DNA from: a virus | IMG/VR virus record: IMGVR_UViG_3300021090_000686 | Coordinates: 1-44,897 of that record | Length of the DNA: 44,897 nucleotides | Reading direction: 5' to 3' (one strand) | Shown: piece after piece, positions 1 to 44,897 of the stretch | How the letters are laid out: the number at the start of each line of letters is the position of its first letter | How positions within the stretch are numbered: the stretch's first letter is position 1 | Notes under the pieces: model-generated | Seen by the model: the letters and a program-made list of their open reading frames with translations, nothing else | The model's database searches: none | Told to the model about the DNA's origin: nothing | Program-made: the position numbers and the translations under genes

Positions 1-147
1 CCTGGCGCAGCACGGTGGCGTCGACGCGGCGCGCGAGGATCCGCGCGCGCTTGCCGTTGCGGTAGAAGTCCCGATCGCTGCCGTGCCAGCGGCCGCCGGC
101 GGGCGTGGTGAGCAGGCCGGCCAGCATATAGTCGCGCTTGCCGCTCT
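1..147. repeat. Terminal direct repeat, left copy
   Basis: Bases 1-147 are repeated at 44751-44897 with a single difference (A at 128, G at 44878). The overlap lies inside the serine-recombinase gene. Joining position 44750 to position 1 restores one uninterrupted reading frame, so this is the overlap of a circular or circularly permuted assembly rather than a functional repeat. The mismatch is synonymous in the recombinase (TAT versus TAC, Tyr). Confidence 0.93.
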
Positions 148-1012
148 GCGTGGTCTTGCGGCGCCGACGCTCGAGCTGCTCGAGGATCCTCGCGGCCTCG
201 GCGTCGGTGATCAGGGGCGTGTGCGTGTCGCGCTTGATCACCCACTCCGCGCGCGGGCGGTGCTTCGGGCCGAGCGTGCCCTTTTCCTTCATGCGATTCC
301 AGACGGTGTGACCGGCGTAAGTGAGGGCGTTGCGCTCCACCTCGATCGCGGCGGACTGCGCGAGTTCGAGGCCGTGGCGCGCCAGCGCCCTCGCGCGCGG
401 GATCCCGGCCGCGCGATCGCGCAGGAAGGCCTGCAGCGTGGGCGCGGCGGGCGACGGCACCAGACGCGACTTCGTCACCGCCTGACCCTCGCGCACCGCG
501 CCGGTGGCCACGTGCTCGAGCTGGTAGCCGATCGGCGCGCGGCCGCCGGCACGAAAACCCGCGCGCACGTTCTCGCGCATGCCGGCGAGGCCCTTCCTTT
601 TCGACACCAGGCTGTGCCACTCGTCGACGCCGTGAAAGACTGCCTTCACGATCGCGCGCTCGGCATCCTCCATCTCCGGCAGGTTCTTGTAGATCACCGT
701 CACCCCGCGCGGGCGGCACTCGCGGTCCTCGAACCAGTAGGCGGCCGCGGCGCGGCGAGCGATGCGCGAGGTGTCGAGCGTGAGCACCATCGACCAGGTG
801 CGGCCCTTCTCGTACAGCGCGGCGAGCAGCGCCTGCAGGCCCGGGCGGTCTTCGTCCTTGCCGGACTCGACGCTGTCGGTGAATTCGGCGACGATCACGT
901 ATCCGCGCGCGGCTGCGAGTTCGCGCAGCTCGCGTAGCTGGACGTCGATCGAAACGTCAGCCCTGTCTTTTGAGCTGCGGCAATAGCAGACGGCGCGCAG
1001 CGTTGGGCTCAA
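1..1012 (-). CDS. Large serine recombinase, N-terminal part (cut by window end)
   Basis: Site-specific serine recombinase, probably the phage integrase. The minus frame opens with TTG at 1012, which overlaps the stop of the upstream 67-aa gene. Near the N-terminus it has the catalytic signature of the family, VCYCRSSKD (Tyr-x-Arg-x-Ser), followed by SIDVQLREL. Further on come LDTSRIARR and a recombinase domain with GGRAPIGYQ. The frame runs off the window at base 1 and continues at 44750, giving about 516 residues over the junction, a usual size for large serine integrases. The TTG start is inferred from the overlap and the position of the catalytic motif, because no in-frame ATG precedes that motif. 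Confidence 0.9.
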   Translation of the reverse strand, partial: MSPTLRAVCYCRSSKDRADVSIDVQLRELRELAAARGYVIVAEFTDSVESGKDEDRPGLQALLAALYEKGRTWSMVLTLDTSRIARRAAAAYWFEDRECRPRGVTVIYKNLPEMEDAERAIVKAVFHGVDEWHSLVSKRKGLAGMRENVRAGFRAGGRAPIGYQLEHVATGAVREGQAVTKSRLVPSPAAPTLQAFLRDRAAGIPRARALARHGLELAQSAAIEVERNALTYAGHTVWNRMKEKGTLGPKHRPRAEWVIKRDTHTPLITDAEAARILEQLERRRRKTTQSGKRDYMLAGLLTTPAGGRWHGSDRDFYRNGKRARILARRVDATVLRQ

Positions 1013-1212
1013 AGCTCGATGGAGAGACGGGCGCTCGTGACGATGGCGTGGCCGCGGGTCGCGCCGATGGTGCGCTCTTGTGTGAGGTCGATGTACACGC
1101 CGGTGACCATGAGCCCGGTGCGACGCTGGAACTCGTCGACGATCTCCGACGCCACGTTCCGAAGGCGTACCTCAAAGGCCTCACGCTGTTTCTGCATCTC
1201 TTCGATTTCCAT
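1009..1212 (-). CDS. Small phage protein upstream of recombinase
   Basis: A 67-residue acidic/basic protein starting MEIEEMQKQ, with an amphipathic N-terminal helix and a C-terminal beta-rich half (GLMVTGVYIDLTQ). The start has a GGAGA-type ribosome site 8 bases upstream. Its stop overlaps the TTG of the recombinase gene, so the two are probably translationally coupled; it may be a recombinase accessory or directionality protein, but that rests only on position. No family recognised. Confidence 0.6.
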   Translation of the reverse strand: MEIEEMQKQREAFEVRLRNVASEIVDEFQRRTGLMVTGVYIDLTQERTIGATRGHAIVTSARLSIEL

Positions 1213-1380
1213 CTTCGGTCTCCGTGATTAGCATCAATTTCGGGCGGCTCCTGGTTTGTAGCTGGAGCCGCTCCAAAAGGAAGGCGGCGAGGGATTCTAG
1301 CGCGGGCCCGGATGGCGCGCCGATCGAGCGGGAGCGCAGGAGGGGCTGTGCAGACGTTGGGACAGGTTTGAGACCTGGCT
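1213..1380. other. Intergenic gap between Avd-like gene and recombinase pair
   Basis: About 170 bases without a convincing gene; the small open frames here lack sensible starts. It contains a near copy (14/16) of a scattered palindromic 16-mer at 1348-1363. In typical DGRs the template repeat and reverse transcriptase follow avd at this place. The sequence here has no resemblance to the variable regions of the lectin-like genes, so no template repeat is present. Confidence 0.6.
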
Positions 1381-1911
1381 TCACTTCACTACCTGATTGC
1401 CGCCGCCGTGGCGCTTTTGCCAACGCGCGAGCAGCGCCTCGTATTTCTCGGTGTCGGCTTCCATGAGGCGGCGGATTGCTGTCACCAGCATGGCGTGGGT
1501 GATGTTGTCCTCTTTGGCGCTCGGGGCCACGATCCGCATGACCTCCACCAGTGGCGACGGGTCGGGTGCAAAGTGGTTCCTCAATGCGGTGGCCTGCTTG
1601 CCGATCGACGCGGTGAGCGGCAGCGACTCCTCGAAGGCCTTGCTCGGGAACAGCTCGAGCTCGCGCAGCACCCGCAGGATCGCCTGGGAGATCTCCAGGC
1701 GGTCGAGCAGCTCCTCGAGCAGCGGGACCTTGGCGGCCTCGCGCGCGATGTTGGCGTGGCGCATGGTGACCAGCATGTTCAGCGACTCGTCCACCAAGCG
1801 CTCGCCGTAGAGCTTCTTCACGTCGCGCGGCAGGTGAGGCGCGCGGCGAGCGACGAAGCGCTGGAAGTCGACGATCGCGCGGTACAGGTCAGTGTCGCTG
1901 TGCAAGCTCAT
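1381..1911 (-). CDS. Avd-like four-helix-bundle protein (DGR accessory)
   Basis: 176 residues. Residues about 7-115 read as a four-helix bundle of the Avd/23S-IVP type: DLYRAIVDF, then HLPRDVKKLYGERLVDESL, a Lys/Glu-rich hinge, LLEELLDRLEISQAILRVL and a last helix ending GKQATALRNHF. Avd proteins form basic pentamers that bind the reverse transcriptase and RNA of diversity-generating retroelements. The bundle is followed by an unusual extension of about 60 residues. The gene lies directly downstream of two lectin-like genes with DGR-type variable ends, the usual place for avd, but no reverse transcriptase follows. Plain four-helix-bundle proteins unrelated to DGRs also exist; the context favours Avd. 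No good ribosome site precedes the ATG. Confidence 0.72.
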   Translation of the reverse strand: MSLHSDTDLYRAIVDFQRFVARRAPHLPRDVKKLYGERLVDESLNMLVTMRHANIAREAAKVPLLEELLDRLEISQAILRVLRELELFPSKAFEESLPLTASIGKQATALRNHFAPDPSPLVEVMRIVAPSAKEDNITHAMLVTAIRRLMEADTEKYEALLARWQKRHGGGNQVVK

Positions 1912-1915
1912 GGCA

Positions 1916-1981
1916 AAAAATCGCGTCGAAAAGGCGCTAGCGCGGAATGGTTAAATGGTCACTCTGCGGACCGCGCGCGCC
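1916..1981. repeat. 66-bp repeat: GC-rich VR end plus palindrome, copy 1
   Basis: 64 of 66 bases match 6836-6901 (differences at 1933/6853 and 1952/6872). Read on the minus strand it covers the last codons of the lectin-like gene (GC-only run ending GTCCGC), its stop, and then a perfect palindrome GCGCTAGCGC (1934-1943) and a T-rich stretch. A GC-rich block followed by a hairpin is the arrangement of the initiation-of-mutagenic-homing site in known DGR targets. Confidence 0.85.
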
Positions 1982-2355
1982 ATGAACTTGCTGACCTTGC
2001 GCCAGTAGTCCTGACCGCCGTAGCCGAAGCCCTGGCCCCAGGCGTAGTCGCTGCCGTCGGCGTACTGCTCATTCGACCAGTAGTAGCGTTTCTGGAACTT
2101 GCCGGCGTGATGCGTCCACAGCATCGCCTGCTCGATGCGGTTCGGGAGATCGCCGCCTTCCTTCTTCGCCCAGGCGAGCGCGTCCTTCCAGTTGATAGCG
2201 GCCTTCTCGCCGGGCAAGAGGATGGTGTGCGTGACCTTGCCGCCGGCGTCGATCGTGCCGCCGACGTAGAGCTCGCCCTTCTTGAGCGCGGGGAGGGCGA
2301 TTTTTACAGCGGAGGCCGCCTTCGGCGGCCGGGTTTTCTGTGCGGGTTTTTTCAT
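1951..2355 (-). CDS. C-type-lectin-like (DUF1566-type) DGR target protein A
   Basis: 134 residues, from ATG at 2355 behind a GAGG ribosome site. A basic Pro/Lys/Ala-rich start (about 1-20) is followed by a DUF1566-like lectin fold: ILLPGE, NWKDALAWAKK, DLPNRIEQAMLW, YYWSNEQYAD, YAWGQGF, then the signature ending ARAVRRVTI. This fold displays the variable residues of DGR target proteins. Its last 32 codons line up without gaps with proteins B (2373-2873) and C (6871-7374); differences fall only at codon positions 1 and 2. The Avd-like gene follows 39 bases downstream. What it binds is unknown. Confidence 0.8.
   Translation of the reverse strand: MKKPAQKTRPPKAASAVKIALPALKKGELYVGGTIDAGGKVTHTILLPGEKAAINWKDALAWAKKEGGDLPNRIEQAMLWTHHAGKFQKRYYWSNEQYADGSDYAWGQGFGYGGQDYWRKVSKFMARAVRRVTI
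1966..2061 (-). other. Putative DGR variable region A
   Basis: 32 codons from an invariant Ala-Asp to the GC-only run coding ARAVR. Compared with the same span in B (2388-2483) and C (6886-6981), 18 nucleotide columns vary, all at codon positions 1 or 2 and none at position 3. Examples are GGT/AAT/TAT, TAC/CGC/AAC and TTC/GGC/TAC. The 18 invariant codons are identical in all three. In 13 of 18 columns at least one copy carries A, as expected from adenine-directed mutagenesis of AAY template codons. Confidence 0.7.
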
Positions 2356-2372
2356 CGCATCACCTCGAATGG

Positions 2373-2873
2373 TTAAATGGATACCCTGCGGACCGCGCGC
2401 GCCATGCCCTTGCTGCCCTTGAGCCAGCGGCCCTGATTGCCGTAGTCGAAGCCCTGGACCCAGGCGTAGCCGCTGTCGTCGGCGGACTGCGTCGAAGACC
2501 AGTACCAGTCCTTGTCGAAGCGCTCGGCCTCGGGTAGCGCCGCGCTGGCCGACCAGGCGAGCAGCAGCTCGCCGCGGCTCGGGAGATACCAGATCACTTC
2601 GCCGCCGATCTCCAGAGCTCGGATCTTCTGCGCGAGCTGGCTGCCGGCCTCGGCCATGGCGCCGGTGTTGTGAAGGCCGTCGAAGTCGGAGAGCGCGCCC
2701 TCGACTTTCTTCTGGCTGTTGCTCCACACCGTGGCCGGGAATTCAGTGGCTTTCGGGGCGACGATGAGGGCGAAGGGCTGCTGTTCGAGGAAGAAGCGGC
2801 CAATCAGGATCCCGCCGGCAATGGGCGTGCCGATCGGGGCGTTGGCGGGAGTGAGGGATTGCGGGGTGTTCAT
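2373..2873 (-). CDS. C-type-lectin-like (DUF1566-type) DGR target protein B
   Basis: 166 residues, ATG at 2873 with an AAGGAGAA ribosome site. The N-terminal part (GTPIAGGILIGRFFL, VAPKATEFPATVW) is typical of DUF1566-related phage proteins. The lectin-like core has YLPSRGELLLAW, WYWSSTQSAD and YAWVQGF and ends MARAVRRVSI. It is only distantly related to A and C outside the last 32 codons, so the three are not recent whole-gene duplicates, yet that end shares every invariant codon. It lies 17 bases upstream of gene A. Confidence 0.8.
   Translation of the reverse strand: MNTPQSLTPANAPIGTPIAGGILIGRFFLEQQPFALIVAPKATEFPATVWSNSQKKVEGALSDFDGLHNTGAMAEAGSQLAQKIRALEIGGEVIWYLPSRGELLLAWSASAALPEAERFDKDWYWSSTQSADDSGYAWVQGFDYGNQGRWLKGSKGMARAVRRVSI
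2388..2483 (-). other. Putative DGR variable region B
   Basis: Counterpart of regions A and C. After the shared GC-rich block its last codons differ slightly (AGG GTA TCC instead of AGA GTG ACC), and it lacks the palindrome that follows A and C. It may therefore be a less active or older target. Confidence 0.62.
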
Positions 2874-2927
2874 GGTGTTCTCCTTCGGTGAATGCGGGTT
2901 GTCGATCGACTCAAGACCAGCGGGTGA

Positions 2928-3287
2928 TCATGCGTAAACCCCGTCGCGCAGGCGGTCGAGCAGGGCATAGACGGGCTCGATCCGGCCGGCCTCGAGTAGT
3001 TGGCTCGGGCTGCGGCCGTAGAGCTCGGGGTGCGGCGCCTGGATCCAGGCCTTCGCCGAGGCCTCGTCGCCGTACAGAAACATCACCTGGCGGTGGAAGC
3101 GCTCGAGCACCAGCTGCGGCATCAGGGTGTGGCCGCCGCGGTCCCAGTGCTCGATGAGGTCCTCGCAGCGGCTGCAGACGCCGGCGTGGTCCTCCGCGTT
3201 GAAGCGCAGCCACCAGCAGCCGGTGCCGCCTTGCTCGCAGGCGTGGACCTCGTCGCAGCCGCAGCCGATGCAGACGTTCAGGTTCAT
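2928..3287 (-). CDS. Zinc-finger protein with MbcA/ParS/Xre-type antitoxin domain
   Basis: 119 residues in two parts. Residues about 5-45 form a cysteine-rich zinc-binding module (CIGCGCDEVHAC, GC, CSRC). Residues about 65-119 match the toxin-binding domain of MbcA/ParS/Xre antitoxins (DUF2384): FLYGDEASAKAWIQ, ELYGRSPSQLLEAG, and the end EPVYALLDRLRDGVYA. Such antitoxins normally pair with a RES-domain NAD-degrading toxin, but none is found in the window. It may act as an orphan antitoxin or DNA-binding regulator. Its ATG overlaps the stop of the upstream P-loop gene (ATGA). Confidence 0.75.
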   Translation of the reverse strand: MNLNVCIGCGCDEVHACEQGGTGCWWLRFNAEDHAGVCSRCEDLIEHWDRGGHTLMPQLVLERFHRQVMFLYGDEASAKAWIQAPHPELYGRSPSQLLEAGRIEPVYALLDRLRDGVYA

Positions 3288-3547
3288 GGTTGCTTCCTGC
3301 GCCGCAACCGCATCAGCGCGGTGGCCACGTCGAGCACCGTGGCGCCCGGTGTCGGGAAAGGCGGCTCGCGGTTGGTCAACGCCAGGTCGCCCGGCTGCAG
3401 CTGCTGTCCTTCCCAGGGATCCACCAGCCTCGTGCAGCCGAAGTGCTGCATCAGCTCCTGGGCGCGCCTGGTCTTCCCGCTCGCCATCGGGCCGTGCACG
3501 ATGACGACGCCGTAGACCCTCGGAAGAAACTCGCCGGAGTTGCTCAT
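3284..3547 (-). CDS. Small P-loop protein
   Basis: 87 residues with a clear Walker A motif near the N-terminus (VVIVHGPMASGKTRRAQEL), then VDPWEGQQL and a short basic C-terminus (RLRRRKQP). It looks like a minimal nucleotide-binding domain without a recognisable partner domain. Both ends overlap neighbours by ATGA (ParB upstream, zinc/MbcA-like protein downstream), so the three are one translationally coupled unit. It lacks the ParA deviant Walker motif and is too short to be a ParA. Confidence 0.65.
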   Translation of the reverse strand: MSNSGEFLPRVYGVVIVHGPMASGKTRRAQELMQHFGCTRLVDPWEGQQLQPGDLALTNREPPFPTPGATVLDVATALMRLRRRKQP

Positions 3548-5208
3548 TTTTTCTTGCCCTTGCCCTTTTTCGCCGCCGGTTTCTTCGCGGCGCCCGGCTT
3601 CTTTTTCGTCAGCGTTTTCGCTTGGCTCTTTGCGCTAGTGGGGGCCTTGGCCGCCTGGTCCTTGGCCGCCTCGCGCACGTCGGCCTCCACCTTCTTGAGG
3701 TCCACCTTCACGCCGGCGAGCAGCCTGGCAGCTTCGCGCTGGTCGTAGCCGACGCGGGCCGCGCAGATCAACGTGGCGACGAAGGCGCGAGTGAGATCGG
3801 GCTCGCTGAGCGTCTCCACCTTTTTCATCACCACCGATGGGGAACTGACGCCGTCCGTCTTGGGGAGGCCGAGAATGGCGTCGAGCTCGATGTTTGCCTC
3901 GAAGTTGTAGTCGTCGACGAGGTGCTCGAACAGATACAGCAGTTCCTTCCTGCCAATCTTGGCAGGGATAGTCTTGAAGATCGCCAGCGCCTGCTGGCGG
4001 GCGATCTCCTCCTTGAGCTTCCCGTCCTCGTTCTTGCCGGCGCCCTGCTTGCGGGTTCTGGCCGTGCTCTCGGCTACCTTTTGCCGGTGGGTCTTGATGC
4101 CGCGCTCGTTGAGTACCTCGGTCACGGCGCTCGAGCGCACGACCTCGATCAGGCGCTTGTCTTTCGGGTGCTGCGCCAGGTCGATCAACTCCGGATTCTT
4201 GGCGAGGATCTCGCGCACCTTGCGGCTCTTCGGGTCGTCGTAGCAGGTGGAATCCAGCGACACGTAGCCGCCGGCGACTTGATCGGTGCTGTATTTATTC
4301 GGGAAGATCGCGCTGGCGTCCTTGCCGGTGATCACCTTCTTGCCGGCCTTCTCCGCGGCGAGGCGTTTGCGCTCGAAGTGCGCGTCGCGTTTGTCGGCGA
4401 AACATTTCGGGTCGGTGCAGACGTCTGCATCCTTGACGTCGGCGAACAGGTCCTGCTGATTGCCGGTGCGCTTGGGGCAGGCGGTGCAGGTACCCGCCTT
4501 TGGCACCAGGCTGCCGTCGTCGAGGGCGAAGGGCGCCCCCTTCAGCTTGAGCATGTAGTTGCGCAGGATCACCTGGTGGGCTTCGCGGTAGCTCAGCGGC
4601 TCGCACCACTTGTCGCCGGCGATGTCCTTCAGGGCCGCGCGCTGCGTGTCGTGGTGGCCGATGCGCGCCACCAGCAGCGCCTTCGAGGCGTCGAGCTCGC
4701 CGGCGTAGAAGGCCTTGCGCGCCTCCGGGCACAGCGCGAGCAGCTTGGTGCGCGCATAGACGTAGCTGCGCGACTTGCCGACCATGCCGGCGACCACGTC
4801 GGCATTGATCTTCTTCAGCTTCATCAGCTCCTCGTAGCCTTCCGCTTCCTCGAGCTCGTGCAGGCCTTCACGCTGCAGGTTCTCGATCAGCTGGATCTCG
4901 AGCACCTGGTCGGCGGTGAGGATGCAGACGCTCGCGCGGATCTCGGTCAGCCCTGCCAGCTTGGCGGCCAGCCAGCGGCGCTCGCCGGCGACGAGCTCGT
5001 ACTTGTCCGCCAGGCCGGCCGGCCGCACCACGATCGGCTGCAGGACGCCGACTTGCTTGATGCTGTCGGCCAGGTCCTGCATGAGCTTTTTGTCGAAGCG
5101 CGCACGGCGCAATTCCTGGATGTGGGTGGTACTCGGCGTGATCGCGCCGAGCGGGAGGATCTCGTCGGTGGGCTTGGCGAGGACGGCGGCGGGGGTCGGG
5201 GCGTTCAT
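3544..5208 (-). CDS. ParB/RepB/Spo0J-family DNA-binding protein
   Basis: 554 residues. The ParB N-terminal domain (about 15-110) has LVAGERRWLAAKLAG and IQLIENLQREGLHELEEAEGY. A helix-turn-helix follows at about 125-160 (VVAGMVGKSRSYVYARTKLL). A middle zinc-finger-like part has CTACPKR and CTDPKCF. After a long helical region it ends in a histone-H1-like Lys/Ala tail of about 25 residues. It may help maintain or silence the prophage or act as a regulator. No ParA gene is present. One copy of the scattered palindromic 16-mer lies inside the gene (4415-4430). Confidence 0.88.
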   Translation of the reverse strand: MNAPTPAAVLAKPTDEILPLGAITPSTTHIQELRRARFDKKLMQDLADSIKQVGVLQPIVVRPAGLADKYELVAGERRWLAAKLAGLTEIRASVCILTADQVLEIQLIENLQREGLHELEEAEGYEELMKLKKINADVVAGMVGKSRSYVYARTKLLALCPEARKAFYAGELDASKALLVARIGHHDTQRAALKDIAGDKWCEPLSYREAHQVILRNYMLKLKGAPFALDDGSLVPKAGTCTACPKRTGNQQDLFADVKDADVCTDPKCFADKRDAHFERKRLAAEKAGKKVITGKDASAIFPNKYSTDQVAGGYVSLDSTCYDDPKSRKVREILAKNPELIDLAQHPKDKRLIEVVRSSAVTEVLNERGIKTHRQKVAESTARTRKQGAGKNEDGKLKEEIARQQALAIFKTIPAKIGRKELLYLFEHLVDDYNFEANIELDAILGLPKTDGVSSPSVVMKKVETLSEPDLTRAFVATLICAARVGYDQREAARLLAGVKVDLKKVEADVREAAKDQAAKAPTSAKSQAKTLTKKKPGAAKKPAAKKGKGKKK

Positions 5209-5420
5209 GCGGTATTCCTCCTTGGTTTGCGGTAGCCGGGCTGGCCGTAGGTGGCGCCGCGGCGATTGCCGTACATGACTAAGTCGCCGCTGGCGAGCAA
5301 GCGTTTGAAGGTCGTCCTGGAATCTTCCTTGCCGCGCGCAAGTGCTTCGAGCACGTTGCGTTTGCGTGGGCCGCCGTTGTCCGGATGCACGAGCCTCAGG
5401 ATCCGCGAGCGCAGGCCCAT
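5205..5420 (-). CDS. Small winged-helix-like phage protein
   Basis: 71 residues starting MGLRSRILRLVHPDNGG; ATG at 5420 directly behind the stop of the upstream membrane-protein gene. The segment from RNVLEALARG through TTFKRLLASGDLVMYG reads like a small winged helix, followed by a Gly/Arg/Pro-rich basic tail. A longer upstream frame exists but is the shadow of the neighbouring gene. Its stop overlaps the parB start by ATGA. Function unknown; DNA binding is a guess from the fold. Confidence 0.6.
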   Translation of the reverse strand: MGLRSRILRLVHPDNGGPRKRNVLEALARGKEDSRTTFKRLLASGDLVMYGNRRGATYGQPGYRKPRRNTA

Positions 5421-5421
5421 G

Positions 5422-5769
5422 TCAGTGGATGTCGCTACGCCGCGCGTTCTGGATGACGAGCAGCTGCGCGAGGACCGCGTCGGCGATGCGCTTTTCCGCC
5501 GCCGCCTGGTCCTGAAGACGCTTCTTGCCGAGGGTGCGCGCGTGCATCCACATACTCGAGGTGATGCCGAACGGGCCGCCGGCAAGGTAGGCGGCCATCT
5601 CTCTCGGGCCGGCATCCGGCACCAGCTTGTAAAGAAAGAGATAGGCGCCGCCGATCAAGAAGCTGGTGAAGAAGGCGGCGTAGTAGTGCCCGCCGGTGAC
5701 GTTTTGCTGCTGGAAGCCCAGAGCTAAAACCACCACGAAGGTGCTGGCAAAGAGTGCGAGCTCGATCAC
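5422..5769 (-). CDS. Phage membrane protein of conserved unknown type
   Basis: 115 residues from GTG at 5769, which overlaps the stop of the preceding reading frame (GTGA). Two or three membrane segments: VIELALFASTFVVVLALGF and then YYAAFFTSFLIGGAYLFLYK, with a third weaker one around YLAGGPFGITSSMW. A charged helix forms the C-terminus. I know similar proteins from the accessory regions of other proteobacterial phages, without an assigned role. The longer open frame upstream has no good start and overlaps another frame. Confidence 0.65.
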   Translation of the reverse strand: MIELALFASTFVVVLALGFQQQNVTGGHYYAAFFTSFLIGGAYLFLYKLVPDAGPREMAAYLAGGPFGITSSMWMHARTLGKKRLQDQAAAEKRIADAVLAQLLVIQNARRSDIH

Positions 5770-5911
5770 CGGCTGCCCCGCGGCTCGATGTAGATGAATC
5801 CGTCGCGCTTCACCTGGCAGAACGGCCCGGGCGCGGCGGTGGCGTTCCACGCGGCGCGCCAGGTGAGACCGGAATGCCAATAAGGGGCAGGGCGCGGAAG
5901 AAGTGGCGCAT
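5766..5911 (-). pseudogene. Small frameshifted gene or frameshift-expressed peptide
   Basis: ATG at 5911, behind GGAGATCCCG, starts MRHFFRALP. A second frame then gives a protein-like stretch from YWHSGLTWRAAWNATAAPG through FIYIEPRGSR, ending at 5766 with a stop that overlaps the next gene's GTG. The two pieces lie in different frames; the change falls at a CCCC run near 5885. One indel, or a -1 slip, would join them into about 48 residues. The coupled GTGA at the end argues that the second frame was genuinely translated. Confidence 0.4.
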
Positions 5912-5924
5912 CGGGATCTCCTGA

Positions 5925-6161
5925 TCAGGCATGGACAGGCTCAGCGGTCAGCTGGCGGACGAAGCCGAGCAACGCCGCGGGATCGCGCCGGCGGCCGAGG
6001 CGCGCGGGCCGGCAGCCGTCGCCGGTCTTGCGGTAGACGACCCAGGCGCGCACGTACTTGCCGCGCACGCGGTCGGACACCTCGACGATGAACAAACGGT
6101 GCGCCCTCGCGAGCTCGCGAGCGTCCTCGAGCGGGTTGTCATCCGCGTCTTTCGTTCCCAT
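5925..6161 (-). CDS. Small phage protein, unknown
   Basis: 78 residues starting MGTKDADDNPLEDARELARA (ATG at 6161, inside the end of the upstream gene). The middle (FIVEVSDRVRGKYVRAWVVYR) looks beta-rich and the C-terminus is basic. No family recognised. The overlaps fit a tightly packed operon. Confidence 0.55.
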   Translation of the reverse strand: MGTKDADDNPLEDARELARAHRLFIVEVSDRVRGKYVRAWVVYRKTGDGCRPARLGRRRDPAALLGFVRQLTAEPVHA

Positions 6162-6363
6162 CGGCGGCTTGGATCTCGGCCTGCTGCGCATCTGGCAGCA
6201 GCGGATACCAGGGCGAGGTGGGCGGCACCGCCATGACGAAGCGCAGGCTCAAGCGCCTGTCGTGGAACTCGACCAGCTTGTGACCCGGGCACAGCGCGCG
6301 CGCCTCGGCGAACTGGTCGGCGCCCTTGCCCTCGGCGGCCGCGGCGGAGAGCTCAGGCTGCAT
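6139..6363 (-). CDS. Small phage protein, unknown
   Basis: 74 residues, MQPELSAAAAEGKGADQF onward. It overlaps the downstream gene by 23 bases and the upstream one by 11, as usual in this operon. Alternating hydrophobic residues (RRLSLRFVMAVPP) suggest a small beta-containing protein. No recognisable motif. Confidence 0.5.
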   Translation of the reverse strand: MQPELSAAAAEGKGADQFAEARALCPGHKLVEFHDRRLSLRFVMAVPPTSPWYPLLPDAQQAEIQAADGNERRG

Positions 6364-6547
6364 GGTTCAGGCGCCGGTCCACCACGGCCGCCGCATCGCG
6401 AAAATGCCGATCCAGGAGAATGGCGGTGCGCACGAAGTCCTCGACCGCCGCCGCGGCGACGTTCTCGGGCTTGACGCGGCGCTCCTTGGCGTGGCGCCGC
6501 AGTTCGGTCAGCGTGCTGTAGGTGACTTCAATCGTGAGAATGGGCAT
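6353..6547 (-). CDS. Small helical protein, possibly ribbon-helix-helix
   Basis: 64 residues: a short beta-like start (MPILTIEVTYSTL) followed by two helices (TELRRHAKERR and AAAVEDFVRTAILLD). This resembles ribbon-helix-helix DNA-binding proteins of the Arc/CopG type, but I cannot confirm it. The position inside the lysogeny operon would suit a small regulator. Confidence 0.5.
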   Translation of the reverse strand: MPILTIEVTYSTLTELRRHAKERRVKPENVAAAAVEDFVRTAILLDRHFRDAAAVVDRRLNHAA

Positions 6548-6833
6548 CGGGGACTTTCGGGCGTGGTTTCTTCGGGTAGGCGCTCTGCGAACCGGCGTAG
6601 GTGCAGCCGTCGCGCACCACCTTGCCGTCGCGCCTCACGTAGGCGATGAGCAGGACCTCGTGCTCGGTCGGCTCGCGGCAGGGACCGAGTGCAGATGTCT
6701 GGACCGCGGGCACTTGCGGGGTGAGCCACGCGGCGAGGTCGTCCTGGGCGTAGAGGAAGAGCGCGATGAGGAGCACGGCGAAGAAAAGTTCCGCCCTGGC
6801 GCCGGTGCTGAGGATCGGTGTGGGGGTTGGCAT
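6528..6833 (-). CDS. Single-pass membrane protein, unknown
   Basis: 101 residues. One membrane segment (ELFFAVLLIALFLYA, about 15-29) is followed by a soluble part with two cysteines and a basic, histidine-containing tail. The ATG at 6833 lies directly after the T-rich end of the 66-bp repeat that follows lectin-like gene C, the same relation that the Avd-like gene has to gene A. It contains a copy of the scattered palindromic 16-mer (6689-6704). Confidence 0.55.
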   Translation of the reverse strand: MPTPTPILSTGARAELFFAVLLIALFLYAQDDLAAWLTPQVPAVQTSALGPCREPTEHEVLLIAYVRRDGKVVRDGCTYAGSQSAYPKKPRPKVPDAHSHD

Positions 6834-6835
6834 GG

Positions 6836-6901
6836 AAAAATCGCGTCGAAAAAGCGCTAGCGCGGAATGGTCAAATGGTCACTCTGCGGACCGCGCGCGC
6901 C
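6836..6901. repeat. 66-bp repeat: GC-rich VR end plus palindrome, copy 2
   Basis: Near-identical copy of 1916-1981, following lectin-like gene C. It contains the palindrome GCGCTAGCGC at 6854-6863 downstream of the GC-only coding run. Conservation across the stop codon and into non-coding sequence, while upstream coding sequence has diverged, points to selection or conversion acting on DNA rather than on protein. Confidence 0.85.
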
Positions 6902-7374
6902 AGGTACTCGTTGCCCTTGCGCCAGTTGCCCTGATAGCCGTTGCCGAAGCCCTGGAGCCAGGCGTAGCCGCTGGCGTCGGCGTACTGCTCGCCAAGCCAG
7001 TACACCTCGTTCTCGAACTCGGCTTTGAGGTAGGCGAAGAGCATCGCGCCCTCGATGCGGTTCGGGAGATAGCCGCCCTGGTCCACCGCCCACTCCATCG
7101 CCGCCTGCCAGTTTTTGCCACGAGCAAAACCGGGCAACAGGATCGTGTGGACGAGCTTGCCGTCGGGCCCGCAGTGCGCGCCGAGGTATTTCTCGCCCGG
7201 CTTGAGCTGCGGCAATTGATCAATCCGCGCCTTCCATGCGTTGAATTGCTCAGCCCAGTCCAGGGGCTCCGGGGACTTCTGTTCATCACTCTGCCGCTGC
7301 AAGTGCCGCTGCACGATTTCTCGCGCGGCGATCTCGTCGACGATGATGGGCAGGCCGTTGAGCGTGAGATTCAT
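6871..7374 (-). CDS. C-type-lectin-like (DUF1566-type) DGR target protein C
   Basis: 167 residues, ATG at 7374 behind GAGGA. A helical N-terminus (MNLTLNGLPIIVDEIAAREI, then a charged segment) precedes a lectin-like domain parallel to protein A: LKPGEKYLGAHC, ILLPGFARGKNW, YLPNRIEGAMLF, VYWLGEQYAD, YAWLQGF, ending LARAVRRVTI. The shared stretch around HTILLPG shows synonymous third-base changes between A and C (ACC/ACG, CTC/CTG, GGC/GGT), whereas the last 32 codons show none. The gene sits directly downstream of the envelope protein at 7383-8198. Confidence 0.8.
   Translation of the reverse strand: MNLTLNGLPIIVDEIAAREIVQRHLQRQSDEQKSPEPLDWAEQFNAWKARIDQLPQLKPGEKYLGAHCGPDGKLVHTILLPGFARGKNWQAAMEWAVDQGGYLPNRIEGAMLFAYLKAEFENEVYWLGEQYADASGYAWLQGFGNGYQGNWRKGNEYLARAVRRVTI
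6886..6981 (-). other. Putative DGR variable region C
   Basis: Third variable region. It retains the most AAC/AAY-type codons of the three (AAC, TAT, AAC, AAC, TAC at the variable positions) and is followed by the GC-rich block and palindrome. By this measure it is closest to the inferred template. Confidence 0.68.
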
Positions 7375-7382
7375 GGTGGTCC

Positions 7383-8198
7383 TCAGAAGGGAATCGAAAC
7401 GCCGGCGCTGAGCTTCATGGCCGGCCCGTTCGCGAAGCCGCTGCAACCGCCGCAGCCGTTCTCGGCGGCGCGCACCCGGCCGTAGATTTGCGCCATCAGC
7501 AGCAAGTAACCGTAGCGCGCGGTGGTGCCGACGTAGGGCGTGAGCTGGTAGCCGCGCCAGTTGAACTGCATGGAGCCGACATTGCTCGATGCGCCCTGGC
7601 CGTCGATCACGACGTGGAAGCGCCCGTCATAGAGGAAGAGCCCGGTCTCGGCGCCCAGGATGAACGGGCCTACCGTGCGTTCGGTGAGATACCCGGCGCT
7701 CACACCGCGCGCGCGCTGATCGCCGCGGCCATGACCGAGGCAGCCGGACATCGTCGACGGGTTGCAGTTTGCGCCGTCGTAGACCAGCAGGTACTCGTCG
7801 TCGCGCATGGTGAACACGGAGTCGAAACGCATCGTGCCGAGGTCGACATAGGCGAACCTCCAGCCGAAAGACCAGGGGCCGTGCGATTCGGTCAGGAAGG
7901 AAAACCCGACGTGCGCGCAGTGCGAGGAAAAATCGAGGTTGTGCGGGTACTGCTCCTGGAACCAGATGCCGTTGGCGATCTTGCCCTGCTTGCATTGCCC
8001 GCCGAGCATCTCGAGCCGCGCGCCGAGGTTGCCGAGGCTGAGCTCGGCGCGGGCGGACGGGGAGTAGAGAAGCGCAAGGCCACCGGCGATGACGGTGCCG
8101 ATGTAGAGCACCACCACGATGATCAGGAAGCGCGTCCAGGGCGCACGCGTGGCTGCGTGAAGGTCCTGCTGGGTGCTGCTGGGTTGCTGGCGGGACAT
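7383..8198 (-). CDS. Exported envelope protein, probable outer-membrane beta-barrel
   Basis: 271 residues, ATG at 8198 with a strong GGAGGGG ribosome site. A basic N-terminus and membrane/signal segment (FLIIVVVLYIGTVIAGG, about 24-40, possible cleavage after SARA) lead to a domain of alternating aromatic/hydrophobic strands (GWRFAYVDLGTMRF, GYQLTPYVGTTARYGYLLL) ending in Phe (GVSIPF), typical of outer-membrane barrels. It has several cysteine pairs. First gene of the leftward operon, with its promoter under a duplicate of the immunity operator, so expression depends on the repressor. It could change the cell surface; no family recognised. Confidence 0.65.
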   Translation of the reverse strand: MSRQQPSSTQQDLHAATRAPWTRFLIIVVVLYIGTVIAGGLALLYSPSARAELSLGNLGARLEMLGGQCKQGKIANGIWFQEQYPHNLDFSSHCAHVGFSFLTESHGPWSFGWRFAYVDLGTMRFDSVFTMRDDEYLLVYDGANCNPSTMSGCLGHGRGDQRARGVSAGYLTERTVGPFILGAETGLFLYDGRFHVVIDGQGASSNVGSMQFNWRGYQLTPYVGTTARYGYLLLMAQIYGRVRAAENGCGGCSGFANGPAMKLSAGVSIPF

Positions 8199-8228
8199 GG
8201 CCCCTCCGTTGTGTACGGAGGGGGAGAA

Positions 8229-8266
8229 TTACATAAAGTCTGTAACTAAGTCAACTTAGAATTACA
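8229..8266. promoter_or_regulatory. Composite operator/promoter for the leftward operon
   Basis: Half-sites TTACA-N7-TGTAA-N16-TTACA, with an inner palindrome CTAAGTCAACTTAG at 8246-8259. On the minus strand a -35-like TTGACT (8254-8249) lies 15 bases before TGTAAT (8233-8228), so the half-sites cover the promoter. The half-site arrangement is the exact mirror of 9280-9317 in the immunity region, placing both transcription units under the same regulator. Confidence 0.65.
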
Positions 8267-8329
8267 CGAACGCTGCAATCACTTATCTAAATTGAAAAAA
8301 AGATGCGGTTTGTGGCCTAATTATCTTGC

Positions 8330-8899
8330 CTATCGTCTTGATTTTGCTAGGGCTGCGTCAACGGCGGTTAGAAACGGCGCGAACTTTGAGTTCACGATGG
8401 CTTCACCGGAACCAGGGCCAAAGCTGGACACCGTGTAGTCATTGATCCCGCCAACACGCATTTTGACAACGTTTGCGCGAGCGACAACTCGAAACTGGTC
8501 CAGAGGCATCTCGAATCGCCTGAAGCTGGCACCATGTTCGAAATGGGTCAGCGCACTGGCTGGCTTCAGCTTGTCAAAAATCTTGCCGTCCGCATTAAAC
8601 GCCGCGTCCTGAATGGCGCGGATCTGCATGGCGTGCCCAACGGTCACGAATATTAGGTCGGAATACTTCTCCATCCACTCGAAACCGAGCGTGTGGAAGT
8701 CCTCTGAAAGCCCGCTGGCGGCGCTGATCGGGGCTTGTCGAATAATCTGCCTCCCGTCGAATTGATCGACGATGGTCTGCGCAGAGGGGGTAAGTGCGTC
8801 GTTCACCCCTACGCATCCCATGAGCCAGTTGACGCAGCTGGTGAAAAGGATCACACCCAACCACCAGCTTAAAGGTTTAGGCCGCTTGTTCAACATCAT
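8330..8899 (-). CDS. Predicted lipoprotein, possible lysogenic conversion gene
   Basis: 189 residues. A basic start and hydrophobic stretch (WWLGVILFTSCVNWLMGC) end in a lipobox with Cys29 as the probable lipidation site. The mature part is mixed alpha/beta (GGINDYTVSSFGPG). The gene is visibly less GC-rich than its neighbours, suggesting separate acquisition. It overlaps the end of the repressor gene, so it should be made in the lysogen together with the repressor. A membrane-anchored superinfection-exclusion role is plausible but not shown. Confidence 0.65.
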   Translation of the reverse strand: MMLNKRPKPLSWWLGVILFTSCVNWLMGCVGVNDALTPSAQTIVDQFDGRQIIRQAPISAASGLSEDFHTLGFEWMEKYSDLIFVTVGHAMQIRAIQDAAFNADGKIFDKLKPASALTHFEHGASFRRFEMPLDQFRVVARANVVKMRVGGINDYTVSSFGPGSGEAIVNSKFAPFLTAVDAALAKSRR

Positions 8900-9233
8900 C
8901 AGGTCCTCTCACAACGTACCTCGATTCCTGCTCCGCAACGCGCATGATGTGATCGCGACCGCGTTCATCGCTGTGGCGATAATTGTCGAGCAGCTTGGCT
9001 TCGCGCTCCTCTGAAGGGTTGTCCTCCAGGGTAAGAATGTAGGCTGCCGACACACCGAGCACTGGGGCAAGTTTTTTCGCTTCGTCGACGCCGATCATGT
9101 TGCGCCCATGTTCCCAATTGCTCAGCCGGTTAAACGTGATGCCCGGAATCAGCGTCTCGACATCTTTTAGCGTCAGTCCCTTTTTTTCTCTCGCTGCTTT
9201 AATGCGGCGTCCTGCTTCCAGCTTTGTACCCAT
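8877..9233 (-). CDS. CI-like repressor (HTH only)
   Basis: 118 residues from ATG at 9233; the longer upstream frame would run through the operator and the divergent gene. The N-terminus has an XRE-type helix-turn-helix: RRIKAAREKKGLTLKDVE, FNRLSNWEHGRN and KKLAPVLGVSAAYIL. The charged C-terminus of about 50 residues is too short for an S24 peptidase, so it would not be inactivated by RecA-dependent self-cleavage like lambda CI; induction must use another route. Divergent from a Cro-like gene across the operator at 9280-9317. Confidence 0.8.
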   Translation of the reverse strand: MGTKLEAGRRIKAAREKKGLTLKDVETLIPGITFNRLSNWEHGRNMIGVDEAKKLAPVLGVSAAYILTLEDNPSEEREAKLLDNYRHSDERGRDHIMRVAEQESRYVVRGPDDVEQAA

Positions 9234-9279
9234 GTAGGCACGGTAGCCGTCGAATCGTGGAAGGTCATTCAACGAGTCC

Positions 9280-9317
9280 TGTAAGCGCAGGGTTGCGAGT
9301 TTACAGAATTTGTGTAA
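9280..9317. promoter_or_regulatory. Immunity operator between repressor and Cro-like gene
   Basis: TGTAA (9280) - N16 - TTACA (9301) - N7 - TGTAA (9313). The 17-mer TTACAGAATTTGTGTAA has the same 5-7-5 inverted-repeat form as TTACATAAAGTCTGTAA at 8229-8245. It lies 10 bases before the probable GTG of the Cro-like gene and about 50 bases upstream of the repressor start, as expected for a lysogeny switch. Confidence 0.68.
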
Positions 9318-9327
9318 GTCTTGTCGG

Positions 9328-9543
9328 GTGACCCTGCCCGAATTCATCCGTAGGCACGGCGATGCGCATTGCGCGGCGCTGTTCGATGTGAAGGTGCGCA
9401 CGGTAGCTAGCTGGCGCCGCGGGGAGAACTTCCCACGGGCCAGAAAGGCGAGAGAGATCGTCGACCGCACCAACGGACAGGTCGGTATGGAAGACATCTA
9501 CGTGGCGACCAGCCTGTCGGCCGATCTGGAGACAGCAGCATGA
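9328..9543 (+). CDS. Cro-like DNA-binding protein
   Basis: 71 residues if started at GTG 9328 (a TTG at 9310 is also open). The helix-turn-helix-like part is HCAALFDVKVRTVASWRRGENFP, which resembles YdaS/Cro-type proteins that recognise DNA through a short turn with SWRRG. It is divergent from the CI-like repressor, the classical cro position. The first early rightward gene. Confidence 0.7.
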   Translation: MTLPEFIRRHGDAHCAALFDVKVRTVASWRRGENFPRARKAREIVDRTNGQVGMEDIYVATSLSADLETAA

Positions 9544-9618
9544 TGATGCCGCGATTCTATTTTTTTGCCCGGACTCTGTCTGTCCGTGGCTGTACGTGAA
9601 AAACGGAAGGGCACGGAC

Positions 9619-10020
9619 ATGGACCAGCAGCGATTGATCTTCGACGACGTTCTCGATGCGCTCGGCGAGGTGGTGCGTGCGCTAGGCGGCCCGAAGGTGG
9701 TGGGGCCGGCGATGCGTCCCTCCGAGCTGCCAATCGACCAGGCGGCGCAGTGGGTGCGCGACTGCCTGAATGCGAACCGGCGCGAGCGTTTCGATCCGGC
9801 GCAGGTGGCTTGGTTGCTGCGCAAGGGCCGTGAGGCGAACTGCCACGCGGCCATGCACTTCATCGCCGACGAGGCCGGCTACACCAGGCCAGCGCCGCTG
9901 GATCCGAAGGACGAACTGGCCGAACTGCAGCGCCGCTTCATCGATGCCGCCGGATCCGTGCAGGCGATCGGCGAGCGCATCGAGCGCCTCACCAAATCCC
10001 CTCTGCAGTCGGTGAAGTAG
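9619..10020 (+). CDS. Early phage regulator-like protein (CII-position)
   Basis: 133 residues from ATG 9619. All-helical: FDDVLDALGEVVRALGGPK, then VGPAMRPSELPIDQAAQWV, RRERFDPAQVAWLLRKGRE and CHAAMHFIADEAGY. I recognise the pattern from proteins that follow cro in other betaproteobacterial phages, where it is usually called a transcriptional regulator. The match is from memory, not a search. The upstream extension to 9565 is unlikely because it lacks a ribosome site. Confidence 0.65.
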   Translation: MDQQRLIFDDVLDALGEVVRALGGPKVVGPAMRPSELPIDQAAQWVRDCLNANRRERFDPAQVAWLLRKGREANCHAAMHFIADEAGYTRPAPLDPKDELAELQRRFIDAAGSVQAIGERIERLTKSPLQSVK

Positions 10021-10025
10021 CCGCC

Positions 10026-10241
10026 GTGATCTCCGCTTTCGAGCAACCGCTGCCCAAGCCTCGGGACACGGTGGAGACGCCGCTGGGCCGCATCGGCCTG
10101 GTGATGTCGGTGCTGCCAGAGGGGCGACGCGAAGTGCAGTATCTCGACAGCGAGCGCGACACCGTCATTCTGAAGGCCTCATTGCTCGAAGTGCTGGTGC
10201 GCGCCGTGCCGCGCCCCTGGCAGGAAAAGATCAAGCCGTGA
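10026..10241 (+). CDS. Small early phage protein, unknown
   Basis: 71 residues, GTG start at 10026, five bases after the previous stop. The core TPLGRIGLVMSVLPEGRREVQYL looks like a small beta barrel, followed by a helix (KASLLEVLVRAV). It sits between the early regulator and the primase/helicase; a role in replication control is possible only by position. Confidence 0.6.
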   Translation: MISAFEQPLPKPRDTVETPLGRIGLVMSVLPEGRREVQYLDSERDTVILKASLLEVLVRAVPRPWQEKIKP

Positions 10242-10273
10242 CCCATCCACCCGGACCGCCGTGAGGCTGGCGC

Positions 10274-12370
10274 CTGACCGATACCACAGAGCGCCAGCGC
10301 TCAAGCTGGCGCCCCATTCTGCCGGTTCCGGAGGATGCTCCGCCAGCCAAGTTCCACCACGCGGTGCGCGGGGAGCCACGCAAGATTTTTGCCTACCGCG
10401 ACGTCGAGGGGCTGGCGCTGGGCTACGTGTGCCAGTTCATCCGTTCGGCGGGCGGGGTGCAGCACATCACGCGCACCTGGTGCGAGAACGAGCAAGACCG
10501 ATCCCGCGCCTGGAAGTGGATCCAGTTCCACAAGCTGCGGCCCGTGTACCGCGCGGAGCATCTCGATACGCAGCGGCTGCAGATCGTGCTGGTGGTGGCG
10601 GACGAGTGGTCGGCCGACGAGCTCGCGCCGAAGTTCGACGAGAAGGGCAGGGCGCTGGATCTGAATCACCCGTTCCTCGCCTACGACGTGGTGAGCTGGC
10701 CCGGCGGCCGGTCGAAGGTGGGCGAGGTGGACTGGTCGCCGTTGAAGGGCCGGGTGTGCGCGATCTGGTTGCCGCATTCCGCGGAGCGTTTCAAGGTGGC
10801 AAAGGGCGATCCGCAGTCGGGCGCGCTGCTGCCGACGGAAAAGCAACCCTGGCGCGTGGCCGCGCGCGCGCTGATGGAGACGCTGCGGCACTTCGGCGCG
10901 ATCCCGATCTCGATCATCGAGGCGGAGACCACCGAGGAGTTGCCGCAGGGCTGGGAGCCGATCGCGGCGCTGAACGCGCACTGGGACCTAGGGCGCATCT
11001 TCGAGTGGATGCAGGCGCACTTCGCCACCTCTGCCGAGATCGCCGAGGCGCGGCGCCTCGCCTCGGGCGAGCCGAAGGCCTCCGGCGAGGTGGAGGGCGA
11101 TTGGACAGCGACGCTGCTGCGCAAGGACGGCACCGGGCCGCTCTTGGCCGAGCTGCACAACGTGCGCATGATCCTGTCGAACCATCAATCCTGGCGCGAG
11201 GTGGTGTGGCTCGACCAGTTCGCGCATCGCGTGATGAAAGCAAAGCCGCCGCCTTATCCGAAGAGCGAAATCGGGGTGTGGTCGGATCACGACGACACGA
11301 TGTCCGCGGACTGGCTGCAATCGCAATGCCAGATCCTGCGGCTGAAGTCCTCGCTGGTTGCCGAAGGCGTGCATGCGGTGGCGCACCTCAACGGCCGCAA
11401 CCCGCTTGTCGAGTATCTGAAGGCCTGCCGCAAAAACTGGGACAAGACGCCGCGCATCGATCGGTGGCTGCAGACCTACCTCGGCGCCGGCGTGCCCGAG
11501 GAGTCGGACACGCAGGCCGATATGGATCGCCTGGACGAATACCTGCGCCTGGTCGGCCGCATGTGGCTCAGGGGCGCGGTGGCGAGGGCGCTGCAGCCTG
11601 GCATCAAGTTCGACTACGTGCTGATCCTCGAGGGGCAGCAAGGCCTGGGCAAATCGAGCGCGCTGGCGGTACTGGGCGGCGAATGGGCCATGGATACGCC
11701 CTTCGACCTCGGCAACAAGGAAGGCTGGGAATCGCTGCAGGGCGTCTGGATCGTCGAGATCGCGGAGCTCGACAGCATGAACAAGGCCGACGTGCGCACT
11801 GCGAAGACGTTCTTTTCTCGGCGCAAGGACCGCTTCCGGTTGCCCTATGCCCGGCGCAGCGCGGAGTTTCCCAGGACCTTCGTCTTCGGCGGCACCACCA
11901 ACGAGAACGAGTATTTCCGCGACCGGACCGGGAACCGCCGCTACCTCCCGGTGCACGTCAAGCGATTCTACGAGCGCGCGGCCCTCGAGCGGGATCGGGA
12001 CCAGCTGTTCGGCGAAGCGGTGGCTGCGTTCGAGGCTGGCGAAGCCCTGTATTTCGCGCCGGCCGAGGAATTGCTGGTGCGCGTCGAGCAACGCTTGCGC
12101 ATGCGCCAGGACCCGTGGTTCGGCTCGATCGCGCGCTGGCTGCTCTCACCCGAGCGAGTCATCGAACAGCAGATGTCGGAACCGATCACCATCCGGCGCA
12201 TCTTGTCCCAGGCGGTCGGCATGGAGATCAGCCGCGCCGACGAGCACGGCCATGCGACGCGCGTGGGTCACGTCCTTGCGGAGCTTGGTTACGATCGGAA
12301 AGAGAACAAGTCCATCCCCGAGCGGTATCACTACGTGAAGCGCCAAGGCTTCAAGGAAGGCGACGAATGA
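10274..12370 (+). CDS. VapE-family primase/helicase-like replication protein
   Basis: About 698 residues if started at CTG 10274; the first GTG (10364) would drop the conserved-looking SWRPILPVPEDAPP. GAGG 7 bases before the CTG supports it. The N-terminal third resembles primase-associated domains (YRDVEGLALGYV). The C-terminal half is a VapE/DUF5906-type ATPase: Walker A GQQGLGKSS near residue 455, Walker B-like WIVEIAELDSM, then the family signature FVFGGTTNENEYFRDRTGNR. VapE-type proteins serve as replicative helicases in many phages. The repeat-rich region that follows is the likely origin. Confidence 0.85.
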   Translation: MTDTTERQRSSWRPILPVPEDAPPAKFHHAVRGEPRKIFAYRDVEGLALGYVCQFIRSAGGVQHITRTWCENEQDRSRAWKWIQFHKLRPVYRAEHLDTQRLQIVLVVADEWSADELAPKFDEKGRALDLNHPFLAYDVVSWPGGRSKVGEVDWSPLKGRVCAIWLPHSAERFKVAKGDPQSGALLPTEKQPWRVAARALMETLRHFGAIPISIIEAETTEELPQGWEPIAALNAHWDLGRIFEWMQAHFATSAEIAEARRLASGEPKASGEVEGDWTATLLRKDGTGPLLAELHNVRMILSNHQSWREVVWLDQFAHRVMKAKPPPYPKSEIGVWSDHDDTMSADWLQSQCQILRLKSSLVAEGVHAVAHLNGRNPLVEYLKACRKNWDKTPRIDRWLQTYLGAGVPEESDTQADMDRLDEYLRLVGRMWLRGAVARALQPGIKFDYVLILEGQQGLGKSSALAVLGGEWAMDTPFDLGNKEGWESLQGVWIVEIAELDSMNKADVRTAKTFFSRRKDRFRLPYARRSAEFPRTFVFGGTTNENEYFRDRTGNRRYLPVHVKRFYERAALERDRDQLFGEAVAAFEAGEALYFAPAEELLVRVEQRLRMRQDPWFGSIARWLLSPERVIEQQMSEPITIRRILSQAVGMEISRADEHGHATRVGHVLAELGYDRKENKSIPERYHYVKRQGFKEGDE

Positions 12371-12441
12371 GCACCGCTACCCCCCCTAGGTTAGGGCTAG
12401 GGTATGAGGTTAGGGTCACTTTCCCCTTGATTGATATGTTA

Positions 12442-12460
12442 TTTCCTAACCTCCTAACCT
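12442..12460 (+). repeat. 19-bp inverted repeat, left arm
   Basis: TTTCCTAACCTCCTAACCT, the perfect reverse complement of 12581-12599. Each arm holds two AGGTTAGG units. Confidence 0.9.
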
Positions 12461-12580
12461 TCCCAACCTGTTTACGTGTCTCGCACACGCGCGCGTTACG
12501 CGCAGGAGCCGACGTGAAGCCATGCCACCGACGTAACGCCCGCTCCGCTGTTTCCAGAGTTGAGTGATTTTCAGCATGGG

Positions 12581-12599
12581 AGGTTAGGAGGTTAGGAAA
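12581..12599 (-). repeat. 19-bp inverted repeat, right arm
   Basis: AGGTTAGGAGGTTAGGAAA, perfect partner of 12442-12460, lying about 105 bases before the start of the late-regulator candidate. Confidence 0.9.
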
Positions 12600-12703
12600 G
12601 CGCAGTGGAATCAACGAAAAACTGACCCGAGCCTCGATACCCGAGCCTTAGAGGGTTAGGGCATCGAAAACACATGGACGAAGAAGCCAAAGGAGCCGAG
12701 ACG

Positions 12704-13273
12704 ATGACCGAGCCGGTGTTTCGCAGCACGCATGCCGCGCTGATGTTCGCGCTCAACTTCACGCACGGCACGCTGAAGCGCTCGACGCTCGCCGCGATGA
12801 TGAGCAGCGCCGGCAACGGCCGAGGGCTCGGCGGCCTGGATGGCGCCGCGCAAGCCGGCATGATCCGCGCCGAGCTGGAGAAGCTCGCCAAGCTCAGGCG
12901 GACAATCCTCGTTGCGCGCTACGTGGTCGCCACAATCCCCTGCGATTGCGGGCGCAGTTGCTGCAGCAAGATCAGGGAAAACGCCGAGTGGTCTGAGGCG
13001 GTCAATTGCCTGAGCGAGTACGTGCTGCACGAGGGCCTGACCGGATCGGTGTCGCATTACCGCCTGCGCCGGGCGCTGGTGATGCGCTACTTCGGGCAGC
13101 GCCAGTTCCTGGTGTCGATCGCCGAGCAGTGCGGCGTCAACCGCGACACAGCGAGCGCCTATAACCAGAAGATCACCGAGCGCTTCCGCCAGGAGGAGCG
13201 GCTGGCGAATTACGAGATCGAGGGCCTGCTCAAGGCCATCGGTGTGATGGGGGGCGCGGCCGTCGCCGCTTGA
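12704..13273 (+). CDS. Putative late-gene regulator (antiterminator-like, Cys cluster plus HTH)
   Basis: 189 residues from ATG 12704, chosen because AAAGGAG precedes it by 8 bases; ATG 12674 in the same frame has no ribosome site. The middle has a cysteine cluster (IPCDCGRSCCS) that may bind metal. The C-terminal third has a helix-turn-helix (QFLVSIAEQCGVNRDTASAYNQKI). Position, just before the terminator and packaging genes, is that of lambda Q-type antiterminators. I do not recognise an exact family, so the role is inferred from layout and the DNA-binding look. Confidence 0.6.
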   Translation: MTEPVFRSTHAALMFALNFTHGTLKRSTLAAMMSSAGNGRGLGGLDGAAQAGMIRAELEKLAKLRRTILVARYVVATIPCDCGRSCCSKIRENAEWSEAVNCLSEYVLHEGLTGSVSHYRLRRALVMRYFGQRQFLVSIAEQCGVNRDTASAYNQKITERFRQEERLANYEIEGLLKAIGVMGGAAVAA

Positions 13274-13332
13274 CAATCCGCAAAATGCGCGGAGAATCGC
13301 GCTCCAACAGCTATTTTCAAGAACTGTTCCTC

Positions 13333-13362
13333 GAGCCCGCCACCGTGCGGGCTCTTTCATTT
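13333..13362 (+). terminator. Intrinsic terminator before the packaging genes
   Basis: Perfect 8-bp stem GAGCCCGC / GCGGGCTC with a six-base loop, followed by TTTCATTT. It ends the early rightward transcript and is the natural target for a late antiterminator. Confidence 0.8.
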
Positions 13363-13585
13363 CCGCCTTGCCCGCTGCTCCTCCTAGGTAGGCGAGGTCT
13401 TCGCCGCGCGCATCCAGCGCGGCTCTTTCTTCGATTGCCTTCCATCGCGCCCTAGCGATTGGGTCCTTCCTACCGTTCCAGCGATACGAGCGCTGAGCCC
13501 TCGATCCTCATCTAGCCATAGGTGTTGCGGGTTAGGCAACAGGTGGGGCAATGCAACGCCCCTCCTATGCAACGAGGTCCTCCAC
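13363..13585. other. Non-coding region before terS, likely cos/packaging site
   Basis: About 220 bases without a gene between the terminator and the small terminase gene. In phages with GpA-type terminases cos lies here. Short repeats are visible: ATGCAACG occurs twice near 13552 and 13567, and GTTGCGGG and GGCAACAGG are nearby. I cannot place the cut site from sequence alone. Confidence 0.4.
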
Positions 13586-14137
13586 ATGCTTGAGACGAAA
13601 GCACAATTTACGCGTCGCATGGGTTGGAAGAACCGCAGCACGGCAACGCGGTACGCCGACGACGGCAAGATCGTCGTCACTGCCGACGGGTTGGTCGACG
13701 TCGAGGCCTCCCAGGCCTTGCTCGCTGCAGCGTCCGATCCTGACAAGGAGGGAGTGCGGCAGCGCCACGCGCGGAACCGGCAGAGCGCAGGAGCCGGAGA
13801 CGCCACCAAGGCGAGCCAGAACGACTCGACCTACCAGCTGCTGACCAAGCACCGAGCGGCTGCGGAGTACAACCGAGCCGAGCTGCTGCGCCTGGAGCTC
13901 GAGGAGAAGGAGGAGCGCCTGGTGGACTCGGAGGTTGTGCGCCGGCGCGCTATGCAGCTGGCGCGGAAGGCCCGCGAGGCGATAATGAACCTGCGCCATC
14001 GCATCGACCCGGAACTGATGGCCGAGACGGATTCGGCGAAGCGGGCGGTGATCTGGGACCGCGAGTTGCGCGCCGCCTGTGAGGACCTGGCGCGTGGTGT
14101 CGCCGAGCCGCTCGCGGCGGCCGATGGGGGCGGCTGA
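13586..14137 (+). CDS. Terminase small subunit (Nu1/DUF1441-like)
   Basis: 183 residues. The N-terminal winged helix-turn-helix (KAQFTRRMGWKNRSTATRYA, GKIVVTADGLVDVEAS) recognises the packaging site. A charged linker follows, then a coiled coil (NRAELLRLELEEKEERLVDS) and a C-terminal helical part expected to bind the large subunit. GAGG lies 8 bases before the ATG. It overlaps terL by 14 bases. Confidence 0.82.
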   Translation: MLETKAQFTRRMGWKNRSTATRYADDGKIVVTADGLVDVEASQALLAAASDPDKEGVRQRHARNRQSAGAGDATKASQNDSTYQLLTKHRAAAEYNRAELLRLELEEKEERLVDSEVVRRRAMQLARKAREAIMNLRHRIDPELMAETDSAKRAVIWDRELRAACEDLARGVAEPLAAADGGG

Positions 14138-16166
14138 GCGGGTGGGGGCGGTCGAGCGAGGAATAGCTGCCTGGGACGATGGCTGGGCGAACGGCTGGCA
14201 GCCTGACCCGCTGATCACGGTCTCCGAATGGGCCGACAAGCACCGAATCCTGCCGCAGCGAGCGGCAAGCGAGCCAGGGCAGTGGCGCACTTCGCGCACG
14301 CCGTATGCGCGCGAGATCATGGACTGTCTGTCCGACCACCACCCCGCGCAGGAAGTGGTGGTGATGGCCGCGGTGCAGATGATCAAGTCCGAGGCCGGGC
14401 TGAACTGGGTGGGCGAGACGATCGACCACTCACCGAGCTCGATGCTGGTGGTGCTGCCGACCGTGGAGGTCGGGGAACGTTGGTCGAAGCAGCGCCTGGC
14501 GCCGATGATCATGGATACGCCGCGGCTGCGGGCGAAAGTCTCGCCGGCGCGCTCGCGCGACAGCGGGAACACCACGCTGTCGAAGGAATTCGACGGCGGC
14601 ATCCTGATAATCACCGGCGCGAACTCCGCGGCCGGCCTGTCGTCGATGCCGATCAAGAAGCTGCTGCTCGACGAGGTCGACCGCTTCCCGCGCGAGATTG
14701 AGGACGAAGGCGACCCGGTCGATATCGCTGAGGCGCGCACCAGCAACTTCCCTAATCGGAAAGTCTACAAGTGCTCTTCGCCGACGATCGAGTCGCTGTC
14801 CCGCATCAACAAGGACTGGAAGAAGTCTGACCAGCGGCACTACTACGTGCCGTGTCCGCATTGCCGGGAAAAGCAAGCGCTGAAGTGGGGCAGCCTTCAG
14901 TACAGCGAGGACAATCCGGAAGGTGCGCGCTACGCGTGCGAGCATTGCGGTGCTCTGACCGACGAGCACCATAAGTCCTGGATGCTCGACGAGGCGAATG
15001 GCGCCGAGTGGCGGGCGACGTTCCCGGAGCGCTTCACCGCCACCAAGGTCGCCGGTTTCCACCTCAACGCGCTGTACTCGCCGCTCGGCCTGGGGCGCAG
15101 CTGGGGCTGGCTCGCCAAGCGCTTCGAGGAGGTGAAGAAGGACGCGGCGAGGCTGAAGGTATTCGTCAACACGCGCCTGGGCGAGTGCTACGAGGATCCG
15201 GACGAGCGCCTGGACTGGGAGGAGCTCAAGGCGCGCGCCGAGCCCTACGGCCTGCGCGAGATCCCCCGCGGGTGCCTGGTGCTGACCTGCGGGGGCGACG
15301 TGCAGAAGGACCGCATCGAGGCCCAGGTGGTGGGCTGGGGACGCAACGAGCAGGCGTGGGTGATCGACTGGGTGCTCTTTCCCGGAGACCCGACGCGGCC
15401 CGAGGTGTGGGAGGAGCTCGAGCGCTACCTCGAGCGGCCGTTCCAGAATGCCTACGGCGTGACGATGAAGATCACGTCGACGGGGATCGACGCCGGCTAC
15501 CTGACCGACGACGTGCTCAACTTCACACGCGCGCGCCGGCATCTGAGCGTGTTCGCATTGAAGGGCGCGTCGCAGCGCGGGCGGCAGATCATCGGCCGGC
15601 CCTCGAAGGTGGACCTCACCGTGCGCGGCACGACGATCAAGGGCGGCGCCGAGCTCTGGACCATCGGCGTCGACGCGGCGAAGCACCGGCTCTTCGCGCG
15701 CCTCGCCGGCGACCGCAAGCAGGCGCACGCGAGCTCGCGCCTGGTGCACTTCAGCGAGCAGCTGCCCGACGACTACTACATGCAGCTGAGCGCGGAGATC
15801 TTCGATCCGAACAAGCGCGCGTTTGTGCGATTGCATGGCCGGCGCAATGAAGGTCTCGACACGTTCAACTACGCGATGGTCGCGGCGATGCACCCCCGGC
15901 TGCGCGTGCACGTCGCGCGCGAGTCGGACTGGGCGAAGCTCGAGCTGGCGATCGAGCCAAAGGGGCAGGACCTGTTCTCCCAAGCGCCGACGCGCGTGAC
16001 CGGCGCAACGAATAACCAGCAAGCCGAGGCAGCACCCGGCGGCGAGGAGGGGCCGCGGTCTCTCCCCGCGCCGGCTCCGCTGGCGGGGGAAGTGCAGACA
16101 TCTGGACAGCCCGCCCCTGCAGGCGGGTGGATCAGCAAGCGCGACGACTGGCTGCGCAAGCGCTGA
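14124..16166 (+). CDS. Terminase large subunit (GpA family)
   Basis: 680 residues from ATG 14124. The N-terminal ATPase has WADKHRILP, VVVMAAVQMIKSEAGLNWVG (the GpA Walker A region is atypical), LLLDEVDRFP (Walker B) and KCSSPTIES. A zinc-finger-like insert follows (CPHCREK and CEHCG). The nuclease part has LTCGGDVQKDRIE and TGIDAGYLTDDV with metal-binding aspartates. A low-complexity Pro/Ala/Gly-rich tail of about 40 residues carries a copy of the palindromic 16-mer (16092-16107). It cuts concatemers and drives packaging into the prohead. Confidence 0.93.
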   Translation: MGAAERVGAVERGIAAWDDGWANGWQPDPLITVSEWADKHRILPQRAASEPGQWRTSRTPYAREIMDCLSDHHPAQEVVVMAAVQMIKSEAGLNWVGETIDHSPSSMLVVLPTVEVGERWSKQRLAPMIMDTPRLRAKVSPARSRDSGNTTLSKEFDGGILIITGANSAAGLSSMPIKKLLLDEVDRFPREIEDEGDPVDIAEARTSNFPNRKVYKCSSPTIESLSRINKDWKKSDQRHYYVPCPHCREKQALKWGSLQYSEDNPEGARYACEHCGALTDEHHKSWMLDEANGAEWRATFPERFTATKVAGFHLNALYSPLGLGRSWGWLAKRFEEVKKDAARLKVFVNTRLGECYEDPDERLDWEELKARAEPYGLREIPRGCLVLTCGGDVQKDRIEAQVVGWGRNEQAWVIDWVLFPGDPTRPEVWEELERYLERPFQNAYGVTMKITSTGIDAGYLTDDVLNFTRARRHLSVFALKGASQRGRQIIGRPSKVDLTVRGTTIKGGAELWTIGVDAAKHRLFARLAGDRKQAHASSRLVHFSEQLPDDYYMQLSAEIFDPNKRAFVRLHGRRNEGLDTFNYAMVAAMHPRLRVHVARESDWAKLELAIEPKGQDLFSQAPTRVTGATNNQQAEAAPGGEEGPRSLPAPAPLAGEVQTSGQPAPAGGWISKRDDWLRKR

Positions 16167-16261
16167 CGATTCGACGCGGAGTAGGGGGCACCCGAAAGCC
16201 GGCTTCCTGGGCCGGTGAGCCGCGTCGTTATTTTCCCCAGGGCTTTCCACCAGGAGGAAGC

Positions 16262-16834
16262 ATGAAGCTGAACCTCGGCTGCGGCGTCAACCATTTGCAG
16301 GGCTACGTGAACGTGGACGTGCACCCGGCGGCGAAGCCGGACGTTGTCTGGGACCTAGAGAAATTTCCCTGGGGCATCGCGACGATCTTCGGCCACACGT
16401 TGCCGGAGTCGAGCGTCGATGAAGTGATGCTGAGCCACGTCCTGGAGCACCTCGGGCGCGATCCGGTGGTGTTCGTGGGGATCTTCCAGGAGCTCTACCG
16501 GGTCTGCAAGCCGGGCGCGCTGGTCAAGATCGTGGTGCCGCACCCGCGGCATGACAACTTCCTTGGCGATCCGACGCACGTGCGCGTGGTCACGCCGCAG
16601 GTGCTGTCGCTATTCTCGAAGAAGCTCTGCGCCGAGTGGGCCGCGAAGGGGGCGGCGAACACCCCGCTCGCGGTGTACGCCGACGTGGACTTCGAGATCC
16701 GCGACGTGCGCATGATCGTGGAGCCGGCCTTCGCCAAGAAGCCGAACCTGGAGGAGCTCGCGCGCCACTGGAACAACGTGGTAGTTGAGTACCAGATGGT
16801 CCTCGAGGTGATGAAGCCGGCGGTTGGCGCATGA
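16262..16834 (+). CDS. SAM-dependent methyltransferase
   Basis: 190 residues behind an AGGAGG site. A class I Rossmann methyltransferase: MKLNLGCGVNHLQGYVNVD is the SAM-binding motif, then VMLSHVLEHLGRD and a post-motif strand CKPGALVKIVVPHP. This type methylates small molecules, sugars or polysaccharide ends more often than DNA. It overlaps the methyltransferase/glycosyltransferase fusion that follows (ATGA). The pair is inserted between terminase and head-tail genes, where phages often carry cargo. The substrate cannot be told from sequence. Confidence 0.82.
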   Translation: MKLNLGCGVNHLQGYVNVDVHPAAKPDVVWDLEKFPWGIATIFGHTLPESSVDEVMLSHVLEHLGRDPVVFVGIFQELYRVCKPGALVKIVVPHPRHDNFLGDPTHVRVVTPQVLSLFSKKLCAEWAAKGAANTPLAVYADVDFEIRDVRMIVEPAFAKKPNLEELARHWNNVVVEYQMVLEVMKPAVGA

Positions 16835-18393
16835 CCTGGTACAACGATCCGGAGCGCAATCGCGCCTTCCATGAAGGTGAGTCGGCGAAGATTCGCTTCG
16901 AGCTCGTGCCCTACACGCGCGGCGTCGGGCTCGAGCTGGGCTGCGGGCCCTGGCGCGCGTTCCCGCACTTCATCGGCATCGATGCGAATCGCTACGAGAG
17001 CCCGCTCGGGCCGTCGCTGGTGATGGACTGCCAGAGCCTCGCCTGCTTCTCGGACGAGGCCTTCGACTTCATCTACAGCTCGCACCTGCTCGAGCACCTG
17101 GTGGACACTGCGGCGGTGCTGCGCGAGTGGTGGCGCGTGATCGAAGCGGGCGGGCACCTGCTGCTCTACCTGCCGCACAAGGACCTGTACCCGAACATCG
17201 GCGAGCCGGGCGGCAACGCGGACCACAAGCACGACTTCCTGCCCGAGGACATCGTGGCGGGGATGCGCGCGGTGGCGCCGGACTGGGACCTGGTGGCCAA
17301 CGAGACGCGCGACCAGGAGGACGAGTACTCGTTCTTCCAGGTGTTCCGCAAGCTCGCGCCGGGATCCGGGCAGCTGGAGAGCTGGAAGCTGCCGAAGCCG
17401 GCGAAGACCGCCGCTGTGCTGCGCCCCGGCGCCTACGGCGACGTGCTCTGGACCTCGTCGCCGATCCGGCACCTGAAGGCGCAGGGCTACCACGTCACGC
17501 TTTACACCGAGGTGCGCGGCGAGGAGGTGATGCGGCACAACCCGGACGTCGACCGCTTCGTGGTGTTCGGCGCACAGCAGATCCCGAAGGGCTTCAGCTC
17601 CGAGTACTTCGCCTCGGAGGCGAAGAAGTACGACCTGGCAATCAACCTGGTGGAGTCGGTGGAGCGCAACGCGCTCGCCTGGCCGACGGACACGCGCTAC
17701 TTCTGGCCGGACCGGGTGCGGCGCAAGGTGTTCGCCGGCAACTACCTCGAGCTGATCCACGACCTGGCCGGCGTGCCCTACGAGTTCCACCAGCGCTTCC
17801 ACGCGACGCCGGCGGAGCTCGAAGAGGCGAGGACCTGGCGCCGCGACAACTGCGGCGAGGAGCGCATGGTGGTGGTGGCGCCGTCGGGATCCACGGCGCC
17901 CAAATTCTGGCCGCACGTCGAGGCCTTCGCGCAGCTGCTCGCCGCGGAGAAGACCCACGCCGCGATCCTGGGCGACTTGCGCGAGATGAAGATCCCGGCC
18001 GGGCCCTACGTGCACCCGATCGGCATGGCCTGGCCGATACGGCGGGCGATGAGCCTGGCGCTCGTCGCCGACGCGGTGGTGGGCGAAGAGACGGCGCTGC
18101 TCAACGCAGTGGCCCAGGAGGAGATGCGCAAGGTGGTGCTGCTGTCGCACTCCACGCGGGAGAACCTGACGAAGCACTGGGTGAACACCGTGGCGCTGAG
18201 CGGGGCGGTGCCCTGCTATCCGTGCCACCGGATCCACCAGACCTTCGACCACTGCCGGCGCGACGAGACCTCGGGGACGGCGGCGTGCCAGGCGGCGCTG
18301 TCGGCGTTCGAGGTCCTGCGGACGATGAAGCAAGTCGGCGGCTTCTGTGTGATGAAAGCGAGCCACCTGCTCGCGGACGAAGTCGGGAGCTGA
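16831..18393 (+). CDS. Methyltransferase / GT9-type glycosyltransferase fusion
   Basis: 520 residues in two domains. Residues 1-180 are a second class I methyltransferase (GVGLELGCGPWRAFPHFIGI, SSHLLEHLVD, WRVIEAGGHLLLYLPHKD). From about residue 190 it resembles glycosyltransferase family 9 (heptosyltransferase-like): AVLRPGAYGDVLWTSSPIRH at the start, VVVAPSGSTAPKFWP at the nucleotide-sugar side, and a late Asp/Glu site around VADAVVGEETALLNAV. The cysteine-rich end (PCYPCHRI, DHCRRD) is unusual for the family. Together with the preceding gene it may modify a glycan on the virion or on host LPS. Confidence 0.8.
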   Translation: MTWYNDPERNRAFHEGESAKIRFELVPYTRGVGLELGCGPWRAFPHFIGIDANRYESPLGPSLVMDCQSLACFSDEAFDFIYSSHLLEHLVDTAAVLREWWRVIEAGGHLLLYLPHKDLYPNIGEPGGNADHKHDFLPEDIVAGMRAVAPDWDLVANETRDQEDEYSFFQVFRKLAPGSGQLESWKLPKPAKTAAVLRPGAYGDVLWTSSPIRHLKAQGYHVTLYTEVRGEEVMRHNPDVDRFVVFGAQQIPKGFSSEYFASEAKKYDLAINLVESVERNALAWPTDTRYFWPDRVRRKVFAGNYLELIHDLAGVPYEFHQRFHATPAELEEARTWRRDNCGEERMVVVAPSGSTAPKFWPHVEAFAQLLAAEKTHAAILGDLREMKIPAGPYVHPIGMAWPIRRAMSLALVADAVVGEETALLNAVAQEEMRKVVLLSHSTRENLTKHWVNTVALSGAVPCYPCHRIHQTFDHCRRDETSGTAACQAALSAFEVLRTMKQVGGFCVMKASHLLADEVGS

Positions 18394-18403
18394 GGGAGAC
18401 GCA

Positions 18404-18610
18404 ATGGCCTACACCGCCACACAACTGCAGGCCCTGCAGGATGCGCTGGCCTCCGGGGAACTCACCGTAGAGTTCGACGGCAAGCGTGTCACCTACCGCT
18501 CGATCGCCGAGCTGAAGGCCGCGATCGCGGTGGTGGAGGATGCGCTCGCCGCCGCCGGCGAGGTGACGGCGCCCACGCGCATTTCCTACGCCTCCTTCAG
18601 CAAGGACTGA
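18404..18610 (+). CDS. gpW-like head-tail joining protein
   Basis: 68 residues, a typical gpW length. Helix-hairpin-helix: TATQLQALQDALASGELTV, then FDGKRVTYRSIAELKAAIAVVEDAL. In lambda, gpW enters after packaging and lets the tail connector attach. It lies directly before the portal gene, the standard order. Confidence 0.85.
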   Translation: MAYTATQLQALQDALASGELTVEFDGKRVTYRSIAELKAAIAVVEDALAAAGEVTAPTRISYASFSKD

Positions 18611-18616
18611 GACGCG

Positions 18617-20134
18617 ATGAACGCATTCGAGCGGGGCCTGGCCCTGCTGTCGCCGTCCTGGGCATTGTCGCGCGCCAGGGCGCGCGCGGCGTGGAATGTC
18701 GCGCTCGCCTACGAAGCCAATCAGGTGGGCCGGCGCGCCGCGAACTGGCAGGCGGGCAGCGGCTCGGCGAACGCGGAGATCACGCCGTCGCTGTCGCGGG
18801 TGCGCAACCGTTCGCGCGACATGGTGCGGAACAACCCCTACGCGCGCAGCGCGATCACGAAGCTGGTGGCGCGCTCGATCGGCACGGGGATCGTGGCGCG
18901 GCCGCCGGCGAACGTGCTGCCGGTGTGGAAGGAGTTCGTCGAGGTGGCGGACTTCGAGGCCCAGCATGACCTCTACGGCCTGCAGTCGCTGATCGGCCGC
19001 ACGGTGTTCGAGTCCGGCGAGTGCTTGATCCAGCGAGTGCGGGGCGGGCGCCAGTCGAGCCCCCTGCAGGTGCGGGTGCTGGAGGCGGACTACCTGGACG
19101 AGCTGAAGTTCGGTCCTTTGAGTAACGGCAATTTTGCGATCGCGGGAATCGAGATCACGCAATCCGGTCAGCGCGCCGCCTTCTGGCTGTACGACCACCA
19201 CCCCGGCGAGCTGGTCCAGCTGCCCAAGACTTGGTCGAGCAAGCGGGTGCCGGCCTCCGAGATCCTGCACGTCTACGAGAAGGAGCGCCCCGGGCAAATG
19301 CGCGGGATGCCGCGCCTGGCCGCCTCGATGATGCGGCTGCGCGATGTGGACGAGTACCAGGACGCGGTGATGATGCGCAAGAAGATCGAGGCGTGCTACG
19401 CCGCGTTCGTCAAGGGCGGGCCCGGCGGCACCGGCACGCTCGCCGGCGCGCAGCAGACCAAGACCGACGATCAGGGGCGCCGCGTGGAGACGCTCTCGCC
19501 CGGCATGATCATGTACGGGCGCGAGGGCGAGGAGATGAGCTTCGGCTCGCCTGGCGCAATCGCGAAGGATGTGTACACCCTCGACCAGCTGCACGCGATC
19601 GCGGCCGGGATCGGCGTCACCTACGAGCAGCTCACAGGCGACTACTCGGAGGTCACCTACCTGTCGGCCCGCTCGGCGCAACTTGAGCTGCGCGAGCTGG
19701 TGGAGATGTTCCGCTGGATCCACTTCATCCCGATGTGCTGCCGCGGCATCTGGGGCTGGTTCCTGGATGCCTACTACACCGCCGGGCGCCTGCGTACTGC
19801 GACCTATCCGGTCGAGTGGACGGCGCCGGCGTTCCCCTGGATCGACCCGGGCAAGGACGTGAAGGCCGCCAAGGACGAGATCATGGGCGGGCTCACGTCG
19901 CTGTCGGCGAAGATCCGCGAGCGCGGCGAGGATCCGGACACGGTGTTCAAGGAAATCGCCGACGAGCGCGAGAAGCTCGACGAGCTGGGCGTCAAGCTCG
20001 ACACCACGTTGGGCGGCGGTGTCCCTGTGGCGGCGCCAGCGCCGGCGCAACCCAAGGACGATGGCGAACCCGCCGGTGGCACCAAGCCCGCCAAGCCCGC
20101 CGAGGACGACGGGGACGACGGGGACGACGACTAG
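18617..20134 (+). CDS. Portal protein (lambda gpB family)
   Basis: 505 residues. Family pattern: SLSRVRNRSRDMVRNNPYAR, SAITKLVARSIGTGI, HVYEKERPGQMRGMPRLA, YEQLTGDYSEVTYLSARSAQ. An acidic/Pro/Ala tail (about 470-505, ending DDGDDGDDD) follows. Twelve copies form the head vertex through which DNA passes. A terminator-like hairpin and then an insertion sequence follow, separating it from the capsid gene. Confidence 0.93.
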   Translation: MNAFERGLALLSPSWALSRARARAAWNVALAYEANQVGRRAANWQAGSGSANAEITPSLSRVRNRSRDMVRNNPYARSAITKLVARSIGTGIVARPPANVLPVWKEFVEVADFEAQHDLYGLQSLIGRTVFESGECLIQRVRGGRQSSPLQVRVLEADYLDELKFGPLSNGNFAIAGIEITQSGQRAAFWLYDHHPGELVQLPKTWSSKRVPASEILHVYEKERPGQMRGMPRLAASMMRLRDVDEYQDAVMMRKKIEACYAAFVKGGPGGTGTLAGAQQTKTDDQGRRVETLSPGMIMYGREGEEMSFGSPGAIAKDVYTLDQLHAIAAGIGVTYEQLTGDYSEVTYLSARSAQLELRELVEMFRWIHFIPMCCRGIWGWFLDAYYTAGRLRTATYPVEWTAPAFPWIDPGKDVKAAKDEIMGGLTSLSAKIRERGEDPDTVFKEIADEREKLDELGVKLDTTLGGGVPVAAPAPAQPKDDGEPAGGTKPAKPAEDDGDDGDDD

Positions 20135-20161
20135 CAAAGCAGCGCCACTGATCTCACCCAG

Positions 20162-20185
20162 GCCTCGCCGAGCGCGGGGCTTTTT
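20162..20185 (+). terminator. Terminator-like hairpin after portal gene
   Basis: GCCTCGC / GCGGGGC stem (7 bp, one G-T pair) with a five-base loop, followed by TTTTT. It sits at the IS insertion point. In a phage late operon it would be read through under antitermination or reduce downstream expression. Confidence 0.6.
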
Positions 20186-20189
20186 CATT
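20182..20189. repeat. 8-bp target-site duplication, left
   Basis: TTTTCATT, repeated exactly at 21613-21620 on the other side of the element. Eight bases is the usual duplication for IS1595-family elements. Confidence 0.92.
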
Positions 20190-20252
20190 GGGATTTATAT
20201 ACATGACTCCCTCATTGATTATTAACGGTATTGCCCATAGCTAAAATAGTAC

Positions 20253-20282
20253 TTTACTCCCTTGAAGATTCGTGCCTATAAT
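20253..20282 (+). promoter_or_regulatory. IS promoter
   Basis: TTTACT (20253-20258), 18-base spacer, then a perfect TATAAT (20277-20282), 34 bases before the first IS gene. It could also feed transcription into the capsid genes. Confidence 0.65.
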
Positions 20283-20315
20283 GCAGTTGTAGGCCAACCA
20301 CTTAGGAGAGAAAAC

Positions 20316-20561
20316 ATGAAAGCCAACACCATCAAGTCGCCCAACGTCGAGGAAGTCTTGAAAGCGATGAATGCGCTTCAGGTTTGCATCCCGGACATGA
20401 ACAAGTCCGAGCGCAAGGAGCTGGCGGGCTTCCTTACCCAAATGGCGGATGCGTTCAAGGCTGAAGCCCCGGAAGAAATAACGGTGCCGCACATTGACGA
20501 AGTGACCATGAACATGGCCGATATTGCGCAGGTCATGATCGACACCTTCGGGCTGATCTAG
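20316..20561 (+). CDS. IS passenger protein, unknown
   Basis: 81 residues, ATG 20316 behind TAGGAGAG. Helical and acidic: NVEEVLKAMNALQVCI, NKSERKELAGFLTQMADAFKA, MADIAQVMIDTFGLI. Its stop is followed at once by the transposase ATG, so the two are coupled. Not a transposase domain. Extra genes are known in some IS1595-family elements, but I do not recognise this one; an accessory or regulatory role is a guess. Confidence 0.65.
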   Translation: MKANTIKSPNVEEVLKAMNALQVCIPDMNKSERKELAGFLTQMADAFKAEAPEEITVPHIDEVTMNMADIAQVMIDTFGLI

Positions 20562-21482
20562 ATGGACGACCACACCACAATCAGCACGTTCCAGCTTTTC
20601 AAGATGTTCCCCGACAACGAATCGGCCCGCGTCTACCTTGAGGCGCGGCTGTGGCCTTCCGGCCCGCGTTGCCCGGTCTGCGCTGGCCTTGACCGGATCA
20701 CGACTCGCACCAACGGCTACTACCGCTGCAACAAGTGCGCGGAGGACTTCACCGTTCGCACCGGCACAGTCATGGAGCGCAGCCACGTTCCGCTGCACAA
20801 GTGGCTCTACGCCATGTACCTGCTGGTCACGGCCCGCAAGGGCATCAGCAGCCTGCAACTCTCCAAGGAAATCGGCATCACGCAGAAGTCGGCGTGGTTC
20901 GTTCTCGGGCGGCTGCGCGAGGCTTGCGGCTCGGACTTCAAAAGCCTGTCGGGCATCATCGAAGTGGACGAAACCTACATCGGCGGAAAAGAGTCCGCGA
21001 AACACGCCAGCAAGCGGCTCAAGCAGGGGCGCGGCGCTGTGGGAAAGTCCGCCGTCCTCGGGATGCGTGAGCGCGGCGGTCGCACCGTCGCCATGCCTGT
21101 CGAGGACGTTAATACGGCGAACCTGCACCGGGCGATCCACACCCACATCGAACCCGGCAGCATGATCCACAGCGACGAACACGCTGGCTACCGTGGCCTT
21201 GGAGGGCTGTTCTTCGGGCGCGAGACGGTCAACCACAGTGCCGGGGAATACGTCCGCAACGGCGTCCACACGAACAGCATCGAATCCGTTTGGGCGGTCC
21301 TGAAGCGCGGGCTGCACGGCGTCTACCACCACGCCAGCGACAAGCACCTTGCCCGCTACGTCAACGAGTTCACCTTCCGTCTGAACGAGGGCAACGTGAA
21401 GCGCCACACCTTCCAGCGGTTGAACAGCCTGATTGCCGCCACGGCCAAGCGCCGCATCACCTACAAGGAACTGACCGCATGA
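20562..21482 (+). CDS. IS1595-family transposase
   Basis: 306 residues, full length for the family. An N-terminal zinc ribbon (CPVCAGLDRI, RCNKCAEDF) precedes a helix-turn-helix (ISSLQLSKEIGITQKSAWF). The catalytic domain shows IIEVDETYIGG with the first Asp, MIHSDEHAGYRGL with the second, and HTNSIESVWAVLKRG with the final acidic/Asn position. It cuts and joins the element ends to new DNA. No frameshift or stop, so it should be active. Confidence 0.94.
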   Translation: MDDHTTISTFQLFKMFPDNESARVYLEARLWPSGPRCPVCAGLDRITTRTNGYYRCNKCAEDFTVRTGTVMERSHVPLHKWLYAMYLLVTARKGISSLQLSKEIGITQKSAWFVLGRLREACGSDFKSLSGIIEVDETYIGGKESAKHASKRLKQGRGAVGKSAVLGMRERGGRTVAMPVEDVNTANLHRAIHTHIEPGSMIHSDEHAGYRGLGGLFFGRETVNHSAGEYVRNGVHTNSIESVWAVLKRGLHGVYHHASDKHLARYVNEFTFRLNEGNVKRHTFQRLNSLIAATAKRRITYKELTA

Positions 21483-21607
21483 AGCCGCCCAAGGAACTGG
21501 ACCGAATCGTGGACAAGGTGCTGGCGTACAAAGTGCCAGCCCGCTCGCCCAAGGCGAAGAAGCGCCAGCGCAAGCGCAGGAAGGTTCGGAGGGAGTCATA
21601 TATATAA
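21479..21607 (+). CDS. Small basic protein at IS end
   Basis: 42 residues from ATG 21479, overlapping the transposase stop (ATGA). MKPPKELDRIVDKVLAYKVP, then a run of Lys and Arg. Its last codons form part of the right inverted repeat. It may bind DNA or RNA, or be an unselected frame; the coupled start favours translation. Confidence 0.5.
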   Translation: MKPPKELDRIVDKVLAYKVPARSPKAKKRQRKRRKVRRESYI

Positions 21608-21612
21608 ATCCC

Positions 21613-21620
21613 TTTTCATT
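21613..21620. repeat. 8-bp target-site duplication, right
   Basis: TTTTCATT, identical to 20182-20189. Confidence 0.92.
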
Positions 21621-21632
21621 TGGAGGCTCGCG

Positions 21633-23636
21633 ATGTCGAAGCAGCGCCAGGCAGGGAAAACCGTGGTCCACATGCCGATGGAACAGCTGCGCGCGCCGAT
21701 CGGCGCCGTGGATGCCGAGGCCCGCACGGTCGAGGTGCAGTGGCTCTCCGGCCAGCGCATCAAGCGCTACGACTGGATGCGCGACCAGCACTACTACCTG
21801 GAGTTCTCGCGCGAGCCCGGCGCGGCGCGCATGCAGCGCCTGCAATCCGGCAGCGCGCCGGTGCTGAACACGCACGGTCAGTGGACGCTCGAGGATCAAA
21901 TCGGCGTGGTGGAATCTGCCGACTACAAGGCCGGCATCGGCACGGCGCGCGTGCGCTTCTCGGCGCGCGAGGACGTGAAGCCGATCCTGCAGGACGTGAA
22001 CGACAAGATCATTCGCAACATCTCCGCCGGCATCAACATCCACCGAATGGAGCTGCTGCCGCCCGACGCCGAGAGCGAAGGGCTGCAGATCCGCCGCGCG
22101 GTGGACTTCGAGCCCGCGGAAATCTCTCTCGTACCGATCGGCGCAGACGCTGGCGCGGGGGTTCTGTCCGATCAGCGGCAACGCAGCAGCCCCTGCGAAG
22201 TCCTCGACCTCACTCTTACGGCGCAAGCCGCCAACAACCACGGAGAACCCAGCCCCATGAAAACCCCGGAGCAGCTGGCGGCCGAAGCGGATGCCGCCAA
22301 GAGAACCGAAGAGCAACAGCGCCTCGCCGCGGAAAGCGAGCGGCAGCGTGTCGCGGCCGCGGAGAAGGAAGCGGCCAAGGCCGAGCGCGCGCGCCTGCAG
22401 TTGATCGACGAGCTGTGCCGCCGGCACAACCTGGCCGATACGGTGCGCACGGAACTGAGCAACGGCGAGGCGACCCAGGACCAGATCCGGACGCGCGTGC
22501 TGGAGGAGCTGGCGAAGCTGACCACGCCGATCCGGCCCGGAAGCCACGCCGACGTGCACATCGTGGGCGACACCCGCCTGCAGTTGCGCGCGCACATGGC
22601 CGAGGCCATCACGCACCGCATCGCCCCGAGCGTGGTCAAGCTCACCGACGGCGGCCGGCAGTACCGCGGCATGTCGCTGCTGCGCATGGCGGAGGAAGTG
22701 CTCACGGTCGAGGGCGTGCGCGTGCGCGGCAAGTCGGCGCTCGAGCTGGCCACGCTGTCGATGATGTCCACCAGCGACTTCCCCAACATCCTGGCCGACG
22801 TCGCCAACAAGCGCCTGCGCATGGCCTACGAGGAGCAGGTGCCGAGCTACACGCGCTGGGCCCGCCGCGCGGCCAACGCGCCGGACTTCAAGAACATCAC
22901 GGTGAACCAGCTCTCGGGCGCGCCGGACCTGCTGAAAGTGGCCGAAGGCGGGGAGTTCAAGTACGGCTCGCTCTCCGACGGCAAGGAGACCTACGCCGTG
23001 ATCACCTACGGGCGGATCATCCCGATCACCCGCCAGGCGATCATCAACGACGACCTGAACGCCTTCGACCGCCTGCCGCGCGCGTTCGCCGGCTCGGCGC
23101 GCCGGCTGGAGAACCGGCTGGTGTACGGGCGGCTGCTCGACAACCCCACGATGTCGGACAACGTGGCCCTGTTCCACGGCACGCACGGCAACTTGCCGTC
23201 GGCCACCACGATCGACGCGGCCAACCTGGGGATCGCGCGGGCCCTGATGCGCAAGCAGAAGGGCTTGCAGCTCGAGGAACTGAACCTCGCGCCGGCCTTC
23301 CTGCTGGTGGGCCCGGACAAGGAGCAGCTGGCGTACCAGTTCACAAGCTCCCAGTTCGTGCCGGCGACGCCTTCCGCGGTGAACGAATTCCGCGCTGGCG
23401 GCCGCACGGCGCTCGAGCCGATCGTGGACGCGGTGATCACGGGCAACAAGTGGTTCCTCGCCGCGAGCAACCAGCAGACCGACACCGTCGAGTTCTGCTA
23501 CCTGGACGGGTCCGAGGGCGTGTTCCTCGAGTCCCAGATGGGTTTCAAGATCGACGGCATCGAGCTGAAAGCGCGGCTGGACTTCGCCACCCAGGTGATC
23601 GACCACCGCGGCCTGGTCTACAACTCGGGCGCCTGA
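21633..23636 (+). CDS. Prohead protease - major capsid protein fusion
   Basis: 667 residues, with GGAGG before the ATG. Residues about 10-170 are a caudoviral prohead serine protease: His81 in VLNTHGQ and Ser131 in NISAGI fit the catalytic pair. Residues 209-265 form a charged coiled coil like the scaffolding delta region. From about 290 to the end is an HK97-fold capsid protein (VPSYTRWARRAANAPDFKNI, TYGRIIPITRQAIINDDLNA, GYLP-like late strands). Such fusions occur in other siphophages; the protease is expected to free the shell protein during maturation. An internal ATG at 22257 might give a separate scaffold-capsid chain. Confidence 0.9.
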   Translation: MSKQRQAGKTVVHMPMEQLRAPIGAVDAEARTVEVQWLSGQRIKRYDWMRDQHYYLEFSREPGAARMQRLQSGSAPVLNTHGQWTLEDQIGVVESADYKAGIGTARVRFSAREDVKPILQDVNDKIIRNISAGINIHRMELLPPDAESEGLQIRRAVDFEPAEISLVPIGADAGAGVLSDQRQRSSPCEVLDLTLTAQAANNHGEPSPMKTPEQLAAEADAAKRTEEQQRLAAESERQRVAAAEKEAAKAERARLQLIDELCRRHNLADTVRTELSNGEATQDQIRTRVLEELAKLTTPIRPGSHADVHIVGDTRLQLRAHMAEAITHRIAPSVVKLTDGGRQYRGMSLLRMAEEVLTVEGVRVRGKSALELATLSMMSTSDFPNILADVANKRLRMAYEEQVPSYTRWARRAANAPDFKNITVNQLSGAPDLLKVAEGGEFKYGSLSDGKETYAVITYGRIIPITRQAIINDDLNAFDRLPRAFAGSARRLENRLVYGRLLDNPTMSDNVALFHGTHGNLPSATTIDAANLGIARALMRKQKGLQLEELNLAPAFLLVGPDKEQLAYQFTSSQFVPATPSAVNEFRAGGRTALEPIVDAVITGNKWFLAASNQQTDTVEFCYLDGSEGVFLESQMGFKIDGIELKARLDFATQVIDHRGLVYNSGA

Positions 23637-23736
23637 TCGGCGAATTCGCGAACGGCTAACGGCGCGGCGGAACAACAACAGCAAGCCGCTGCGCCGGCGG
23701 TCTTCTCCTCCTCTTTTTTTCTGAAAGGAAACGAGC

Positions 23737-24087
23737 ATGAAAAACATGATCCAGCCGGGCAACGTCATCTCGGCGGCCGCCCCCTATGCCGTCGCCTCCG
23801 GCGCCGGCGCGCTCCTCGCCGGCTCGCTGTTCGGTGTCGCCGTGAATACCTACGGCAGCGGCGCCGACGGCGAGTTCGTCACGGAAGGCGTGTTCGAGCT
23901 CACCAAGACCAGCGGCACCGCGCACGACTTCACCCTCGGCAAGCGCGTGTACTGGGACAACTCGGGCAAGGCGCTCGTCGCCACCTCCACCGGCAATCAT
24001 CCGGTGGGCGTGGTGACCGAGGCGGCCGGCACCGCGGCGGTCCTCGCCAAGGTCAAGCTCGGCGCGCCGCCGGCGCTGGGTGCGTAG
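23737..24087 (+). CDS. Capsid cement/decoration protein (DUF2190-like)
   Basis: 116 residues, behind AAAGGAAACGAGC. A small all-beta protein: NMIQPGNVISAAAPYAVASG, LLAGSLFGVAVNTYG, GVFELTKTSG, GKRVYWDN, NHPVGVVTEAA, AVLAKVKL. This is the DUF2190 pattern of trimeric capsid-stabilising proteins placed right after the capsid gene. Confidence 0.85.
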   Translation: MKNMIQPGNVISAAAPYAVASGAGALLAGSLFGVAVNTYGSGADGEFVTEGVFELTKTSGTAHDFTLGKRVYWDNSGKALVATSTGNHPVGVVTEAAGTAAVLAKVKLGAPPALGA

Positions 24088-24095
24088 GTCCGGTT

Positions 24096-24122
24096 GCACC
24101 ACCCGCCTAAAGCGGGTGGTGC
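24096..24122. other. Perfect 11-bp stem-loop
   Basis: GCACCACCCGC, loop CTAAA, then GCGGGTGGTGC. No T-run follows, so it is not a clear terminator. Lying just after the decoration protein, it may stabilise the abundant capsid mRNA or attenuate downstream expression. Confidence 0.75.
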
Positions 24123-24169
24123 GCTCACCCTGGAGCGGCAATGACCGCACAACGTAGACGGAGATACCC

Positions 24170-24655
24170 ATGCTGCTGAGTTTGTTCTGGTCTTTCTGGG
24201 GGTGGCTGCTCCAGCCGCTGTACATGGCGGCGAAGGGCACGACCTTCAGCAACGACCTGCTGAAGCTCATCTTCAACGCGACCGCGATCGCCAACATCGC
24301 GGACAACGCGGCGAGCGCGCCGCTCACGAACCTTTACGCGAGCCTGCACACGGCCGATCCAGCAGCGGCTGGAAGCCAAACCACGAGCGAGATCGCATAC
24401 ACGAGCTACGCGCGCGTGGCGGTCGCGCGAACGACCGGCGGCTGGACGGTGACTACCAACTCCGTGAGCCCGGTGGCGACGGTCGCCTTCCCGGCGGGCA
24501 CCGGCGGCAGCGGCACGGCGACCCACGGCATGATCGGCACGGCAGTCTCGGGAACCGGCAAGCAGCTATACCGCGGCACGGTCACGCCGAACATCGTCAC
24601 CGGCAACGGCATCACGCCGCAGCTCACAACCGCGTCGGCCATCACGGAGTCCTGA
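24170..24655 (+). CDS. Virion structural protein, tail-fibre-associated type
   Basis: 161 residues from ATG 24170 (GGAGA 8 bases upstream). An in-frame ATG at 24224 gives MAAKGTTFSNDLLKLIF, which is where proteins of this family that I recall begin; the extra 18 residues are hydrophobic with four tryptophans. Core pattern: NATAIANIADNAASAPLTNL, LHTADP, SYARVAVART, THGMIGTAVSGTGKQLYRGT and NGITPQLTTAS. Known from siphophage virion modules, with an undefined role. Confidence 0.7.
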   Translation: MLLSLFWSFWGWLLQPLYMAAKGTTFSNDLLKLIFNATAIANIADNAASAPLTNLYASLHTADPAAAGSQTTSEIAYTSYARVAVARTTGGWTVTTNSVSPVATVAFPAGTGGSGTATHGMIGTAVSGTGKQLYRGTVTPNIVTGNGITPQLTTASAITES

Positions 24656-24656
24656 C

Positions 24657-25115
24657 ATGAAAATGCGCGCACGCAGGGGAATGATCCCAGCAGATCTCAT
24701 GCACCCGACGCTTGTCACCGAGCGCAAGGTTCCGCCCGGTCTCTCGGAAACCGTGAATGCGACGCTGTGGACGAAGCACGGCGACCACCCGGCAGTGGTG
24801 AAGGTTGAACCGCCGATCCCGCTCGCGGACGCGAACGAGATCGTCGTCGTGAAGGACGGCAAGGTCGAGCTCTACAAGGGCAAGCCGGCTGTCGCCGCGC
24901 CGAAGCTGAACGGCGTCACGCCGCCGGACGGCACGAAGTTTTTTCAGATGCGGATGGTGGACGCGATGATCCGGCGCGAGGACCCGGCGACCGGGCTTTT
25001 CTCGGACTACCTGGTGATGCCGGGCTTCTACGTCATCGAGAACGATTCGGACGGTGTGGTGTGGGCGCTCTCGCCGCATCACGTCCGGGCGTGGTTCGAG
25101 CCGGTCTCGGCGTAG
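24657..25115 (+). CDS. Phage protein in virion module, unknown
   Basis: 152 residues, starting one base after the previous stop. A basic N-terminus is followed by a beta-rich body (ANEIVVVKDGKVELYKGKP, FFQMRMVDAMIR, DYLVMPGFYVIENDSDGVVW). The end, WALSPHHVRAWFEPVSA, looks like a compact domain. No family recognised. It lies between two likely fibre or decoration proteins. Confidence 0.65.
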   Translation: MKMRARRGMIPADLMHPTLVTERKVPPGLSETVNATLWTKHGDHPAVVKVEPPIPLADANEIVVVKDGKVELYKGKPAVAAPKLNGVTPPDGTKFFQMRMVDAMIRREDPATGLFSDYLVMPGFYVIENDSDGVVWALSPHHVRAWFEPVSA

Positions 25116-25125
25116 CGCCGGCGCC

Positions 25126-26487
25126 ATGAGCATTACGCGCAAAGGGCGGTATCGGGTCGAGAAGACGGACGGCGTGCTGGTCTCGAACCACAACACCAGC
25201 GAGGAGGCGTTCGAGGCCGCCGTGCGCACAGGCGTCACCTGCAACGTGGTGCCGCCTCGGTATGAGGTCAAAAACGACTGGGGCATTCCGGTGCCAGCGC
25301 CCGAGCCCACGCCAGAGCCCACGCCCGAGCCGACGCCAGACCCGACGCCATTCCCGATCCCCATCACCGGGGCATCCTTCCTCGACCTGGTGAAGGCTCC
25401 GCTTGGGGCTTGGGTGACCGAGTACCAACAGCTCTCGGACGGCGAGATCCAGGTCGCGCGCCGCTTCCAGCACGACGGTTCCGACCAGCGGATCCAGACC
25501 GTCACCGGCAGGATCATCGAGGCCACGCCCGCCACCCTCGCCGCCATCGTGCAGGCGCTCGCCCCAGGCGAGCATGTTTACCTGCGCGGCGGGGACTATT
25601 CCGGGCAGTACGACGCGGAGGGCTGGAACGAGTCGAACCTGTGCCTCTTCCGGCCGGGCACCGCGGACATGCCGATCGCCATGATCGCCTTTCCGGGCGA
25701 GACGGTGACGATCCGCAACACCGGCGGGCGGCCGAACTTCTTCCTGTGCAATAGCGGCGGGAACCGCAAGACCGCGCATCTCACGATCGCCGGTTTCAAT
25801 CTCGTGGCGCAAGCCGACTGCATCGACAGTTCCGCGGACACCTCCGGCAGCTCGCGGCCCGAGTCCGGCGCGCCGTTCGTCCGTGCCGTGGGCAACCGTT
25901 GCACGATCACCGATCCAGCCGCCAACACCATGACGGGCATCATCGCGCTCGGCGCCGATGGGTGGGCTGTGCTCGGCAACACCCTGCGCGACCCGGCCAA
26001 CCGCATGATCATCAACAACAACCACGCGATCTATGTGCAGTGTGGCGCAGACGACGTGCTGGTGGCCTACAACGACCTGCGGAACCTCCGCTTGGGGCAC
26101 GTAATCCAGATCCACCAGGACGGCACGGCGATGCTCTACAGCAACGTGCGGATCATCGGCAACGTGATCCAGCCGCGCGCCGTAAATGACTGCCGCGGGA
26201 TCACGGTATCGAACGTGGACTCGGCGAGCGACGTGCTGATCCAAGGGAACAAGCTCCTCGCCCTGGGGCAGGATTTCAGCGCCGTGAGCGTGTACCGCGG
26301 GGTGATCACCGTGAAGGACAACGACGTGCTCGATTGCAACGCAGGGCTGGTGCTCAACGGCCAGATCGGGGGTGCGCGCCGGGTGAGGCTGGAGAACAAC
26401 CTCTTCCGCATGCTGCCGGGCGTTGCGCCGTACACGTTCGAGAACGGGGCTTCGGCGGGAGAGTTGGAAATCGTATCGGAGAGGTAA
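25126..26487 (+). CDS. Right-handed beta-helix virion protein
   Basis: 453 residues from ATG 25126. A small N-terminal domain (1-50) is joined by a PEPTPEPT-type proline linker (about 57-75) to a body with beta-helix features: GEHVYLRGGDYSG, MIAFPGETVTIRNTGG, LTIAGFNLVAQADCI, NNNHAIYVQCGADDVLVAYN, VRIIGNVIQ, DVLIQGNKL, ITVKDNDVLDCNAGLVLNG. The recurring G/N turns fit parallel beta-helix (pectate-lyase-like) proteins. In phages these are often spike or depolymerase proteins that bind or cut surface polysaccharide. Enzyme activity cannot be confirmed. Confidence 0.75.
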   Translation: MSITRKGRYRVEKTDGVLVSNHNTSEEAFEAAVRTGVTCNVVPPRYEVKNDWGIPVPAPEPTPEPTPEPTPDPTPFPIPITGASFLDLVKAPLGAWVTEYQQLSDGEIQVARRFQHDGSDQRIQTVTGRIIEATPATLAAIVQALAPGEHVYLRGGDYSGQYDAEGWNESNLCLFRPGTADMPIAMIAFPGETVTIRNTGGRPNFFLCNSGGNRKTAHLTIAGFNLVAQADCIDSSADTSGSSRPESGAPFVRAVGNRCTITDPAANTMTGIIALGADGWAVLGNTLRDPANRMIINNNHAIYVQCGADDVLVAYNDLRNLRLGHVIQIHQDGTAMLYSNVRIIGNVIQPRAVNDCRGITVSNVDSASDVLIQGNKLLALGQDFSAVSVYRGVITVKDNDVLDCNAGLVLNGQIGGARRVRLENNLFRMLPGVAPYTFENGASAGELEIVSER

Positions 26488-26493
26488 AAGAAA

Positions 26494-29013
26494 ATGGCTC
26501 GCCGCGCCGTTGGAACGGTTGCCAGCGCCACGTCGGGGAACATCAGTCCTGGGATTCCGGCCGGTACTGCGGCGAATGACATCCTGCTCTGCGTGGTGCT
26601 TAACGGCGCGAACGATGTTCTGACATTCAGCGGGGCATGGGCAAAAAAAGTAGAAGTCAACAACGGCACCGCCCATCGGATGACGCTCGCATGGCTGCGG
26701 GCGGCCGGCGGAGATGCGGCGCCGACGATCAGCGGCGCGACACAGGACATCATTGCCCGGATCGTCGGCTATAGCGGTCGCGTCACGAGCGGTGATCCGT
26801 TTGATGGTACGCCTACGACGCACGTTGACACCTCGGCAACAGCCACGATCACCGGGGATGCAATCACTACTACGCTTGGCAGTGATGATATTTTCTTCTG
26901 CGGTGGGCAGTCCACGACAGGCGCCGAGCAGCCAACATTCTCAGGCTACAGCGGAAGCAATCCTAGCTTTGCGGAAGCGATCGACAATGTATTTGCTGGT
27001 GGTGTTGTCAATCCCGCCATTTTCGCGGCCGATGGCATCAAGACAGATGCTTCGACGACCGGCAATCGCACCGCCACTAGCACAGAGTCATTAGTTGCGA
27101 CCGGCATTCTGGCCGCACTGAAACCGGCGACGGCGGCGCTCACCGGCACCGCCACCGGCGGCGTAGATGAAAGCGACATAGTTCCTAGCGACAAGACGGT
27201 CATCGCAACGCTGACGGGCGACACATTCGTCCCGGCGTCCGCGATCAGTGACATTTCGTTTATCGCGAATGCGCTCGGCGGCACGACGACGACGACGAGC
27301 TTCAGCACTACGTTGCCGGCGACGCAGGCAGGCGACATCATCATTTTGGAGTTCTCTCACCGCGGCACTGGCGACGGCACCATCGGGGGTACCTACAGCG
27401 GCCCGGCGTTCACGCTGAAGCACAGCCAGCTTTTTGCCACGTCGGCGTTCAGCGGCAAGACCTACTACTCGCGGGCGACGGGCAATCACAGCGGCCAGAC
27501 CGTGACGGGCTCAGGCCTGACGGATTCCTGTGCGGCCATCGTCACGATCTATCGTGGCGCGCTCGCTTCCGGAGACCCGCTCGCGGACGCCACCATTGTC
27601 GGCGAGCAAAACGCCTCCGGTAATGAAACGCAGGCTGAGATCACCACCGCCACGGATAAGGCGGTGGTGGTTCTAGTGGTTGTGAATTCCCCGGACCTTG
27701 CGGTGGCGACGCAGGCGTGCACCAGTCCAGGTGCTCTGACCGAGCGGGCCGAGCGATTGTCCACTGGCGGGACAGATTCCTCGATTGCTCATGCGAGCGC
27801 GGTAAAGGACACGGCGGGTGCGACAGGTGCGCTAACGTGGACGCAAACTAACGCAGCCAGCGGTTCGTGGGCCTACGCGATCAAGCCAAATACCACTACG
27901 CCATTTGCCGATGCGCGGCAGGAAGCTATCGACGGGCTGGAATCCGCGCAGTCCGAGACGCACGGCTTCAACGCCGAACGCGCGAACATCGCAGTCACGT
28001 CGATGGTGCGGACTTCGGACAACGTCGCCACGCTGACCCTGACCGGGATGGGCGCCTACGACATCACGGCGCAGGAAACGCTCGGGTGGACGCTGCCCGG
28101 CTCGATCCTGACTGGCGGCAGTCCGATAGTCGCAACGCCGACGTTCACGGTTGATCCGGCGGGCGGCGCGAGCGACGCAGACTTCGACGCAGCGGGCGAC
28201 GCAACCGCCACTTTCTCCGGCGAATCTAGCGCGGGCGCAGCGCTCTCTGCACCAGGTGAGGCGGCGGCTAGCTTCGCCAGCGAGGCGCTATTCGATGGCG
28301 TGCTCAGCGGAGCCGCAGAAGCCGATGCGGGATTCGTGGGCGAGGCGGCTGCCCAGGATACCGGCGCGCTCTCTGGAATTGGCGAGGCCGAAGCAAGCTT
28401 CACCGGCAGCTCGACGGCGGATGCCGTGCTGTCGGCGCTAGGCGAGGCGGATGCGACGTTCGACGGCAGCTCGTTGGCCGGCGCAGTCCTCACCGCACAA
28501 GGCGAGACGGACGTTGTCCTGGTCGGTGAGGCTCAGGCTGACGGTGTTCTTGCCGGCGCCGCGCAAGCCGATGCGAGCTTCGTCGGCGAGGGCATCTCTG
28601 AGGGCAGCACTCTGTCAGCGCCTGGCGAAGCGACGGCAGCCTTTGCGGGCAGTTCGCTCGCGGCGGCGGTGCTTCAAGCGCTGGGGGAATCGAGCGCCTC
28701 TCTCGTAGGCAGGGCCGATGCCTCTGCGGTATGGGCGGCGGCCGCGGATTCTACCGGCTCGTTCGTTGGCCAGGTTATCGCGCAGGCGGCATTCAGCGCC
28801 GCGGGAGAATCGAGCGGCATCCTCGTCGGCGAGGCGCTTGCGGCTTCGGTGCTTGTCGCGATGGCCGAAGCGACGTTCGAGATGGGCAGCGCCGGGGGCG
28901 TGTTCTACGTGGCCGGGCCGGAGAACACGCGGCTGGGTGAGGCGAGGGTGCGCGAGATTATCGGCGAGAAGCGCCGGGCGTTGTTCGGGCCCACACGAAC
29001 GAGGAGCCGCTGA
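26494..29013 (+). CDS. Large repeat-containing virion protein
   Basis: 839 residues. The first 550 read as beta-sandwich-like domains: NISPGIPAGTAANDILLCVV at the start and a later related segment (FSTTLPATQAGDIIILEFSH) suggest two copies of one domain. Residues about 560-790 are a run of 20-24-residue repeats with the pattern GEAxAxFxGxSxAxAVLxA. The basic end is GEKRRALFGPTRTRSR. Probably a long fibre or head/tail decoration; no cell-wall or enzyme motif is visible. Confidence 0.65.
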   Translation: MARRAVGTVASATSGNISPGIPAGTAANDILLCVVLNGANDVLTFSGAWAKKVEVNNGTAHRMTLAWLRAAGGDAAPTISGATQDIIARIVGYSGRVTSGDPFDGTPTTHVDTSATATITGDAITTTLGSDDIFFCGGQSTTGAEQPTFSGYSGSNPSFAEAIDNVFAGGVVNPAIFAADGIKTDASTTGNRTATSTESLVATGILAALKPATAALTGTATGGVDESDIVPSDKTVIATLTGDTFVPASAISDISFIANALGGTTTTTSFSTTLPATQAGDIIILEFSHRGTGDGTIGGTYSGPAFTLKHSQLFATSAFSGKTYYSRATGNHSGQTVTGSGLTDSCAAIVTIYRGALASGDPLADATIVGEQNASGNETQAEITTATDKAVVVLVVVNSPDLAVATQACTSPGALTERAERLSTGGTDSSIAHASAVKDTAGATGALTWTQTNAASGSWAYAIKPNTTTPFADARQEAIDGLESAQSETHGFNAERANIAVTSMVRTSDNVATLTLTGMGAYDITAQETLGWTLPGSILTGGSPIVATPTFTVDPAGGASDADFDAAGDATATFSGESSAGAALSAPGEAAASFASEALFDGVLSGAAEADAGFVGEAAAQDTGALSGIGEAEASFTGSSTADAVLSALGEADATFDGSSLAGAVLTAQGETDVVLVGEAQADGVLAGAAQADASFVGEGISEGSTLSAPGEATAAFAGSSLAAAVLQALGESSASLVGRADASAVWAAAADSTGSFVGQVIAQAAFSAAGESSGILVGEALAASVLVAMAEATFEMGSAGGVFYVAGPENTRLGEARVREIIGEKRRALFGPTRTRSR

Positions 29014-29014
29014 C

Positions 29015-29317
29015 ATGCCCTTTACCGAGAAGCGCCCGGCCGAGCGCGAGAAGTTCGCCTTCAGCTACAAGCGCCTGCTGCCCGAGGGCGTCACGATTCA
29101 ATCCGCGGTGTGGACGGTGTCCGTGCTCGAGGGCGTGGATGCGGGCGCCGCGGCCATGGTGTCCGGCGCCGCGGTGATCGAGGGCAACAAGGTGTCGCAG
29201 CTGATCATCGACGGCCTGGTCGATGTGCAGTACTGCCTGCAATGCGAAGCGGTGTTCAGCGATGGGCAGCACGTGATCCTCAGCGATACGCTGTGGGTGC
29301 GCGCGCCGTGCGCCTGA
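29015..29317 (+). CDS. Fibre-tail adaptor-like protein
   Basis: 100 residues from ATG 29015. A beta-sandwich pattern typical of small phage adaptor proteins: TEKRPAEREKFAFSYKRLLP, GVTIQSAVWTVSVLEG, VIEGNKVSQLIIDGLVD, QYCLQCEAVFSDGQHVILSD. I recognise the shape from fibre-tail adaptor proteins that follow fibre genes, with moderate certainty. The gene starts just behind the stop of the repeat protein. Confidence 0.6.
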   Translation: MPFTEKRPAEREKFAFSYKRLLPEGVTIQSAVWTVSVLEGVDAGAAAMVSGAAVIEGNKVSQLIIDGLVDVQYCLQCEAVFSDGQHVILSDTLWVRAPCA

Positions 29318-29321
29318 GGCC

Positions 29322-29636
29322 ATGGACTGGGCCAAGCACATGCGCAGGATCCTCGCGCGGCTCGGCGAGGATGCGACGTACACGCCCTTCGGGGGCGGCA
29401 CGTCGCTCACCATCCGCGGGATGTACCTGGCGCCGTTCCAGAACGCCAATTTCGGCGACGTGGCGCTCGTCGGCACCTCGGATCTGCAGTTCGCCGGCAT
29501 GAGCGCGGACATGCCGGCCGTCGCGCGCGGGGACACGCTGGAGTACCCCGTGGGCAGCGGCACGATCTACAAGGTGCGCAACGTCGAGCCGAACGCGCCC
29601 TCGGGGCTCGCGGTGCTGCAGCTCGAGGCGCCGTGA
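29322..29636 (+). CDS. Head-tail joining protein (FII-like)
   Basis: 104 residues: MDWAKHMRRILARLGEDATY, SLTIRGMYLAP, VALVGTSDLQFAGMSADMP, GDTLEYPVGSGTIYKVRNVE. This is the small beta-barrel stopper type (lambda FII/PF05354-like) that caps the connector. The order before a gpZ-like gene agrees. Confidence 0.75.
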   Translation: MDWAKHMRRILARLGEDATYTPFGGGTSLTIRGMYLAPFQNANFGDVALVGTSDLQFAGMSADMPAVARGDTLEYPVGSGTIYKVRNVEPNAPSGLAVLQLEAP

Positions 29637-30235
29637 AGATCGACATCTCTCACAACCTGGCGGAACTGCAGCGCAAATACTCGCTGCTGCCCGAGGAGCT
29701 CTTGCGCGCGGTGCCGCGGTCCATCAATCGAACCATGGTGGCAGTGAGCAAGGAGGGCACCACGCAGTTGCGGCTGCTCTACCCGGGCATCAAGGTCGGC
29801 GGCCTGCTGAAGCGCATGAAGCGGGAATCGGCCACGGCCAGTCTGCTGCGCGCGGCGATCGTCTTCTCGGCCGGCCGGTTCAACCTGTACGGCAACTTCG
29901 GCATGCAGGCCTTCGGCAAGTTCGGCGTGCGCTTCCGCAAGCTGCCCTGGAGGATCGAAACCCTGTCCGGCGATCCGGTGACGCCGGACATGCTGGCACG
30001 GGCGTTTCGCAACCGGTTGCGCGCCGGCGGTCGTGCCACGGTGTTCTCGCGGCACACCAAGCACCGCCTGTCGGCGGAGATCCTGCTGGCGCCCGGCCTG
30101 GCTGTGGCGTACACCGAGCGGCACCTGGGCGCCAAGCTCGCCGCGGTCGCGCGCAAGCGCTTCCCCGAGGTGTTCCTGCAGCAGGCGCGGTTCCTGCTCT
30201 CCAAGCGCAGCCTGGGCGCCTGGATGGGCGTGTAG
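29633..30235 (+). CDS. Minor tail protein Z-like (head-tail/tail completion)
   Basis: 200 residues from GTG 29633, overlapping the previous stop (GTGA). Matches the prophage minor tail protein Z pattern: AVPRSINRTMVAVSKEGTTQ, IKVGGLLKRMKRESA, FGKFGVRFRKLPWRIE, GRATVFSRHTKHRL and a basic C-terminal helix. In lambda gpZ helps join tails to heads. Confidence 0.8.
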   Translation: MKIDISHNLAELQRKYSLLPEELLRAVPRSINRTMVAVSKEGTTQLRLLYPGIKVGGLLKRMKRESATASLLRAAIVFSAGRFNLYGNFGMQAFGKFGVRFRKLPWRIETLSGDPVTPDMLARAFRNRLRAGGRATVFSRHTKHRLSAEILLAPGLAVAYTERHLGAKLAAVARKRFPEVFLQQARFLLSKRSLGAWMGV

Positions 30236-30248
30236 AGGAGATCCGGCC

Positions 30249-30692
30249 ATGGCCGAGCATCGCGCCGAGCAGATCCTGGCGGCTGTGCAGACGTCTGTAT
30301 CAGCCCTCACCCTGACCGGCGACAACGTCGAGCGGGGCCGCGCCGACGACGTGCCGGCGACGGCCACCCCGGCGCTGCGGGTCGCAACGGGCGACGACCA
30401 GATCGTCGATCCCTGGGCGCAAGGTTTGCTCGACTCGGAGCTCGAGGTGTCGATCTTCGTGATGGTCCACGACAGTGCGGTGAACGTGGAGAGCACGCTC
30501 AACCGGGTGCGCAAGGAAGTGAACGTCGCGCTCGTGGCGGACCACACCCTCGGCCTCGCCTTCGTCCACGCGATCGTGGAGCTCGGCGCGCGCAAGCCAT
30601 CGCTCTCCGGCGAGTCCGCCAAGCCCGCCGCAGCGATGGAGCTGCAGTACCGCGTGAAGTACCGCCGCTCGCGCACCGACCCGAGCGCCTGA
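30249..30692 (+). CDS. Tail terminator / minor tail protein U-like
   Basis: 147 residues, ATG 30249 behind GAGGAGATCCGGCC. Alpha/beta pattern: RAEQILAAVQTSVSALTLTG, TPALRVATGDDQIV, ELEVSIFVMVHDS, VESTLNRVRKEVNVALVADH, ELQYRVKYRRSRTDP. This family follows gpZ-like proteins in several siphophages and is taken as the tail terminator. It contains a copy of the palindromic 16-mer (30285-30300). Confidence 0.7.
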   Translation: MAEHRAEQILAAVQTSVSALTLTGDNVERGRADDVPATATPALRVATGDDQIVDPWAQGLLDSELEVSIFVMVHDSAVNVESTLNRVRKEVNVALVADHTLGLAFVHAIVELGARKPSLSGESAKPAAAMELQYRVKYRRSRTDPSA

Positions 30693-30702
30693 AGGAGGCC
30701 CC

Positions 30703-30846
30703 ATGAGCAAGCCCAAGACCCCGCCGCCGGCGACCGACCCGCGCGCCGGCGCGCAGCGCCGCACCCTGATCACCACGCCGGCACCGTCGCCGGAAGCCCC
30801 GCAACCCTCCCCGGCGCAGACAGCCGATCCCGAAGAAAAGGAGTAG
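30703..30846 (+). CDS. Small Pro/Ala-rich protein before tail tube
   Basis: 47 residues behind a strong AAGGAGG site: MSKPKTPPPATDPRAGAQRR, then Pro/Ser/Ala-rich with an acidic end. Disordered by composition. Conserved position between tail terminator and tail tube suggests a real gene; role unknown. Confidence 0.65.
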   Translation: MSKPKTPPPATDPRAGAQRRTLITTPAPSPEAPQPSPAQTADPEEKE

Positions 30847-30849
30847 CCC

Positions 30850-31782
30850 ATGCTCGACAAGCGCAGCGTGATGCTCGCGAAGGACGAAACCACCTACGGC
30901 ACCAGCTCGGCGCCGGTCGCCGGCACCGACGCGATCCTCATCGAGGACCTGGCGTGGTCCTTCGCCAACGCGCGCATGCACCAGCAGAAGCCCATGCGCG
31001 CGAGCCTGGGGCTGCTCAAGCCCATCTATGCCGGCTCGCTGCTGGCGATCTCCGGGAAGTGCGAGATCAAGGGCGCGGGCGCGGCGGGCACGCCGCCTGA
31101 GATCGCGCCGCTGCTGCGCGCGAGCGGCTGGGCGGAGACCATCTCCAGCGGCACCTCGGTCACCTACAAGCCGAGCTCGACGCAGACGGCGCACAAGTCG
31201 TCGACGATGTTCTTCTACGACGACGGGCTGCTCCTGCAGATGATCGGCGCCCGCGGCAAATGCACCTTCGACCTGCAGGTGGGCATGCCGGCGATGGCGG
31301 CCTTCGAGTTCACCGGCCACTTCGTGAGCGTGACCGATGTGTCGTTGCCAGCTGCCACCTATGACTCGGTGGTGCCGCCGATCCTGGTGTCGGTGCCGTT
31401 CACCGTGGACAGCTACGCCGCGATCATCTCCAAGCTCGCGTTCGACATGGGCATCGAGCTCTCGATCCCGGAGAACATCGCCGCGGCCGATGGCTATGGC
31501 GAGGTCCAGATCACCGGGCGTAACCCGACCGGCTCCTTCAACCCGCAGCGCGTGACGGTGGCGACGAAGAACTTCATCAGCCAGTGGCAGACCGGCGCGG
31601 CGATGGCCCTGGCCACGGGCGTGATCGGGGGCAGCGCTGGCAACCGCCTCTCGGTGAGCATGCCGGCGATCACCTATTCCGAGGCGGCACGCGGCAATCA
31701 GAACAACGTCGGCACCTACGAGATGAAGTTCGCGGCGGCCGAATCCTCTGGCGACGACGAAGTCTCGCTGGTGTTCACCTGA
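30850..31782 (+). CDS. Major tail tube protein
   Basis: 310 residues. Start pattern LDKRSVMLAKDETTYGTSSA and KPMRASLGLLKPIYAGSLLA; later FEFTGHFVSVTD, LAFDMGIELSIPENI, VTVATKNFISQWQTGAAMAL. These match the siphophage tail tube family that polymerises around the tape measure. It is followed by the G/GT chaperone genes, as expected. Confidence 0.82.
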   Translation: MLDKRSVMLAKDETTYGTSSAPVAGTDAILIEDLAWSFANARMHQQKPMRASLGLLKPIYAGSLLAISGKCEIKGAGAAGTPPEIAPLLRASGWAETISSGTSVTYKPSSTQTAHKSSTMFFYDDGLLLQMIGARGKCTFDLQVGMPAMAAFEFTGHFVSVTDVSLPAATYDSVVPPILVSVPFTVDSYAAIISKLAFDMGIELSIPENIAAADGYGEVQITGRNPTGSFNPQRVTVATKNFISQWQTGAAMALATGVIGGSAGNRLSVSMPAITYSEAARGNQNNVGTYEMKFAAAESSGDDEVSLVFT

Positions 31783-31794
31783 GCGGAGGAGGCT

Positions 31795-32151
31795 GTGGCA
31801 ATCAAGGCACTCAATCCGGTCGCGCCGCGGTGGTACACGCCGCACGCCGAGGAAGGGCAGGAGAACCCGACCCGTTTCAAGATCCGCGGGCTGAACGGCA
31901 CCGAGCAGGGCTATGTGTGGCCAGAGCTCAGGGTGGACGACGAGCTGAAGACGGTCACCGGTATGAGCGGCAAAGGGCTCGAATTGGCGCTGCGGTACGG
32001 CCTGGTGGACTGGGAGAACTTCGAAAACGACCAGGGCGCCGTGGCGTTCTCGCCGCAGAACTTCCCGCTGGTCGACTACGCGCTGCGCGTCGAGCTCGCC
32101 ATGTGCATCGTGGCGGCGAGTTACGTGATGCCGGAGGAAAAAAAAACCTGA
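31795..32151 (+). CDS. Tail assembly chaperone, G-like short form
   Basis: 118 residues from GTG 31795, behind GGAGGAGGCT. MAIKALNPVAPRWYTPHAEE, RFKIRGLNGTEQGYVWPEL, GLELALRYGLVDWENFEND, LVDYALRVELAMCIVAASYV. It ends in a run of nine A bases giving KKT and a stop. In lambda-like phages the G protein coats the tape measure, and a fraction of ribosomes slip back to make the GT fusion. Confidence 0.8.
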   Translation: MAIKALNPVAPRWYTPHAEEGQENPTRFKIRGLNGTEQGYVWPELRVDDELKTVTGMSGKGLELALRYGLVDWENFENDQGAVAFSPQNFPLVDYALRVELAMCIVAASYVMPEEKKT

Positions 32152-32507
32152 TCATCGCCCTGGAGGTCGAATGGAACGCCGACCTCTTCCAGTGCGCGAC
32201 CTGCAGCTGGGGCCGGCATTGTGACGATGCCAACCCGGCGCCGTTCGCGAAGTGGGCGATCGTGGGTGTGATCGAGAGCCGCACCTGCCTCCTGCCGATG
32301 ATCACGCCGCAGTCGCGCTTCTTCATGCGGATGTACCGGCACTACAAGGAGCGGATCCTGCCCTTCGGCGGCGGCCTGCTGGACCAGCCGCACCTCTACG
32401 CCGAGGCCATGGAGATCCTTTCCTCGCGCGAGTCGGTGCTGCGCGCTGAGTACGCCGAGCGCCAGCGCCGCCAGGGCGCGCGCGGGGTTCACCCGGGAGA
32501 CGTGTAG
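31795..32507 (+). CDS. Tail assembly chaperone, GT-like frameshift product
   Basis: A -1 slip in A-AAA-AAA (32139-32145) joins the G-like protein to the next frame, giving about 237 residues. The T part starts NLIIALEVEWNADLFQC and has a cysteine/histidine cluster (CATCSWGRHC) and a helical C-terminus. The T frame has no start of its own and ends at TAG directly before the tape-measure ATG. This matches the lambda G/GT arrangement. Confidence 0.82.
32139..32145 (+). promoter_or_regulatory. Programmed -1 frameshift site
   Basis: Slippery heptamer A-AAA-AAA inside nine A bases (32138-32146), 3 bases before the zero-frame stop. It fits X-XXY-YYZ in the G frame. Confidence 0.85.
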
Positions 32508-34514
32508 ATGTCCACCGAAAACGTTTCCTTCGTCCTGGGGGCCGTCGATCAGACCAAGGCCGCCTTCGGCAGCGTGCGCGGCTCGCTCAATGGCCTGGGC
32601 GAGCAGGTGGTATCGGTGCGCGGCATCGTCGGCACCCTTACCGCGGCGCTGGGGGTGGGGGCGTTCGGCGCCGGCATCAAGTCGGCCTCCGAGGCGGCGG
32701 ACGCGGCCGCGAAGATGGGCGATCGCTTCGGCATCGCCACCGAGAAGCTCATCGGCATGCAGCACGCCGGCAACCTGGCCGGCCTGAGCAACGAAGGCCT
32801 GACCGCTGCGCTGCGCGCGCAGGCGAAGTCGGTGACCGATGCCGCGCGCGGCAGCGAGGAGGCGGCGAAAGCCTACGGGCTGCTAGGCATCAAGGCGGAC
32901 GAGTTCATCAAGCTGCCGATGGACCGGCAATTCTCGATGATCGTGGACAAGCTCGGCCAGGTGGAGAACGTCACCCTGCGCAACGCGCTCGCGCAGGAGG
33001 TCCTGGGCAAGGGCGCCGGCGAGGTCATGGGGATCGTGGCCGACGGGTCGGAAGCCTTCGCCAAGGCCGCCGAGGATGCCCAGGCGTGGGGCCTAGCGAT
33101 CAACCGCGTGGACGCGGCGAAGCTCGAGATGGCGAACGACGCGCTCACCAGGGCGCAGGCGGCCGCGAAGGGCCTGTTCACCACCATCGCGATCTACGTC
33201 GCCCCGGCGGTGAAGGCGCTGGCGGATTTCTTCGCGGACAGCTCGAAGGAGGCGGGCGGTTTCAAGCAGCAGGCGGGCGAGGCGGCCGAGGTGGTGATCA
33301 CCGGCATCGGCTACGCGGCCAACGTGGTGCAGGGACTGCGCTTCGCCTACGTGGGCCTCAAGTTCGTGGTGGCGGAGTTCATCCGCATCGCCGCCGAGGG
33401 GTTTGCCTGGCTCGCCGAAAAGGCGCAGACCTTCGGCAGCGTGCTCAAGTTCCTGCCCGGGCCGCTCGGCCTGGCGGGCAGGATGCTCGGAGCTGTGGTC
33501 GCCTCCGGGCGCAAGGAGTTCGAGCTCTTCGCCGAATCGGCCACCGAGAACTCGGCGCGCATCAAGGCCGAACTCGACTCGATCGCGCTCGACGGCCTGC
33601 CCAAGGACAAGATCATCGAGAAGGTGCGCGAGATCCGCGCGCTGATGCAGACCGAGGCCGAGGAGATCGCCCGCCGGCGCCAGGAGATGATGGGCGGCGA
33701 GGGCGGCGAGATCGAGCAGGACAAGGCGCCAGAGAAGAAGGCGCAGAAGGACACCTGGCGGGAGAGGCTCGCGCAGCAGCTCGAGCGGTTGCGCGAAGAG
33801 AACATGACCGAGCTTCAGCTTCTCGACGAGAAGCTGATGGAGAAGAACCTGCTCCTGCAGAACGCCCTCGAGGCGGGCTTGCTGACCGAGGAAGCGGCGG
33901 CTGCGCAGAGCGCGTTGATCCAGAAGAAATACGCCGAGGCGAAAACCAAGATCGAGGACGAGGAGACGAAGAAGCGCTACGGCATCGCGCAGGTCTACCG
34001 CCAGCTCGACCTTTCTTCGGCGGGCGCGTTTTTCGGCGCGATGTCCGGGCTGATGAACTCGAAGTCGCGCGCGATGTTCAATATCGGCAAGGCGGCGGCG
34101 ATCAGCGAGACCGTGATCCAGACTTACACGGCGGCGCAAGGCGCCTATGCGGCCTTGGCGAAGATCCCGTACATAGGACCGGCCCTGGGCATCGCGGCGG
34201 CGGCGGCCGCGGTGGTCTCCGGCATGGCGCGCGTGCAGCAGATCCGCTCGATGCAATTCGGCGGCGGGGCAGTGGCCTCGGCTACGTTCAGCGCGAGCCC
34301 GACCACCGGCGTGCCGACGGCGCCGATCAGCCCGCTGTCTGCTCCAGCGGAATCGCTGCGTCAACAACAGGACATCCAGCCGCAGCGCGGCCCTGACACC
34401 ATCATCAACGTTCACGGCGACGACATTTTTAGCGGACGCACACTGGCGAAGCTGGCGGAGAAGTTTAATGAGTTCACGCGCGACGGCGGGCGCGTGGTGG
34501 TGGTGCAGTCGTGA
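32508..34514 (+). CDS. Tape measure protein
   Basis: 668 residues, starting at the base after the T stop. N-terminal coil (FVLGAVDQTKAAFGSVRGSL), Ala/Gly-rich hydrophobic segments, PAVKALADFFADSSKEAGGF, a long charged coiled coil (about 375-500: RERLAQQLERLREENMTELQ), and the late segment SKSRAMFNIGKAAAISETVI typical of this family. At about 1.5 angstroms per residue it predicts a tail near 100 nm. The Ala-rich membrane-like parts may help form the DNA channel. Confidence 0.9.
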   Translation: MSTENVSFVLGAVDQTKAAFGSVRGSLNGLGEQVVSVRGIVGTLTAALGVGAFGAGIKSASEAADAAAKMGDRFGIATEKLIGMQHAGNLAGLSNEGLTAALRAQAKSVTDAARGSEEAAKAYGLLGIKADEFIKLPMDRQFSMIVDKLGQVENVTLRNALAQEVLGKGAGEVMGIVADGSEAFAKAAEDAQAWGLAINRVDAAKLEMANDALTRAQAAAKGLFTTIAIYVAPAVKALADFFADSSKEAGGFKQQAGEAAEVVITGIGYAANVVQGLRFAYVGLKFVVAEFIRIAAEGFAWLAEKAQTFGSVLKFLPGPLGLAGRMLGAVVASGRKEFELFAESATENSARIKAELDSIALDGLPKDKIIEKVREIRALMQTEAEEIARRRQEMMGGEGGEIEQDKAPEKKAQKDTWRERLAQQLERLREENMTELQLLDEKLMEKNLLLQNALEAGLLTEEAAAAQSALIQKKYAEAKTKIEDEETKKRYGIAQVYRQLDLSSAGAFFGAMSGLMNSKSRAMFNIGKAAAISETVIQTYTAAQGAYAALAKIPYIGPALGIAAAAAAVVSGMARVQQIRSMQFGGGAVASATFSASPTTGVPTAPISPLSAPAESLRQQQDIQPQRGPDTIINVHGDDIFSGRTLAKLAEKFNEFTRDGGRVVVVQS

Positions 34515-35326
34515 TCGTCTACACCTCGCCATTTCTGCTTGCCGCGGCGGCGGCAGGGCAACCGCTCACGAACTCCCGCATCGGGTGGCATACCTGGCTG
34601 CGCGATCTCGCGCCCTCGGCGGTCACAGTGAGCGGCGAGACCGAAGATGGTCCGAAAGACATGCCGTTGCGGCCGGACACCGCCACCTACTGGCGGCCGC
34701 CCGCGCTGCCGGCGACCTACGTCGCGGATCTTGGCCAGACGCGCGACGTGGACTATGGAGGCCTCGTGGGCTCGCTCGGCTCGTCGCGCGCCTCGGTGCT
34801 GATGGAGACCAGCATCGACGACGGCGCGTGGACTGCGCTCGGCCAGGAGGCGCTGCCGGCCAATGATGCGCCGCTCCTCTTCCTCGACAGCTCGCGCCAG
34901 GCGCGCAAGGTTCGCTGGACGTTCAAGGGCGCCGGTGCGGTGCCGCGCATCTCGGTGGTCTATGCCGGCGAGATCCTCGCGATGCCCGTTCCTCCCGACG
35001 CGCCGTACACCCCGCTTAACCTCTCGCGCGAGACGGTGCTCATGCAGACCCTGTCGCGCGGCGGCCAGTTTCTCGGCCAGGAGATCCGGCGCATGGGCAT
35101 GAAGAGCAAGGCCTCTTTCTCTTTCCTCAACTCCAGCTGGGTCCGCGAGAACTTCGATCCATTCATGCAGGCCGCGCGGCGTTACCCGTACTTTTTTGCG
35201 TGGCAACCTGGAGTCTATCCACTCGAGGTCGGCTACGTGTGGACGGACAGGGACATCGTGCCAACGCAAACGAGCTTTGCCCTGATGAATGTGGACTGGG
35301 CCATGCAGGGCATCGGCCATGAGTAA
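34511..35326 (+). CDS. Tail protein after tape measure, distal-tail-like
   Basis: 271 residues from GTG 34511, overlapping the tape-measure stop (GTGA). IVYTSPFLLAAAAAGQPLTN, RIGWHTWLRDL, a carbohydrate-binding-like beta domain in the middle (SRASVLMETSIDDGAWTALG), and FFAWQPGVYPLEVGYVWTD at the end, a pattern like distal tail proteins that cap the tube. The family assignment rests on position and general look. Confidence 0.65.
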   Translation: MIVYTSPFLLAAAAAGQPLTNSRIGWHTWLRDLAPSAVTVSGETEDGPKDMPLRPDTATYWRPPALPATYVADLGQTRDVDYGGLVGSLGSSRASVLMETSIDDGAWTALGQEALPANDAPLLFLDSSRQARKVRWTFKGAGAVPRISVVYAGEILAMPVPPDAPYTPLNLSRETVLMQTLSRGGQFLGQEIRRMGMKSKASFSFLNSSWVRENFDPFMQAARRYPYFFAWQPGVYPLEVGYVWTDRDIVPTQTSFALMNVDWAMQGIGHE

Positions 35327-35341
35327 TCACTGGGAGTTTCG

Positions 35342-36142
35342 ATGATCACGAGCGAAGACGGCATCGTCGCCGGGCTGAAGCCTTGCGCGCGGTTCGTGAA
35401 AAACGCCTTCACCGGCGAGGCGGCGTGGCAGTGGCACAACCTGGGCATCGTGGCCGGCAATCCAGGCGTCTGGACGCTGGGCGCGCCCGGCATGGCCGGC
35501 GCGACGGTGGTGGCGAATGCCCTGGGCGGCGCGCTGCGCTTCGACAATCCCACCAGCGGCGAGGCGCGCCTGGCGAAGCTCGTTTCGGAGCTCGGCGCCA
35601 ACATCGCGGCGCTGATGGTGTACGACCTGCTCTGGTACCAGAGCGGCATCGCCGAGGCAACCACCACGGGGCAGACGATCAACTCGGTGGCGCTGCCAGC
35701 GCGCGACATCGCCGGCAGCGTGAACGGCGACGGCGTCGAGGCCTGGCTGCATTGCACAACCGTCAGCGGAAACGGCGGCGCGATCGCCAACACCACGCTC
35801 GGCTACACCAACCAGGCGGGCACCGCCGGCAGGAGCGCGGGGCTCGTCTACGACTGGCCGGCCTCCGCGGTGGCCGGGACGATGGTGCCCTTCGGCCTGC
35901 AGGGCTCGGACCGCGGCGTGCGCAGCATCGAGACGGTGACGCTGGGCACCTCCTACGTCAGCGGCCAGGTGGAGCTCGTCATGCTGCGGCCGATCGCCAC
36001 GATCCACGGCAGCGACCTGCACGACTGGGCGCGGCTCGGGTTGCCGCGGTGCTTCGACGACAGCGCGCTCTACCTCGCGGCACTGCTCTCCGGCACGGCG
36101 GCGGGGGTGAGCAACGGCGAGGCCAACTTCGCGCACGGCTGA
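35342..36142 (+). CDS. Tail tip-associated protein, unknown
   Basis: 266 residues, ATG 35342 behind GGGAGTTTCG. Beta-rich with repeated short turns: MITSEDGIVAGLKPCARFVK, AAWQWHNLGIVAGN, ANIAALMVYDLLWYQSGIAE, AGLVYDWPASAVAG, VELVMLRPIATIHGSDLHDW. Looks like a jelly-roll virion protein. No family name recalled with confidence; it stands between the distal-tail-like protein and the hub. Confidence 0.6.
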   Translation: MITSEDGIVAGLKPCARFVKNAFTGEAAWQWHNLGIVAGNPGVWTLGAPGMAGATVVANALGGALRFDNPTSGEARLAKLVSELGANIAALMVYDLLWYQSGIAEATTTGQTINSVALPARDIAGSVNGDGVEAWLHCTTVSGNGGAIANTTLGYTNQAGTAGRSAGLVYDWPASAVAGTMVPFGLQGSDRGVRSIETVTLGTSYVSGQVELVMLRPIATIHGSDLHDWARLGLPRCFDDSALYLAALLSGTAAGVSNGEANFAHG

Positions 36143-36148
36143 GTCCCC

Positions 36149-38560
36149 ATGAAATGGGGCGATGAAACGATCTTCTTCCTGGAGATCGACCAGCCATTTT
36201 GCGTACTCACCTGGGGCGAGACGACCGCCGCCGGAACATGCCCGGCAGTGCTTGGTGTGGATGCGCAACGCAAGTGCTTTCAGAGCAGATTTACGTGTCC
36301 GGTTCCAGCGTCATATAACCCTGCCACGCTGACGCTGCGCTTCGGGCGGCCGCAGCTGGACATGCTGCAATACGGCAACGTGGTGCCCTCGGTCGAGAGC
36401 TACAGCATCACACCGATGGCGATCAACCTCGGCGGCATGGACGAGAACGTGTCCGCGTTCGGGCGGCGCGAGACCGTCAACGTGACGCTCTCGGATCACC
36501 AGTGGGATGACCACCTGGTGGACAAGTACCGGCTCGAGCGCTCGTTCGTGCCCGGGCAGCGCACGCAGACCTTCTCGCCGCGCATGTTCCGCCGGCCGTT
36601 CGGCGCGCCGGCGATCGCGCGGCGCGAGTTCTTCGGCTACAACGAGGCCACGCTCGAGCCTTACGTGCGCGGCACGTTCTGGGGCAAGTGGCTGGCGCGC
36701 AACCCCTACCACCAGGGCAGCTATCGCGCGCGGATCCGCATGGGCACGTTGGGTCAGGCGATCGACGACATGCGCGTGCGGCACTACGTGGTGGACCGCA
36801 TCGAGGGCCCGACGGACGGACAGGTGCGGGTGGTGCTGAAGGACCTGTTCTCGCTGGTGGAGGCGAGGAAGGCGGTCATGCCGCGCGCCTCGCTCGGCGA
36901 ACTGTCGGCGGACCTCACCGGGTCGCCGGGGACGTTCACGCTATCGCCGGCCGGGATCGGGAACACGGCGGATGCGCAGGGCGGCTACGCTTCTATCACG
37001 GCCGTGGCCGGGCACGTCGCGATCGGCGACGAGGTGATCGAGGTGACGCGCTCGGGCGACGTGTGCACGGTCGTCACGCGCGGCGCGTTCAATACCACGC
37101 CGGCGGACCACAAGCAGGAGGATCTGGTCCAGATCGTGGTGTCCGAGGTCGCCCAGCTGGTGCACGACATCATCTACCGGGCGCTGACGAACTTCGGCGG
37201 GATCGCCGCGGCGCAGATCAATAAGCCCCTGTGGGACATCCGGGCGGCGGGATTGACGGAGCTCTATACCGCTCGGATCACCAAGCCGACGCCGGTGAAC
37301 GAGCTGGTCGGCGAGCTCATGCTGCAGTCTGGGTGCACGGTCTGGCCGGACCCGAGCACCGGGATGATCGAGTTTCGCGCACTGCAGGCCGGCGTGGTGA
37401 GCCCGGTGGTGAACGACGATGCCTGGATCGCCGAGGGGCGATCGCTCTCCACCAGGCGGCAGGACGCAAAGCGCGTCTCGCAGGCGTGGGTGTACTACGG
37501 GCAGATCAAGCCGAACGAGAACCTCGACGAGAAACGCAATTACCACTCCCGCGCGGTGACGCCGGACCTGCGCGAGGTATATGAATCAGAGCAGATTCGC
37601 GACGTCTTCAGCCGCTGGATTCCACAGTTCGGGCGGCAGTCGGCCCAGCGCTGCGGCGAGCGCCTGATTGCCATGTTCCAGGATCCGCCGCTCGAAGCGA
37701 CGATTCCGCTGCATGCGAGCCGCGATAGGCAATTGAATCTGGCGCAGTATTTTTCGCTGCAGACGGCGGAGGTGCAGGACGACGTGGGGGCGCAGAAGCT
37801 GGTAACGATGGCGCCGGTGGAAGTCGAGACAGGAGAGAGCGACCTAGAGGTTAAGGCGCAGCAGGTGACGTTCGCGACGCTGACGATCAGTGGCACGCGC
37901 ACGATCTACATCGAGAACGACTCTTTCAACCTCACCCTGCGGGCGATTCACGACTCGCTCTACGCGGCACCGACGGGAAGCGAGGTCATCGAGTTCATTG
38001 TTTTGGAGGGCGTGACCGACGGATCGACTTCCACCGCAAACCCAGCAATGGACACCGGCGAATGGCCTGCGATGGCTACGAAGCCGAAGATCATAATCAC
38101 TGGAAAAATTCAAGGGAAAGGCGGGAAAGGCGGAAACTCCTGGAACACTTTGCACCCAGGCGAAAATGGCTTCCCTGGCGGTACGGCGCTTAAGGTCAGG
38201 GCGCCTTTCGAGGTGGGCGGGACCGGGAAATTATGGAGCGGCGCCGGCGGCGGGGGCGGCGGGCATGCAAGTAATGTTTTTGGAGGTGGGGGCGGCGCCG
38301 GTGCTGGAGTGGATGGCGGTGATGGAGGACTTGGTGGGACTAGCCCTACTGCGGATGGTAGCCCAGGCACCGCAGATGCAGGAGGCGAAGGCGGCATACC
38401 TACGCAGCCCTTTCACGGCGGGCCCGGCGGCGGCCCAGGCTTGAACGGCTCTACAGGGGGAAGTGGTGAACTCTCCGGCGGGGCCTCCGGTTACTCCATC
38501 GACGGCATCGCATTTGTCACGTTGACGGGAACATTGGATATCCGCGGCCCGCAGGTGTGA
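36149..38560 (+). CDS. Central tail hub/tip protein with glycine-rich end
   Basis: 803 residues. The first 620 form a tail hub: GMDENVSAFGRRETVNVTLS, YVRGTFWGKWLARNPY, PTPVNELVGELMLQSGCTVW, WVYYGQIKPNENLDEKRNYH, RWIPQFGRQSAQRCGERLIA. After LTISGTRTIYIEN and a fibronectin-like stretch comes a glycine-rich region (about 650-790: GKIQGKGGKGGNSWN, GGGGGGHASN) ending FVTLTGTLDIRGPQV. Glycine-rich ends of this kind form polyglycine sandwiches in some phage adhesins and may recognise the receptor. Confidence 0.8.
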   Translation: MKWGDETIFFLEIDQPFCVLTWGETTAAGTCPAVLGVDAQRKCFQSRFTCPVPASYNPATLTLRFGRPQLDMLQYGNVVPSVESYSITPMAINLGGMDENVSAFGRRETVNVTLSDHQWDDHLVDKYRLERSFVPGQRTQTFSPRMFRRPFGAPAIARREFFGYNEATLEPYVRGTFWGKWLARNPYHQGSYRARIRMGTLGQAIDDMRVRHYVVDRIEGPTDGQVRVVLKDLFSLVEARKAVMPRASLGELSADLTGSPGTFTLSPAGIGNTADAQGGYASITAVAGHVAIGDEVIEVTRSGDVCTVVTRGAFNTTPADHKQEDLVQIVVSEVAQLVHDIIYRALTNFGGIAAAQINKPLWDIRAAGLTELYTARITKPTPVNELVGELMLQSGCTVWPDPSTGMIEFRALQAGVVSPVVNDDAWIAEGRSLSTRRQDAKRVSQAWVYYGQIKPNENLDEKRNYHSRAVTPDLREVYESEQIRDVFSRWIPQFGRQSAQRCGERLIAMFQDPPLEATIPLHASRDRQLNLAQYFSLQTAEVQDDVGAQKLVTMAPVEVETGESDLEVKAQQVTFATLTISGTRTIYIENDSFNLTLRAIHDSLYAAPTGSEVIEFIVLEGVTDGSTSTANPAMDTGEWPAMATKPKIIITGKIQGKGGKGGNSWNTLHPGENGFPGGTALKVRAPFEVGGTGKLWSGAGGGGGGHASNVFGGGGGAGAGVDGGDGGLGGTSPTADGSPGTADAGGEGGIPTQPFHGGPGGGPGLNGSTGGSGELSGGASGYSIDGIAFVTLTGTLDIRGPQV

Positions 38561-38561
38561 C

Positions 38562-39170
38562 CTAGAAGCGCTTCACGAGATCGACCGTGGCATTCACGAC
38601 GCGACGTTTGCCCATCGCATCGCCGTAAAGCTTCGCGGACGTGTCGAGCGCATCCACATGGACCCGCAAGCTCGCCTTATCCATGAAGCGATATTCCACG
38701 CCGGCACCGATACCCGCTAGCGTGTCGCTGCCCTTGGTCACGCTCGACGAGCCGGACACGAAAACGCCATTGTTCGTTGTTGTCGCCGCGGTGGCGCTCT
38801 CGCCGTGCAAGACGTAAAGATTCCCCGAGACGAATGCCGCCCAGCGCTCACCGTTCAGCGGATAGAAGAACCCTGAGAGTTTGAGACCATCCGCAGTCTG
38901 CGCAATGGCTGTGGTGGTGACGTTGGAACCGCTGGAAACGGTCAAGCCGTAATGCCCGAGCTGATCCGGCGAGTACCACGAAGCTCCAACCGCAAACCGG
39001 CGGCCGAAATCGAAACCTACGCCGAAAGCCGGGCTGAAGCCTCTGCCGGAGAACTCAGCTGGGATGTCCTGGGAGGCGCGTGAAACCGTTGTGCCGAGCG
39101 ACACGTACATCTGCGCCGCAGCGGGCGCGGCCAGGGCGAACATCAGTGCTGCGAGAAGTATGCGGATCAT
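38562..39170 (-). CDS. Exported outer-membrane-type beta-barrel protein (moron)
   Basis: 202 residues from ATG 39170, with AAAGGA six bases upstream; an ATG at 39176 lies too close to that site. Signal peptide MIRILLAALMFALAAPAAAQ, cleavage near AAA-Q. The mature part alternates as in eight-stranded barrels: MYVSLGTTVSRAS, FSPAFGVGFDFGRRFAVGAS, LKLSGFFYPLNGERWAAFVS, LAGIGAGVEYRFMDKASLRV, ending in Phe (VNATVDLVKRF). It resembles OmpW/OmpA-barrel surface proteins. Antisense to the surrounding tail genes with its own promoter, so probably made in the lysogen and able to alter the host surface. Confidence 0.78.
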   Translation of the reverse strand: MIRILLAALMFALAAPAAAQMYVSLGTTVSRASQDIPAEFSGRGFSPAFGVGFDFGRRFAVGASWYSPDQLGHYGLTVSSGSNVTTTAIAQTADGLKLSGFFYPLNGERWAAFVSGNLYVLHGESATAATTTNNGVFVSGSSSVTKGSDTLAGIGAGVEYRFMDKASLRVHVDALDTSAKLYGDAMGKRRVVNATVDLVKRF

Positions 39171-39172
39171 TT

Positions 39173-39346
39173 TCATTCCTTTCGTTGTTGAAGGTACTTG
39201 CAGGCCAGCTCCACCACCTTGGGCACCGCCTGCTCGCCGGATCGGTAGTACGCGATCTGGCGGCGGGAGAGGCCCAGTTCCCTTTCGGCGGCGTCGAGCG
39301 TGTAGTGCATGCGCTCCATCCATCGCCGGAATTGAATCGTGGTCAT
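39173..39346 (-). CDS. Small HTH regulator of the moron
   Basis: 57 residues from ATG 39346 (a GTG at 39370 would extend it into the operator). FRRWMERMHYTLDAAERELG and SRRQIAYYRSGEQAVPKVVE form an XRE/Cro-type helix-turn-helix. The stop overlaps the next ATG (ATGA at 39176-39173), so it is coupled to the barrel-protein gene. A perfect palindrome just upstream is the likely binding site for self-repression. Confidence 0.72.
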   Translation of the reverse strand: MTTIQFRRWMERMHYTLDAAERELGLSRRQIAYYRSGEQAVPKVVELACKYLQQRKE

Positions 39347-39353
39347 GCCAGCA

Positions 39354-39372
39354 CAGTGCAAGGATTGCACTG
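39354..39372 (-). promoter_or_regulatory. Moron operator: perfect 19-bp palindrome
   Basis: CAGTGCAAGGATTGCACTG: arms of 8 bp, 3-base centre, 7 bases before the HTH start. On the minus strand a consensus -35 TTGACA (39390-39385) lies 12 bases before it, so the palindrome covers the -10 and start region. Confidence 0.75.
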
Positions 39373-39420
39373 ATCGTCATTGGATGTCAAGCGCATCTGG
39401 AATCGAGATAGGAGAACGCC

Positions 39421-40914
39421 TTGCCTCTTGGAGTCTACAACAGCGCCGCCTTCACCACCGCCTCGGGCGTGGCCGTGGCGCCGAACGCCGATGTCGAGGT
39501 GCGCCGCGAGTCCGACAGCGGGCTCGCGTCGATCTACTCCGACCGCGCGGGCGCCTCGCCGATCACGCAGCCGGGTTTCCAGGCGGACTCGCTCGGGCGC
39601 TTCGACTTCTATGCGGCGGGGATATCCGGCGGCTACCAGGTCAAGGTCACCAAGGGAGCCGAAACGCAGACGGTGCGCTACCAGGCGGTAGGGACGGCCA
39701 AGGAATTCGATGCCGATCCATTCTGGGCGGCGGTGTGGGCGGCGGCGACTGCGGCGGCGGCACGCCTGGCGCTCGGGTTCGCTGCTATCGCGGCGAAGGG
39801 AGATTCGTGGTGGGGCAGCGCGGCGGACACGATCGTCAAGCTTGCGGTCGGAGCGAACGGCACGATCCTGATGGCAGATTCCACCGCCGCGGCTGGCGTG
39901 CGCTGGGAGACTGCACCGCCGCACAGGAATCTCATCATCAATGGGTCGTTCGCGGTCAACCAGCGCGTCAGCACGGCGGCGGGCGCGGACGATACCTACG
40001 GGCACGACCGCTGGTATCGTCTTTCGCAGGCCAATCCGATCGCGGTGTCGGATTTGGCTGATGTGGAGAACGGTCTCCCGTTTATGGCTCGCCTCACGCA
40101 GTCCAATGCCGCCGCGCAGCGCATGGGCTACGCGCAGATCATCGAGGGCAGGAACTGCAAGCACCTGCGCGGCAAGGCGGTGAGCTTCCGCTTCGGGCGC
40201 GTGCGGCTCTCGACTTCGGCGAACGTGCGTTATGCGCTGCTGGAATGGACGGGCACCGAGGACGCAGTGACCTCGGACGTGGTGAACGATTGGGCGAGCG
40301 CCGACTACACGGACGGCGCCGCCAAGTTCTTCGTGGACACGGGGTTCTTGCCGAACGGCGTGGCGCAGCAGGTGCTCACCGCCGCCACACTCGCGGACGG
40401 CGTGGAGATCAATGTCACGCTCGGCTCGACGTTCAACAACCTGGTGCTCTTCGCGTGGACCGAGGCGACGGTCGCGCAGAACGTCACGCTCGATCTTGGC
40501 AAGGCGCAGCTCGAGCAAAGCCTGAAGGCGACGGAGTTCGAGGCATTGGGATTTGATGCCGAATCCGAATCCTGCGAGCGCTACTACCGCAAGACGTTCC
40601 CCTATGCAACCGCACCCGCGCAGAATGCCGGAACGACCGATCAATACGGCATGCAGGTGCAGATAGCCGGAACGTCCAGTCAATTCCACCGCATTCCTTT
40701 TCCGAAGCGGATGCGCGTGGCGCCGACCATAATTACTTACAACCCATCGGCGGCCAATGCGCAGCCGCGCAATCAAAGTACCGGAGTCGATGGCAGCGGG
40801 GTAGGGCAGGTTGATGTCGCGCCGCATGGCTTTACGATGCTATGGACCGGTGATGCTGGTGCGCTAGCCGCGCACCGGATGGGCATCCACTGGACTGCTG
40901 CCGCAGAGCTTTGA
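39421..40914 (+). CDS. Tail fibre protein
   Basis: 497 residues from TTG 39421, behind GGAGAACGCC; no ATG fits the N-terminus. The first 80 residues are a fibre attachment domain often seen in siphophages (GVYNSAAFTTASGVAVAPNA, DVEVRRESDSGLASIYSDRA, GGYQVKVTKGAETQTVRYQA). An Ala-rich helix and WETAPPHRNLIINGSFAVNQ lead to a carbohydrate-binding-like beta-sandwich (RWYRLSQ, LRGKAVSFRFGRV, LVLFAWTEATVAQNVTLDLG) and a C-terminal receptor-binding part. Confidence 0.8.
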   Translation: MPLGVYNSAAFTTASGVAVAPNADVEVRRESDSGLASIYSDRAGASPITQPGFQADSLGRFDFYAAGISGGYQVKVTKGAETQTVRYQAVGTAKEFDADPFWAAVWAAATAAAARLALGFAAIAAKGDSWWGSAADTIVKLAVGANGTILMADSTAAAGVRWETAPPHRNLIINGSFAVNQRVSTAAGADDTYGHDRWYRLSQANPIAVSDLADVENGLPFMARLTQSNAAAQRMGYAQIIEGRNCKHLRGKAVSFRFGRVRLSTSANVRYALLEWTGTEDAVTSDVVNDWASADYTDGAAKFFVDTGFLPNGVAQQVLTAATLADGVEINVTLGSTFNNLVLFAWTEATVAQNVTLDLGKAQLEQSLKATEFEALGFDAESESCERYYRKTFPYATAPAQNAGTTDQYGMQVQIAGTSSQFHRIPFPKRMRVAPTIITYNPSAANAQPRNQSTGVDGSGVGQVDVAPHGFTMLWTGDAGALAAHRMGIHWTAAAEL

Positions 40915-40916
40915 CT

Positions 40917-41015
40917 ATGTACAAAGTCATCGAGAAAAACAGCATGAGAGAGCCTGCCATGAAAGCAGCATCGCGTTTTCTGCTTCCGCTCGAGATCCTG
41001 CCCGGCTCGATGTAA
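40917..41015 (+). CDS. Possible 32-aa peptide
   Basis: MYKVIEKNSMREPAMKAASR to LPGSM, starting three bases after the fibre stop. No ribosome site. It may be translated by re-initiation or be chance. Confidence 0.3.
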   Translation: MYKVIEKNSMREPAMKAASRFLLPLEILPGSM

Positions 41016-41017
41016 TC

Positions 41018-41293
41018 ATGGACGAAGCAGAACAACAGCCAGAGCGACGCCGCCGATCCTTCACCGATGAGGACGTGCAGGCGCTGATCCGCGCATTCGA
41101 AGGCGCGCGCTCGGTCCCCTACGAACTGCACCGCGAGCACCACGAATACATCGAAGTGCTGCTCGCCCGGGAAAAGCGCCGCATGGAGCGCGTGGAGAAG
41201 ATCAAGGCGAACGTCGGCGGATGGGGAGTGATCGTCGCGTTGACCGGCCTCGGTGCCGCGGTGTGGGCCTGGGTCAAGGATCATCTGAAATAG
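41018..41293 (+). CDS. Small membrane-anchored protein in lysis region
   Basis: 91 residues. A charged helical N-terminus (QALIRAFEGARSVPYEL, HEYIEVLLAREKRRMERVEK) and one C-terminal membrane segment (GWGVIVALTGLGAAVWAWV, about 68-86). This layout resembles XhlA-type proteins that assist holins. No firm family. Confidence 0.6.
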   Translation: MDEAEQQPERRRRSFTDEDVQALIRAFEGARSVPYELHREHHEYIEVLLAREKRRMERVEKIKANVGGWGVIVALTGLGAAVWAWVKDHLK

Positions 41294-41302
41294 GAGCCCT
41301 CG

Positions 41303-41599
41303 ATGGCCGACGAACAGAATCCGCGCAATCGAGCGACCGACAGGGGGTTTTTGTGCAGTCTTGCACTGCGTTTCTCGCAGGCGTGGGATTTCATCGACAA
41401 GCGCGACATCGACAAGCACACGGTCTCCATCGTCATCATGTACGGCACCTACGAGTTGACGCGCTGGGCCATGCGCTTTGCCGAGCACGGGGATCGTCCG
41501 GGGATAGAAGTCGCCGCGATCATCGGCGCGGTGTTCGGGCCTTACATGCTTCTGCAGGGAGCGGCGATCAAGTGGTATTTCGAGGCGAGGAGCGCATGA
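41303..41599 (+). CDS. Holin candidate
   Basis: 98 residues. Two membrane segments: TVSIVIMYGTYELTRWAMRF (about 42-61) and IEVAAIIGAVFGPYMLLQGA (about 68-87), a charged N-terminus, and a short tail. Size, topology and place two genes before the endolysin suggest a holin. It overlaps the next gene by ATGA. Confidence 0.6.
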   Translation: MADEQNPRNRATDRGFLCSLALRFSQAWDFIDKRDIDKHTVSIVIMYGTYELTRWAMRFAEHGDRPGIEVAAIIGAVFGPYMLLQGAAIKWYFEARSA

Positions 41600-42003
41600 G
41601 AACACCCGTCGACGACCTGGTAGACGAACTCACCCCGCGCCCACCGGCGCGTGCTGCCTGGTGGGGCTGGGCCGTGATCGTGGCGCTTATCTTCGCGCTG
41701 CTGCTGTCGCTGCACTTCATCTCGCGGGCCTACGCCCAGGAGCGCCAGCGCCTGGTGGTCGACTGCAAGGACCTGGCAAGTCAGATCGCGCTCGCGGCCT
41801 GGGCGCGCGACATGCAGGCCGACGAGAACCTGGTGGCGATCTTCCACCGCTCGGCGAACAAGCATCTGGGCTTCAACCAGTCGCGCGCGGTCGAGCGCGA
41901 GGTGCGCCGTGTGTGGCACGAGAAGCTGCCGGCGAAGGACGCGATCGCCGCGTCGTACAGGCGCTGCCAGGCGCAGCTGGGCGAGATGGGACTGGAGGGA
42001 TAG
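41596..42003 (+). CDS. Single-pass membrane protein in lysis cassette
   Basis: 135 residues from ATG 41596. Membrane segment WWGWAVIVALIFALLLSLHF (about 22-41), then a soluble helical domain with two cysteines (CKDLASQIALAAWARDMQAD, YRRCQAQLGEM), probably periplasmic. It may help control lysis; no family recognised. The much longer upstream frame runs through the holin gene. Confidence 0.6.
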   Translation: MRTPVDDLVDELTPRPPARAAWWGWAVIVALIFALLLSLHFISRAYAQERQRLVVDCKDLASQIALAAWARDMQADENLVAIFHRSANKHLGFNQSRAVEREVRRVWHEKLPAKDAIAASYRRCQAQLGEMGLEG

Positions 42004-42004
42004 C

Positions 42005-42445
42005 GTGGACGAAAATCTGATCGAGGAAGAACTGATTCGCGACGAAGGGCGGCGCCTGAAGCCGTATCGCGACAGCATGGGCAAGTTGTCGATTGGCGTC
42101 GGCCGGAATCTCGATGACAAGGGGATCTCGGAGATCGAGTGTGCCATGTTGCTGAAGAACGACATCGCCGAGCACCTCGCCCTCCTCGACAAGTACCTGT
42201 CTTGGTGGCGCCAGCTCGACGAGACGCGCCAGCGCGTCATCGCGAACATGGCGTTCAACATGGGCATCGGGCCGTCCGCTGAACATCCGACTGGAAAACT
42301 TCTGACATTCAAGAACACACTCGCGGCGATGGAGCGCGGAGACTTCGCGGCCGCGGCCGACGGTATGAGCAATTCGGCCTGGGCAAGACAGGTTGGCGTT
42401 CGCGCCGCCCGTTTGGTCGCCATGATGCGCACGGGGAAAGCATGA
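42005..42445 (+). CDS. Endolysin, T4-lysozyme type (GH24)
   Basis: 146 residues from GTG 42005, with GGAGGG 5 bases upstream. The catalytic start LIRDEGRRLKPYRDSMGKLS gives Glu14 and Asp23; the third active-site residue, Thr in T4 lysozyme, is Ser29 here (LSIGVG). Later family motifs: RQRVIANMAFNMGIG, LTFKNTLAAMERGDFAAAAD, MSNSAWARQVG and RAARLVAMMRTG. It has no signal peptide, so it needs the holin. It cleaves peptidoglycan. Confidence 0.9.
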   Translation: MDENLIEEELIRDEGRRLKPYRDSMGKLSIGVGRNLDDKGISEIECAMLLKNDIAEHLALLDKYLSWWRQLDETRQRVIANMAFNMGIGPSAEHPTGKLLTFKNTLAAMERGDFAAAADGMSNSAWARQVGVRAARLVAMMRTGKA

Positions 42446-42843
42446 ACCGGGAAACAGGCTTCATCCAGCTTCCGCTGATGGCGTGGGGTGCGATTGCGGC
42501 GGGGGCGGCGATGGCTGCCCTTCTCACCTGGGGCCTGTACTGGCGCGGGGAGGCGCGCGAGGCGAAGGCGGCGGTGGCCGTGTTTGCCGCGCAGGGCCAA
42601 GTGCTCGCCGGCGCGGTGAAGGAATGCAGTGCTGGCGCCGCGGAGGTGAAGCGCGTGGGAGATCTCGCCATCGCCGGCATGGGCGGGCTGGTGGACAAGG
42701 CGGAGCAACTCGCGGCGCCGAAGTGGCGCACGGTCAAGGAGATCCAGACCATCATCGAAAAGCCGGCGCCGCCCGGGGCCGGATGCAATGAAGCATGGGC
42801 CGAGCTGGAGACCCTGCACAAGAAGGCCGGGGCAACGCCGTGA
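42442..42843 (+). CDS. i-spanin (Rz-like)
   Basis: 133 residues, overlapping the endolysin stop (ATGA). One N-terminal membrane segment (LMAWGAIAAGAAMAALLTWG) and a periplasmic coiled coil (EAREAKAAVAVFAAQ, LAGAVKECSAGAAEVK). The Rz1-like o-spanin starts at its end. The two together fuse inner and outer membranes in the last step of lysis. Confidence 0.8.
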   Translation: MNRETGFIQLPLMAWGAIAAGAAMAALLTWGLYWRGEAREAKAAVAVFAAQGQVLAGAVKECSAGAAEVKRVGDLAIAGMGGLVDKAEQLAAPKWRTVKEIQTIIEKPAPPGAGCNEAWAELETLHKKAGATP

Positions 42844-43133
42844 AGCTGAACCTCCTCCTCCTCCTCCTGGTTCTCGTCGCGACGTCTGCCCTGGCCGCTT
42901 GCTCCAGCGTGCCGGAGATCAAGGTTCCCGAGCGCGTGCTCGTGCCCACGCCGGTCCCCTGCGTCGACCCGGCCAAGCGGCCGCCGGCGCCGCAACTGCG
43001 CGCCGAGGCCGACCTGCTGGCCATGGACCGCTACCGGCGCACCCTCGCGGCCTGGCAGGACCTGAAGAAGCACGAGGCCTACCAGGTGCAACTCGAGGCG
43101 ATCGTCGAGGGTTGCTCTAGGATTCCGCGATGA
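42840..43133 (+). CDS. o-spanin (Rz1-like lipoprotein)
   Basis: 97 residues from GTG 42840, overlapping the Rz stop (GTGA). Signal peptide with a leucine run and lipobox LAAC, then a Pro/Val-rich segment (VPEIKVPERVLVPTPVP) and a helical end. The usual partner of Rz; longer than lambda Rz1. Confidence 0.8.
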   Translation: MKLNLLLLLLVLVATSALAACSSVPEIKVPERVLVPTPVPCVDPAKRPPAPQLRAEADLLAMDRYRRTLAAWQDLKKHEAYQVQLEAIVEGCSRIPR

Positions 43134-43411
43134 CCACCGCGAAGTCGCCTCCCCAAGCTTTGCGTGCTCAAGCCCACAAGATCGCCGAGACGTTGAAGCA
43201 CGCGGCTGCGGGCGAAAAAATCGCCAACGACCCTGCCGGAAAGATCGAAGCATCCAAGGCGCGCGGCTTCATCGATTTCGCAATCGTGATGGACGACAAG
43301 ATTCTCAAGATCGAGATCCCGTGGCAGACGATCACCGAGCTGGCGCTGCCGTTGTTGTGCGACTTTATTTTCGACCAGATGAGCGAGACGAAGCATGCCG
43401 CCGCTAACTGA
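43130..43411 (+). CDS. Late phage protein, unknown
   Basis: 93 residues, overlapping the o-spanin stop by ATGA. Helical: PPQALRAQAHKIAETLKHAA, a basic loop, DFAIVMDDKILKIEIPWQTI, LALPLLCDFIFDQM. Possibly peripheral to the membrane. No family recognised. Confidence 0.6.
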   Translation: MTTAKSPPQALRAQAHKIAETLKHAAAGEKIANDPAGKIEASKARGFIDFAIVMDDKILKIEIPWQTITELALPLLCDFIFDQMSETKHAAAN

Positions 43412-43883
43412 CGATCCGAAACACCCAGGCGTGAAGCGTGGCCCGCCGGACGAGACGCCGGTCCCGATGCATGACACTTACCTGGTGCTGAGCGAGGCCG
43501 AGCGTGCCAAGGGTTTCGTGCGGCCGGTGCACCGCAGCTACATCCACGTCGGTATCGCCGGTCCGAGGTTCCCACTGCAGGACCTCACGGCCGAGCAGAA
43601 GGAATGGTGGAAGGACGACCCCGATCCGTTCGTGAAGTTCGAGCCGTATCCCGCCAGCTATAAGGGGTCTGCGACCGGGCGCTATTGGACGCAGAAGGAT
43701 CTCGACCGCGTCGGCAAGGGCTGTGGCACCGTCACCACGATGGGCCAGGCGCTCGCCGAGACCTACGCGCGTGAGCCTGGCTTTTACGGCTCGACCTACT
43801 GCTGCGGATGCTCGATGCACCGCCAAGTGGGCACGGACGGCGAGTTTGTTTGGGAAGGCACGGACGAAAGGGTCGGCACTTAG
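43395..43883 (+). CDS. Late phage protein with Cys cluster, unknown
   Basis: 162 residues, overlapping the previous gene by 17 bases. DTYLVLSEAERAKGFVRPVH and SYIHVGI are followed by a C-terminal part with a probable metal site (TYCCGCSMHRQVG) and FVWEGTDERVG. I recall proteins with this start and end from other phages and plasmids without an assigned function. It is the last gene before the late terminator. Confidence 0.65.
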   Translation: MPPLTDDPKHPGVKRGPPDETPVPMHDTYLVLSEAERAKGFVRPVHRSYIHVGIAGPRFPLQDLTAEQKEWWKDDPDPFVKFEPYPASYKGSATGRYWTQKDLDRVGKGCGTVTTMGQALAETYAREPGFYGSTYCCGCSMHRQVGTDGEFVWEGTDERVGT

Positions 43884-44057
43884 TCCGGACATCTGCACAG
43901 CGTTCGGCCGCCGGTGGCCATCGCCGGTGCTTTCAGAGGAGAAGCTATGGCGAAGAAAAGGGCAACCCTGGGCGCGAGCTCCGGGTAGGCCAAGACAACG
44001 AGAAAAAGAGGAAAGCAGTTAAGAGATCGTCCAAGTAGAAAGAACAGCAGCACCCGA
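43884..44057. other. Region after last late gene; degenerate Lys-rich frame
   Basis: Contains a palindromic 16-mer copy at 43883-43898 and, from ATG 43947 behind AGAGGAGAAGCT, a 13-codon frame (MAKKRATLG to a stop). A second frame continues from PGRELRVGQDNEKKRKAVKR. One indel or a -1 slip would give a basic peptide of about 31 residues. Whether it is a decayed gene or real is undecided. Confidence 0.4.
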
Positions 44058-44092
44058 CGCCCGAGCCCGCCGTAACGGGTTCGGGCGTTTTT
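44058..44092 (+). terminator. Late operon terminator
   Basis: 12-bp stem (CGCCCGAGCCCG / CGGGTTCGGGCG, one G-T pair), six-base loop, then TTTTT. Ends the late rightward transcript before the convergent recombinase gene. Confidence 0.88.
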
Positions 44093-44211
44093 GCCATTTC
44101 TGGGGTGCCTGCTGGCCACGCTGGGCGCTGCTGGGCGCTACGGCGACGGCTCGATGCCCAGCACGTCCCGCCGTAGCGCGGCTCCTGCGCGATCCTGGAG
44201 GCCCTGACGGG
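44093..44211. other. Gap before recombinase end: inverted repeat, candidate att site
   Basis: No gene. A tandem 10-mer GCTGGGCGCT (44120-44139) and a perfect 11-bp inverted repeat GCGCTACGGCG / CGCCGTAGCGC (44135-44145 and 44169-44179, 23-base spacer). Serine integrase att sites are about 50 bp with partial dyad symmetry and often lie beside the integrase gene, so this 45-bp span is a candidate attP. Confidence 0.4.
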
Positions 44212-44897
44212 CTAGGCGGCCAGCTTGGCCCGGCGCTCGATGGCGCCGGGGTATTGCTCGGATCGCTGTGGGGACGCCAGCAATACCCCTGCTGCACCGC
44301 CGAAAGCCGGGATCCGGTACCGGAGGACCACCTCGGCGGGGTCGGCCGGGTCGAGCTCCACGCGCTCGAGCAGCTGCAGGAGCTGGTCGCGGAGCTCGGG
44401 CACGCTCCGGCCGGCCGCCAGGTCCACCGCCAGGGTGCGCAGCGCTTGGCGCACGTCTTCCTCGCCGATCGCCTGTAGGCCCGCCTGGGCCTCGAGCTCG
44501 CGCTCGATCGCGGCGAGCTCCGCGGCCGCGGCCTCGCGTTCCTTCTCCACCTCTCCCATCGTTCTGAGCAGTGGCACCGCGACGTCGGCGCCGGCGGCCA
44601 GGTCCGCCAGCCGGCGGATCTTGCGGTCCTGCGCCTCGAGGCGCCGGCGCAGTTCCGCCGGCCGGCGCGCGTCCGGCATGCCGAGCAGCCGCACGCGCAT
44701 GTGCTCGAGCAGCAGCCCGACCAGCGCGTCGCCGGCGAGGTCCTCGTGCACCTGGCGCAGCACGGTGGCGTCGACGCGGCGCGCGAGGATCCGCGCGCGC
44801 TTGCCGTTGCGGTAGAAGTCCCGATCGCTGCCGTGCCAGCGGCCGCCGGCGGGCGTGGTGAGCAGGCCGGCCAGCATGTAGTCGCGCTTGCCGCTCT
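44212..44897 (-). CDS. Large serine recombinase, C-terminal part
   Basis: Continuation of the recombinase read across the circular junction. It holds the end of the recombinase domain (from LAGLLTTPAGG on), a long Glu/Arg/Ala-rich coiled coil of about 100 residues, and a short basic tail. The zinc beta-ribbon position, normally containing CxxC pairs, has no cysteines here (LLTTPAGG where LLxCxxCG is usual), so the ribbon either folds without zinc or is degenerate. An 11-bp inverted repeat just downstream (44135-44179) is a candidate recombination site. Confidence 0.88.
   Translation of the reverse strand, partial: SGKRDYMLAGLLTTPAGGRWHGSDRDFYRNGKRARILARRVDATVLRQVHEDLAGDALVGLLLEHMRVRLLGMPDARRPAELRRRLEAQDRKIRRLADLAAGADVAVPLLRTMGEVEKEREAAAAELAAIERELEAQAGLQAIGEEDVRQALRTLAVDLAAGRSVPELRDQLLQLLERVELDPADPAEVVLRYRIPAFGGAAGVLLASPQRSEQYPGAIERRAKLAA
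44751..44897. repeat. Terminal direct repeat, right copy
   Basis: Second copy of the first 147 bases, differing only at 44878. It gives a unit genome of about 44,750 bp. The single synonymous difference means either two co-existing variants of the phage or one read error. Confidence 0.93.

Follow-up and report, generated by a model that had tools for sequence, protein, structure and literature searches.

A phage locus with three diversified DGR targets and an Avd gene, probably left by recent loss of the template repeat and reverse transcriptase

The window, as the whole stretch of DNA analyzed here is called, is a virus record of 44,897 bases in which 147 bases recur at both ends with a single mismatch. 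Because this repeat closes a serine recombinase frame that runs across the end join, the genome is probably circular and, as a first-pass annotation made from the sequence had supposed, complete. The features relevant to this report are as follows.

2-1012, minus strand: part of a serine recombinase gene (Pfam Resolvase/Recombinase), with the remainder at 44212-44897 over the circular join
1381-1911, minus strand: avd, extended at its 3' end; Avd proper spans codons 1-120 (1552-1911), and codons 121-176 are unrelated
1551-1552, no strand assigned: inferred junction at which the template repeat (TR) and reverse transcriptase (RT) are absent, GACCCGTCGCCA/CTGGTGG
1934-1943: 10-bp perfect palindrome GCGCTAGCGC, seen in the sequence downstream of the variable region (VR) of gene A; also at 6854-6863, downstream of gene C
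1951-2355, minus strand: gene A, a DGR-type target of the DUF1566/Lcl_C type with a predicted C-type lectin fold (Pfam Lcl_C, E=6e-5)
1964-2068, minus strand: VR of gene A, from its blastn match to the TR of the related contig L001 (10573-10677) and variable columns that fall on TR adenines
1966-1980, minus strand: 15-nt IMH-like core GCGCGCGCGGTCCGC in gene A; also at 2388-2402 and 6886-6900
2373-2873, minus strand: gene B, a DGR-type target (Pfam Lcl_C above cut-off, 39.5 bits)
2385-2495, minus strand: VR of gene B, from blastn to the L001 TR and the comparison of variable columns
6871-7374, minus strand: gene C, a DGR-type target and distant paralogue of A (50% identical)
6884-6988, minus strand: VR of gene C, from blastn to the L001 TR and the comparison of variable columns

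The three targets are located in a leftward region that also holds a ParB-like gene and the recombinase, outside the tail genes, and this recombinase is homologous to one lying downstream of the DGR RT in L014 and L016. Elsewhere in the window, the packaging region encodes, between the terminase and portal genes (16831-18393), a protein of 520 residues with a weak methyltransferase match restricted to residues 71-120. A transposase-like gene, ISXO2-like and by inspection of IS1595 type, stands between the portal and head genes (20562-21593) and is 78% identical to one at 8429-9460 of the related contig L002, where it separates the counterparts of targets B and A; L002 has no such gene at the window's site, so this element moves among these phages.

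Assignment of the targets to a lectin-like class, first proposed from the translations, agrees with the Pfam Lcl_C profile, which matches gene B over its cut-off and genes A and C more weakly, and with the AlphaFold model of gene C, whose best predicted matches are the C-terminal domain of Legionella Lcl (8q4e) and C-type lectins. Fold comparison was used here because sequence searches of the PDB returned no match for Avd and a weak Lcl match only for target B. Orthologues of genes A and B occur in both L001 and L002, at 75-80% and 77-80% identity, respectively. The genes were initially described as sharing their last 32 codons with no third-position variation, a statement that holds for codons -37 to -6, where the codon table gives 18 variable nucleotide columns, 13 of them including A and none at position 3, but not for the five codons that precede the stop, just beyond the TR-homologous part, in which third positions do differ (AGA/AGG, GTG/GTA). 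The synonymous divergence claimed for the upstream part of the genes is plain in the comparison of A with C, in which 31 of 75 third positions differ upstream of the VR and 0 of 35 inside it (Fisher P=6e-7). Many phages have DUF1566 genes and no RT, and the three targets could be ordinary paralogous lectin genes, in which selection or gene conversion, and not a DGR, maintains the similarity of the tails; the lack of third-position change in the VRs beside such divergence upstream speaks against this.

The VRs end in a conserved, GC-rich IMH, the core of which shows no difference among the seven VRs of the three phages (window, L001, L002) or between these and the L001 TR; in each it lies at the 3' end. 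A stem-loop in the VR flank gains no support from folding, as single-strand folds are no better than those of shuffled sequences, and the palindrome GCGCTAGCGC follows A and C, is missing after B, and is present in the A flanks of L001 and L002. Approximately 45 non-coding bases after the VRs of A and C (1911-1965 and 6833-6885), which include the palindrome and are lacking after B, are nearly identical despite only 50% identity between the two proteins, which suggests a functional or co-copied element.

The gene at 1381-1911 matches PHROG 3206, "Avd protein of DGR", with E=3.7e-13, and scores 17.6 bits against Pfam bAvd, under the cut-off of that profile. Its AlphaFold model is a four-helix bundle with a helical tail, which Foldseek matches with probability 1.00 both to Avd of BPP-1 (4dwl; TM-score by target length 0.83-0.89) and to DGR ribonucleoprotein structures, while the Foldseek E-values are modest and the top matches are other members of the bundle family (2gsc, 2rld). 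The PHROG and 4dwl matches together identify an accessory Avd gene beside the targets, as had been suggested. Over codons 1-120 the protein shares 85% identity with L001 Avd, which stops two residues further on, and the window protein is as constrained as its L001 counterpart and evolves at the same rate (dN/dS about 0.24-0.33).

Evidence on the origin of the variation came from a scan of IMG/VR with this Avd, which yielded L001 and L002, contigs that both derive from a single sample. In L001, target B', target A', Avd, an A-rich repeat that constitutes the TR (10573-10677) and an RT (PF00078, E=3.8e-15) are contiguous in this order. The VR of B' differs from this TR at 15 sites, all 15 of which are adenines, and that of A' at 16 sites, 15 of which are adenines. 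For the window VRs, the same TR stands in for the ancestral template, although it comes from a relative and departs from the window backbone at some non-A positions. Of the 19 columns that vary among these VRs, 18 coincide with TR adenines; the nineteenth is not a TR adenine, but one window VR has A there. With 30 adenines in 102 columns, such coincidence has a hypergeometric P of 3e-11, and the claim of a single A-rich template behind all three targets is upheld. The agreement with an independent TR refutes the reading as ordinary paralogues, which we regard as scarcely credible. Between phages, VR dS is 0 or near 0 and dN about 0.24-0.33, while dS in the gene bodies is 0.23-0.32; where non-A positions distinguish the phages, the VRs within a genome match one another, which is the pattern expected from a separate TR in each phage.

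No RT or template accompanies these genes in the window, in keeping with the first-pass annotation: an RVT_1 profile search of the record gave no match, tblastn with seven DGR RTs gave no credible match, and a search for the VR/TR backbone that allowed three mismatches at most recovered the three VRs only. The cassette consists of DGR target and accessory genes without RT or TR, carries DGR output, and by the criteria tested is not a functional DGR. Homology to L001 ends at 1552, near the end of avd, where L001 and L014 run on into TR and RT. Because the similarity of Avd to its relatives runs through codon 120 and then gives way to unrelated sequence, TR and RT were probably deleted at this junction. 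The junction contains no RT fragment, unlike those of L002 and of Pseudomonas phage D14O described below, so that replacement by another segment is as possible as a simple deletion.

A further explanation is that the record is chimeric or that assembly skipped the TR-RT segment, so that the real phage would have a complete DGR. A TR that is 77-79% like the VRs is a repeat liable to interrupt short-read assembly, the end repeat carries a mismatch, and the avd extension has no match among phages; this extension, however, is an open frame of 56 codons that is modelled as helical with fair confidence, and real losses of TR and RT occur in two independent relatives, one of them a named phage. An assembly artefact is therefore considered very unlikely.

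In the first of these relatives, L002, an in-frame fusion links residues 1-57 of Avd to the final residues of the RT at a GCGCGA microhomology that both ends have in common, and ~1.5 kb is gone, including the TR and most of the RT. In the second, D14O, and in three prophage loci (L166, L170, L171), Avd is intact, there is no TR, and RT residues 328-369 are all that remains, a remnant of the last 42 RT codons. TR and RT were lost independently in L002 and in the D14O-type prophages. A survey that started from Avd found an RT with at least 150 aligned residues in 73 of 80 loci; the other seven comprised three cut by a contig end and four with a truncated RT (L124, L166, L170, L171), so that Avd without RT is uncommon but recurrent.

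We favor, at roughly 80%, the explanation that the window contains a DGR whose engine, the TR and RT, was recently deleted. The mechanism of TR copying and VR replacement is known from BPP-1. In the ancestor, target B would have been followed by target A, avd, TR and RT, the usual arrangement, and C would have been an additional target some 4.5 kb off. The TR RNA would have been copied by an Avd-RT complex that placed random bases at adenines, and the cDNA would have replaced the VRs at the IMH, a step judged here from its sequence signature only. A rearrangement would then have joined avd codon 120 to unrelated sequence, with loss of TR and RT, leaving three targets as fixed, already diversified lectin-like binders and an Avd without a partner. 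The deletion itself, its recency and the present inactivity of the system are what we infer from these observations. That no VR column varies in a way untraceable to adenine points to a recent loss, and the equal rates of the window and L001 Avd fit this timing.

The first-pass annotation had left open whether the system is a remnant or is served in trans; the deletion-type junctions of the window, L002 and the D14O-type loci favor the former, and the latter, in which the VRs are still diversified by an RT and TR residing in the host, in a different prophage or in a relative that co-infects, is unlikely. An intact, constrained Avd and VRs that have accumulated no non-A variation would be expected under rewriting in trans as well as after a recent deletion, and the identical IMH cores also suit a helper. 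As to a donor, a strict VR/TR backbone pattern found nothing in IMG/VR, a looser one found L001 and L002 only in IMG/VR and nothing in GTDB genomes (one genome per species, 84,980 species), these searches being weak since they used exact patterns, and a search with target B for host prophages returned no relative. L001 itself is ruled out as a helper, since TCG at -33 to -31 and other non-A bases of its TR are missing from all window VRs. Text searches of PMC8144416, PMC12875486, PMC10743442 and PMC6199706 gave no case of diversification in trans.

Pseudomonas phages with targets of the Haboob family, the template of which is a different TR from the window's, bear on the same question; an RVT_1 match is missing in 17 of the 24 phage records checked. 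In four independent pairs of RT-less phages drawn from groups that share a VR allele (30-2/MIJ3/Paride/Deifobo, 30-3/Callisto and Cassandra/Ettore), 1 of 128 adenine sites and 14 of 264 other sites differ, whereas the RT-bearing pair Haboob and phPA-G shows 25 adenine-site differences over two targets and 0 elsewhere. On this contrast the pattern in RT-less VRs reads as decay, not ongoing mutagenesis, and it weighs against diversification in trans. This reading calls for caution in that, between allele groups of the jumbo phages at the same locus, VRs differ by about 17-34% and gene bodies by only about 4-9%; some derived non-A bases are common to different groups, which argues against re-templating.

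One RT-less jumbo phage, PA5oct (L106, 901-1383), supports a helper, as its VR departs from the Haboob TR at a single internal non-A site and otherwise shows almost purely adenine-site change; its last base also differs, as it does in the target-1 VRs of Haboob and phPA-G. The gene body and flanks of PA5oct are as near to its relatives as these are to one another, while the VRs of the relatives are different and decayed. Because its VR looks fresh, it is possible that it was recently refreshed by recombination or by a helper DGR in trans. The corresponding proposal for the window, that the phage outsources diversification by keeping targets, IMHs and Avd and borrowing RT and TR from a prophage or co-infecting relative, is improbable; if true, borrowed RT and TR would make hypervariation a resource common to several phages.

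Genes with DUF1566 domains about 81-89% identical to the Haboob DGR target are found in records without RVT_1 (L097-L112), namely Pseudomonas phages FBPa42, FBPa19, D3, PMG1, phi_D3, U7 and U9 and nine Wroclawvirus jumbo phages of 285-288 kb, and these genes carry DGR-derived VRs under the annotation "hypothetical". In Paride and Deifobo, the target gene is unannotated and reverse-strand ORFs are called in its place. D3 orf68 (L111) has a short frameshift at the VR start relative to the otherwise identical VR of phi_D3 and PMG1, reflecting a sequencing error or a pseudogene.

If the engine was deleted as we propose, phages discard the mutagenic component of a DGR yet keep its products, repeatedly and by simple deletions. 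The RT-less phages would form a natural series from fresh (window, D14O) to decaying (D3, Wroclawvirus), along which loss of the adenine signature might serve as a clock and diversification in trans could be tested. DGR-type targets also occur in large, apparently RT-free jumbo phages, where they are annotated only as hypothetical proteins.

The window shares adenine-specific VRs, a GC-rich IMH core, the Avd fold and C-type-lectin-fold targets with DGRs of the order target-avd-TR-RT, as found in L001, L014, Pseudomonas phages Haboob and phPA-G, Burkholderia phage Magia and the prototype BPP-1, and two of its targets and avd are orthologous to those of L001. It departs from them in lacking TR and RT, in its third target 4.5 kb away and in the 56-residue extension of avd. 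Like the RT-less D14O, D3, PMG1 and Wroclawvirus (PA5oct-like) phages, it has DGR-derived VRs in a genome without RT; D14O likewise retains avd but, unlike the window, keeps the last 42 RT codons, while the jumbo phages keep the target only. Orphan DGR targets without RT or TR have been described in Treponema denticola isolates and were interpreted by the authors as remnants (PMC4891356). There, too, VR-bearing targets were kept after loss of the core, in bacterial chromosomes, in contrast to the phage genome, intact avd, three VRs and deletion junctions in relatives seen here. Orphan DGR targets are therefore known already, and what is new is the combination of intact avd and three fresh VRs in a phage genome, together with a visible series of losses.
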